Position numbers and translations under genes: made by a program
NCBI GenBank assembly: GCA_002839645.1
Contig: PGYL01000020.1
Span: forward strand, 7,411-44,371
Length of the DNA: 36,961 nucleotides
Direction of reading: 5' to 3'
DNA from: Methanomicrobiales archaeon HGW-Methanomicrobiales-2
Lineage (GTDB): Archaea; Halobacteriota; Methanomicrobia; Methanomicrobiales; Methanoculleaceae
Shown: piece after piece, positions 1 through 36,961 of the stretch
How positions within the stretch are numbered: position 1 is the stretch's first letter
Layout: every line of letters begins with the position of its first letter
Notes under the pieces: generated by a model
Database searches by the model: none
Told to the model about the DNA's origin: nothing
The model's input: only the letters and a program-made list of their open reading frames with translations

Positions 1-71
1 TAGCGGCGCAGGCTCTCCAGCCGGTCCCGGTCGGATCTGGCGATCTCGATCGTGGTTGTCTCCTCGGGCAT
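1..71 (-). CDS. 5' end of a small antitoxin-like protein (partial, runs off the window)
   Basis: Only the first 23 residues are inside the window, read from an ATG at 71 (MPEETTTIEIARSDRDRLES and on). The pattern of a short beta strand (TTIEI) followed by a charged, Arg-rich helix (SDRDRLESL) is that of the small archaeal antitoxins encoded beside RelE or PIN toxins, and it matches the start of the ORF at 109-273. About 40 bases around the two starts are near identical, so the two are local duplicates. The partner toxin, if any, would lie left of the window. Family assignment is by pattern only. Confidence 0.5.
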   Translation of the reverse strand, partial: MPEETTTIEIARSDRDRLESLRR

Positions 72-108
72 AATGAGTTATGGGTCGTTATAAGTTATAG
101 AAGCGTGG

Positions 109-273
109 CTATGGGTGGAGGTGGTGGGGGTCACGCCGGCGAGTGTCCCCGGGCTCGGAGTCCTCGCTCGGACCCGGGAGTCGGCGTACGATGACCGGGT
201 AGGGCTCGTCCGCGTAGTGGCGGAGTTCGTCCAGCCGATCCCGGTCGGATTTGAGGATCTCGATCGTGGCCAT
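109..273 (-). pseudogene. Truncated antitoxin-like ORF, 54 aa, duplicate of the ORF at 1-71
   Basis: The ATG at 273 opens with MATIEILKSDRDRLDELRHY, the same strand-helix start as the neighbouring partial antitoxin, and continues with a plausible helix to about residue 32 (VIVRRL). After that the sequence collapses into Pro/Arg/His/Asp-rich residues with no antitoxin-like tail before the TAG at 109-111. I read this as a 5' fragment joined to unrelated sequence. Upstream on the same strand (about 290-375), another open stretch contains RRIRDEAEEQNLPEP, which resembles the tail of VapB-like antitoxins. That suggests several decayed antitoxins are stacked here. No toxin lies next to it. Confidence 0.45.
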
Positions 274-422
274 CCCCTTGTTCGGTCACTTGATTCTCAG
301 CCTCCTCGAGCACGGGCTCAGGCAGGTTCTGCTCCTCTGCCTCGTCTCGAATGCGGCGAAACCCGCTACCCCTGCTCGATCAGACCCTCTCGCCGGTCTG
401 TCAAACAGGGGCCGCTCTCCCC

Positions 423-2177
423 TCAGAGCGGGAAGATGGCGTACTGGATGTACCAGATGTACTGCACCACGGGTATCCAGAAGTGGTAGCCCTCCCAGCA
501 GCTGGTGGCGAACCGGAAGTCGACGACGACTTCCCAGGCGAGGGGGAAGAACATCAGCGCCGGGATCGCGTAGGCGAGGAGGCGGGGGGAGGCTCGGCGG
601 GCGAGGACGGCGACGTAGAGCACCGCGGCTCCGGCGAGGAAGAGGTAGGTGAGGGTCGTGATGAACGTGACCTGCCCGCCGTGGTTCCGGCCGGCGATGA
701 CCTGGAGGACGACGAAGATGAGCGGGAGATCGACGACCGCGAGCCAGAAGAGGGTTTTGAGGGAGTCCCGCACCCCGTCGGCGTCGAGACCGGCGTGTTT
801 GAGGGCGTAGACCCCGATGACGAGCATGGGGAGGTAGGCCGGGGAGAGGTAGCGCATGTCGGGGATGATCCCGGGGCTTGCCGGCATCCCGGGGAGGGAG
901 CGTGCGTAGGTGAGCACCACTAGGACGGCGGCGAGGGCGAAGAAGGCGAGGAGCCGTGCGTCGCGGGGGCTGATCCCGGTCGATCTGTGGCGGATGAGGG
1001 CATACCCGGCCGCCGCGGCGAGGAGGAGGGCGAAGAACGAGAGTGGCGAGACCTGGAAGAACGCGGCGGACCCGGCCCTGACCGGCTCGAAGAAGGCGCC
1101 GTAGAGGCCGGAGAGGAGGCTATCGGGCCGGATGACATAGTGCCCGATCAGGGTGCTCCAGAGGTTCTCCGTCCCGGATGGGATCTCTCTCCCCGCAGCA
1201 AAGGCGTAGCCCGCCGTCCAGGGGAGGACAAGGGGACTGCCGGAGAGCCCCCAGTTGTTCACGATGAGCGGGAGGGCGCCGAGCGGGACCCCGACGGCGG
1301 CGAGCACGACCTTCCCTGCTTCCCGCCGCCCTTTCCCGGCCGCCGTGGCGAGGCCGAAGAGGAAGAACCCGGCGGCGAGCGCCGGGCCGAGTTCCGGCCG
1401 CGCAAACGCCGTCCACCCGACGGCGATAAACGACATAACGAGGTAGAGGATGTTCTCCCGCGAGAGATAGAGGGTGAAGCAGTAGAGCGCGACGGCGAAG
1501 AGGAGGGCGACGAGCGCGTGGTCCTTGGCGTTCCCCGACCAGAAGAGGTACGAGGAGCAGCAGACCGTCGCGGCGAGCCCGAAGACCCCCCAGCGGTCGG
1601 AGCCGAGGACTTCGCGGAAGATCAGGAAGGCGACGACCGCGAGGAGGGCGAAAGCGATGCTGTTGGTGAAGACGATCGCGGCGACCTCGGGGTAGACGCT
1701 CACGTCGTAGGGGTGCACCCCCCGCACGAACCAGAACTGCCGGTAGAGCGCGGCGTTGAGGACGAAGAGCACCCCGGAGGAGACGATCCCGGCCCATGTC
1801 CAGGGGATCCCCCGCCAGCGGGCATACTCGGGGTACCAGAACTCGATCATGAGGAGCAGGGCGAGGAGGAGGGCGGACCAGAGCATGACCACGGCGAGGC
1901 GGAAGTCGTCGCCGAAGAGCGAGAAGAGGTAGTAGGCGGGGAGCGAGACGATGGGGAGGGCGAGGGTGTAGCAGAGGGTGTCGTGGTGGGAGGCGGCGTA
2001 GTCTGAGGCGCCGTAGGGGGAGTAGCCGAAGAGGAGGTCGCTACCCGTGATGAGGTGGTTCAACTGGTCGGCGGTGATCCACTCGTCGGTGAGATAAATA
2101 TGGGCATAACCAAGAGATAACGATAATAAAAAGATGATACAGCAGATTATTGCACACGTTTTAAAGAGAGCCTTCAT
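423..2177 (-). CDS. Polytopic membrane protein, GT-C glycosyltransferase-like, downstream of a pilin
   Basis: The protein has 584 residues and about 12 or more hydrophobic segments, starting with a signal-anchor at residues 5-27. The first extracytoplasmic loop reads YLTDEWITADQLNHLITGSD. An acidic pair shortly after the first membrane segment is the hallmark of GT-C enzymes (PMT/ArnT/Dpm-using transferases), so a role in transferring a lipid-linked sugar is plausible but not shown. It follows the pilin gene by 9 bases on the same strand. The gap is a run of T on the coding strand (2178-2184) and there is no Shine-Dalgarno sequence, so expression is probably lower than that of the pilin. One possible role is pilin or surface glycosylation. 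The first 25 codons are AT-rich, unlike the GC-rich remainder. Confidence 0.7.
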   Translation of the reverse strand: MKALFKTCAIICCIIFLLSLSLGYAHIYLTDEWITADQLNHLITGSDLLFGYSPYGASDYAASHHDTLCYTLALPIVSLPAYYLFSLFGDDFRLAVVMLWSALLLALLLMIEFWYPEYARWRGIPWTWAGIVSSGVLFVLNAALYRQFWFVRGVHPYDVSVYPEVAAIVFTNSIAFALLAVVAFLIFREVLGSDRWGVFGLAATVCCSSYLFWSGNAKDHALVALLFAVALYCFTLYLSRENILYLVMSFIAVGWTAFARPELGPALAAGFFLFGLATAAGKGRREAGKVVLAAVGVPLGALPLIVNNWGLSGSPLVLPWTAGYAFAAGREIPSGTENLWSTLIGHYVIRPDSLLSGLYGAFFEPVRAGSAAFFQVSPLSFFALLLAAAAGYALIRHRSTGISPRDARLLAFFALAAVLVVLTYARSLPGMPASPGIIPDMRYLSPAYLPMLVIGVYALKHAGLDADGVRDSLKTLFWLAVVDLPLIFVVLQVIAGRNHGGQVTFITTLTYLFLAGAAVLYVAVLARRASPRLLAYAIPALMFFPLAWEVVVDFRFATSCWEGYHFWIPVVQYIWYIQYAIFPL

Positions 2178-2186
2178 AAAAAAAGA

Positions 2187-2618
2187 TTAGAGGGTTCCGT
2201 CCGTCAGCATCTGCTCATGACCATCGCTGAAGTGTCCGGTCACAACCACACGTTTTTGTACGGTTTGGCTCATTTTATCAATGGAATACACATTTCCTAC
2301 TGACAATTTCTCGGTAAGGCCCCCCGATGTAACAGCATTAAGAGTTTTACTATTACCAGCGACTGTGTAGTAATCCGTACCGTCAACAGTTACCTTGAGG
2401 TAATTAAGAGTAGTGACATCTGCTCCACCCTGTATGGTCACCTGTAAAGTTACCCCATCTTTCTGAAGGCCAACGGCAACGTTCTTCTGAGTCTGCACGT
2501 TATCCGTCATTCCAAACACAAACGCCGCAATAACCGCGGCGAGGATCACCGTGATGGCGACCATGAGAATTACGCCGATCACCGGCGATACTGCTTCTTC
2601 ATTCTGCTTGAAGTTCAT
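2187..2618 (-). CDS. Archaeal type IV pilin / Pilin_N domain protein
   Basis: I place the start at the ATG at 2618, giving 143 residues, because GAGGTG lies 5 bases upstream; an ATG one codon earlier is also possible. The N-terminus MNFKQNEEAVSPVIGVILMV is the class III signal of archaeal pilins. There is a short charged leader, a conserved AVSPVIG stretch, then a hydrophobic helix to about residue 36 that forms the pilus core. EppA/PibD-type peptidases cleave just before such helices. The remaining 105 residues form a beta-rich domain with repeated VTV/VTI strands. A TATA-like box lies at about 2686-2693. The protein should be assembled in the membrane into a surface pilus. The membrane-protein gene follows directly. 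Confidence 0.85.
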   Translation of the reverse strand: MNFKQNEEAVSPVIGVILMVAITVILAAVIAAFVFGMTDNVQTQKNVAVGLQKDGVTLQVTIQGGADVTTLNYLKVTVDGTDYYTVAGNSKTLNAVTSGGLTEKLSVGNVYSIDKMSQTVQKRVVVTGHFSDGHEQMLTDGTL

Positions 2619-2684
2619 CATACACCTCTTCCGACTCTGAGCCCCGATGGGGATGTCGGTCGATGAAACAAACTGTTTTCCCAT

Positions 2685-2696
2685 GGTATATATGTG
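2685..2696 (-). promoter_or_regulatory. TATA box of the pilin gene
   Basis: Read on the minus strand the sequence is CATATATACC, about 70 bases before the pilin ATG at 2618. Transcription would start near 2662 and give a leader of about 45 bases carrying the GAGGTG ribosome site. It is assigned by position and sequence only. Confidence 0.45.
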
Positions 2697-2699
2697 TTT

Positions 2700-3190
2700 C
2701 GTAGTAATCCTTTCCGGAACGATTTAATATCGCCGTCAGCGCCTCTGCGAAAGGATCTTTCATGGCATAAAGGAGTTGTTGAAAGGAACAAACGGGCCGG
2801 AAATGCGGTTCTGGAGAAAATACAAATTCATCGGCTCCGGCGTATAATACAGGACCCCGGCGGCGCTCCCCGGGTGCGGCACGGGAGGGGGAATTTCCGG
2901 GCCCGGGCGGGTCCGTGCGTCGCCATGCGCGGTCTCCACGTGAGTCGGAGGAGGCGTACGATCTAACGCCCGGCCAGTCGCCCCGGGCGCTGCAGGACGA
3001 TGAGAGGGGAGAAGGAGACCCCCTGCCCGGCCGGATCATTGCCGCCCCGCCTCCTCGGACTTTCGCGAGAGGGCCGTGCGTTCAAGCAGCATCCCCCGGA
3101 CCCGTACGTTCCGGTGCTCAACGCGGCATAGAACTCACGGGCGAAGGGGTCTTGTGTGGTAAGAAGCGAGGAGAGATCCGGTTCCTGAAC
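2700..3190. other. No recognisable gene (491 bases)
   Basis: Open stretches exist on both strands, but none has a ribosome site, a domain I recognise or a natural start. The part nearest the pilin is AT-rich and may hold upstream control sites. From about 2850 the sequence becomes strongly GC-rich with Pro/Arg-rich translations, typical of shadow frames or decayed coding DNA. It leads directly into the PIN remnant at 3191. Confidence 0.4.
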
Positions 3191-3403
3191 TCACCGGTCA
3201 TCCTCGTTCACCGGCAACAAACGCCGGATGGCGATCCCCGGCAGGAGTTCCTCGATCCGGTCACGGTTGCTCAGGATGGGGGTGTTATTTGTGGTGACGA
3301 AACAGATCCCTTCCCGGATCCTGGAGACCAGCAGGAAGTGCGCGTCCAGCACCACAAGGGTATCCAGGGTTTCGACCGGGGCGGCGGAGTCGTCCGCATT
3401 CTT
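3191..3403 (-). pseudogene. PIN-domain (VapC-like) toxin remnant, copy 1
   Basis: The minus-strand frame ending at the TGA at 3191-3193 reads through about 70 residues but has no start codon with a ribosome site. Its core (VVLDAHFLLVSRIREGICFV, then TTNNTPILSNRDRIEELLP) matches the last third of PIN ribonucleases, where a strand ending in TTN precedes the final acidic site. The catalytic N-terminal half is absent. The upstream end of the frame runs into the stop codon of a RelE remnant. A closely similar copy lies at 4928-5189, in the same orientation. Confidence 0.6.
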
Positions 3404-3449
3404 AACGGTAGGTGCTGTTCCGGTGCCCTGCCTCGACCATAATCCGGAG
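3236..3449. repeat. Direct repeat unit, copy 1 (decayed PIN + RelE end)
   Basis: This segment matches 4959-5217 in the same orientation. The match includes long identical runs around GGAGTTCCTCGATCCGGTCA, and the copy at 4959 carries an extra 60 to 70 bases in the middle. The two copies flank the DUF1016 nuclease gene. The repeat extends in gene order, though not in full sequence, to a HepT remnant on the right of each copy. Confidence 0.75.
3402..3449 (-). pseudogene. RelE/ParE-type toxin remnant (last 15 residues), copy 1
   Basis: The minus strand reads LRIMVEAGHRNSTYR followed by TAA. This is almost the same as the C-terminus of the intact RelE-like toxin at 5188-5448 (VLEAGHRSSIYR). The rest of the toxin and its antitoxin are missing here. 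The fragment sits between the PIN and HepT remnants in the same order as the complete copy downstream. Confidence 0.6.
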
Positions 3450-3463
3450 CCGCTACTCCAGGG

Positions 3464-3592
3464 TCAAGGACCCTTCAGCGCCAGCAGGTCATCTTCGACC
3501 ACGTTCCAGACTGCATCCCGGTCGATCCCGAAATAGTGGTGGATGAGGATGTTCCTCATCCCGATGATAGGAGATGAGCGGATCGCCCCGGA
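3464..3592 (-). pseudogene. HepT (HEPN, DUF86) toxin remnant, copy 1
   Basis: The minus strand encodes SSPIIGMRNILIHHYFGIDR and then AVWNVVEDDLLALKGP before a TGA at 3464-3466. The RNILIHHY stretch carries the HEPN RNase signature R-X4-H-X-Y, and AVWNVVEDDL is the normal HepT C-terminus. Upstream, the frame meets a stop at about 3618, so the first two thirds are lost. No MntA partner is next to it. Confidence 0.65.
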
Positions 3593-3639
3593 CGCACAAA
3601 GCGATCCCGAACTTCATCCGCTATCCTCTTATTTCCGTC

Positions 3640-4794
3640 TCAAACTCCCGAACGGATTTGTTCTTCAATAAAAGCCTGCATTTCATCTTTTCCCGGCAGT
3701 TTTAGCAGATACCTGGAGACGAAGAGATTGTTGTCCATGCCTGCCAGAGCGTATTCCACCAGCGCCTGATTTTTATGGGTGCAGAGCAGAATGCCCACCG
3801 GCGGGTTATCTCCCTCAGTCATCACGTTCTTTCTATACCAGCTCACATAGGTGTTAAGTTGGCCAATGTTTTCATGACTGAAACCGTCCAGTTTCATCTC
3901 CACCAGTACATGGCATTTAAGAATACGGTGGTAAAAAACCAGGTCCACAAAAAAATGCTCGTCGCCAATGAGTATGCGTTTCTGCCGGGCTTCGAAACAG
4001 AATCCGTGGCCTAACTCGAGAAGAAATGCTTCCAACCTTTTGAGGAGTTGACTTTCCAGATGTGATTCGCTCATTACTTCTTCAGGCTTGAGTCCCAGAA
4101 ATTCGAAAATGTAGGGGTCACGGATAGCCAGATTAGGCTCGGCCTGATCCGCATTCTGCTGTGCCACCTCTGAAAGTTTCTTTTTATCGGTCGAGAGCCC
4201 GGAGCGTTCATAATATAGACTGTTAATCTGACGTTTCAACTCGCGCACCGACCAATTACCGCGAATGCACTCGACTTCATAAAAAGCGCGCCTGGTTTCG
4301 TCCTCCAGATTGATGAGCTCCGCGAGATGGGTAAAGGAGAGTCTGGAGATCAATATCTTCCCTGCAATGCGGGATTGTGGAGTCGCTGACTCCACAATCA
4401 GAGATCCGCTATCCTGGGAGTCAATCCCCGATCCAGCGAAAAGTCTCTGCCGAACCGATGCATTCAGAAGCTGCGTCAATTGTGGAGGCAGCGCCCCCAC
4501 AATCTGTGGATAGGTGAGATAGAACCGCCGATATCGGTACAACTCCCGACGGTCGCAACGTGATATCTCCTGAGCCGTCAGAATTTCTGCAAGCCTGTCC
4601 ATCAGCCTGTCTCCATAGTCTGCACGATCAATGCCGAAACGCTCGTATTCCTCAATGTAGCAACCAATGAGCCAGTTTCTGAGCGTCAGGCTGATATTGA
4701 CCGCACGACTGGCCTGAGTAACCAGTTCATCATGAACGTGGCGGATAGACCCTACCAGTCCATCAAAATTGAATATCGGTTCTTCCGTACTCAT
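3640..4794 (-). CDS. DUF1016/YhcG-type PD-(D/E)XK nuclease
   Basis: The protein has 384 residues. Residues 1-170 form the helical DUF1016 N-terminal domain, with the typical QASRAVNISLTLRNWLIGCY and YRYRRFYLTYPQIVGALPPQ stretches. The C-terminal half is a PD-(D/E)XK nuclease fold: FVDLVFYHRILKCHVLVEMK supplies the D and E-X-K catalytic residues, followed by the usual GQLNTYVSWYR helix. Homologues occur as solitary genes in defence or mobile islands, or beside restriction systems. The reading frame is intact. Base composition is clearly lower in GC than the housekeeping genes, which suggests transfer. It is flanked on both sides by direct copies of TA debris. Substrate and biological role are unknown; I infer a role in DNA cleavage or recombination. 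Confidence 0.85.
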   Translation of the reverse strand: MSTEEPIFNFDGLVGSIRHVHDELVTQASRAVNISLTLRNWLIGCYIEEYERFGIDRADYGDRLMDRLAEILTAQEISRCDRRELYRYRRFYLTYPQIVGALPPQLTQLLNASVRQRLFAGSGIDSQDSGSLIVESATPQSRIAGKILISRLSFTHLAELINLEDETRRAFYEVECIRGNWSVRELKRQINSLYYERSGLSTDKKKLSEVAQQNADQAEPNLAIRDPYIFEFLGLKPEEVMSESHLESQLLKRLEAFLLELGHGFCFEARQKRILIGDEHFFVDLVFYHRILKCHVLVEMKLDGFSHENIGQLNTYVSWYRKNVMTEGDNPPVGILLCTHKNQALVEYALAGMDNNLFVSRYLLKLPGKDEMQAFIEEQIRSGV

Positions 4795-4927
4795 CTGTAG
4801 TGCCTCATAACCTTAGATCATCCCCTGCAGATGATCGTTGAATCGCATGACGGGGAAGAGTCGCTCTTACGAATCCTCCCATCTCCTCATCTGTTCATAT
4901 TTGCGTAGGATTACATAATCCATTTGA

Positions 4928-5189
4928 TTAACCAGCCCGGAAGACCGGATAAAACACCGGCAGGAGTTCCTCGATCCGGTCACGGTTGCTCAGGATGCGG
5001 GTGTTATTTGTGGTGACGAAACAGACCTCTTCCCGGATCATGGGGGCCGGCAGGAAATACGCATCCGGCACCACAGGGATATCCAGGGTTTCGGCCGGGG
5101 CGTTCTCCTCCCCGGGGACGTGGGCATCGCAGTCCCCGGGGGCGGCAGAAGTGGCGGAGGGCCGGGGCGGCGGGGTCGTCCGCGTTCTT
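4928..5189 (-). pseudogene. PIN-domain (VapC-like) toxin remnant, copy 2
   Basis: Read on the minus strand, the sequence carries VCFVTTNNTRILSNRDRIEE, the same C-terminal PIN segment as copy 1. Here it ends in a different tail (LPVFYPVFRAG) and a TAA at 4928-4930. Between this segment and the preceding RelE stop there is an insertion of 60 to 70 bases that shifts the frame. The N-terminal catalytic half is again absent, so no functional ribonuclease is encoded. Confidence 0.6.
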
Positions 5190-5217
5190 AACGGTAGATG
5201 CTGCTCCGGTGTCCCGC
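4959..5217. repeat. Direct repeat unit, copy 2
   Basis: This is the partner of 3236-3449. It contains the same PIN and RelE C-terminal sequence plus an internal GC-rich insertion at about 5100-5165. Here the RelE part belongs to an intact gene. The longer and more complete copy is therefore probably closer to the ancestral cassette. Confidence 0.75.
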
Positions 5218-5448
5218 CTCCAGTACAAGAATCAGGAGGTGTTCATCCTCGATCGTGAGAATAACCCGGTACCGGCCTTCCCGGAGCCGGTAGACGGGAG
5301 TCCTGGAAAACCCGGCCAGTTTCCGGACGTGCCGGTAGGGGTTCTCCCGGATCCCGGCGACCGAACGGATGATCCGGCGGGCCGCTTCGGGAGGAAGCTT
5401 CTGAAGATCCCGCCGTGCCCGGGCGGTGTAGGTGACCGTATAGGTCAT
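5188..5448 (-). CDS. RelE/ParE-superfamily toxin
   Basis: The protein has 86 residues, the usual length for the family. It opens with YTVTYTARARRDLQKLPPEA, the beta strand and Lys/Arg-rich helices seen in RelE toxins. It continues with the strand pair YRLREGRYRVILTIED and ends in LEAGHRSSIYR, where Arg, His and Tyr sit as in catalytic RelE members. The gene overlaps the upstream antitoxin by 4 bases (ATGA), so the two are co-translated. RelE proteins cleave mRNA on the ribosome, whereas ParE members poison gyrase. The conserved C-terminal Tyr argues for an RNase, but this is an inference. Confidence 0.82.
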   Translation of the reverse strand: MTYTVTYTARARRDLQKLPPEAARRIIRSVAGIRENPYRHVRKLAGFSRTPVYRLREGRYRVILTIEDEHLLILVLEAGHRSSIYR

Positions 5449-5681
5449 TCCTCCACACCAAACTCCTTTTTGATATCGTCCTCGGAGTAGAGCCGGCCGG
5501 CCTTGATGTCCTCCAGGGCTTCCTCGATACCCCGGATGGCCTCTTCACTCAGGGGCTCTTCGTCGACGGCCATGTCGAGCAGGCGGCCGATAACATCATT
5601 ATAGGACTCCTTTGGGTGCCGTTTAAGACCCTCCAGACGGTCTTTGTTCGCCGGTGTGATCCAGACGGTAGTGGCGGACAT
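5445..5681 (-). CDS. Antitoxin of the RelE-like module
   Basis: The protein has 78 residues. The N-terminal strand-helix (TTVWITPANKDRLEGLKRHP) is followed by YNDVIGRLLDMAV, then an acidic tail (EPLSEEAIRGIEEALEDIKAG) that would wrap the toxin. The same plan is seen in the antitoxin at 6614-6844, so the two modules are paralogues. These antitoxins normally bind their own promoter as dimers. The module lies alone on the minus strand between the duplicated PIN remnant and a HepT remnant. Confidence 0.8.
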   Translation of the reverse strand: MSATTVWITPANKDRLEGLKRHPKESYNDVIGRLLDMAVDEEPLSEEAIRGIEEALEDIKAGRLYSEDDIKKEFGVEE

Positions 5682-5783
5682 GTAGACGCCTATAGGTCAT
5701 TATAGGATATGAAGCGTGCGGTCGGGCAGCGTTAGATCCTCTCCTGTAACGTGAGCTGTGTACTGGCAACCCTACCTGAGCGG

Positions 5784-5855
5784 CTACTTCCGGATCAAGG
5801 GCAAGAGTTGTTCCTTAAGCGCCGGCAGGTCGCGCTCGACCACGTTCCAGGTTCC
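5784..5855 (-). pseudogene. HepT (HEPN, DUF86) remnant, copy 2
   Basis: The minus strand reads TWNVVERDLPALKEQLLPLI and RK before a TAG at 5784-5786. This matches the extreme C-terminus of HepT and the tail of copy 1 at 3464. The HEPN catalytic motif and everything before it are missing. The remnant lies to the right of the RelE module, as the first HepT remnant lies to the right of the first RelE remnant. Confidence 0.55.
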
Positions 5856-5971
5856 TGATCGCCTCCCTACCGATTTTTGGACGTGCCGCCCCGCCCCCTT
5901 CACCCCCGCAGGATAACTACAACAAAAATCATTATTCCTCAAGTTCCATACTCGTCCCGGGAGTTCACATC

Positions 5972-6196
5972 ATGATCATCCGATTTGAAACAATCTATGA
6001 AGATGGCTGTTGGTCTGCTCATGCAATCGGATATAGCATCTTCACCGATGGAAGAGATTTTGAAGAACTCCTCAAAAATATCGAAAAAACCGTACTCTTG
6101 TATTTCGAGGATGAACTCGAACCGGAAGAACCGATCACAATCCTGACGCAGACAAAACTCCAGGTGCATTCCGTTGCCAGATCTTCCGGTTGTTAG
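5972..6196 (+). CDS. hicB: HicB-like antitoxin, orphan
   Basis: The protein has 74 residues, starting from an ATG with GGGAG 7 bases upstream. It reads as a small HicB/UPF0150 fold: strand IIRFETIYEDGCWSAHAIGY, then IFTDGRDFEELLKNIEKTV and LYFEDE. The strand-strand-helix order with a Gly-Asp turn is typical. The last ten residues do not look family-like. They overlap, out of frame, a HicA fragment at 6174-6239, so the module has lost its toxin. Base composition is AT-richer than the surroundings. Confidence 0.65.
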   Translation: MIIRFETIYEDGCWSAHAIGYSIFTDGRDFEELLKNIEKTVLLYFEDELEPEEPITILTQTKLQVHSVARSSGC

Positions 6197-6239
6197 CAGC
6201 CCGGATATCGTCGGGGTTCTTGAGATGGAAACCGGGTGA
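6174..6239 (+). pseudogene. HicA toxin remnant (N-terminal piece)
   Basis: In the frame shifted relative to the orphan HicB, the plus strand reads LPDLPVVSSPDIVGVLEMET followed by a Gly and TGA. HicA proteins typically begin with a similar LPVVSG...L segment. Only about 21 residues remain, and the double-stranded-RNA-binding core with its catalytic His is gone. The breakpoint coincides with the start of the DUF1016 remnant on the other strand. Confidence 0.45.
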
Positions 6240-6244
6240 AAAAC

Positions 6245-6518
6245 CTGATCATCCGCCGGGGATTTTTGCCGCTGTATCCCGGTCCGTATTCTGCTACCAA
6301 TTCTCTCGATACTGTCGAGACTATCTTTCTCGCGTGGCAGCACGCTGTTCCTGGAGGATATCCCTCAGGATTCGGCCGCCGATATGCCGGTACAGCAGGA
6401 CCGGTTCGACATTCACCGCAGCCCGGCTCTTTGCCGTGGAGATCTTGTCCGGTGATACGGCGTATGTGCTGCCGGATCCGCGAAGGGTTCTACCCGAGAT
6501 CCACGCGGAAGTATGCAT
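6245..6518 (-). pseudogene. DUF1016 N-terminal domain remnant
   Basis: The minus strand contains ISTAKSRAAVNVEPVLLYRH followed by IGGRILRDILQEQRAA. This resembles the canonical YhcG start, in which a run of Ala/Arg residues precedes a 'VN..LV.LYW.IG..I' helix. A frameshift or stop near 6321 breaks the frame, and similarity fades by about 6250 where the HicA fragment begins. It belongs to a different DUF1016 subgroup from the intact gene at 3640-4794, so it is not a recent copy of it. Confidence 0.45.
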
Positions 6519-6613
6519 GGACCGGAACGTTCCGGATGGCTTCCGCGATCGCCGGGGCGCTCTGCGTAACGTGACCCAAAATCCTTATACTCCTCATGAA
6601 CCTATGGTTTACT

Positions 6614-6844
6614 ATGTCCACGACGATCCAGCTTCAACCGGAGACCAAGTCCCGCCTGGACGCCCTGAAAGCCCATCCTCAGGAGAGCGATGACGAGACG
6701 CTCAACCGCATCATGGACGTATTATTCGATCCGGAACCGCTCTCCGAAGAGACGCTGCAGCGTATCGAGGAAGGGCTTGCAGACATGCGGGCCGGTCGCT
6801 GCCGCTCGCTTGAGGAGATCGCTCAGGAACTGGGCCTGGAATGA
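6614..6844 (+). CDS. Antitoxin of a second RelE-like module
   Basis: The protein has 76 residues from the ATG at 6614; an upstream in-frame ATG at 6596 would add six residues not seen in the paralogue. It begins MSTTIQLQPETKSRLDALKA and carries the acidic tail EPLSEETLQRIEEGLADMRA, matching the antitoxin at 5445-5681 in layout. It overlaps its toxin by 4 bases (ATGA). It should fold as a strand-helix-helix DNA-binding dimer and repress its own operon. Confidence 0.8.
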   Translation: MSTTIQLQPETKSRLDALKAHPQESDDETLNRIMDVLFDPEPLSEETLQRIEEGLADMRAGRCRSLEEIAQELGLE

Positions 6845-7113
6845 TCTGGCGGATCGAATTCACCCACGGAGCGGAGCGTGATCTGAAACATCTCCCGAAG
6901 TCCGATGGACAACGGATCAAAGATGAATTAACGGCTCTTGCGGAAGAACCGTTTCCCCATTTACATGTCAAAAAACTGAAAGGGCACCAGAGTAGCCCGC
7001 TGTATTCTCATCGTGTGGGGCCGTACCGGATCATTCTCGCCATCGAGAACGGGGTGATGACCATCACCGTGATTGAGGTCGGAAACCGGAGTAACGTCTA
7101 TCGGAAGTATTGA
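6841..7113 (+). CDS. RelE/ParE-superfamily toxin, second module
   Basis: The protein has 90 residues. It opens IWRIEFTHGAERDLKHLPKS, continues with the strand pair SHRVGPYRIILAIENGVMTI, and ends VIEVGNRSNVYRKY. The C-terminal Arg and Tyr correspond to those of the paralogue at 5188-5448 (GHRSSIYR), but His is replaced by Asn in GNRS. This may change activity or substrate. Translation is coupled to the antitoxin by an ATGA overlap. Downstream lies the first copy of the GC-rich repeat. Confidence 0.82.
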   Translation: MIWRIEFTHGAERDLKHLPKSDGQRIKDELTALAEEPFPHLHVKKLKGHQSSPLYSHRVGPYRIILAIENGVMTITVIEVGNRSNVYRKY

Positions 7114-7184
7114 TGCGTCCTGAAAACTGCGAAACGAATAGGTCAATCCCGGCTCATGAGCCGGCATGCGACACCAGTACTCGT

Positions 7185-7447
7185 CGTCACCTTATTTCAG
7201 GAGTTTTGGCGTGTGGAGGCGGGCGCTATGCCCTCCTGCAGAACAGGGAACTTTCGGCTTTGTTGAACCCGGATCTGTCTCTCCCGATGGTCGCACTCCG
7301 GGGGTGCTCTTGAGCGCGGCTTTCCACCTGGCTCGCACCTGACGGTGCTCGAACTCCGCTCCTCGCAGCCTGCTGGCTTCTCAAACTCCTGTTCGAAGCC
7401 ATTAGGCTTCTCAAGCTCCAGACATTGTCCGTCGCACCCTGCGGACA
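7185..7447 (+). repeat. GC-rich interspersed repeat, copy A (partial)
   Basis: The left end (GTCACCTTATTTCAGGAGTT, then TTGGCGTGTGGAGGCGGGCG) aligns with the left end of copy B at 24096. A unique insertion of about 55 bases follows, and then the shared blocks 'GTCGCACTCC', 'GCGGCTTTCCACC' and 'CGGTGCTCGAACTCCG'. The hairpin-rich right half found in copies B and C is missing. The copy ends inside the 3' end of a hepT pseudogene, whose frame runs on into it. Confidence 0.7.
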
Positions 7448-7745
7448 GGTCTGCCTGAATTCGGGAAGTTCTTCTTCAACGATTGCCCACACCGCTTCTA
7501 AATCCACACTCATATACTGGTGGCTCAGGACATCTCTGAGGCCGGCGATCCGGCGCCAGGGAATATCCGGGTGCTCCTGTTTCAGGGAATCCGGGATCCG
7601 CTTGCCTCCCCGATGACCTCAAAGTTCCGTATCACCGCGCCCTGCGCCATCGGAGAGCCCATGAACGCATCCCGTCCTCCGCGGGTATAGTCCTCTATCT
7701 TCCCCGGTGAAGAATATGGATGGGATAAAGCCGGTCGTCCTTCAC
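7440..7745 (-). pseudogene. hepT (HEPN, DUF86) toxin pseudogene with two frameshifts
   Basis: Reading from a GTG at 7745, the gene encodes MKDDRLYPIHILH, a frameshift, KIEDYTRGGRDAFMGSPMAQ and GAVIRNFEVIGEA, a second frameshift, then RIPDSLKQEHPDIPWRRIAG, LRDVLSHQYMSVDLEAVWAI and VEEELPEFRQT. The RDVLSHQY stretch is the R-X4-H-X-Y HEPN motif, so the active site is still readable. The 3' end fuses with repeat copy A. MntA lies immediately upstream on the same strand, the standard MNT-HEPN order. Two independent frameshifts make this a pseudogene unless the sequence has errors. Confidence 0.75.
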
Positions 7746-7757
7746 AGCGGCACGGCC

Positions 7758-8048
7758 TCACGGAGAGATGCGGTCCCTGATGTACCGGTGCAGTCCTCCC
7801 TCGGTAACCACATCGACTTCGCGGCCGAGCAGGTCTTTTAAGTCCTGGGCGAGAGCGATGTGGTCGAGGAGGCTCCTCCCCGGCTCGAACACGACCCGGA
7901 GGTCGAGGTCGCTCTCCGGGGTCTCCTCGCCCCGCCCCACCGATCAAAAGACTCTGACCCTGCGGGCCCCGTGTCTGGCTGCGACCGCGAGGATCTCTTC
8001 CCTTCGTTCGAGCAAATCGTCATGCAGGCTCATCAGCCTCTCCCGCAT
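7758..8048 (-). pseudogene. mntA (minimal nucleotidyltransferase antitoxin) with an in-frame stop
   Basis: Reading from an ATG at 8048 or 8033, the frame gives MSLHDDLLERREEILAVAAR, HGARRVRVF, then TGA, then SVGRGEETPESDLDLRVVFE and a normal MntA end (EVDVVTEGGLHRYIRDRISP). The TGA at 7944-7946 replaces the Gly of the GSxxRG nucleotide-binding motif (GGA to TGA, one base), while the catalytic DLDL pair is kept. Full length would be 96 residues. MntA adds AMP to HepT to silence it. Here both partners are broken. Confidence 0.78.
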
Positions 8049-8149
8049 CGATCTTGTGGAGCGGGATATCGGGGTTCGCCCGGGAGGTTGGTGTCCCCCC
8101 GACGGAGGTGCTGCGGGATAACCCCCGGCAGGCCGGAGTTGTCCGGCCC

Positions 8150-8677
8150 CTACTCCCGCCACCGCGGCAGCGTCGAGAGGTACTGCCGCACCATCTCCTT
8201 CGCTCTATCCAGAGGCATCCCGAGGTTTGAAGCCATCATCGGCGCGTACTGCTCGACCGCCTGCTCCCGGGTAAGACCGGGCTCGACGAACCTCCCGTCC
8301 CGGTAGCAGTAGGTGCAGTAGTTCGTCGAGAGCGAACCGTCCGCCTCCGTCCCGGCGTCCTCGTCGCGGGCAAGGGGCATCCCACAGCTCCCGCAGGCAG
8401 GGATCTCCCTCCCGGTCCACCTCTTCAGGCACGACATCTGTTCCCGGGCGAACCGTTCTGCATTTGCGGCAGGGATGCAAAACAACTGCGACAGGATCGC
8501 GGAGCACTTCTCCGCCATCTCGTCGATGGTGATCCCGGGTTCGACGAAAGCACCGCTTTGGTAGCAGTTCGCGCAGTAGTCCTTCGAGAGTGTGCCGTCC
8601 GCTTCCGTCCCGAAATGCTCCTCTGCGCTCATCGGCATCCCGCAGCTCTGACACGATCGTATTCCGCCTGTTTCCAT
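8150..8677 (-). CDS. Tandem zinc-ribbon protein
   Basis: The protein has 175 residues made of two similar halves. Each has a CxxCGMP start (CQSCGMPMSAEEHFGTEADG; CGSCGMPLARDEDAGTEADG), then a YCxxCY pair (YCANCYQSGAFVEPGITIDE; YCTYCYRDGRFVEPGLTREQ), giving four cysteines per zinc site. Each half ends in a helical tail. This matches the 'putative zinc ribbon' family (Zn_ribbon_2-like) found in many anaerobes; the function is unknown. The start is fixed by AGGAGG 6 bases before the ATG at 8677, and a TATA-like box lies at about 8748-8758. It looks monocistronic. Confidence 0.8.
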   Translation of the reverse strand: METGGIRSCQSCGMPMSAEEHFGTEADGTLSKDYCANCYQSGAFVEPGITIDEMAEKCSAILSQLFCIPAANAERFAREQMSCLKRWTGREIPACGSCGMPLARDEDAGTEADGSLSTNYCTYCYRDGRFVEPGLTREQAVEQYAPMMASNLGMPLDRAKEMVRQYLSTLPRWRE

Positions 8678-8745
8678 AAGGTATCCTCCTGATGGCGCTC
8701 CATCTCAAAGCGATGAAACGCTTCAGATAAACGAACGGACGTTGC

Positions 8746-8758
8746 CCTAGATAAATAT
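8746..8758 (-). promoter_or_regulatory. TATA box of the zinc-ribbon gene
   Basis: On the minus strand the sequence reads CAAATATTTATC, about 75 bases before the ATG at 8677. It would give a leader of about 45 bases ending in the strong AGGAGG site. Assigned by sequence and position only. Confidence 0.4.
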
Positions 8759-8883
8759 TTGCAAAAAGGCTTCCCGGAAGACACGGTCGCACCCGTGCGG
8801 GAACGAGACCCTGTGGTTTTGCTGCAGCCGGCCGGAGATGCGAGAGAGTAGGTCCGAACCGCCGGTCAAAAACCAGCCCCGCC

Positions 8884-9342
8884 CTACTCCCCGCGGGGCG
8901 GGAACCGGATCGTCATACTGCCGCCGGCGCCGGGTTCGAGCACCGCGTCGGCCTGGAGCGCCCGGGCATAGCCGGCGAGGTAAGGCCTGGCCACCCGGAC
9001 GTCTGCGAAGGCCTCCTGGATCGCCGCTGCTACGCCGTTGCCGCCGATGGCGATAACCACGCTCCCGTCGTCGGTGTCCGTGGACTCGCAGGGAATCCCC
9101 CACGTCAGGAGGAGCCCTTCCATCAGGGTTGGGGAATCGAACCGCTCCTCGGTGTGGGCGAGGAGCGCCGTTCCGTTCTCTTCGCCGAGCCGCCCGGCGA
9201 TGACGGTGATCCGCTCCGTAAGGCCGGGGGAGGCGTCCGCAAGGAGTTTCTTCACGAGCGGTCCGGCGACATCGTGCCGCCGCAGGGACCGGGCTACCTT
9301 GATCAACTGCCAGTCCCGGGCAAACGAAGTACCGGTGCGCAT
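8884..9342 (-). CDS. Unrecognised protein, third gene of an Lrp-type operon
   Basis: The protein has 152 residues and I do not recognise the family. It starts with a basic helix region (WQLIKVARSLRRHDVAGPLV), followed by a Gly-rich alternating strand pattern (GSVVIAIGGNGVAAAIQEAF) and a C-terminal stretch PGAGGSMTIRFPPRGE. There are no membrane segments and no cysteine clusters. It begins 1 base after the stop of the 95-residue membrane protein, so the two are very likely co-transcribed. Possible roles, such as sensing a ligand for the operon's regulator, are speculation. Confidence 0.7.
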   Translation of the reverse strand: MRTGTSFARDWQLIKVARSLRRHDVAGPLVKKLLADASPGLTERITVIAGRLGEENGTALLAHTEERFDSPTLMEGLLLTWGIPCESTDTDDGSVVIAIGGNGVAAAIQEAFADVRVARPYLAGYARALQADAVLEPGAGGSMTIRFPPRGE

Positions 9343-9343
9343 C

Positions 9344-9631
9344 TTATCCTCTCAGGATGCCGTAGGCCATCACACAGAGGCCGAAGATCACCACGATACG
9401 CGAGAAGACCGCCGACCAGAGGACAATGAACTCATCGGGCGTGAAGATACTCACGAGATCGGCAAACGTGATCCCCACGATCAGCGTGAAAAGCCCGTAG
9501 ATGAAGAGGAGCAGGGTCGGCTGCCTCACGATCCGGTAGGCATTGTAGATGACGGCGATGAGGAGCGCTCCGAGGAGGAGCGTCACAATCGCAAGCATCT
9601 GGTGCATGGTTTCAATCTGTATTCCGTTCAT
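9344..9631 (-). CDS. Small membrane protein with three transmembrane segments
   Basis: The protein has 95 residues with hydrophobic segments at about 10-30, 39-57 and 69-92. A conserved-looking loop (ADLVSIFTPDEF) lies between the second and third segments. It overlaps the upstream Lrp-type regulator by 4 bases (ATGA) and is followed 1 base later by the 152-residue protein, so the three genes form one unit. I recognise no family. It could be a small transporter subunit or a membrane partner of the third protein. Confidence 0.72.
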   Translation of the reverse strand: MNGIQIETMHQMLAIVTLLLGALLIAVIYNAYRIVRQPTLLLFIYGLFTLIVGITFADLVSIFTPDEFIVLWSAVFSRIVVIFGLCVMAYGILRG

Positions 9632-10059
9632 GTCTGTTCCTTGACCTTCCTCACCGAGATGATCGTCTGGATATCCTTCACTCCCGGAAGGCCGGAGAGG
9701 GGGACGAGCACGCTCCGCTTCAACTCGGATATGTTCTGCACCCGGACCTTGACGAAGAAGTCCCCGGGTTCAAGCACCTCATAGAGTTCAAGGATACTCG
9801 GGAGGTCCCGCATGAACGCCTCGACCTCAGGCTTTCCATCCGGGTGGACCCTGACGTTTAAAAATGCGACCAGCGTATGCTCGAAGCACTTCTGGTTGAC
9901 GACGATCGTGAACCGTTCGAGGATACCGGCGTTCTTCAGCTTCTCGATCCTTTTGAAGACTGTCGACGGTGCTATGCCCAGCATCGAGCCGAGCTCTGCC
10001 ATAGACATCCGCCCGTCTCTCTGCAGCTCCCGAAGGATCGCATCGTCGATCTCATCCAT
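9628..10059 (-). CDS. Lrp/AsnC-family transcriptional regulator
   Basis: The protein has 143 residues from the ATG at 10059; an upstream GTG or TTG start is less likely. The N-terminal winged helix-turn-helix reads MDEIDDAILRELQRDGRMSM, AELGSMLGIAPSTVFKRIEK and LKNAGILERFTIVV. The C-terminal part is the RAM ligand-binding domain, with FLNVRVHPDGKPEVEAFMRD and EPGDFFVKVRVQNISELKRS. Archaeal Lrp proteins bind amino acids or other small molecules and act as dimers to octamers. It leads an operon with a small membrane protein and an unknown protein, which it may control together with itself. Confidence 0.9.
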   Translation of the reverse strand: MDEIDDAILRELQRDGRMSMAELGSMLGIAPSTVFKRIEKLKNAGILERFTIVVNQKCFEHTLVAFLNVRVHPDGKPEVEAFMRDLPSILELYEVLEPGDFFVKVRVQNISELKRSVLVPLSGLPGVKDIQTIISVRKVKEQT

Positions 10060-10112
10060 TCTTACAATAGTTACAAGCACTTGGTTATTAAAATTGCGTA
10101 TCTGTTTTATAT
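10060..10112 (-). promoter_or_regulatory. Promoter and possible autoregulatory site of the lrp operon
   Basis: On the minus strand ATATAAAA (10105-10112) lies about 46 bases before the ATG, placing transcription start near 10080. Between it and the ATG lies CTTGTAACTATTGTAAG (about 10061-10077), an imperfect palindrome. Such sites next to Lrp-type genes are often their own operators. Confidence 0.4.
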
Positions 10113-10258
10113 CATCAAATGGTTTTTTTCCATTTCCGATGCATAATGCCAGCTATATTGGAAATCTGTCAGGTTTTTGTATGGGTATAATTATCCCTGA
10201 TTCATTCGGAAAAATTGGAAACAACCGTCACAACGGCGTAGAAAGGGGAAATATTATT

Positions 10259-11059
10259 TCAGTGTCGGTGAAAAATCGTTCCCCCGGGGTTGACGATCCT
10301 CCCGGGCCCCGGACCTCCGGCTGCTTCCCGGATGGCCGTATCGATGAACTCCCGGGCGGCGGCGAACCCCTCCCGCGCGGGCATTCCCCCGGCGAGGTAT
10401 GCCGTGAGCGCCGCAGAGAAGCAGCACCCCGACCCGTGCACCGAGTAGGGATAGCGCTTCCCGGAGAGCCGCATCACCCCTTCGGGGTCGACAAAGAGGT
10501 CGACTGCTGCATCGCCGGCGAGATGCCCCCCCTTCACCACCACGGCACGGGCACCGAGATCCAGGATCCGCCGGCCCGCCTCGGCCATATCCTCGACGGT
10601 CACGACGTTCATCCCGGCCAGCACCTCGGCCTCCGGGAGGTTTGGGGTGACAATTGCCGCCCGGGGGATGAGCAGCTCCGTAAGGTCCGCGACCGCATCC
10701 TCTCTAAGCAGCCGGTGGCCCGACGTCGAGACCATCACCGGGTCGATGACGAGTGCTGCTCCCTCCGGCAGGGCCTCCGCGACGGCCCGGACGTTCTGGG
10801 CGTTGCCAAGCATCCCGGTCTTCCACGCCCCGATGGCGAAGTCGTCGGCGACCGCCCCAATCTGAGCCCGCACCGCGTCCGCCGGGAGCATCCAGGTCCC
10901 CCGCACCTCGCGGGTGTTCTGGGCCGTGACCGCTGTTATGACCGTCAGCCCCCAGACGCCGAGCGCGGTGAACGTCTTTACGTCTGCCTGGATACCCGCC
11001 CCTCCCCCGGAGTCGGAACCGGCAATAGAACATGCCGCGATCATCTGCGCACCCATCAT
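10259..11059 (-). CDS. thiD: Phosphomethylpyrimidine kinase (HMP/HMP-P kinase)
   Basis: The protein has 266 residues, the normal length for ThiD without the ThiN domain fused in many archaea. The start region [20 protein letters not shown] contains the substrate-binding [12 protein letters not shown] motif. [14 protein letters not shown] and [20 protein letters not shown] hold the ATP site, the latter with the GSGC anion-hole segment. It phosphorylates hydroxymethylpyrimidine to its diphosphate for thiamine synthesis in the cytoplasm. The start could be the ATG at 11059, 11056 or 11044. The gene is divergent from the AIR-synthase-related gene across 86 bases. Confidence 0.92.
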
Positions 11060-11111
11060 TCTTCAACTGTCGGCGCAGGCCCGCTTGAATCTTTGCCTGC
11101 CCCCCGCCACT

Positions 11112-11136
11112 CCTTTTATCTGGTCGGGCACCGACC
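11112..11136 (+). promoter_or_regulatory. TATA box and palindrome before the AIR-synthase-related gene
   Basis: CCTTTTATC at about 11112-11120 lies 26 to 30 bases before the ATG at 11146, so the transcript would be almost leaderless. GGTCGG-GCA-CCGACC (11122-11136) is a perfect inverted repeat with 6-base arms directly behind the TATA box, where a bound repressor would block transcription. On the other strand the same AT-rich patch (GATAAAAG) could serve thiD. Confidence 0.5.
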
Positions 11137-11145
11137 ACTCATACA

Positions 11146-12474
11146 ATGGATGTAGAAGAGATCAGCCGCCGGCACCTCGCTGCAGGCGCCCCTGACGATG
11201 AAATCGTGCGCATCCTTGCCCGGGATGTGCTCTCCATAAAACACCGCCGCGTGACCCCTGCCTACGCCGAGGCATTTGCCCGGGCGGTCCTTACCGAAGC
11301 GAAGAACTCGACCGGGCTTGCCGGCGACCTCTTTGCCTTCGAGTCCTCCGGCTCGACCATGGGCGAGTTCGGCGTCGGGTCACGGGGGTCCGGGGACTTC
11401 TTCGCCCACCGGCAGCTCGCCCGGATCATCGGCCGGACGGATGCTGCGGTCGGCGTCGACGAGATGGACGATGCCGGCGCCGTCCGTGCCGGAGGCGACT
11501 ACATCATCACCACCGTCGACGGGATGCACTCCCGCCTCTCCGACTTCCCCTTCCTCGCCGGGTTCCACGTCACCCGGGCGACGCTCCGCGACGTCTACGT
11601 GATGGGCGCAAAACCCGTCGCCCTCCTCTCCGACATCCATGTCGCCGACGACGGCGACGTCGCGAAGATATTCGACTACACCGCTGGCGTCTCGGCCGTC
11701 GGCGAGGCCATGGGCGTCCCGCTCGTCACCGGCTCCACCCTCCGTATCGGCGGGGACATGGTGCTCGGCTCCCGGATGACGGGCTGCGTCGGCGCCGTCG
11801 GGGTCGCCAGCCACCTCACCGCGAGAAAACAGATCGCCCCCGGCGACGTCCTCCTCATGACGGAAGGGGCCGGCGGCGGGACGATCGCCACCGCCGCGAT
11901 CTACTCCGGGTTCCCCGAGGTGGTCGAGGAGACGATCAACCTCCACTTCCTCAAGGCCTGCGAGGCGCTGCTTGCGAGCAGTGTCCTCCCCGCCATCCAC
12001 GCCATGACCGACGTCACGAACGGCGGCCTCCGGGGCGACGCCTACGAGATGGCCGAGACCGCCGGCTGCCGGATCGTCGTCGTCGAGGACGAACTCCGCA
12101 CCCTTGTCCAGCCCAAAGTCCTCGCCATGCTCGACTCCCTCCAGATCGACTACCTCGGCGTATCGCTCGACGCCCTCCTGGTCGTCGCGCCGCCGGAGGT
12201 TGCGCCCGAGATCCGGCGGGTCGTCGCGTCCGCCGGCGTCGCGATGAAAGAGGTCGGCTACGTCGAGAGAGGCTTGCCCGAGTCGGTCCTCTCGGTCGAC
12301 GGCGAGATCCGGGACTTCACGCCCCGGTTCCGGGAGTCGGCCTACACCCCGGTCAAGAAGGTCGTGGACGAAGATAAAAGGGATTTTGAGGAGATGAAGA
12401 TCGGGGTCGAGCGGGCGGCGGAGGCGGCGCTTGAGAAGAAGGAGCGGATCCTCTCCCGGCTCCGGTCCTCCTAA
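11146..12474 (+). CDS. AIR-synthase-related (PurM superfamily) protein
   Basis: The protein has 442 residues. After a helical N-terminal region of about 95 residues comes the PurM/HypE/SelD/ThiL fold. The N-terminal AIRS domain (about 105-215) includes [36 protein letters not shown] and the Asp-rich ATP/metal segment [15 protein letters not shown]. The C-terminal AIRS_C domain (about 225-385) includes [20 protein letters not shown] and [19 protein letters not shown]. It resembles the AIR-synthase-like proteins conserved in methanogens (methanogenesis marker 2 type), but the exact subfamily is uncertain. A charged tail ends in helices. The substrate is unknown; family members phosphorylate or dehydrate small substrates using ATP. 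Confidence 0.82.
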
Positions 12475-12570
12475 CTATTTCGGGCAAGAACGGCCTTACG
12501 ATGCACTGGAAATAGTGTCTCCTTTAAACTGCGCTTCGGCCAAAAAAGAAGGTCAGATGGAGTCCTTCTA

Positions 12571-13887
12571 TCATCCTGGGATCTTCTTCCTCGTCAGTTT
12601 TTCATAGATCTCGACCTGATCCTTCCAGGGGATGTAGCCGACATAGACCGTATCTCCATCATCCCCGGTGAATTCCCACATTGGAACAGCCGATGACAGG
12701 GTCTGCTCACAGGGCTTCCAGACCAGCCGAGCAGGCATGGTATCGTCATAGCCACCTTCCGCGAGGACTGTCCGTGCTTCCTTCAGCGTCGGACGAACGA
12801 CATTCTGTGTCTTTGGAGTTGGGGTAAATGCGCTACTGAAATCCGCAACATCTCCCTTGATGGAGACCTGTGTGACGACGGTGATGTAGCCGTCCCGCTC
12901 GAAGGGGATCAGATAGTAGTCATGCCATTTATCATCCAGGGAGTGTACGAAGACCGGCTCCCCCGGAGTCGTACCTTCAAGTTCCTTCTGGAAGATCTTG
13001 ATTCTGTTCATCTCCTGTCGGGCAAACGCAGCAAGGTCGGTATCTTCGGTCAGGGGGATGTCGTCTTCCTCATCGGCCATCAGAGTGACGTTCTTAGCCA
13101 CAGCCTCGTAGTACTCCGTCATCTGGCCATAGTAAGTCTCCCGATCGACACCCGTGGTCGGGGTAGGCCGGACAAGGGTCTCGCTCCAGACCGCGGGACG
13201 GGTGGCATCGGTATCTCCGATCGTGATTTCACCAAAAGTCGGAGTAGTGTCCTGAGGTGCGGTACAGGCAGCGTCAGTGCTCCAGTAGCCCCGCACATGA
13301 GTCCAGTACCCGTCCCAGTAACTTCCATCTACGTCCACCGGGGTGAATACGTTGCTCCAGTCATCTGTAGAATAGTAGTGGTTGATATCGTCCTCCCAGG
13401 GATCATGAACCCAGAAGCCGTATACAGCGTACACGCTCCCGTAGTAATCCTCGTACGAAGCTCCCTTCACTAGGACCCAGTGATCCCCGGAATAGATCAG
13501 TGCAGGCGATGGAATATCCAGGTCAGCGATATCCATCGCCATGGCGATGTTTGCCGTGTTGAAATAACTCCACCTGCGATCCTCAGCGACGAAGTTGTTG
13601 AGGTAGTTGCTCACGCAAGCCGCGAGCCCGTACGGGTCCGTGTACCATAACTCTATGTTATTATTCTGAATACAGTTCCATAACGTATCCTGCGAGACGT
13701 AACCGTTGTGGAAGTCTATCCACATCTGTGCGACCGCCGGGCCACAGTAGTAGGTCGTCTCCTGCTCGTAGTAGGGTAAGGAAAGCTGTTTGGTCACTTC
13801 TCCCGCCGTGACGGGAGCGATGACTGTCCCTATAACGAGCAGCATCACCAGCAGGATGCCGGTCTTCAAGAAAAGATATGTCTTCAT
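12571..13887 (-). CDS. Secreted C39-like cysteine peptidase domain protein
   Basis: The protein has 438 residues from the ATG at 13887, set by GGAGGT 7 bases upstream. It starts with a Sec signal (KTYLFLKTGILLVMLLVIGT). A papain-like C39 domain follows: QETTYYCGPAVAQMWIDFHN carries the catalytic Cys, SGDHWVLVKGASYEDYYGSV the His, and GFWVHDPWEDDINHYYSTDD the Asp. The domain fits 'C39_2'-like peptidases of methanogens and clostridia. The rest (about 215-438) is a less defined region with a YLIPFE...VTQVSIKGD strand set. It probably acts outside the cell on peptides or surface proteins. Base composition is lower in GC than its neighbours. Confidence 0.78.
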   Translation of the reverse strand: MKTYLFLKTGILLVMLLVIGTVIAPVTAGEVTKQLSLPYYEQETTYYCGPAVAQMWIDFHNGYVSQDTLWNCIQNNNIELWYTDPYGLAACVSNYLNNFVAEDRRWSYFNTANIAMAMDIADLDIPSPALIYSGDHWVLVKGASYEDYYGSVYAVYGFWVHDPWEDDINHYYSTDDWSNVFTPVDVDGSYWDGYWTHVRGYWSTDAACTAPQDTTPTFGEITIGDTDATRPAVWSETLVRPTPTTGVDRETYYGQMTEYYEAVAKNVTLMADEEDDIPLTEDTDLAAFARQEMNRIKIFQKELEGTTPGEPVFVHSLDDKWHDYYLIPFERDGYITVVTQVSIKGDVADFSSAFTPTPKTQNVVRPTLKEARTVLAEGGYDDTMPARLVWKPCEQTLSSAVPMWEFTGDDGDTVYVGYIPWKDQVEIYEKLTRKKIPG

Positions 13888-14137
13888 CGTTCTAACCTCC
13901 ATAGCCATTGAGGCAGGGAGCCACAACGGTATCAGTCATGAGTTGCGGCGAAATCGATGCCTCCGGGCACGCAGAGCGCACATCCGGTCCAAAACCGTTG
14001 ATGGGTGAACACCGCGCCGGTTTACGGTTACGGGTGCCGTGTGCGGCATCTACAGTAGTCCTTCAGCCCCTTCGTGCGATAAAATCGCCGAAAACGTTCG
14101 ATCCCGGTCGAACGGATTCAAAAACCATATATAGAGG
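13888..14137 (-). promoter_or_regulatory. Leader/promoter region of the C39-like peptidase gene
   Basis: The 250-base gap holds a TATA-like TATATA at 14128-14133, just beyond the stop codon of the ArsR-type gene. If used, it would give a leader of about 210 bases before the GGAGGT site. A weaker candidate (TTTTATCG on the minus strand, near 14083) would shorten it. No convincing small gene or riboswitch was seen. Confidence 0.3.
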
Positions 14138-14683
14138 CTACGCGATCTCCTCACTCGTAAGATCGGCGAGCTGCGTCACCGCATGTGTGTTCCGCCACCA
14201 GGCGCAGGCATACGCCATGAGGACTCCCCCGATCACCGCGAGCGCGATCCCGGCAACGAGCAGTTCCATAGGAGGTCCCTCCGGGATCGGGACTCCTCCT
14301 CCCGGGAGCGAGGGGACTGGTCCTTCCCGGGTCGGCGCGGTCAGGAAGACCGCAAGGGCACAGACCCCGCCGGCGAGGCTCGCCAGCCCTGCGGCCAGAA
14401 TAATCCGGACCCGGGCACCGCCGTGCGGCTGCAGGAGGGCATGCCCCTCCGGCGTGAGCGCGTAGTACACCCAGGCGTGCCCGTTCTCCCCGGCGGCGAC
14501 GAAACCGGCGTCGGCCAGTCTCTGCAGGTGGTGATGGACCGTGGACTTCGCCAGGCCGAGATCGTCCGCGAGTTCCGTGATCGTCATCCTGCGTGCATAT
14601 AGGGCCTTTAAAATATCAAGCCGGGTTCCTGATGCGAGGACCTCGAACGTATCCTTCGTCAGGACGATATCGACCGGCTCCAT
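14138..14683 (-). CDS. ArsR-type winged-helix regulator with two membrane segments
   Basis: The protein has 181 residues. Residues 10-85 form a winged helix: LASGTRLDILKALYARRMTI, ELADDLGLAKSTVHHHLQRL and AGFVAAGENGHAWVYYALTP. Residues 92-115 and 138-162 are hydrophobic helices (IILAAGLASLAGGVCALAVF; LLVAGIALAVIGGVLMAYAC) joined by a Pro/Gly-rich loop. This is the layout of membrane-anchored ArsR-like regulators common in archaea, and the signal would be sensed at the membrane. It lies upstream of the secreted peptidase gene on the same strand and may regulate it, but this is inferred from position only. Confidence 0.85.
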   Translation of the reverse strand: MEPVDIVLTKDTFEVLASGTRLDILKALYARRMTITELADDLGLAKSTVHHHLQRLADAGFVAAGENGHAWVYYALTPEGHALLQPHGGARVRIILAAGLASLAGGVCALAVFLTAPTREGPVPSLPGGGVPIPEGPPMELLVAGIALAVIGGVLMAYACAWWRNTHAVTQLADLTSEEIA

Positions 14684-14813
14684 AGGGGAGTAGTTCGGAA
14701 AGACGGGATATAACTATTCCGTTATCCCCACATCGCAAAAAAGAAGCCTCCTCATGCGGCCGGATCGAGTGAGAGCAGGGGACGGGCCCGTGCGTCCCCC
14801 TCACAGACGTGGC

Positions 14814-15530
14814 CTAATCCTCCGGCTTCTTCCCGGCCGCACAGACGTTGTAGGCGAGGTAGGGCAGGTTCTCCTCGACGAACGGCTCCACCTTCCGGGC
14901 GAGGTTAAATACCGGGTCTGCAAGATTTAAGTGCGCAAACGAGCACCGGCCGACCGCGACATCCTCAAACCCGGCTTCCTCGAAGAGTCCCGCGATCTCG
15001 GCGTTGGTGTAGTAGTGCTCGTCGAAGTACCCGACACCCACCTTCTTTAAGCCGACCTTCTCCCCCACCTGGTAGACGATGGGGACGATGCTCGTAAAGA
15101 CCGTCCGCGAGAGGGTGCAGATGGCGATCCGGCCGCCGGGCTTCAGGACCCGGTAGCACTCGCGGAGCATCGCCGCAGCGTCGGGGACGTAACTGAAGGC
15201 GAGCAGGCTTGCAAGGGCGTCGAAGGTGGCGTCGTGGAACGGGAGGACGTCGGCGGTCCCGACGCAGAACCCGCTCTCCGGACAGCGCTGCCGCCCATGC
15301 CTGACCATCCCCGGGCTGATATCGAGGCCCACCGCACGGCCGCCCTCCTCGACGTAGCGCTGCACGAAGAGCCCGGTCCCGCACCCGAGGTCGAGAAGAA
15401 ACTTTCCCTTCGGGAGAGCGGTCATCACGTGGTCGGAGATGTGCCCATGGTAGTATTTCCCGCGGTTGCCGTCGTAGCGGTCGTCGTAGATATCCGCGAC
15501 CTCATCATAGTGTTGCTGTACTTTCTTCAC
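14814..15530 (-). CDS. Class I SAM-dependent methyltransferase
   Basis: The protein has 238 residues from the GTG at 15530, chosen because GGGAGG lies 7 bases upstream; an ATG at 15548 is also in frame. Motif I is LLDLGCGTGLFVQRYVEEGG with the SAM-binding GCGTG. It is followed by AVGLDISPGMVRHGRQRCPE, VGTADVLPFHDATFDALASL (acidic residue for the ribose) and RVLKPGGRIAICTLSR (post-motif). It begins inside the end of the RFC-like gene (overlap about 25 bases), so it is the last gene of the long minus-strand cluster. The substrate is unknown. The layout resembles UbiE-type small-molecule methyltransferases. Confidence 0.85.
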   Translation of the reverse strand: MKKVQQHYDEVADIYDDRYDGNRGKYYHGHISDHVMTALPKGKFLLDLGCGTGLFVQRYVEEGGRAVGLDISPGMVRHGRQRCPESGFCVGTADVLPFHDATFDALASLLAFSYVPDAAAMLRECYRVLKPGGRIAICTLSRTVFTSIVPIVYQVGEKVGLKKVGVGYFDEHYYTNAEIAGLFEEAGFEDVAVGRCSFAHLNLADPVFNLARKVEPFVEENLPYLAYNVCAAGKKPED

Positions 15531-16515
15531 TGAACACCTCCCGGGCAATCCGGGCTAGAAGTGCATTGATCTGCACAAAGTCGTTTGCATTCTGGCAGAG
15601 TTTGAGGTCCGCATCGGCGAGCGCGATGGCAAGGGCCGGGTGGTTGTACTCGCGCCGGACCACCTGCCGGAGTTCGCGGATGACCTCCCGCGCCGAGAGC
15701 CCGTACTCGATCATCAGCGACTCGACAATCCGGCGTGCGGCATCGAAGTTGCCGGCCCGGAGCGTGTCGAACGCAGACGTGGCAACGTTCGCGGTCTCCG
15801 AGCGCGAGACCTCCGCGAGGTCGAGGTCCTTTCCCGAGCCGACGGTGATCTGCAGGTACATGATCGCCCGCCGCAGGTCGCCCTGTGCGGCGTGGACGAT
15901 CAGGTCGAGGTCGTCGGCAGGACATGCGGCCCCTTCCGCAGCGAGGATCTCCTGAAGGCGGCCGCGGACTACCCCGCTCTCAAGCGGGGCGAAGAAGAGC
16001 GGCAGGCAGCGCGACGCGATGGCCGGGATGATCGCCGACGGCCGGACCGTGACGAGGATGAACCGGCAGGTGGCGCTGTAGCGCTCCATCGTCCGGCGCA
16101 GGGCCTGCTGCGCCTCGAACGTCAGGCCCTGGGCATCCTCAAAGACCATCAGTTTGAAGTCGGCGTCGAGCGGACGCATCGAAGCGTACCACTTCACGAT
16201 CTGCTTGAAGTTGACGATCAGGCTCCGGTCTTTGCGGTAGATCATGCTGAACCGCTCGTCTGCCTCAAGAGCGCTCTTCCCTCTCCCGAGGATGTCGGCG
16301 GCGCTGAGGATGGTCGTGTTCGCCTCCCAGTTCTCGCCGTAAAGCCTTCTGGCCAGGCACTCGACGGCCACGGTCTTCCCGGTGCCGTGCGGGCCGGAGA
16401 TGAGCATATGGGGCACACTGCCGGAGTCCGCAAACGCCGTGAGGTAGCGGACGACCTCATCCTGCCCGATGATTTCATCGCACCGCTTCGGGCGGTAGAC
16501 CTCACTCCAGAGCAT
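15505..16515 (-). CDS. RFC small-subunit-like clamp-loader ATPase, divergent (RfcS2-like)
   Basis: The protein has 336 residues. RFC box II starts it (SEVYRPKRCDEIIGQDEVVR), then Walker A GPHGTGKT at 41-48, the Arg-finger motif SRC at 168-170, sensor 2 (GDLRRAIMYLQ) and the C-terminal collar domain. Walker B is FEDAQ at 125-129 instead of the DEAD of typical RfcS, keeping the Glu and Asp but changing the order. A canonical RfcS is encoded at 28549-29523, so the cell should assemble a clamp loader with two different small subunits plus a large one. Such a three-subunit RFC is known from Methanosarcina. The gene overlaps its upstream neighbour by 14 bases. Confidence 0.85.
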   Translation of the reverse strand: MLWSEVYRPKRCDEIIGQDEVVRYLTAFADSGSVPHMLISGPHGTGKTVAVECLARRLYGENWEANTTILSAADILGRGKSALEADERFSMIYRKDRSLIVNFKQIVKWYASMRPLDADFKLMVFEDAQGLTFEAQQALRRTMERYSATCRFILVTVRPSAIIPAIASRCLPLFFAPLESGVVRGRLQEILAAEGAACPADDLDLIVHAAQGDLRRAIMYLQITVGSGKDLDLAEVSRSETANVATSAFDTLRAGNFDAARRIVESLMIEYGLSAREVIRELRQVVRREYNHPALAIALADADLKLCQNANDFVQINALLARIAREVFSEESTATL

Positions 16516-17233
16516 GGGCCAGTCTCTCTCTCATCTCATCTATTGCCGCCCGGAGAAGATAGGTATTGTCAAGCGAGGCGACAAGCCGTTCACCCTCGCC
16601 GGGACCAAGAGAGGAGCACGCCGCGGTTATCGCGGGGATGGCACGCGTCACCTCGTCGACGACCGTCAGGGTCGCCGTGCGGGCGGTCCGGGAGAGCGGG
16701 TTTAGATCGATCGTGATGACGGTCTTCCCCATCGCCCGGAGCGCTGCGCAGCGGTCCCCGTCCTCGAGCGGCACGAGAACCACGTCGGCATCCCCGATCC
16801 CTTCCGGGAGGCAGAGAGCGCGGTCGTGGGAGAGCGGGACGAGCCGTTCCGGTGTCCCGGAGAGGACCCGGACGCCGTGCTCCGTAAGAAGCCGGGTGAT
16901 CAGAGCCATTCGCTCCTCCGTCCGGTGAAAGAGGTTCACCTCGACGTCGGCGCCGCTTGCCCGCTGGAGCGCGGCGATCTCGTCTGCCGCAAGCGCCGCC
17001 GTGTTCCCGTTCACCGATATCACCGCATGCCGGGCAGAAAGAAGGATCGCGGCGGCTGTCCGGGCGGCGAGAGCAGCGCTCTTCGTCGTCTTCTCGCCGA
17101 TCAGGTAGTCAAACGCCTCACCGCGTCCGTGGGCGGCGAGCCCTTCCATGGCGACGATGCCCTCGCGGGCGCACCGGGCCAGCCGCTCGCGGGCGACCAG
17201 GGAGCGATAGCGTGGATGGTCTTTGGGAATCAT
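16502..17233 (-). CDS. 4-phosphopantoate--beta-alanine ligase (archaeal phosphopantothenate synthetase)
   Basis: The protein has 243 residues from the ATG at 17233; the longer open frame upstream is a shadow of the pantoate kinase gene. Recognisable parts are PKDHPRYRSLVARERLARCA, KTTKSAALAARTAAAILLSA, VISVNGNTAALAADEIAALQ and ITIDLNPLSRTARTATLTVV, all typical of the COG1701 family. The enzyme joins 4-phosphopantoate and beta-alanine with ATP, replacing the bacterial PanC/CoaA route. It follows pantoate kinase with a 4-base overlap and CoaBC before that. Three consecutive steps of archaeal coenzyme A synthesis are thus in one operon. Confidence 0.92.
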   Translation of the reverse strand: MIPKDHPRYRSLVARERLARCAREGIVAMEGLAAHGRGEAFDYLIGEKTTKSAALAARTAAAILLSARHAVISVNGNTAALAADEIAALQRASGADVEVNLFHRTEERMALITRLLTEHGVRVLSGTPERLVPLSHDRALCLPEGIGDADVVLVPLEDGDRCAALRAMGKTVITIDLNPLSRTARTATLTVVDEVTRAIPAITAACSSLGPGEGERLVASLDNTYLLRAAIDEMRERLAHALE

Positions 17234-18072
17234 GGTTTCATCTCGATTATGTATGCGCCGCGGCGTGCGACCTCCAGGCGGTAGACCTCCCCGAACCCGG
17301 AGAGGACCCGCTCCGCAGCCTCGCCTGCAGCAAAGACACCGTTTCCGAGCATCGTCATGCTTGCCGGAACCCCGACGGCGTCGCAGGCCTCGAGCACCCG
17401 CCGCACCTCCGGCGCGATGAGCCCGCTCTTCTCGGCGAACCCTCGCGAGAGGAGGCAGAAGTCGGTGAGGTCCCGGGGGCAGCGGTCGGGATACGCGGCG
17501 GCTATCCGCGCCATCGCCCCCTCCGACGAGAGGACCGAGGCGGTCGGGAGCGGGCCGAGGCTCACGGCGTATAGAGGTTCTTCCGGGTAGAAACGGATGA
17601 TCTTCGCGTGAATGCCCGGCCCCGTCCTGCAGACGACCCCGCCTGCCCGGCTCGCGGCGACGTCCCCGAGGCCGGTGCGGTGGAGGACCTCGGCCTCGTG
17701 GGCCCGGGTAGCCACCTCGTCTGCGGAGAGGTCGAGGTCGAAGAGGTGGTTTGCCGCCGTGAGCGTTGATAGAAGCGCCGCTGCCGAGAGGCCGAACCCG
17801 GCGCCGATGGGGAGCCGGCACTCCGTGGTGACGCTGGCGGCGACGCCCAGCCGGTCGAGGGCGTACTCGACCGGCGGCGACCCGGTGCTTGCATGGCCCG
17901 GCCGGACAACCCGGACCGTCGTCTCCGCGGCCTTCGCGACCGTCGAGCGCACCCCTTCGTCGATGACCACGCCGGCCCCGACGCTCCCGGTGCTCGAGGG
18001 GTCGCTCCCCTCCACACGCCTGAAGTAGCCGGATATGTGCCCGGGAGAGAAGGCTACAACAGTCCGGACCAT
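17230..18072 (-). CDS. Pantoate kinase (GHMP family)
   Basis: The protein has 280 residues from the ATG at 18072, which overlaps the end of coaBC by 19 bases. It begins VRTVVAFSPGHISGYFRRVE, with the archaeal pantoate-kinase pattern of an early strand and Gly loop. The GHMP ATP-binding motif is LPIGAGFGLSAAALLSTLTA, followed by HEAEVLHRTGLGDVAASRAG and a C-terminal VGVPASMTMLGNGVFAA. It phosphorylates pantoate with ATP in the archaeal route to coenzyme A. The neighbours on both sides catalyse the other steps of the route. Confidence 0.92.
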   Translation of the reverse strand: MVRTVVAFSPGHISGYFRRVEGSDPSSTGSVGAGVVIDEGVRSTVAKAAETTVRVVRPGHASTGSPPVEYALDRLGVAASVTTECRLPIGAGFGLSAAALLSTLTAANHLFDLDLSADEVATRAHEAEVLHRTGLGDVAASRAGGVVCRTGPGIHAKIIRFYPEEPLYAVSLGPLPTASVLSSEGAMARIAAAYPDRCPRDLTDFCLLSRGFAEKSGLIAPEVRRVLEACDAVGVPASMTMLGNGVFAAGEAAERVLSGFGEVYRLEVARRGAYIIEMKP

Positions 18073-19181
18073 ACCGCCGCCGCGACCTCCTCTTTGCTCC
18101 CCGCGACGTCGGTTGCCCCGCCGGCGGTCATGATGCGAAACGACCCCTCGGCCGCCCCCATCGTCGGCGGAGCGTTCACCACGACCATTCGGGCGCCCGC
18201 ATCGAGCATTGCTCTCGCCCGCTTCTCCTCGTCCCAGCCCAGTTTGAACGCCACTGTCACGGGGCTGCACGCCGCCATCACCTCGTCGATGACCTTGGGG
18301 AGGGGCTCGAGCCTGATAGTCTGGGGCGAGCCGCTCGGGATCTTCCCCTCCCGCCGCCCGGGGGCAAAGTCCGATATCGCTGCCGCGCTGACGTAGATGT
18401 CGATCCCTTCGCGGCAGACAGCGAGGACAGCCTCACGCATCTCTCCGGCGGTCGTGACATGGATGTTTCGGACACACGGGAACGACCCCGCGTGCACCAC
18501 CGTCACCCCGGCACCGAGCCGGAAGGCCTCGAGCGCGAGCGCCTGACCCATCCGTCCGGTCGACCGTGTGGTCAGCACCCGCACGTCGTCGAGGGGTTCC
18601 GCACACGCCCCGCTCGTGATCAGAACTTTTTTGCCCGCGAGCGGACGGCCGGAGACCGCCCGTTCGGCGTGGAGGACGATCGTATCGGTATCGGCGATCT
18701 TCGCCTTCCCCTCCTCGACCTTCGGGTCGACGACGTCGATGCCCCAGGACCGGAGCCGCCGGAGGTTCTCCTTGATTCCCGGGTGGCGGTACATGCTCTC
18801 GTGCATCGCGGGAGCGACCACCACCGGCATCCCCTGCCCGAGCGCCGTCGTGGCGAAGGTGGTCGCCGGGGTATCGTCGATCCCGCACGCGATCTTACCG
18901 ATGGTGTTTGCCGTGCAGGGGGCGACCAGCAGGAGGTCCGCCGCCCCGCCCTCGCCGCAGTAGAGGACATGCTCGACAAGGCCGGTGATCCGGGTTATTA
19001 CCGGCCGTCCGGTCGCGTAGGTCAGGGCGTCGGGGTGGACGATCCCGGCTGCCGCCTCCGTCATGACCGCCTGCACCGTTGCGCCCCGGCGCCGCAGGGC
19101 GTGAGCGAGTTTCACCGTCTCGACGGCTGCGATGCTCCCCGTCACGGCAAGGACTACCGTCTTTCCTGAAAGTGTCTTCAC
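18054..19181 (-). CDS. coaBC: CoaBC (phosphopantothenoylcysteine decarboxylase / phosphopantothenate-cysteine ligase)
   Basis: The protein has 375 residues from the GTG at 19181, which forms a 4-base GTGA overlap with the preceding gene. The N-terminal CoaC flavoprotein domain (to about 180) has VLAVTGSIAAVETVKLAHAL, VAPCTANTIGKIACGIDD (the PxxANT-type loop) and VVVAPAMHESMYRHP (catalytic AMHxxMY). The CoaB domain follows with VLITSGACAEPLDDVRVLTT, YVSAAAISDFAP and AFKLGWDEEKRARAMLDAGA, where the Lys of FKLG is the catalytic one. It makes phosphopantetheine from phosphopantothenate. CTP is the usual nucleotide. Confidence 0.93.
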   Translation of the reverse strand: MKTLSGKTVVLAVTGSIAAVETVKLAHALRRRGATVQAVMTEAAAGIVHPDALTYATGRPVITRITGLVEHVLYCGEGGAADLLLVAPCTANTIGKIACGIDDTPATTFATTALGQGMPVVVAPAMHESMYRHPGIKENLRRLRSWGIDVVDPKVEEGKAKIADTDTIVLHAERAVSGRPLAGKKVLITSGACAEPLDDVRVLTTRSTGRMGQALALEAFRLGAGVTVVHAGSFPCVRNIHVTTAGEMREAVLAVCREGIDIYVSAAAISDFAPGRREGKIPSGSPQTIRLEPLPKVIDEVMAACSPVTVAFKLGWDEEKRARAMLDAGARMVVVNAPPTMGAAEGSFRIMTAGGATDVAGSKEEVAAAVWSGLL

Positions 19182-20056
19182 GATACCGTCACATCCTGCA
19201 CCATATGCCACGCGTGCGGGCCGTACTTCTTCACCCGGCGGGAGGTGATTGCCGCCGAAAACCCGGCTTCCTCGGCCAGTTCCCGTATCGCGGCCGCAGT
19301 ATCGCCAATACTGTGGACGTGGAGCACGCTCCCGCTACGGACATGGGCGAGGGCGTCGGCGAGCATCGACGGGGCTTCGAAATGCCCCATCAGGACCCGG
19401 TCGTAGACCCCGGCAAGCAGCGTCCGCGAGTCCCCGACCTCTGCCGTGACACGGTCCGCGACATGGTTTGCCATAATGTTTCGTTTCAGGTATTCAAAGG
19501 CTGTCGGATTGATCTCCATCGCATGGACCGTCGCGCCGCTTACGGCCGCGGGTATCGAGAAGTAGCCGATCCCGGCGAACATATCGGCGACCCGTTCATT
19601 GGGACGGACGAGAGCGGCAATCCTTGCCTTCTCCGTGCGGTTTCCCTGCGCAAACATCACCCGTGTCGGGTCGAGGATGAAGGTGTAGCCCTGCTCGCGG
19701 TGCCGCACCTCGCCGGCGGTGCCGTAGAGGACTTCCACGTCCGGGATGCGCATTGCGCCGAGAAAATCTTTCACCCGGACGACTCCCCGGGGGTGGCAGT
19801 GCCCCACGATCCCGGCGAGTTCCTCCTCAGACGGGAGAGGGCCGTGGAGCACCGCGATGTCGCCGACGAGGTGGTAGCCGCGCCCCCGGTAGGTCTCCCG
19901 CTCGGGGAGGTCCGCGTCGGCCGGATACCCCTCCCTGACCGGCACCCAGGCGGTGCCGCCCTCGACATACGGCCGGCGGGTGCGGTCCACCCACTCTGCA
20001 TCGAGACAATCGGTGAGGGCGCCCGCCGGCACCTTCCTCGCACGCATGGGAGTCAC
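19178..20056 (-). CDS. Trm5/TYW2-family tRNA G37-modifying enzyme, Taw2-like
   Basis: The protein has 292 residues from a GTG abutting the NMD3 stop; an ATG at 20047 is an alternative. After a small N-terminal domain comes a Rossmann core with VADMFAGIGYFSIPAAVSGA, VHAMEINPTAFEYLKRNIMA and DRVTAEVGDSRTLLAG, then HVHSIGDTAAAIRELA and the family tail RVKKYGPHAWHMVQDV. The segment after the fourth strand is LMGHFEAPSM, where Trm5 has an NLP-type motif. A Met-Gly there fits TYW2/Taw2, which moves the aminocarboxypropyl group of SAM onto the wyosine base of tRNA-Phe. The short length also fits. Trm5 m1G37 methyltransferase is the alternative. Confidence 0.72.
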   Translation of the reverse strand: MTPMRARKVPAGALTDCLDAEWVDRTRRPYVEGGTAWVPVREGYPADADLPERETYRGRGYHLVGDIAVLHGPLPSEEELAGIVGHCHPRGVVRVKDFLGAMRIPDVEVLYGTAGEVRHREQGYTFILDPTRVMFAQGNRTEKARIAALVRPNERVADMFAGIGYFSIPAAVSGATVHAMEINPTAFEYLKRNIMANHVADRVTAEVGDSRTLLAGVYDRVLMGHFEAPSMLADALAHVRSGSVLHVHSIGDTAAAIRELAEEAGFSAAITSRRVKKYGPHAWHMVQDVTVS

Positions 20057-21100
20057 TCACCCGACGATGATCAGGCGGTCCTGCTCCTCGTCGCGGAGCA
20101 CCCGGATCGGCTGCCCTTCTACCGGGAACGTCCAGGGAACGGGGGTCAGTTCCCGCGTCTTGTAGGTCTTTGGGTCCATGAGCCCCACCAGACCCGGCTG
20201 CGTGAAGACGACGAGTGCCGCCTCGGCATCACGGACGCTGCCGATGATGCGCTCGATCTCGCTCTCGGCAAGGGTCCGGGTCATGCCGGTCTGCAGGTCA
20301 AAGACCCGGAGACGCTGCCCGTCGACATCGCGCACCTCGAAGTAGTTGCCCCGGGATACTACCACGTCTCCTCTCTGGTAGTAGGGGAGGCGGATGGAGT
20401 AGGTGATGCGGTAGAGCGCCTTGCCCTCCTTCTCACCCATCAGCTTCGGGTGGGTCGTGTACTTCCCGCCGAGCGCTCCCGTTATCGCCCGGGTGAGCAT
20501 CTGGCCGAGGTGCTGGGACCCGACGGTGATATCGACGCCGTCCCTCGACTCCTTGAGTTCCGATATAAACGAGAGACGGTCCCCCGACTCCTGCAGAGAG
20601 TCTTCGGTCTGCTCTGCAATGCTCGTGGCGACCTCGCGCTCGTAGGCGTTGATCTTCCGATCAGTCGCCCGCACCTGGACGATCCCCTCGTAGTAGCCGC
20701 CGGAGATGCGGCTGCACCGGTCGCAGGCCTCCTTCTGCCAGCGGATCTCGACCTGGCAGGTCTCGTGGATCGGGATGGAATAGAGAGTTCCTTCCACGGC
20801 GACGGTGCAGGCCGTCCGGTTCGACGCGATCTCCTCGGACCTGACGGTGACCCTGGGGTTCTTCACATCCTCGTGGATGCTGACCGCCGATACCGCCATC
20901 TCGGTGATGAGATCTTCTCGCCGCGTCCGCAGGTCCGACCAGGTCTTGCCGCGCTTCTGCGAGTCGCAGACAGGACAGAAGACGGCGGTCACGTAGTTCT
21001 CGCAGGTAAGCACCCGGGTATCCGCGACCCGGCACCGGGGGCAGAGCCCTTCCTCGGTTGGTTGCCCACAACGGGGGCAGATGATGGTCTGTATGGTCAT
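20057..21100 (-). CDS. nmd3: NMD3-family 60S/50S export-type ribosome-associated protein
   Basis: The protein has 347 residues. Two CxxC pairs at the start (ICPRCGQPTEEGLCPRCRVA) and further pairs FCPVCDSQ and ACDRCSRISGGYYEGIVQVR match the NMD3 zinc and first domains. The remainder includes GVDITVGSQHLGQMLTRAIT and YRITYSIRLPYYQRGDVVVS as in other archaeal NMD3s. In eukaryotes NMD3 is a large-subunit export adaptor. In archaea it probably binds the large subunit near the L1 stalk/tRNA sites. It starts 3 bases after the DUF424 gene, a pairing often seen in archaea. Confidence 0.92.
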   Translation of the reverse strand: MTIQTIICPRCGQPTEEGLCPRCRVADTRVLTCENYVTAVFCPVCDSQKRGKTWSDLRTRREDLITEMAVSAVSIHEDVKNPRVTVRSEEIASNRTACTVAVEGTLYSIPIHETCQVEIRWQKEACDRCSRISGGYYEGIVQVRATDRKINAYEREVATSIAEQTEDSLQESGDRLSFISELKESRDGVDITVGSQHLGQMLTRAITGALGGKYTTHPKLMGEKEGKALYRITYSIRLPYYQRGDVVVSRGNYFEVRDVDGQRLRVFDLQTGMTRTLAESEIERIIGSVRDAEAALVVFTQPGLVGLMDPKTYKTRELTPVPWTFPVEGQPIRVLRDEEQDRLIIVG

Positions 21101-21103
21101 GGA

Positions 21104-21397
21104 TCAGATCCTGACTATCTGGGCATGGGGTACACCGCCGATCATGATGCAGTCCTCGTCGGTGAGCAGCCCCATAGCGATGGCGAGGGCTACGACGCGC
21201 TTCCCGATAATGTTAACGTTCGTCGCGCCGAAAAGTGCCTCTCTGACTTCTTCCTCGGTGGCACTCTCCGTGCCGTAAAATCCTCCGGTGATGCAGACCT
21301 CCACGTCTCCGTGCATCAGGGTGACATTTAAGAGCTCGGAGTCGCAGGCAGCCACCACCTCGCCGGCGCCCGGCATGCGGTGAACTTTCAAGTACAT
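21104..21397 (-). CDS. DUF424 family protein
   Basis: The protein has 97 residues: YLKVHRMPGAGEVVAACDSE, LLNVTLMHGDVEVCITGGFY, ATNVNIIGKRVVALAIAMGL and EDCIMIGGVPHAQIVRI. These match the small archaeal DUF424 proteins, which are usually encoded next to translation genes and are sometimes regarded as translation-associated. Their biochemical role is not established. Here the gene leads directly into nmd3 with a 3-base gap and lies 44 bases after the TatD-like gene. Confidence 0.85.
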   Translation of the reverse strand: MYLKVHRMPGAGEVVAACDSELLNVTLMHGDVEVCITGGFYGTESATEEEVREALFGATNVNIIGKRVVALAIAMGLLTDEDCIMIGGVPHAQIVRI

Positions 21398-21441
21398 TGC
21401 AGATCTCTTGGGCGTAAGTCGTCAAAAAGGTGCGCTGTTGT

Positions 21442-22272
21442 CTAGGGAAGGACGATATCCACGCCGTAGGTGCGCGACGGGGTCCCGGCATGGATGCGCC
21501 AGGCATCCTCTTCGGTGATAAGCCCCTCCTCGAGGTACCGGCGCGTGAACCGCGGGACCGATTTCGGCCCGATCACCGCGCCGGGCCTCGCGTTCTCGTC
21601 CATGTAGTCGCTCTCCATGGTGAACCATCGCCCGGCCCGGGCGAGCGCGGGGATATCCTCGTGCCGCGCGATGAAGGAGGGCATGAGCGGCGTATCGGGG
21701 GTTGCGAAGTGTTTGACGACCCGTTCGAGCGCTATTCCCGCCCGGCCGGCCATCTCGACGACGTCGGTGCAGGGCCCGCTCTCGGCATGGAGCTGCACGG
21801 CGCAGCCGCACTCACCCCCGAGTTCGAGCGCGTGGAAGAGGACCGTGTTCGATGCCGCGAGCACCTCGGGCGCGACCTCATAGTGGGGCCGCCCGCTTTT
21901 GAGGGCAACAGCCCTTCCTTCCTCGACGTAACGGGCGGCGAGGTCGAGCCCGGCCATCATGATGGCAGCGGCCTCGTCAAGGCTCATCCGTCCGGCGAGG
22001 CGGCTCATCTCCGCCGGGTGGATGCCGAGGACCGGGTAGACGACGAGCCCGGTCTCCCGGATCATATCGGCCACCCGGAGCGTTGCGAGAAAGACCTCCC
22101 GGTAGTCTTCGCCTGAGGCGGCCTCGACCCCCAGCGACCAGGAGGGCTTCGTGACCAGGAAGATGTGCGTCCCCCCGCTGCGATGGAAATCCTTTGCGGC
22201 CTCGATGCCCCGGCCGTTTTGCGGGTCGATGTGGATATGGTCGTCAGTGATCGGTATTTCTGGGAGTTTCAT
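21442..22272 (-). CDS. TatD-like metal-dependent hydrolase
   Basis: The protein has 276 residues from the ATG at 22272, which overlaps the mptD end by about 29 bases. It is an amidohydrolase-type barrel with the first metal motif PITDDHIHIDPQNGRG. It also has VVYPVLGIHPAEMSRLAGRM, ALKSGRPHYEVAPEVLAASN, AVQLHAESGPCTDVVEMAGR and VVKHFATPDTPLMPSFIARH, and ends with TMESDYMDENARPGAVIGPK, the usual metal Asp region. The set of His/Asp residues of TatD nucleases appears conserved. TatD enzymes are Mg-dependent 3'-5' exonucleases. This archaeal branch (COG1099-like) is less studied, so 'hydrolase' is the safe call. Confidence 0.83.
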   Translation of the reverse strand: MKLPEIPITDDHIHIDPQNGRGIEAAKDFHRSGGTHIFLVTKPSWSLGVEAASGEDYREVFLATLRVADMIRETGLVVYPVLGIHPAEMSRLAGRMSLDEAAAIMMAGLDLAARYVEEGRAVALKSGRPHYEVAPEVLAASNTVLFHALELGGECGCAVQLHAESGPCTDVVEMAGRAGIALERVVKHFATPDTPLMPSFIARHEDIPALARAGRWFTMESDYMDENARPGAVIGPKSVPRFTRRYLEEGLITEEDAWRIHAGTPSRTYGVDIVLP

Positions 22273-22597
22273 AGAACTCGACAATCTCCATCATGGGGTA
22301 GTCGTCCTCGAGGTGCAGCCGGGCCCGGCAGACGGTCTCGCCGACCTCCGTCGTGATAGCGACGTCAAACATCCGCCCGGCAAGTTCCGAGTAGCCGAAC
22401 CGGTTCGAGACCATCAGGTCGCGGTTCAGCTGGACAGAGATCTCCGTCACGTAGGGCTGCAGGCCGACGGCCTGCTCGATGGCGGCCTCAACGGTCGCGG
22501 CGGTTTCGCGGGCGATGGGCGTCCCGACGAACTGGTGGTAGAGGGCGCCGAGTTTTATTCCGGCTTCAAATGCCGCCTTCTCGCGGTCGGTGATCAT
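22244..22597 (-). CDS. mptD: Archaeal dihydroneopterin aldolase
   Basis: The protein has 117 residues, the standard length. It matches the archaeal MptD family (DUF381): REKAAFEAGIKLGALYHQFV, GTPIARETAATVEAAIEQAV, LQPYVTEISVQLNRDLMVSN and a C-terminal DDYPMMEIVEF. It cleaves 7,8-dihydroneopterin to the hydroxymethyl pterin used for tetrahydromethanopterin, the C1 carrier of methanogenesis. It heads the long minus-strand cluster. No Shine-Dalgarno sequence precedes the ATG, which suggests a nearly leaderless transcript. Confidence 0.9.
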   Translation of the reverse strand: MITDREKAAFEAGIKLGALYHQFVGTPIARETAATVEAAIEQAVGLQPYVTEISVQLNRDLMVSNRFGYSELAGRMFDVAITTEVGETVCRARLHLEDDYPMMEIVEFYETPRNTDH

Positions 22598-22663
22598 ACT
22601 AGTACTGGGTTTGTGGGAGTAAGAAAGGTGCGCCCCGGCGGGTGAGAAAGGGAGGGTTCCGTT

Positions 22664-22821
22664 TTACACGTGCTCATAAACCCGCAGGAACTCCTCCCGC
22701 GAAATTCCTGCCTGCGTGCAGATGGTTCGGAGGGTCGGGCCTTTGAGTTTGGGGTGATTCGGCATCGTGAGCGGCGTCGTTGTGCCGTCCGGGTTGTTGC
22801 GGATGTGGGCATCCCAAAACA
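22664..22821 (-). pseudogene. hicA remnant (C-terminal half)
   Basis: The minus strand encodes WDAHIRNNPDGTTTPLTMPN, then PTLRTICTQAGISREEFLRV and YEHV before TAA at 22664-22666. This is the HicA C-terminal half: the GSHxR-like strand carries the catalytic His, then the HPDG turn and the last helices. The frame continues upstream into the GC-rich repeat, so the N-terminal half is gone. The matching hicB remnant lies just beyond the repeat. Confidence 0.7.
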
Positions 22822-22980
22822 CCTTCGCCGGGAAGGGGGACACCCCTTCGCACCTTCGGTGCTCGAGCCCCCTCCGGTCGCACCTCCCGGTCCCTCGAAG
22901 AACTTCGTTCTTCTCATGCTCCTGCCCTTCGGCCGGTCGCACTCCCCGCGTGGCGATCTCCAGTGAAAAGCCGTTTCACC
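22820..22980 (+). repeat. GC-rich interspersed repeat, copy D (short)
   Basis: About 160 bases between the hicA and hicB remnants. It carries the shared blocks CTTCGGTGCTCGAGC, CCCTCCGGTCGCAC, CTGCCCTTCGGCCGGTCGCA and GTGGCGAT found in copies B and C. Two perfect hairpins with TTC loops are visible: GCACC/GGTGC at 22850-22862 and GAAGAAC/GTTCTTC at 22897-22913. The central CCCCCGCCCC hairpin block of B and C is absent, so this is a deleted or differently assembled member. Confidence 0.65.
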
Positions 22981-23000
22981 CTTCTTGCCCCAGATATGGT

Positions 23001-23135
23001 TCAGATGGCAGAACCCTTAGAGGCAAGTATTTCTTCATAGGTATCCCCCTCTGCGACGACGACTCCTTTCAGACCCAGGGGGTAGGCGACATAGCCGTCA
23101 GGGTGTTTCTCGACGATGATCGTTAGGGTCTTCAT
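23001..23135 (-). pseudogene. hicB remnant (N-terminal 44 residues)
   Basis: The ATG at 23135 opens MKTLTIIVEKHPDGYVAYPL, GLKGVVVAEGDTYEEILAS and KGSAI before a TGA at 23001-23003. The strand-strand-helix with an EGDTYEE turn is the HicB N-terminal fold. A complete HicB would run on for about 25 residues before hicA. Instead the coding sequence stops and the repeat begins about 20 bases later. Confidence 0.7.
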
Positions 23136-23176
23136 GAGTTCATCTCTCCTCTAACCGGTCCGGGCAGGCATCGGTT

Positions 23177-23737
23177 TCATTCCACGCCACCCCCGTCTCC
23201 GGCGTTCGGGCGGCGGAGGATGATGACCACCCGGAGGATGACATAGAAGACAGCGGCGACCAGCACGCACTCGAGGTAGAACCCGAGGAACGTGAACGCG
23301 GAAAACACCAGACCATGTGCTAATGAGTCTTCGGCGAGCGGCAGTGCGTTCATGACGTCGTCAAGAAGCCACCCGAAGATCGGCAGCCGGTCCGCGAGCA
23401 GCGGGGGCTCGCCTCTCCAGCGGTGCGGGGTTATGAACAGGGGGAATACCAGCGGGGTCATTGCTGCGGCGGTAACGAGCACCGTCTGTATTCGCCCGTG
23501 AAACGAAAGGACGCCTGCGACAAGCGGGAACGGCGTAGCGGCCCCCGCAACTGCAAGAGTCAGGATCACCAGAAAGAGGGCGAGGAGGGCATTGCGTGCG
23601 TACCACAGGGTTTCACCGCTCGTCGTGTAGTGGCCGTAGATCTCGTTCCAGACAGTGGCTATCAGGAGGCCGTAGAGAGTATACTCCTCGGGGATGTATG
23701 ACGGCGGGGAGAAACTCGTGTATTCGGCAGTGAGGGT
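23177..23737 (-). pseudogene. Membrane-protein remnant without a start codon
   Basis: The frame is open from the TGA at 23738-23740 down to a stop at 23177. The first possible start (GTG at 23569) would omit EEYTLYGLLIATVWNEIYGH and more, which looks like genuine membrane-protein sequence. At least four hydrophobic segments follow (LLALFLVILTLAVAGAATPF; VLVTAAAMTPLVFPLFI; AFTFLGFYLECVLVAAVFYV). I do not recognise the family. The most likely reading is a 5'-truncated gene. A 130-residue protein from the GTG at 23569 is the alternative. Confidence 0.5.
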
Positions 23738-23740
23738 TCA

Positions 23741-24095
23741 CCCGGCCTTGGACGGATGGGGTGATCTTCCGCGGTTTTGCGAACGCTGTTTTGAGCATCC
23801 ACACAGGGAGATGAACTCGAATCCCTATAGCATTTCCCTCACAATCCTCTACACGCCCCTCGGCTGATTGCAAAAATGGGGTGTCCGATCCTGCTTTGGG
23901 GGCCGGGGGCAGAGGGGAGGGACCGTTCTCACGGCGAAGCGGATCATGCAGGGTACGCTATTCTTCGGCAACCAGGCACTCCTACGGCACCTCCGACCCG
24001 CCATTGGCGGTGATGTGACCGTGAGTACCCTGATGGCTTTGGCTCTGCGAAGAACTTAAACAGGATCGCCGTAAGCACGGTAAACTAGTGCATCC
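23741..24095. other. No recognisable gene (355 bases)
   Basis: No frame has a supported start, and none resembles a known family. The sequence links the truncated membrane-protein gene to the repeat copy at 24096. Confidence 0.4.
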
Positions 24096-24480
24096 TGTCA
24101 CTTTATTTTAGGGATTTTGGCGTGCGGGGCCGGGCGCTATGGTCGCACTCCGGAGCACGGCTTTCCACCGGGCTGCGCACCCATGGTGCTCGAGCTCCGT
24201 TCCTACCAGAACGTCGCATATCACACCTAGCGGTGCTCCTGCTCCGGTTCTACCGAACCATCGCAATCGCCACGCACTGCCCCCGCCCCCTGGGGCGGGG
24301 GAGGAAGGCCGAAGGCCGGGCGGGGTGGGGGTTACGGGTATCCCATTCGGCAGTAGAGACAGGGGGGAGGCCCCCTTGCACCTATCGGTGCTCAAGCTCC
24401 CTCCGGTCGCACTCCCCGTCGGCCCCACCCCCGCGAGGCGATATCCCCACGGTCCACTTGCAGGGGCATGCCCGGGGTGA
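24096..24480 (+). repeat. GC-rich interspersed repeat, copy B (most complete)
   Basis: About 385 bases with three parts. The left end is GTCACTTTATTTTAGGGATT then TTGGCGTGCGG. The middle has CGGTGCTCGAGCTCCG-type units and GTCGCACTCC. The right half contains GCCACGCACTGCCCCCGCCC, a 10-base-arm hairpin (CCCCCGCCCC 24280-24289, GGGGCGGGGG 24292-24301), GGCCGAAGGCCGGGCGGGGT and the end GGCGATATCCCCACGGTCCA. The right half is nearly identical to inverted copy C at 33950-34300. No protein frame is shared between copies, so it is probably non-coding. Confidence 0.75.
24280..24301. repeat. Perfect GC hairpin inside repeat copy B
   Basis: Ten-base arms (CCCCCGCCCC and GGGGCGGGGG) are separated by CT. 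The same arms occur in copy C at 34095-34116 with loop GG, so the stem is conserved while the loop differs. Confidence 0.85.
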
Positions 24481-24750
24481 TTCCTCATCCCGCGTCTATG
24501 CTTCCCTATTCATGCCCTATTCAACAGAACTGAAATTTCGTAGCTTCGCGTGAAGCAATCCATGGTGCAGATCGGGATATGGTCCCACACAGAAGGCAGG
24601 CCGTGAGAGATGCGAAGGGTGGGAAAGGAAATTCATAGAGTTACATGACAACGAGTACTAGAGGTGGTTTGATCGGATACGGCGGATTCAATGCCGCGGA
24701 ATGTCGTACAGTATTACAATTAAGTATACGTCTGCTGGATAGGTTAGGAT
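24481..24750 (+). promoter_or_regulatory. Upstream region of the intact hicBA module
   Basis: The 270 bases hold no gene I can support. The last 60 bases are AT-rich (TACAGTATTACAATTAAGTA at about 24709-24728) and could contain the hicBA promoter about 25 to 40 bases before the ATG at 24751. There is no strong ribosome site, consistent with a short leader. HicB usually represses here. Confidence 0.3.
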
Positions 24751-24954
24751 ATGAGACTGCGTGTAGTGCTCGAACCCAGTGAGGATGGGGGGTATACGGT
24801 CTATGTACCAGGCCTGCCCGGCTGTATCAGCGAAGGCGATACGAGAAAAGAAGCATTGGATAATATCAGGGAAGCTATCGAGCTGTATCTTGAAACCGTT
24901 GAGGATGATCTCGTTTTCAGCGAAACAGCCGAGCAGGTTGAGATTGCTGTATGA
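24751..24954 (+). CDS. hicB: HicB antitoxin
   Basis: The protein has 67 residues: RLRVVLEPSEDGGYTVYVPG, PGCISEGDTRKEALDNIREA and IELYLETVEDD, the standard degenerate RNase-H-like HicB fold with a CISEGDT turn. It lacks a separate DNA-binding domain, as in the short HicB types. It overlaps hicA by 4 bases (ATGA), with the antitoxin first. Base composition is close to 50 percent GC, well below the housekeeping genes. Confidence 0.88.
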   Translation: MRLRVVLEPSEDGGYTVYVPGLPGCISEGDTRKEALDNIREAIELYLETVEDDLVFSETAEQVEIAV

Positions 24955-25178
24955 GCAAGGTGCCTGTTCTTGATTACGACAGAGTCGTCATTGCTCTTCA
25001 AAGGGACGGGTGGGTTGTCGTCCGTACACGGGGTAGCCACATCCGCCTGCATAAGCATCTGCCCGATAAAATACTGAAATTGACAGTCCCTATGCACAAA
25101 CCAATCAAGCGCTCAACGCTGTCGCGCATTTTAAAACAGGCCGATATGACGGTCGAAAAATTGAATGATCTGCTCTAG
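24951..25178 (+). CDS. hicA: HicA toxin (mRNA interferase)
   Basis: The protein has 75 residues: VLDYDRVVIALQRDGWVVVR, TRGSHIRLHKHLPDKILKLT, VPMHKPIKRSTLSRILKQAD and MTVEKLNDLL. It is a double-stranded-RNA-binding fold with the catalytic His in GSHIRL. It cleaves mRNA and is neutralised by HicB, encoded 4 bases upstream in overlap. The module is intact, unlike the broken hicBA 2 kb to the left. Confidence 0.9.
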   Translation: MSKVPVLDYDRVVIALQRDGWVVVRTRGSHIRLHKHLPDKILKLTVPMHKPIKRSTLSRILKQADMTVEKLNDLL

Positions 25179-25301
25179 GCCGGCGCATGTGAGCGTCAAC
25201 TCCGGCAGGCTACGTTGACCGACACTCGATCTCCACAGGACCGGGCTCTCCTGGGGGGATGCCCGGTCTGCCCTTCACGAGAAAAGGGCTAACCCTCCCC
25301 C

Positions 25302-25355
25302 CTACCCGATCGGCTTCACCAGCCCGTGCCGGGGCTCGAGCACCTCGCCGTCCCC
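25302..25355 (-). repeat. Second copy of the mcm 3' end, directly behind the mcm stop
   Basis: Read on the minus strand just after the mcm stop, the sequence encodes GDGEVLEPRHGLVKPIG and TAG. The mcm C-terminus is GGDLLEPRHGYIKVT, and the DNA stretch CTCGAGCCCCGGCACGG is identical in both. This is a tandem duplicate of about 50 bases, either a leftover from recombination or the original gene end displaced by the present one. Confidence 0.75.
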
Positions 25356-25361
25356 CGCCTA

Positions 25362-28300
25362 TCACGTCACCTTGATATAGCCGTGCCGGGGCTCGAGCAG
25401 GTCCCCGCCCCGTTTCAGCTGCTCGATGGTGTGCTCGATCTTGTCGCGGGAGAAGCCCTGCTGCACCAGGATATCGAGCACTTCATCGAGTTTCGCCTGG
25501 CCGCCGGAGTCGCCGGAGATGTTCCGGATCGCCTCCTTGACCGACCGGATGATGTCGCGCTGCGACTTCATGACGCCGGTCACGAGCTTGTCGATGTCGA
25601 AGCTCCCCGTCTCGGCGTCGTAGGCGACCTGCCGGAGACAGACGTCCACGATCTTTAAGATCCGATCGGTATCCTCCGTATCGATGGTGGTCGAGAGGCG
25701 CATCCGGGCGCTCGCCTCTGCAAGGCGGACCAGAGCCTCAAGCTGCCGGGCGGTGACCGGGACGGGCTTGTTCCCGCTCGCGAGGTCCCGGAGCCGCATA
25801 TAGTAGGAGATCAGCGCATCCTGGGCCCCGTCGGAGAGGATGGGGAAGCAGGTCCGCTTTGCATACGCGATGTACTTCCGCAGGAGCGTCGGGTCGATGT
25901 CGGGGATGACGGGCGCAAGCGCCCGCTGGATGTAGGCATCGTCGACGTCGGGCAGCGGCGTGTATGCGTGCTGCTTGATCAGTTCGCCGACGGAATGAGT
26001 CTTGATGATGTGGTGGGCGATGGCCCCGTCGCGCTCGGCTTCCGGCTGGTCGGTCATCACGAAGATGAGGTCGAACCGCGAGAGGAGCGAGGGCGGCATG
26101 TCGATCTGCTCGCCGATCGGGATGAACTGGTCGAACCGTCCCAGTTTCGGGTTCGCCGCACCGAGGAGCGCACACCGGGACTTTAAGGTCGCGGTGATGC
26201 CGGCTTTTGCGACCGAGATCGAGTTGCCGCACCAGATCGGGATGCCGTTTCGCCGGACATACAGGATGTGGTTTGGGACCTCGAGGCAGTAGATCGTGCC
26301 CTTATACGGGCGCTTCTCGATCTGCCGCTGCCCGTTTGAGTTGACGTTCGGCTCGTTCTGGCCGTCGCGGATGAAGGTCACCTGGAAGATATCGTGGGTC
26401 ACGGTCGAGGTCCCGCCCCGCGGGGTGGGTGTGACGGTCCCGGCCTCCCGCATGAGATGGACGTTTCCGGACCACCCCTTCTTCAGCAGGAGTTCGGTGA
26501 CGTCGTCGGCAAGCCTCTTCGAGGAGGTGATGTATATCGAGACCCCGGTCGTTTTGTTGACGTAGCCGTCCCCGAGCATCAGCGCGTCGAGGAGTATCCC
26601 GATCTGCTCCGGGGGGAGGCGTTTTGCGTAATCGGGGACGTACTTCTCGTGACATTTTCCAAACGGCGCAAGGTGTTGTGCGAGCTGCTTTGCGTTGATC
26701 GCAAAGTTTGCACCGTCGTACGAAAAGCGGAACGGCAGCCTCTCAAGACACTGCCGGATCTTTTCGACCGACTCAGGAATCTTTTGCGATATGATCACGC
26801 GGTAGGGAACCTGCGTCTGGTGATGCCGCTGGACGGACCCTTCGGAGAGGAAGTAGCCCAGGAACTCAAGCCAGTCATCCATCCCGATGCGGATGGGGTC
26901 GGTGAGTTTTCCTTTTGAGTTCTGGTTCGCGAACTTGGTGACGGGCGGGATCTCGTAGGTCTCCTGCCGTTCCCCCGCCCATGCGGCGTTCTTCTTGAAC
27001 CGCATCCTTTTATGGGTGGGGACCTCGTCCATGCGGATGAGCTGGAATCCCTCCCACTCGTCGGCACGCCGGTTCAGGTTGACGTACATCCGGTGGTTCG
27101 GCGTGACCGCGAGGTCCACCTGCCGTGACTTGATGTAATACAGTTCCCCGTCGTACGCCGATGCCACAAAATCGGACGGGGATGCGTACTCAAGCCTGCC
27201 GTCGGGAGAGAGCGTCGCGACACGGTCGTCTGAGGTTACATCCCGGAATAATTTCCAACCGGCCTCCGTAAGGACTTCGGTCACGTCGTCGTAGCACTGC
27301 TGCTCCATCGCCTCGTGGAGCGCGCTCCGGTCCTCTTTCGCCATCTTGTCCATCTCATCGACGGCTGCGATCCCCATATCGGCGAGGACCAGCGCACCGG
27401 CTTCGAGCGTCCAGCGGCCGTCGCCGAACTCGTCCTTGACGGCCGTCGCCGTCAGCCCCGCGGATGTCGACGACTTGCCGCTCGTGTAGATCCCCCGCGG
27501 CGAGAGTTTCACGACGTAACGCAAAATTTGACTCTTTGCGATACCCGGGTCGCCGACCAGGAGGACGTGGATATCGCCGCGGAGGCGGGAGCCGTCCGGC
27601 ATCTCCTTGGCGATGCCGCCGAAGAGCTGGAGCGCGATCGCCTCTTTCACGTCGTCGGTGCCGTAGATCGTCGGCGCGATCGACCGGGCGATCTTCTTGT
27701 AGATCGAGGGATCGCGGGCGAGCGCCATGATCTTCGTCTCGTCCTCCTCGGTGATCGAGACCTCCTCGAACTCCTTCTCGCCGATCTCGATGGAGTTGCA
27801 TTCGAGGTAGATATCAAAGAGTGTGCTCTTCTGGCCGGAGTTGATCCTCTGCACCGATCGCAGGATGCCGTTCACCACCACCCGGTCACCCGGGGCGACC
27901 ATGCCGGTGAGGTCGTCGGTGACATCGATATCGAGCGTCTGGGGCTGTTCGCCGCCCCGGAGACCCTCGGGCGACTCCTGGACCCGGAGTTTCTGGGCGT
28001 CGACGAACCGGCACCGGTTCATCACCAGGTCAAGCCGGGTCTTCCTCTCACAGTTCGGGCAGAAGTCAGGCTCATCGAACCGCCCGTAGCCCTGGGGGAC
28101 CGGCTCGGTGTTCTTCCCGCAGGAGCGGCACTTGAAGACCGCGCTGACGATCCGGGGGCGCACCTCGGTCGTCTTTCTGAGGATCCCCTCGATGCCGATG
28201 AACGTGTTGATCTGGTCGGCCCTGATATCCCGGACGTCGGTCTTCTGCGGCAGGTTCGTGAACCGGATGTTGATCTGCTCCGGGTCCTGGCTATCTTTCA

Positions 28301-28538
28301 GTTTGATGAGTTTGTTCTGGACAATCGCGTCCCGGATATCCCCGAGCACCTTGCCCGGGCTCCGCAGGAGCTCGAATGCGAGCCTGTTATTCAGGATCTT
28401 TCGAAAATCGATGATGAGCGACCGCTTATGAGGGTACTCGCGGGAGAGCTCGGCGAGCTCCCGCTTGTACTGCTTCTTTAAGAATTTCGTCCACTCACCG
28501 ACGACATCGGTGACCTCAACGGTTACCTCTTCGGTCAC
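25362..28538 (-). CDS. mcm: MCM replicative helicase containing an intein
   Basis: The precursor has 1058 residues from the GTG at 28538, chosen for GAGGG 6 bases upstream; this leaves 10 bases after the rfcS stop. The N-terminal domain contains the zinc site (CRSCG and CPNC, residues 137-163). The AAA+ core has Walker A VGDPGIAKSQ (329-338), Walker B AAVDEMDKM (391-399) and, after the intein, sensor and Arg-finger sequence (AKAGITATLKSRCALLGAAN; LSRFDLIFVMTD). A winged helix ends the protein. The host protein after splicing has 700 residues, normal for archaeal MCM, which unwinds DNA at the fork as a hexamer. rfcS lies just upstream in the same unit. Confidence 0.95.
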   Translation of the reverse strand: MTEEVTVEVTDVVGEWTKFLKKQYKRELAELSREYPHKRSLIIDFRKILNNRLAFELLRSPGKVLGDIRDAIVQNKLIKLKDSQDPEQINIRFTNLPQKTDVRDIRADQINTFIGIEGILRKTTEVRPRIVSAVFKCRSCGKNTEPVPQGYGRFDEPDFCPNCERKTRLDLVMNRCRFVDAQKLRVQESPEGLRGGEQPQTLDIDVTDDLTGMVAPGDRVVVNGILRSVQRINSGQKSTLFDIYLECNSIEIGEKEFEEVSITEEDETKIMALARDPSIYKKIARSIAPTIYGTDDVKEAIALQLFGGIAKEMPDGSRLRGDIHVLLVGDPGIAKSQILRYVVKLSPRGIYTSGKSSTSAGLTATAVKDEFGDGRWTLEAGALVLADMGIAAVDEMDKMAKEDRSALHEAMEQQCYDDVTEVLTEAGWKLFRDVTSDDRVATLSPDGRLEYASPSDFVASAYDGELYYIKSRQVDLAVTPNHRMYVNLNRRADEWEGFQLIRMDEVPTHKRMRFKKNAAWAGERQETYEIPPVTKFANQNSKGKLTDPIRIGMDDWLEFLGYFLSEGSVQRHHQTQVPYRVIISQKIPESVEKIRQCLERLPFRFSYDGANFAINAKQLAQHLAPFGKCHEKYVPDYAKRLPPEQIGILLDALMLGDGYVNKTTGVSIYITSSKRLADDVTELLLKKGWSGNVHLMREAGTVTPTPRGGTSTVTHDIFQVTFIRDGQNEPNVNSNGQRQIEKRPYKGTIYCLEVPNHILYVRRNGIPIWCGNSISVAKAGITATLKSRCALLGAANPKLGRFDQFIPIGEQIDMPPSLLSRFDLIFVMTDQPEAERDGAIAHHIIKTHSVGELIKQHAYTPLPDVDDAYIQRALAPVIPDIDPTLLRKYIAYAKRTCFPILSDGAQDALISYYMRLRDLASGNKPVPVTARQLEALVRLAEASARMRLSTTIDTEDTDRILKIVDVCLRQVAYDAETGSFDIDKLVTGVMKSQRDIIRSVKEAIRNISGDSGGQAKLDEVLDILVQQGFSRDKIEHTIEQLKRGGDLLEPRHGYIKVT
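26223..27296 (-). mobile_element. Intein with LAGLIDADG homing endonuclease in mcm
   Basis: The intein has 358 residues (415-772 of the precursor). It begins with Cys (CYDDVTEVLTEAGWKLFRDV) directly after HEAMEQQ and ends in ...GIPIWCGN before the extein Ser of SISVAKAGI. Block B is VDLAVTPNHRMYVNL (T..H). The endonuclease motifs are FLGYFLSEG and LLDALMLGDGYVN, both with the acidic catalytic residue, so homing activity may be retained. Blocks F and G include GTIYCLEVPNHILYVRRNGI. The residue before the final Asn is Gly, where most inteins have His. The insertion site lies after Walker B in a highly conserved stretch of MCM. Confidence 0.93.
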
Positions 28539-28548
28539 GGCAGAACCC

Positions 28549-29523
28549 TCACCGGTGCTGCCCTGCGGCGAGAACGAACCGGGCGAGCAACGCCTCCATC
28601 TGGATGTCGCTGCTTGCTCCTTCGGAGAGGCGGAAATCAGTCTCGCCGAGGGCATCTATCAGTCTCACTTTGAGTGTCCGGTCGATGTCGCGCTGGACCA
28701 GCGCCCGGTAGCACTGGTTGATCAGCTCGTTTGGGGCGATGCCCCGGACGTGCGTCAGTTCGGAGAGCGCCTGTTCCGCCTCATCGAACTTTCCTGCTAT
28801 CGAGAGGTCGAGGAGCTCGTTGATCTCCGACGGGCGGGCCGTTGAGGTGATCTCGTAGATCATCTCTTCGTCGATGGTGGGCCGGAGGATGGCGGCGCCC
28901 TGCAGGGCGTTGATCGCCTTCCTCATATCCCCGGAAGCGACATAGACGATGGCGTCGAGCGCCCCCTCCGTGACGGTGAGGCCTTCGACTGCGGCAATCC
29001 TCCGGGTCTCCTCGATGACCGCCTCGCGGTCGAGCGGCCTGAACCGGTAGATGGCGCACCGGCTCTGGATGGGGTCGATGATCTTCGAGGAGTAGTTGCA
29101 CGAGAGGATGAACCGGCAGGTCCGGGCGTAGGTCTCCATCGTCCTCCGGAGGGCGGCCTGTGCGTCGGTGGTGAGCGCGTCCGCCTCGTCTAAGAAGAGG
29201 ACCTTGAACGTCGCGCCGGCAAGCGGCGATGTCCGGGCGAACTCCTTGATCTGGTTTCTGACGACGTCGATGCCGCGCTCGTCGGAGGCGTTCATCTCGC
29301 GGAAGTTCATCTGCCAGGAGTCGCCGAAGAACTCCCGCGCGAGCGCCACGGCGGCGGTCGTCTTCCCGATCCCCGCGCTGCCCGTGAAGAGAAGGTGCGG
29401 CAGGTTGCCGGTCTTCACGTAGGATTGGAGGCGCACCACGATATCCTTCTGTCCGACCATCTCATCGAGTCTTCTGGGCCGATACTTCTCTATCCAGATG
29501 GTGTGGTTGCCGTCCATTTGCAT
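28549..29523 (-). CDS. rfcS: Replication factor C small subunit
   Basis: The protein has 324 residues from the ATG at 29523; an ATG at 29517 is also possible and would remove only MQ. RFC boxes are classical: [20 protein letters not shown] (box II), [19 protein letters not shown] (Walker A), [39 protein letters not shown] (Walker B DEAD) and [20 protein letters not shown] (SRC). It forms the clamp loader with the large subunit, loading PCNA with ATP. It shares an operon with mcm, 10 bases apart. The divergent RfcS2-like protein is at 15505-16515. Confidence 0.95.
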
Positions 29524-29702
29524 AATGTTTGGTGCTCGCGCATCGTAAAAGCATCGACATCTCTCCCGGTGATCCTTTTTAGTGGTTGAGGGCGAAGAGA
29601 TAGGTACAGAGACCAGGGAAATATCACGGGTTTGCATGGAGTTACGGCCGGCCGTGACTCCTGCACCGAGATTCCTTGTTCCTTTCCTGAGGCGGACGAA
29701 TT

Positions 29703-30449
29703 ATGGAACCTGCTGGACGGGTATTTGCGCGGGACTTCTCCGCCGCGCGGCATACGGTGGACTCCGGGGACGGCTCGTACGTGGTGACGCCCACTGGCGC
29801 CTGGTGCCGCCGTCTCTTCATCGTCGGCGCCCTCACCGAGAAGAAGGGGAGCGGCGACGTCATGCAGGCCCGGATCGCCGACCCTACCGGAACGTTCCGG
29901 GTCACGGCAGACTGGCAGAGCCCGGACGCGGTCGAGACGCTCGGCTACATCGAGCCGCCTGCGTTCGTCGCCGTCACCTGCCGGGCGACGCTCACCGGTT
30001 CCGGGTCGAGGGCATACGGAGTGTTAGACGGCGAAACGATCAACGTGGTGAACCGCACGGTTCGCGACCACTGGGTGCTCGCGACAGCCGGCGCGATGCT
30101 CGATCGCCTCGAAGCACTCCGGGACGGCGGGGATGAACGGGCCGCGACCGCTCTGCGGCTCTACGGGACCACGGACGAGGATATTCGCGATATGGCCGGG
30201 ATGGTCCGGACGGCGCTTGCAACCGTCCGCTATATCGCCCCCGGCGATCTCGAGCCCGTCATCGGGCGTGACCTTCTCCTTACCGCCCTCGGTGACGGGG
30301 GAGGGGCCCGGGGCATCAGTCTCGACGACGCCGTCGCCGCGGGGGTGCGCTCCGGGCTCTCTGCCCGGGACGCAAAGAGAGCGCTCGAGGAACTCATCGC
30401 CGCAGGGGAATGCTACCTGCCCGCATCGGGTATGATAAAACTGATCTGA
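29703..30449 (+). CDS. RPA-associated OB-fold protein (RPAP family)
   Basis: The protein has 248 residues from an ATG with GAGGCGG about 8 bases upstream. The N-terminal OB fold reads TPTGAWCRRLFIVGALTEKK and MQARIADPTGTFRVTADWQS. A helical C-terminal region contains RDAKRALEELIAAGECYLPA. This fits the archaeal RPA-associated proteins (COG3390), which bind single-stranded DNA together with RPA. In haloarchaea they form an operon with rpa and a phosphoesterase. Here the phosphoesterase follows 6 bases after the stop, but no rpa gene is in the window. The gene is divergent from rfcS-mcm. Confidence 0.8.
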   Translation: MEPAGRVFARDFSAARHTVDSGDGSYVVTPTGAWCRRLFIVGALTEKKGSGDVMQARIADPTGTFRVTADWQSPDAVETLGYIEPPAFVAVTCRATLTGSGSRAYGVLDGETINVVNRTVRDHWVLATAGAMLDRLEALRDGGDERAATALRLYGTTDEDIRDMAGMVRTALATVRYIAPGDLEPVIGRDLLLTALGDGGGARGISLDDAVAAGVRSGLSARDAKRALEELIAAGECYLPASGMIKLI

Positions 30450-30455
30450 CACGAT

Positions 30456-31190
30456 ATGCACCTTCATTTCATCGAGAACGGCCCGGCCCTCCTGATCGAG
30501 CGGGACCAGCGCGTGCTGGTCGTCGCCGACCTGCACATGGGCATCGAATCGGGCCTCGAACGTCACGGCGTCCACATCGCGAGCCGGAGCGCCGCCCGGG
30601 CCGACCGGGTGATCGCCTGCATCGAGGAAGCAAAACCCGACCTTCTCCTCCTCCTCGGGGACGTCAAGCACAACGTCCCGGTCACGAGCAGGCAGGAATA
30701 CCGGGAGCTCCCCGGCGTCCTTGCGAGGTTCCGGGACCGCGTGCCGATCGCCGTCGCCCCGGGCAACCATGATGGGGGCATCGGACAGTTCCTCGACCCC
30801 GGAGAACTCCTGCCCTCAGGGGGTGCGCTCATCGACGGTGTCGGCTACCTCCACGGCCACACCCACCCCGCCCCCGAACTCCCCGGCCACCTGATCGTCC
30901 TCGGCCACCACCACCCGGTCGTCTCGCTCGTCGATTCCGTCGGATGCGCCGCACGTGCCCGGCCGGCCTACCTCTACTCGGGGTTCGAAGGGCCTTGCCT
31001 GGACCGCACCCGGCTCCTCTTCGTCCCGGCCTTCAACGAGTTTGCCGGCGGTATCGACGTCGGGCGGCTGCGGGAGAGCGGGCTTGGTCCCCTCTCCCGG
31101 TGCATAGACGAAAATTCCGCGGAGGTGTTTTTAGCAGATGGCACATACGTCGGCTCCCCGGCCACGCTCTGCCCCGCCGGCAACGGCTGA
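30456..31190 (+). CDS. RPA-associated metallophosphoesterase (COG1407-type)
   Basis: The protein has 244 residues. Metal motifs in order are VLVVADLHMGIESGLERHG (DxH), LLLLLGDVKHNVP (GDxxH-like), IAVAPGNHDGGIGQF (GNHD), YLHGHTHPAP (GHTH) and LIVLGHHHPVVSLVD. It is a calcineurin-like fold with two metal ions, probably a nuclease or phosphodiesterase acting on DNA ends. It lies between the RPA-associated gene and lhr. The end overlaps the lhr start by about 53 bases, so the two are tightly coupled. Lhr-phosphoesterase pairing is also known from bacteria. Confidence 0.87.
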   Translation: MHLHFIENGPALLIERDQRVLVVADLHMGIESGLERHGVHIASRSAARADRVIACIEEAKPDLLLLLGDVKHNVPVTSRQEYRELPGVLARFRDRVPIAVAPGNHDGGIGQFLDPGELLPSGGALIDGVGYLHGHTHPAPELPGHLIVLGHHHPVVSLVDSVGCAARARPAYLYSGFEGPCLDRTRLLFVPAFNEFAGGIDVGRLRESGLGPLSRCIDENSAEVFLADGTYVGSPATLCPAGNG

Positions 31191-33867
31191 CCTCCTCGAC
31201 CCGAGGGTGCGGGAGGTCGTCCGGAAACGTGGGTTTACCGAGTTATCCGAGGCCCAGGAGCAGGCCATCCCACGGCTCCTCGCGGGAGAGAACCTGATCC
31301 TGGTGGCGCCGACCGGCACGGGAAAGACCGAGAGCGCGATGTTCCCCGTCTTCGACCGGCTCCTCGAGACCGCCGGGTCGGGGTTCAAGGCGCTCTACGT
31401 GACCCCGCTCCGGTCCTTAAATCGTGATATCCTCACGCGGATGGAGTGGTGGTGCCGGGAGCTTTCGCTTTCCGTCGGGGTCCGGCACGGGGACACGCCG
31501 CAGAGCGAACGGCGAAAACAGGCGCTGAACCCGCCTGATCTCCTCATCACCACGCCTGAGTCCCTGCAGGCGCTCTTCATGGGCAAACGCCTCCGGGAGC
31601 ACCTTAAAAATGTCCGCTATATCGTCATCGACGAGATCCACGAACTCGCCGACAGCAAGCGGGGGGCGCAGCTTGCTGTGGCGCTCGAACGCCTGGCTGC
31701 CTACGCGGGTGAGTTCCAGCGGATCGGCCTCTCGGCGACCGTCGGGAACCCCGACGAGATCGGCAGGTTCCTCTGCGGGACCCGGGCGTTCTCGCTTGTG
31801 GAGGTGCCGGTCGCGAGCCACCTCGATATCAGCGTCCGGTTTGCCGGGGAAGACTTCGCCGCCCAGACGCGGGCCGTCGCGAGCTGCCTTGACGCGCCCG
31901 GCTCCACCCTCGTCTTCGTCAACACCCGGGTGACCGCCGAGGCCCTCGGGCACGAACTCTTTCCCCGCGGTGACGTCGAGGTCCACCACGGCTCGCTCTC
32001 GCGGGACGTCAGGGTCGATGCCGAGGAGCGGTTCAGGAAGGGCGAGATCCGGACGCTCATCGCCACATCGTCGATGGAGCTCGGCATCGATATCGGGCAT
32101 ATCGAGCACGTCGTCCAGTTCGGCTCGCCCCGGGAGGTCTCGCGCCTGGTACAGCGGGTCGGCCGGGCCGGCCACCAGCTCGATGCCGTCTCGCGCGGCA
32201 CCGTCCTTGCGACAGGGTTTGACGACCTTTTAGAGTCGCTCGTGATCGCACGGAGGGCAAGAGCGAACGAGTGCGAGCGGATCGTCCCGCCCACCGGCGC
32301 CGCAGACGTGCTCGCGAACCAGGTCGCGGCGATCACGGTCGAGTACGGCGAAATCGAGATCTCCCGCGTCCGGGCGATGATCGAGCAATCAAGCGTCTTT
32401 GCCGGGTGCGGACCGCTCCTCGACGCCGTCTGCAGCCAGATGGCGGAGCACCGCCTGATCCGGATCGACGGCTCCCGGATCATCCGGACGGGACGGGCAC
32501 GCCGCTACCTCATCGAGAACCTCTCCATGATCCACGACGAGCGGAAGATGGAGATCTTCGATATCGTCTCGCGCCGCACGGTCGGGACGCTCGACGAGTC
32601 GTTCGTCCTCGGCTGGATGCATACCGGCGCGGTCTTCATCACCAAGGGCCAGCTCTGGCGGGTCCTCGAAATGGAGGGGGGCAGGATCACGGTCGAGCCG
32701 GCCACCCGGGCGAAAGGTGAGGTCCCGTCGTGGGAGGGGGAGCAGATCCCGGTGCCGTTCGCCGTCGCCCGGGAGGTCGGGGCGCTCCGGAGGACCCGGG
32801 CGTTCGACCGCTACTCGAGTGTTCCCGGTGCGATCGCCTTTGCGGAGCGGTCGCTTGCCCGGATGGACGGGGGCAACTACCCGGTCCCCTCGGACCGCCT
32901 CATCACCCTCGAGAACGCGGACGAGGGGGTGGTCTGCAACGTCTGCGGCGGGCATAAAGCAAACGAGACGCTGGCCCGGGCGCTCTCGGTCCTCCTCTCG
33001 GCCCGCTACGGGACGACCGTCGGGATCGAGGTCGGCGCCTACCGGTTCCTCCTGCGCCTGCCCGATGACGTCCGCTCACTTGAGGTGCAGGAGACCCTCG
33101 CCGCGCTTGAACCCGCGCACCTCCCCGGAATCCTGAAACTTGCCCTGAAGCGGACGGCGCTCTTCAAGTGGAAGCTGGTGCAGGTGGCCAAGAAGTTCGG
33201 CGCCATCGATGCGGACGCCGACTACGAGCGGTTCAGCATCCACCGGCTCATCGACCTCTTCGACGAGACCGTCATCGCGGCCGAGGCCTACCGGGAGCTC
33301 TTCAGCAACTCGATGGATGTGAATGCGGCGCAGGAGATCCTCTCGGGCCTTCGCGAGGGCCGGCTTGCCGTCACCACAGGAAGGTTGAGCCCGCTCGGGA
33401 GCGAGGGGCTCTCGTCGTCAAGGGACATGATCCCGCCGCCGTTGGTCGACCAGGCGATTATCGGGACGCTGATGCGGCGCCTTGAGAAGGAGGACGTCGT
33501 CCTCTTCTGCATGCACTGCCGGAAGTGGAAGAGCCGGACCGTCGTGGAGCGGGTCCCTGATAAGCCGCAATGCCCGCTCTGCAGCGCCCGCCTCATCGCG
33601 GCGTTAAAACCCTGGGACGAGCAGTTCATCCCGGCGATGAGGAAGAAGAACAAGTCTGAGGAGGAGCAGGCAACCGAAGTCAGGTTCCTCCGGAACGCAA
33701 ACATCGTCCTTTCGAGCGGGAAGAAGGCGGTGACCGTCCTCGCCGCAAAGGGCGTCGGCCCCGAGGCGGCCTCAAGGATCCTGGCCACCCTGACCGAGGG
33801 GGACGCCTTCTACCGTGAAGTCCTCAAGGCCGAGCGGAATTATGTGAAGACGCATCGGTATTGGTAG
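31138..33867 (+). CDS. lhr: Lhr-type large superfamily 2 helicase
   Basis: The protein has 909 residues. Helicase motifs are APTGTGKT (57-64), DEIH (165-168), IGLSATVGNPDE, STLVFVNTRVTAEALGHELF, TLIATSSMELGIDIGHIEHV and VQRVGRAGHQ (Arg finger). After the core come the Lhr winged helix and accessory domains. They hold two zinc-like sites, one with CNVCGGH and one with CMHCRKWKS...CPLCSARL. Lhr unwinds 3'-tailed DNA and DNA-RNA forks and is linked to repair. The ATG at 31138 lies inside the preceding gene; a start further downstream is possible because residues 2-20 are Pro-rich and poorly conserved in kind. Confidence 0.93.
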   Translation: MAHTSAPRPRSAPPATADLLDPRVREVVRKRGFTELSEAQEQAIPRLLAGENLILVAPTGTGKTESAMFPVFDRLLETAGSGFKALYVTPLRSLNRDILTRMEWWCRELSLSVGVRHGDTPQSERRKQALNPPDLLITTPESLQALFMGKRLREHLKNVRYIVIDEIHELADSKRGAQLAVALERLAAYAGEFQRIGLSATVGNPDEIGRFLCGTRAFSLVEVPVASHLDISVRFAGEDFAAQTRAVASCLDAPGSTLVFVNTRVTAEALGHELFPRGDVEVHHGSLSRDVRVDAEERFRKGEIRTLIATSSMELGIDIGHIEHVVQFGSPREVSRLVQRVGRAGHQLDAVSRGTVLATGFDDLLESLVIARRARANECERIVPPTGAADVLANQVAAITVEYGEIEISRVRAMIEQSSVFAGCGPLLDAVCSQMAEHRLIRIDGSRIIRTGRARRYLIENLSMIHDERKMEIFDIVSRRTVGTLDESFVLGWMHTGAVFITKGQLWRVLEMEGGRITVEPATRAKGEVPSWEGEQIPVPFAVAREVGALRRTRAFDRYSSVPGAIAFAERSLARMDGGNYPVPSDRLITLENADEGVVCNVCGGHKANETLARALSVLLSARYGTTVGIEVGAYRFLLRLPDDVRSLEVQETLAALEPAHLPGILKLALKRTALFKWKLVQVAKKFGAIDADADYERFSIHRLIDLFDETVIAAEAYRELFSNSMDVNAAQEILSGLREGRLAVTTGRLSPLGSEGLSSSRDMIPPPLVDQAIIGTLMRRLEKEDVVLFCMHCRKWKSRTVVERVPDKPQCPLCSARLIAALKPWDEQFIPAMRKKNKSEEEQATEVRFLRNANIVLSSGKKAVTVLAAKGVGPEAASRILATLTEGDAFYREVLKAERNYVKTHRYW

Positions 33868-33949
33868 GGTTTTATTCAGGCGGGAGTTCTGAGAACGGCA
33901 CGTTCACGAGGCGATTTTTGGGCGTGGTAGTGTGAAGGGGGTCCCGGGG

Positions 33950-34300
33950 TTTTAGACAAGCCCCATACAGTGGACCGTGGGGATATCGCCACAGGGGGAG
34001 GGGCTGACGGGGAGGGGGGAGCATCCCCCCTCCCCTGTCTCTACCTTGTACGCGGGCATCTGTAACCCCCACCCCGCCCGGCCTCCGGCCTCCTCCCCCG
34101 CCCCGGGGGGCGGGGGCAGTGCGTGGCGATATGCGACCGGCCGAAGGGCGGGAGCACGAGCACCGAAGAACGACGTTTCTGTAGCAACGGAGTTTGAGCA
34201 CCGGAGGTGCGAGGTGCGCAGTCCCCACGAAAGCCGTGCATGGGAGTTGCGACGCTTCGAAGAACAGCGCTCCTGAGTAAGATCGACGGCACGCCTGGAG
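33950..34300 (-). repeat. GC-rich interspersed repeat, copy C (inverted)
   Basis: This is the reverse complement of the copy B arrangement. Read on the minus strand it contains GCACGGCTTTC, CGGTGCTCAAACTCCGTTGC, AGAAACGTCGTTCTTCGGTG, GCCACGCACTGCCCCCGCCC, the 10-base-arm hairpin, GGCCGGGCGGGGTGGGGGTT and the end GGCGATATCCCCACGGTCCA. The match with B over the 75 bases around the hairpin is nearly complete. It lies in the 600-base gap between lhr and tbp and holds no supported gene. Confidence 0.78.
34095..34116. repeat. Perfect GC hairpin inside repeat copy C
   Basis: The arms CCCCCGCCCC and GGGGCGGGGG are the same as in copy B. The loop is GG instead of CT. Confidence 0.85.
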
Positions 34301-34473
34301 CACAAGTACCATAAGATGCGAGCAATAAGATGCGAGCACCAAAAAGACCCTCTTCAGGCCCGGACACTTGGCCGGCACATACAGGCAGGATGCCCTGACG
34401 GGCGAACCAGACCCCGCCTAAAAAATCAGGGGGCCGCTGTCCCCGGTAAAAAGAATGTAACGGAAAAACAGGG

Positions 34474-35028
34474 TTACATTATAGTTTCGAGCCGCTGCTC
34501 CAGGAAATCAAGTCCTCTCTTGATATCCTCGATATTCTTTCCGCCGGTCAGAATAATCTTGCCGGAACTGAAGAGAAGGGCGACGATCTTTGGGTCCTCG
34601 ATGCGGTATACAAGCCCGGGGAACTGCTCGGGTTCATACTCGATGTTCTCAAGGTTGAGGGTGATGACAACCTTGTTTAAGTTGATATACCTGCCCATGT
34701 CGTACGAACAGACGATGTTCGTGACGGCGACCTGCGGCTCATCGTAGGTATCGACGCCGGCATCCTTGAGCGACTGCATGATGAGCTCAAGGCCGTCGTG
34801 GAGGTCCTGGTTGTTCCTGATGCCGGTGAGCACCACTTTTCCCGAGGAGAATATCAGGGATGCGATCTTGGGCTTCTCGATGCGGTAGACCGCCCCGGGG
34901 AACCGCTTCGTATTCAGTTCACAGTTTTTTATTTTATCCGATACCATTTCGAGGTCGATCGAGCCTGCAATCACCCCGGAGGCAACGATGTTCTCAACTT
35001 TCAGTGACTCGTATCCCTTCTCAGCCAT
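34474..35028 (-). CDS. tbp: TATA-box-binding protein
   Basis: The protein has 184 residues from the ATG at 35028; nine upstream residues in the open frame are not family-like. Two direct repeats form the saddle. Repeat 1 has LKVENIVASGVIAGSIDLEM and FPGAVYRIEKPKIASLIFSS; repeat 2 has AVTNIVCSYDMGRYINLNKV and FPGLVYRIEDPKIVALLFSS. GKVVLTG and GKIILTG end the halves. It binds the archaeal TATA box with TFB to start transcription. It is divergent from the acyl-CoA synthetase gene. Composition is lower in GC than its neighbours. Confidence 0.97.
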   Translation of the reverse strand: MAEKGYESLKVENIVASGVIAGSIDLEMVSDKIKNCELNTKRFPGAVYRIEKPKIASLIFSSGKVVLTGIRNNQDLHDGLELIMQSLKDAGVDTYDEPQVAVTNIVCSYDMGRYINLNKVVITLNLENIEYEPEQFPGLVYRIEDPKIVALLFSSGKIILTGGKNIEDIKRGLDFLEQRLETIM

Positions 35029-35155
35029 TGATATAAGTATCGTTTTTTGAACCATAATACTAATGGGTAATCTTTATGCCCATTCCGGATATGGAGCGCC
35101 CTTCACCTTCGTGAATGCTTTAAATCATAAACGCGCAACTTTTATAGATCACGTT
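35029..35155. promoter_or_regulatory. Divergent promoters of tbp and the acyl-CoA synthetase gene
   Basis: For the plus-strand gene, GCTTTAAATC (about 35117-35126) lies about 30 bases before the ATG at 35156, which fits a nearly leaderless transcript. For tbp, CATAAAGAT on the minus strand (about 35071-35079) lies about 45 bases before its ATG at 35028. The 127-base gap is clearly AT-rich. Confidence 0.4.
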
Positions 35156-36859
35156 ATGGCGGATGATGAGCAAAAACCAGCGTCCTACGAAGACCTCTGC
35201 GCGAATTTTACGATAGACGTCCCTGAATTCTACAACTTCGGCTTCGACGTGATCGACGCATGGGCAAAGAAGGACCGGAATAAACTGGCGATGATCTGGG
35301 TGGACCAGCAGGGAAACGAGAAGAAATACACCTTCTTCGACCTCATGCGCCTCTCGAACCAGGCGGTCAACATGTGCCTGAAATACGGCATCAAGAAGGG
35401 CGACCGTGTCATGTTGATGCTCCCCCGGACACCTGAATGGTGGATATTCACCATCGCCCTCATCAAACTCGGCGCCGTCTACTGCCCCGCAACGACGATG
35501 CTGACCCCCAAAGACCTGAAGTATCGCATCCAGGCGGCCGACATCAGGATGATCATCACCATGGCCGAGTACGCGGACAAGGTCGAGGAGATCCGGGAAG
35601 AGTGCCCCACGCTTGCGGTCCGGCTCATGATCGACGGCGTGCGGGACGGGTGGGTCAGTTACCCTGTCGAGCTCGACTACCCCGCGCCCTGCTCGCACAA
35701 ACTGGTGAACCTCCCCGGCATGCACCGGACCCGATCCACGGACCCGCTGCTGATCTTCTTCACCTCCGGCACCACCGGCGAGCCGAAGATGGTGGTCCAC
35801 GACCACTCCTACCCGCTCGGGCACCTCGTCACCGGGCAACTGTGGCACGACCTGCACCCAAACGACCTCCACCTGACGATCTCCGATACCGGTTGGGGGA
35901 AGAGCGCGTGGGGAAAACTCTATGGCCAGTGGATCGTCGGTGCCTGCATCTTCGTCTACGACATCCGGGGCCGGTTCCACGCCACCGAGATCCTGCCGCT
36001 GCTTGAGAAGTACGGGATCACGACGTTCTGCTGCCCCCCGACCATTTACCGGATGCTGATCCTCGCCGACCTCGACAGGTTCGATCTCGCTGACATGCGC
36101 CACTGCTGCAGCGCCGGCGAAGCCCTCAACCCCGAGGTGATCCGGGCATGGCAGGAGGGAACCGGGAGGACGATCTACGAAGGCTACGGCCAGACCGAGA
36201 CGGTGCTCTGCATCGGGACGCTTCCCGGTATGAAGACCAAACCCGGCTCCATGGGGAGGCCCATGCCGGGCTGGCATATCGAACTCCACGACGACGACGG
36301 GAAAGTAGTCGGCGTCGGCGAGGAAGGGCGCATCGCGATCAGGCTGGACCCGCGTCCGGTGGGGCTCTTCTCCGGCTACTTACACAACGAGGAGGAGAAC
36401 CGCAAGGTCTTTTCGGGCGGGTTCTACTACACCGGCGACAAGGCATACATGGACGAGGACGGTTACTTCTGGTTCATCGGCCGCGACGACGACGTCATCA
36501 AGTCATCGGGATACCGGATCGGGCCGTTCGAGGTGGAAAGCGCCATCATGGAGCACCCCGCCGTCCAGGAGGCAGCGGTCATCGGGTCGCCCGACGTGCT
36601 CCGCGGGCTGGTCGTCAAGGCCTTCATCGTCTTGAAGCCCGGATGCCGTCCTACAGAGTCCCTGATCAAGGATATCCAGGGGCAGGTCAAGCGGGTGACG
36701 GCGCCCTACAAGTACCCCCGCGTGATTGAGTTCGTGGAATCGCTCCCAAAGACCATCTCCGGTAAGATCAAGCGGCACGAGCTCCGCGATATGGAGATGA
36801 GGCGGTTTATGGACAACAACTCCCCGCCTTCTCCTTCCCTCGGAGAGGGCGGGAAGTGA
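35156..36859 (+). CDS. AMP-forming acyl-CoA synthetase (acetyl/medium-chain type)
   Basis: The protein has 567 residues from the ATG at 35156; the open frame begins 31 codons earlier, but that part covers the promoter. Adenylation motifs are LIFFTSGTTGEPKMVVHDHS (P-loop), ISDTGWGKSAWGKLYGQWIV, EGYGQTETVLCIG (A5), FYYTGDKAYMDEDGYFWFIG (A7) and DDDVIKSSGYRIGPFEVESA (A8), with the catalytic Lys in PKTISGKIKRHELR. It activates a carboxylic acid as acyl-AMP and then acyl-CoA in the cytoplasm. Sequence pattern suggests acetate or a short/medium-chain acid. The last 14 residues (DNNSPPSPSLGEGGK) come from a palindromic stretch. Confidence 0.92.
   Translation: MADDEQKPASYEDLCANFTIDVPEFYNFGFDVIDAWAKKDRNKLAMIWVDQQGNEKKYTFFDLMRLSNQAVNMCLKYGIKKGDRVMLMLPRTPEWWIFTIALIKLGAVYCPATTMLTPKDLKYRIQAADIRMIITMAEYADKVEEIREECPTLAVRLMIDGVRDGWVSYPVELDYPAPCSHKLVNLPGMHRTRSTDPLLIFFTSGTTGEPKMVVHDHSYPLGHLVTGQLWHDLHPNDLHLTISDTGWGKSAWGKLYGQWIVGACIFVYDIRGRFHATEILPLLEKYGITTFCCPPTIYRMLILADLDRFDLADMRHCCSAGEALNPEVIRAWQEGTGRTIYEGYGQTETVLCIGTLPGMKTKPGSMGRPMPGWHIELHDDDGKVVGVGEEGRIAIRLDPRPVGLFSGYLHNEEENRKVFSGGFYYTGDKAYMDEDGYFWFIGRDDDVIKSSGYRIGPFEVESAIMEHPAVQEAAVIGSPDVLRGLVVKAFIVLKPGCRPTESLIKDIQGQVKRVTAPYKYPRVIEFVESLPKTISGKIKRHELRDMEMRRFMDNNSPPSPSLGEGGK
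36822..36855 (+). terminator. Palindrome at the end of the acyl-CoA synthetase gene
   Basis: CCCGCC-TT-CTCC near 36824-36835 and GGAG-AG-GGCGGG near 36841-36853 can pair around a short loop, directly before the TGA. It could stall or protect the mRNA 3' end, though archaeal terminators are normally T-runs and no T-run follows. Confidence 0.35.
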
Positions 36860-36961
36860 ACCCCGGAAGTACGTCTCAGCAGTGCTCCAGGTGGGGGATG
36901 GTCGTCGAAAAGACATTCTCTGATGGGTACACTCCTGCCCGCACCGGGGGTTGGTAATGGG
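36860..36961. other. Window end without a gene (102 bases)
   Basis: No start, RNA gene or repeat that I can support is visible after the stop of the acyl-CoA synthetase gene. Confidence 0.5.

What the first reader, a model, noticed from the sequence alone, without database searches (positions are those of the whole stretch)
3191..5855. Duplicated PIN-RelE-HepT cassette in direct orientation around a DUF1016 nuclease gene
The order PIN remnant, RelE end, HepT remnant at 3191-3592 is repeated at 4928-5855 as PIN remnant, intact RelE plus antitoxin, HepT remnant. Long stretches are nearly identical in DNA. The nuclease gene (3640-4794), with lower GC, lies exactly between. This resembles either a tandem duplication with the cargo inside the unit, or an insertion by recombination between repeats. 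Homologous exchange between the repeats would excise the nuclease gene.
Basis: partly seen in the sequence, partly recalled or inferred. Interest (0 to 1): 0.6.

Follow-up and report, generated by a model that had tools for sequence, protein, structure and literature searches.

The report
Nuclease gene between duplicated toxin-gene remnants
In a methane-producing archaeon, a probable anti-virus nuclease gene sits between two copies of the same broken toxin-gene remnants; comparison with related species suggests that such remnants act as landing sites by which defence genes are swapped between species without any dedicated mobile-element enzyme.

Summary
The repeat is real but smaller than described. 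Copies 3238-3434 and 4957-5220 share a PIN-like toxin fragment fused to a ParE (RelE-superfamily) 3' end: 90% identical over 146 and 59 nt, longest exact run 41 nt. Both carry the same PIN|ParE fusion point. The HepT leg does not belong: the tails are 72% identical and lie in different contexts in other species. The host is a Methanoculleus species. The same block (ParE tail, HepT tail, DUF1016/YhcG nuclease, PIN end) occurs in five other species at the same hypervariable toxin-antitoxin locus. Synonymous divergence of the nuclease from its relatives is 0.07-0.09, against 0.44-0.57 for neighbouring genes, so the block crossed species; identity falls where it meets the PIN copies. Two related genomes hold the PIN gene uninterrupted, one demonstrably at this locus. 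In strain MH98A the left copy holds PIN codons 161-239 and the right copy 78-225, the overlap that single-crossover insertion into PIN predicts. I favour insertional homologous recombination over simple tandem duplication. The nuclease is intact, under purifying selection, and matches a candidate phage-defence family (PDC-S02). No excised form was seen among 35 species genomes. Ordinary in parts; a neat example of integrase-free defence-gene turnover.

The parts
3191..3383 (-). PIN_A: C-terminal part (residues about 161/169-239 of 241) of a PIN-like toxin gene, left copy; repeat tract 3238-3383
   Evidence: tblastn to intact PIN of G025 67%; blastn to copy B 90%/146 nt
3384..3440 (-). ParE tail A: last ~14 codons of the ParE toxin with TAA-stop variant, fused to PIN_A at ...GTCGTCC|GC(A/G)TTCTTAACGG
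   Evidence: same junction as copy B and as all A copies in G004, G006, G007, G012, G013
3441..3600 (-). HepT_A tail (HepT residues about 39-81), includes RNxLIHHY motif; not paralogous to HepT_B by the same duplication
   Evidence: tblastn to HepT_G008 74%; 99% identical to G004 HepT_A, 72% to HepT_B
3640..4794 (-). Intact DUF1016_N + YhcG_C PD-(D/E)XK nuclease, 384 aa; PADLOC PDC-S02
   Evidence: Pfam 2.9e-53 and 1.8e-25; PDC-S02 1.2e-126; catalytic VDLVFYH..VLVEMK conserved; dN/dS 0.16-0.28
4795..4930 (-). Upstream region of the nuclease, transferred with it (93-99% in five other species)
   Evidence: segment identities
4931..5187 (-). PIN_B: PIN residues 225 down to about 161, right copy; repeat tract 4957-5102 plus 5103-5187
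   Evidence: tblastn 60% to PIN_G025; copy of 3238-3383
5188..5448 (-). Intact ParE toxin (PF05016), 86 aa; its 3' end 5162-5220 is the second repeat tract
   Evidence: Pfam 3.3e-8; dN/dS 0.14-0.22
5445..5681 (-). Intact antitoxin (DUF7557, RelB/VapB-like), 78 aa, overlapping ParE start
   Evidence: Pfam 9.2e-10; dN/dS 0.09-0.18
5787..5861 (-). HepT_B tail (last ~21-25 codons); continuous with a full HepT-MNT module in G018, truncated in W, G004 and G008
2187..2684 (-). Left conserved border of the hypervariable island: archaeal type IV pilin
   Evidence: PF07790 2.1e-19; same neighbour in most related islands
8150..8677 (-). Right conserved border of the island: double zinc-ribbon protein
   Evidence: PF12674 1.2e-50; same neighbour in related islands

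Best explanation
The locus is a hypervariable toxin-antitoxin/defence island. A candidate anti-phage nuclease with linked relics (ParE tail, HepT_A tail) was inserted by homologous recombination into, or next to, a resident PIN-like toxin gene. The incoming DNA carried an internal piece of that gene (codons ~161-225), so insertion left a partial PIN copy on each side. That is the direct repeat seen here. In this strain and in G004, the right-hand PIN copy continues into a PIN|ParE-antitoxin allele; in G013 it continues into PIN itself; in G006, G007 and G012 it has been cut back and joined to an MNT gene. Shown: the repeats, the shared junctions, the uninterrupted PIN alleles, the cross-species spread of the block. 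Inferred: that a crossover in PIN created the repeat; that the repeats still allow excision of a ~1.72-kb nuclease segment or its exchange between strains; that the nuclease acts against invading DNA; that the intact ParE-antitoxin pair works as a type II toxin-antitoxin module and helps retain the locus.
For: Uninterrupted PIN plus partner gene at the same pilin/zinc-ribbon locus in G025, and intact in G019, whose short contig does not show the locus. G013: left copy codons 161-239, right copy 78-225, overlap equal to the repeat. The nuclease-to-PIN codon 225 junction and the PIN161|ParE-tail|HepT_A junctions are constant in six genomes, while three different continuations follow PIN_B. Nuclease dS 0.066-0.093 against 0.44-0.57 for two flanking genes. 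Identity drops from 90-97% in ParE tail+HepT_A to 76-81% in PIN_A for all five comparisons (p = 0.013 to 3.5e-8), and PIN_B is 76-82% in three of the five, about the level of the pilin and core genes. Diagnostic indels show exchange between copies: A_W carries the B-type TTATTTGTGG tract, B_G013 the A-type deletion.
Against: No excised form and no nuclease-free PIN|ParE allele was seen in the 35 genus genomes, one genome per species. A circular or linear donor was not observed. An ancestral tandem duplication followed by differential loss and gene conversion could give much of the same pattern. The A/B repeat is already 10% diverged, so recombination between copies is either rare now or recent events involved other alleles. 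Drops in identity may partly reflect relaxed constraint on relics. The G013 right-hand copy could itself be a later recombinant with a G025-like allele.
Confidence: 0.55

Rival explanations
1. Simple tandem duplication of a unit [PIN - ParE - antitoxin - HepT - nuclease], followed by loss of ParE-antitoxin from the left copy and of the nuclease from the right copy.
For: Both copies share the derived PIN|ParE fusion with a TAA stop variant, seen nowhere else in the genus. W and G004 hold both copies.
Against: HepT tails are not sister copies (72%). No nuclease remnant follows HepT_B, where a ParE-like 3' edge follows instead. The right PIN copy in G013 lacks the PIN|ParE fusion and runs on to codon 78. 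The left copy extends 14 codons further than the right at the PIN 3' end.
Confidence: 0.25
2. Successive insertion of co-oriented toxin-antitoxin modules, each destroying the 5' part of the older toxin and leaving a stack of 3' tails; the ParE module entered PIN twice at the same point, as a site-specific cassette.
For: The ParE-antitoxin cassette has the same sharp 3' edge, at the ParE stop codon, in nine genomes with different neighbours. All relics in this locus are 3' tails.
Against: No integron integrase over the curated cut-off in 35 genomes and no conserved site motif at the cassette edges. Two independent hits at the identical base, with the identical stop-codon variant, are unlikely.
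Confidence: 0.12
3. The similarity is only family-level resemblance of common toxin genes, with no duplication at all.
For: True for the HepT leg.
Against: 90% DNA identity with 41-nt and 27-nt exact runs, and a shared chimeric junction, for PIN+ParE.
Confidence: 0.03

Closest known systems
Defence islands / toxin-antitoxin-rich genomic islands of prokaryotes
   Same: Clustered TA modules, nucleases and their pseudogenes between conserved genes, with content differing between species; the nuclease is a PADLOC candidate defence gene.
   Different: Here flanking toxin relics form direct repeats around one defence gene and coincide with the edges of the transferred block.
PDC-S02 / DUF1016 (YhcG) PD-(D/E)XK nuclease family
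   Same: Full-length profile match and intact catalytic motif.
   Different: Nothing unusual in the protein; bacterial relatives reach 73% identity. Function in Methanoculleus untested.
Campbell-type single-crossover integration at a homologous gene
   Same: Cargo flanked by direct repeats of the target gene, each truncated at the opposite end (G013).
   Different: No circular donor, integrase or attachment site identified; the repeats are about 200 bp.
Integron gene cassettes (also reported in Archaea, PMC9668308)
   Same: Small co-oriented TA cassettes shuffled between neighbours.
   Different: No integron integrase over cut-off in the genus and no conserved site at the cassette edges examined.

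Membership tests
DUF1016/YhcG PD-(D/E)XK nuclease (PDC-S02) | Matches Pfam DUF1016_N and YhcG_C above cut-off | tested here: met
   90.1 and 180.3 bits against cut-offs of 32.8 and 32.5
DUF1016/YhcG PD-(D/E)XK nuclease (PDC-S02) | D...(D/E)xK active-site motif present | tested here: met
   VDLVFYHRILKCHVLVEMK aligned with 12 homologues
DUF1016/YhcG PD-(D/E)XK nuclease (PDC-S02) | Protects against viruses or foreign DNA | not testable with these tools
   PDC means phage-defence candidate; needs assay
Type II toxin-antitoxin module (ParE/RelE superfamily) | Toxin profile above cut-off with adjacent overlapping antitoxin gene | tested here: met
   PF05016 34.4 bits (cut-off 23); DUF7557 38.2 bits (cut-off 25); ORFs overlap at 5445-5448
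Type II toxin-antitoxin module (ParE/RelE superfamily) | Toxicity neutralised by antitoxin | not testable with these tools
   needs expression assay
PIN-domain toxin (relic copies) | Match to PIN profile and conserved acidic residues | tested here: inconclusive
   invariant D8, E46, D190, D209 in 7 homologues; only 1 of 7 hits PF01850 (9.7e-4); hhalign to PIN proteins weak
Single-crossover (Campbell-type) insertion | Flanking direct repeats, left copy keeps native 3' end and right copy keeps native 5' part | tested here: met
   met in G013 (161-239 / 78-225); in W the right copy continues into PIN|ParE instead
Single-crossover (Campbell-type) insertion | Uninterrupted target allele exists | tested here: met
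   G025 at the same locus; G019 intact on a short contig
Single-crossover (Campbell-type) insertion | Free or excised form of the insert | not testable with these tools
   needs reads or PCR; no allele lacking the nuclease but having PIN|ParE in 35 genomes
Integron cassette array | Integron integrase (TIGR02249 over cut-off) in genome | tested here: not met
   0 of 35 over cut-off

The most novel reading that the evidence does not exclude
Toxin pseudogene relics serve as reusable homology arms by which a single-gene anti-phage nuclease is excised, exchanged and re-inserted between Methanoculleus species: an integrase-free cassette system in which dead toxin-antitoxin genes act as landing sites.
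Probability: 0.25. Interest if true: 0.5.

Novelty: new member of a known kind. Interest (0 to 1): 0.32.

Why it matters
Defence genes move between species very often, yet the enzyme that moves them is frequently missing. This locus offers a dated example: a nuclease about six times younger in synonymous divergence than its neighbours, flanked by relic repeats that coincide with the edges of the transferred block. If relics of old toxin genes act as homology arms, ordinary recombination is enough to explain rapid defence-gene turnover at fixed loci in archaea.

Tried and rejected
Chance or family-level similarity: rejected for PIN+ParE by identity and shared fusion point, accepted for HepT. 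Repeat dispersed elsewhere in the genome: rejected. Integron: no integrase over cut-off and no site motif. tRNA or Rfam attachment site: none in the window. In-frame palindromic element in the nuclease gene (26-mer at 4374-4399): only one place in the genome, dropped. Solved-structure search with the PIN-like protein or its profile gave only chance hits; the nuclease had no hit. Literature on Methanoculleus toxin-antitoxin islands and on DUF1016 function gave nothing specific; DUF1016 is listed among PD-(D/E)XK families in PMC1913061.

Full report
Observation. Two direct repeats flank an intact ORF at 3640-4794 (- strand). Tract 1 pairs 3238-3383 with 4957-5102 (146 nt, 90%); tract 2 pairs 3376-3434 with 5162-5220 (59 nt, 90%). 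The longest identical runs are 41 and 27 nt. The repeat occurs nowhere else in the 2.78-Mb genome. The ORF is a DUF1016_N + YhcG_C nuclease, the best PADLOC match is PDC-S02, and the PD-(D/E)XK motif is intact. Its GC is 0.49 against 0.60-0.61 for the copies.

What the repeats are. A 241-aa PIN-like protein, intact in G025 and G019, identifies both copies as parts of one gene: PIN_A holds residues about 161/169-239 and PIN_B about 161-225. Both are fused, at the same base, to the 3' end of a ParE toxin with an unusual TAA stop; other genomes with this ParE have mostly a TAG stop and other neighbours. Copy A then has only ~14 codons of ParE, while copy B has the whole ParE and its antitoxin. 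Copy A also lacks about 60 bp present in B, bounded by CCGGGGCG repeats.

The HepT leg fails. HepT_A (3441-3598) and HepT_B (5787-5861) are 58/81 identical against 185/205 for PIN+ParE (p = 2e-4). HepT_B is continuous with a full HepT-MNT module upstream of the antitoxin in G018. HepT_A ends at the nuclease, and it is closer to HepT of G018 and G001 (80-81% over the columns shared with HepT_B) than to HepT_B. So the claimed three-gene cassette duplication is really a duplication of a PIN fragment plus the ParE 3' end, with two separately derived HepT relics nearby.

Comparative anatomy. Between the pilin gene and the zinc-ribbon gene most species carry a different mixture of ParE-antitoxin, HepT-MNT, HEPN-MNT, HicB, PIN and nuclease genes or relics. 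The block PIN161|ParE tail|HepT_A tail|nuclease|PIN225 is constant in six genomes. What follows PIN_B varies: PIN down to codon 78 in G013; PIN|ParE-antitoxin-HepT_B in W and G004; a cut at codon ~204 joined to MNT in G006, G007 and G012. G025 holds the uninterrupted PIN and a partner gene at the same locus; G019 also holds both, but the stretch fetched is too short to show the neighbours.

Transfer. The nuclease differs from its five relatives by dS 0.066-0.093 with dN/dS 0.16-0.28, while the two flanking genes tested (thiD-like, zinc ribbon) have dS 0.44-0.57. The non-coding 4795-4930 is 93-99% identical. ParE tail+HepT_A is 90-97% identical but PIN_A 76-81% (p from 0.013 to 3.5e-8), and PIN_B is 76-94%. 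The block therefore crossed species more recently than the genomes separated, and its edges fall in the PIN copies. The nuclease reading frame is broken in G004 and G012 and intact in the other four.

Exchange between copies. A_W has the tract type of the B copies (TTATTTGTGG), whereas the A copies of the other five genomes carry an 8-bp deletion at that point; B_G013 carries the A-type deletion. Copies have thus exchanged sequence, or alleles of different type were brought in by crossovers at different points within PIN.

Mechanism. If a molecule carrying PIN codons 161-225, the relics and the nuclease recombines into a chromosomal PIN, the left copy must keep the native 3' end and the right copy must continue into native 5' sequence. 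G013 shows exactly that. Insertion into a chromosome already carrying PIN|ParE-antitoxin-HepT_B would give exactly the arrangement in W and G004. This is inference; no donor molecule and no excised form was seen, with one genome per species. Tandem duplication with later losses is the main rival.

Function. ParE and antitoxin are intact and under purifying selection in several species (dN/dS 0.09-0.22), so a working type II module is likely. The nuclease is conserved in sequence and catalytic residues and most likely cuts invading DNA; this is inferred from family membership and context only.

Verdict. Observation partly confirmed; interpretation partly supported (insertion by recombination favoured). 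A well-documented but not categorically new example of defence-gene turnover in archaea.

Noticed in passing
L050 8427-9152 and 9163-10110 (G025); also L021, L139, L140, L141, L142: Two-gene module in G025 and G019: PIN-like 241-aa protein plus a ~310-aa partner. In G025 neither has a significant Pfam or NCBIfam hit, and the partner weakly resembles PADLOC PDC-M19A (2e-5). PIN-like homologues occur in further archaea; their partners were not checked.
   Followed up: partly
window 5181-5730; L038, L043, L044, L045, L046, L047, L048, L049: ParE-antitoxin cassette with the same sharp 3' edge, at the ParE stop codon, in nine genomes with mostly unrelated left neighbours; no motif or integrase found.
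   Followed up: partly
L043 7968-8809 and L048 4675-5469: A HEPN-nucleotidyltransferase module replaces the 5' third of the ParE gene in G018 and G009.
   Followed up: no
window 7332-7419; L050 10518-10738: About 27-nt intergenic repeats shared by several Methanoculleus species, with 97-nt spacing in G025.
   Followed up: no
window 7445-8069: HepT and MNT genes broken by frameshifts or stops: a decayed HepT-MNT module at the right end of the island.
   Followed up: partly
window 6596-7113: Second, plus-strand ParE-antitoxin pair, about 40% identical to the first and 94-96% identical in DNA to copies in G004, G005 and G008.
   Followed up: partly
whole genome G000: Further DUF1016 homologues on other contigs of the same genome.
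   Followed up: no

Follow-up and report, generated by a model that had tools for sequence, protein, structure and literature searches.

The window, i.e. the whole stretch of 36,961 nucleotides that was analyzed, carries on its minus strand a unit of three small genes, encoding an Lrp/AsnC-family regulator, a membrane protein and a soluble protein. These genes, the DNA in front of them and the two neighboring genes are:

9628..10059, minus strand: Lrp/AsnC-family regulator, 143 aa, ATG start (Pfam domains; start by homologue alignment)
9344..9631, minus strand: 95-aa three-helix membrane protein, putative remote DUF7521 relative (sub-threshold DUF7521 match, AlphaFold model)
8884..9342, minus strand: 152-aa soluble protein with a predicted V4R/H-NOX/TRAPP-Bet3 fold (model and fold search)
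10060..10104, -45 to -1 from the ATG, minus strand: conserved block in front of the cassette, candidate for a core promoter with operator (column identity)
10061..10077, minus strand: CTTGTAACTATTGTAAG, candidate auto-operator (single copy in the window; position kept in Methanoculleus-type loci)
10259..11059, minus strand: thiD (HMP-P kinase), upstream neighbor outside the core cassette (TIGR00097, 281 bits, over cut-off)
11146..12474, plus strand: AIR-synthase-related protein, divergent neighbor outside the core cassette (AIRS/AIRS_C Pfam matches)

The ORFs of the regulator and the membrane protein overlap by 4 bp, and a 1-bp gap separates the membrane protein from the soluble protein. The coordinates, the strand and the overlapping or abutting arrangement of the three ORFs in the first-pass annotation were thus correct as ORF readings. 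The start of the regulator was fixed at the ATG at 10059 by the alignment of homologues; a longer form starting at the GTG at 10080 would run through CTTGTAACTATTGTAAG, but the homologues do not support it and it was discarded. Rfam and tRNA scans of the window found nothing, and a bacterial-type promoter scan was set aside because it has no meaning in an archaeon.

The three genes form a conserved cassette. All of them are present in 40 of 40 loci sampled from the same order (L062-L101; the named ones include Methanoculleus, Methanomicrobium and Methanocalculus), and the order Lrp, membrane protein, soluble protein is kept in 18 of 20 distant loci (L138-L157). The distant loci were taken from the 40 membrane-positive genomes outside the order that came from an earlier scan of 294 phylum genomes with same-order profiles, in which the soluble protein was found in 32 and the membrane protein in 63 genomes, 40 of the latter outside the order. 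The two exceptions, L156 and L157, carry HTH_20 regulators followed by a DUF7521-like protein. With the window included, 59 of 61 loci have the three genes in one order and on one strand. The distances in this set, with start codons estimated by script, are -25 to 69 bp between the Lrp and membrane genes and -4 to 109 bp between the membrane and soluble genes. The soluble gene of L142 was recognized by reading the next ORF and is matched by a fuller profile that already included it. No other neighbor common to all 20 distant loci was found by eye.

When the 294 phylum genomes were searched with profiles that included the distant members, the membrane protein was matched in 95 and the soluble protein in 55 genomes, and the matches fell into two clear classes. 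Strong matches to both proteins (E <= 3.1e-22) occur in the same 48 genomes, on one contig and always adjacent, the two matches being -1 to 115 bp apart, and the best weak-class matches were 1.3e-9 for the membrane and 1.6e-8 for the soluble protein. The 48 cassette genomes are spread over nine families (f1, f2, f5, f6, f9, f14, f18, f30 and f31), and the remaining 246 genomes have no strong pair in these profile searches. Within the order, the soluble and the membrane protein were found in the same 67 of 150 genomes (lists compared by eye), belonging to 14 of 35 genera; 83 genomes are without the cassette by these searches. Conservation of the three-gene order, suggested as a check in the first-pass annotation, is therefore found within Methanomicrobiales and beyond, though patchily.

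In family f14 a fourth gene, encoding an Rce1-like membrane protease (Pfam, 1e-14 to 4e-14), lies directly after the soluble gene in L139, L141 and L142, and a similar frame was seen by reading after the soluble gene of L140. This protein could be a regulator-processing protease.

The two neighbors are less widely shared. Of the 40 same-order loci, 38 have thiD and 37 have the AIRS-like gene; in the 20 distant loci, of 6.5-8 kb, neither was matched. Both are missing in L080, whose contig begins 1.9 kb before the Lrp gene, and in L093, and the AIRS-like gene is missing in L081, at a contig end. The AIR-synthase-related protein of the window (442 aa) reaches no NCBIfam cut-off, with thiL, selD, hypE and sll0787 all far below. 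Downstream of the cassette, at 8150-8677, lies a gene for a protein with two matches to the Putative zinc ribbon domain (PF12674, 1.2e-50); this protein was found in 6 of the 40 same-order loci. Elsewhere in the window, two overlapping small ORFs of 82 and 90 aa at 6596-7113 have no NCBIfam match at 1e-5; the second presumably resembles a RelE/ParE-type toxin. At 25362-28655 a 1097-aa MCM is encoded, the model match of which is split in two stretches with a further replicative-helicase match at 662-739, and this suggests that it carries an insertion such as an intein.

Transcription factors of the Lrp family are common in archaea, and each is usually taken to be a one-component sensor that works on its own. 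The regulator of the window matches both Pfam domains over cut-off, HTH_AsnC-type (8e-16, 58 bits, cut-off 27) and AsnC_trans_reg (4.2e-10, 39.8 bits, cut-off 25), as anticipated from its first reading as Lrp/AsnC, and PH1519 is its closest solved chain (E 1.7e-23). The ligand loop in the RAM domain of Lrp/AsnC regulators is of the TGxYD type with a canonical Gly. PH1519 has TGDYD at this position, unlike the cassette regulators, where LEPxD is found in 50 of 59, LGxxN or FGxxN in 8 and LQPYD in 1. The best match of the window regulator was the cassette Lrp in all of 10 chosen cassette genomes, and the best Lrp matches in three chosen genomes without the cassette had E-values of 6e-9, 3e-8 and 2e-4. 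A tree was built from 34 sampled Lrps of the cassette and 23 further ones, and all 34 were placed in one group with a support of 99/97. Three non-cassette rows lie inside this group, namely L179 and L190, both from G175, and L195, which has a very long branch. Therefore, the cassette regulators form one Lrp lineage with few exceptions. L179 and L190 are Lrp paralogues on one G175 contig and have no membrane or soluble partner in their locus. In a PADLOC analysis of six proteins, the HTH part of the regulator gave matches to CARF/Csa3-type models (best 2.6e-6). A defense system was also considered and set aside: no PADLOC match was obtained for the soluble and membrane proteins from the window, L149 and L138, and the L139 soluble protein gave one weak match (JetD, E 0.012).

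The first-pass annotation had recognized no family for the two small proteins, and indeed neither has a match over the curated cut-offs in Pfam or NCBIfam, nor was a clear match to an unrelated family found for them. For the 95-aa membrane protein the best of the sub-threshold matches is DUF7521 (PF24365), with 22.5 bits against a cut-off of 27. The L149 homologue scores 26.6 bits against the same cut-off, and 25 of 25 diverse membrane homologues match DUF7521 at E <= 0.1 (best 2.2e-8). Judging by these profile matches, the membrane protein is a remote relative of DUF7521. We know of no function for DUF7521, and a literature search under this name found no paper. Three membrane segments had been read from the sequence, and AlphaFold likewise gave three long helices (H2-35, H38-63 and H67-94); model confidence varied between five membrane-protein models, with mean pLDDT values of 87.1, 81.0, 80.9, 66.8 and 63.3. 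A fold search with the membrane model returned no informative match (best E 2.7), and a PDB sequence search with the membrane profile returned nothing significant. In L149 numbering, G20, Y28, L39, G45, F47 and G80 are invariant in 25 diverse members and Y31 is nearly so. Y28, Y31 and L39 flank a basic loop between TM1 and TM2, which, because it is basic, would face the cytoplasm according to the positive-inside rule. The mean column identity of the membrane protein is 57%, versus 42% for the soluble protein.

The membrane protein family was found in 28 of 29 genomes of a haloarchaeal class, often in several copies per genome. Thirty haloarchaeal loci were compared, namely the top locus from each of 28 genomes and two more, with further copies outside the sample. 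In 26 of them a gene related to the HTH regulators of L156 and L157 lies directly upstream of the DUF7521 gene (25 of 29 when L212, which covers the gene of one of the two HTH queries, is left out), where the HTH_20 assignment of the haloarchaeal-type regulators is based on Pfam for these two queries. No gene for the soluble partner was found in the 30 loci.

The 152-aa soluble protein of the window has no match at E 10 in Pfam or NCBIfam. Its model (pLDDT 84.9) gave VIA-align Z-scores of 9.6 to 2c0j_B (TRAPP; rmsd 3.3, 120 aligned) and 8.9 to the PoxR sensor domain (4.7, 132), values near 9 being only moderately above the typical best Z of this tool of 7-8. Among the 50 fold matches listed, 49 are TRAPP, BcsD, PoxR/MopR/DmpR (sensor domains), YslB, H-NOX or guanylate cyclase, of which BcsD and YslB are counted to the V4R/H-NOX/TRAPP fold group by our own reading of the list. 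Foldseek returned the same fold group with weak E-values (best 1.8e-3). From the model, the soluble protein is predicted to have the V4R/H-NOX/TRAPP fold, a ligand/redox-sensor fold. Among 24 soluble homologues, ATC_hydrolase was matched by 5 and MetOD1 by 3 at E <= 1 in Pfam (ATC_hydrolase best 1.6e-5). The best distant homologue scored 26.2 bits to ATC hydrolase (PF14196, cut-off 28.1) and 23.1 bits to MetOD1 (PF18546, cut-off 23.8), so that neither cut-off was reached. V4R (PF02830) is not among the 12 families matched at E <= 1, a search in which HMMER filters drop most weak matches. An NCBIfam scan of the 24 homologues gave nothing meaningful (best E 0.0099) and a PDB sequence search with the soluble profile nothing significant; in the latter, H-NOX appears at E 0.32 and above among unrelated chains, which agrees with the fold match and is no evidence alone. 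H-NOX heme sensors have a conserved proximal histidine. In the soluble family, no His is found in the invariant or near-invariant columns of 41 same-order rows or of the 24 diverse rows.

A pattern of four cysteines (C...C...C...C) characterizes the distant soluble homologues, the first three Cys columns being filled in 18 of 18 and the fourth in 16 of 18. The complete pattern is present in 16 of the 24 diverse rows, and the 6 same-order rows of that alignment have none of the four cysteines. Likewise, 0 of 41 same-order rows carry the four-Cys pattern and 0 of 41 have a Cys at the C-x2-Y position, single cysteines occurring elsewhere. The soluble protein of the window is also without the V4R-type three-Cys C-terminal cluster. 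Since the four-cysteine pattern is missing from it, no ligand is suggested for this protein. In L154 and L155, from the two f31 genomes, the soluble profile match runs past a TAA stop, and the ORFs end before the fourth cysteine column. Well conserved in the order is an N-terminal SFARDWQLIK stretch, with F7, W11 and K15 invariant in 41 rows. This N-terminal helix has low model confidence (pLDDT 56-61) and precedes the start of most fold matches; it may be an interaction helix.

To the DNA upstream of the cassette, a palindrome-like sequence before the start had been ascribed. CTTGTAACTATTGTAAG indeed lies just before the start codon, 2-18 bp before the ATG at 10059 on the minus strand, and has a single occurrence in the window (0.01 expected when up to 3 mismatches are allowed). 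Its palindrome is weak: 10 of 17 positions agree, 4% of upstream 17-mers score as high, and a reading as a direct repeat is equally good (TTGTAA, period 9, 6 of 8). In a comparison of 21 Methanoculleus-type upstream regions (the window and 20 others), the stretches of the upstream block have column identities of 0.68-0.81, versus 0.55-0.59 further upstream. The most conserved stretch extends from -45 to -19, with the consensus CAAATACGGAATTTTAATAA and identities of 0.81 at -45 to -36 and 0.76 at -36 to -19, and identity is still raised to -2 (0.71 at -18 to -2). CTTGTAACTATTGTAAG is therefore part of a conserved promoter block and not its best part. Its best match is at -18/-19 in 20 of the 21 Methanoculleus-type loci, with 0-6 mismatches and L115 as the exception; at the same place in 11 loci of other genera it is absent. 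When up to 2 mismatches were allowed, the genome had 8 sites versus 9 for a reversed control, so CTTGTAACTATTGTAAG is not enriched, no regulon is seen, and its use as a regulon mark was rejected. The position pattern and the lack of genomic enrichment fit a candidate auto-operator or a part of the promoter.

Since the three genes are kept together across many archaea, they probably form one undescribed signaling unit. Our main reading, to which we assign a probability of roughly 45%, is that the trio is a sensory cassette, with an Lrp repressor under the control of the membrane protein and the V4R-fold protein. The regulator would bind the conserved block before its own operon and repress the operon, possibly together with a small number of other genes. 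The sensor side would consist of the three-helix membrane protein and its soluble V4R-fold partner; they would pick up a signal, either at the membrane or in the cytoplasm, and, through contact with the regulator, control its access to DNA. Most simply, one state would keep Lrp at the membrane, in the way that SdpI captures SdpR. For the wider form with four cysteines, a redox or metal signal is possible. The order of the window no longer has the cysteine pattern, and there the pocket or a protein contact should carry the signal. The initial proposal had been a small sensing or transport system. Its sensing half gains from the predicted sensor fold and from the haloarchaeal membrane relatives behind DNA-binding regulators; for transport nothing was found in support.

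Counting against the sensory reading is that the regulator has its own ligand-binding domain, intact by Pfam, and may need no partner. The patchy distribution of the cassette, the two partnerless G175 paralogues and the lack of a visible regulon count against it as well. As the main rival, the regulator could be an ordinary local feast/famine regulator that senses a small molecule with its own ligand domain and switches on a small permease- or channel-like membrane protein and a V4R-fold enzyme, e.g. an ATC-hydrolase-like one. Regulators commonly adjoin their own target genes, and by sequence the soluble family comes closest to ATC_hydrolase. However, the ATC_hydrolase matches stay under the curated cut-off, and the 41 same-order rows are without the cysteine pattern though the gene and the gene order stay. 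The haloarchaeal membrane relatives, moreover, follow regulators of another family and have no soluble gene beside them, so a partner of regulators fits better than a metabolic one, and we consider the feast/famine explanation unlikely. The cysteines of the distant homologues would suit another arrangement, in which the V4R-fold protein senses redox or metal in the cytoplasm and acts directly on Lrp, the membrane protein only anchors or protects this sensor, and the lineage of the window is derived and no longer redox-sensing. This would be a split version of MsvR, which joins an HTH and a V4R domain and has three conserved cysteines affecting DNA binding, as described in the consulted part of PMC3729527. 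Yet all three genes are still kept in the same-order loci, where the pattern and the Cys at C-x2-Y are gone, and the membrane protein is better conserved than the soluble one, unlike a passive anchor. We regard this arrangement as improbable. A thiamine-related unit, in which the cassette works with the adjoining thiD, would draw on the presence of thiD and the AIRS-like gene in nearly all same-order loci, but it is weakened by their absence from the distant loci, and ~200 bp with the conserved promoter block separate thiD from the cassette; such a link is very improbable.

The sensory reading might be extended beyond the cassette. Three-helix proteins of the DUF7521 type could be a general archaeal docking subunit for winged-helix regulators, of HTH_20 type in haloarchaea and of Lrp type in methanogens and Archaeoglobus-like archaea. 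In the Lrp form, the V4R/H-NOX-fold subunit would complete a membrane receptor that captures an Lrp repressor and lets it go again, a so far undescribed type of kinase-free transmembrane signaling in archaea, and in the order of the window a cysteine-free sensor would have replaced a cysteine-based one. Taken as a whole, this extension is possible and rather doubtful. The cassette itself suggests that some archaeal Lrps may be the outputs of membrane receptors. Two unannotated protein families thereby gain a testable role, and the order that is without the cysteine site, with the rest kept, offers a natural experiment.

The building blocks are of known kinds. Their combination was not found described in literature searches, mostly at abstract level, for DUF7521, MetOD1, V4R with archaeal regulators, Lrp with V4R, AsnC with Methanoculleus, Lrp with Archaeoglobus and A. 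fulgidus locus names. MM2440/MM2441 of Methanosarcina mazei was considered as a possible described relative and compared by its description; in the part of PMC3510493 consulted, the regulator gene comes second, after one for a hypothetical protein. MsvR, also from methanogens, resembles the cassette in coupling an HTH regulator to a V4R-type domain in which cysteines are conserved. As far as it is described in the consulted text, it differs in being one polypeptide with another HTH and no membrane protein, and the protein of the window is without MsvR-type cysteines. For the soluble protein, the superfamily of MetOD1, ATC hydrolase, V4R and HNOB shares the predicted fold and, with the distant homologues, a C-terminal cysteine cluster; in the section consulted, Galperin et al. 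(2018; PMC5847659) place MetOD1 in one group with HNOB, V4R and ATC hydrolase and point out a cluster of three cysteines. The soluble family differs in staying below the curated cut-offs, in having no REC fusion and in same-order rows without the cysteine pattern.

SdpR of Bacillus subtilis is an ArsR-type regulator. It is an autorepressor, captured by the membrane protein SdpI, and the likeness to the cassette lies in a small DNA-binding regulator encoded in one operon with a polytopic membrane protein and in proposed autorepression that is relieved by the membrane partner, according to the part of PMC1626106 consulted. SdpR/SdpI differs in the regulator family and has no third V4R-fold gene; membrane capture is reported there and is a proposal here. 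The haloarchaeal HTH_20 and DUF7521 pairs have a regulator that is not Lrp, and no soluble partner was found in their 30 loci, but they share with the cassette a winged-helix-type regulator with a DUF7521-type membrane protein directly behind it.
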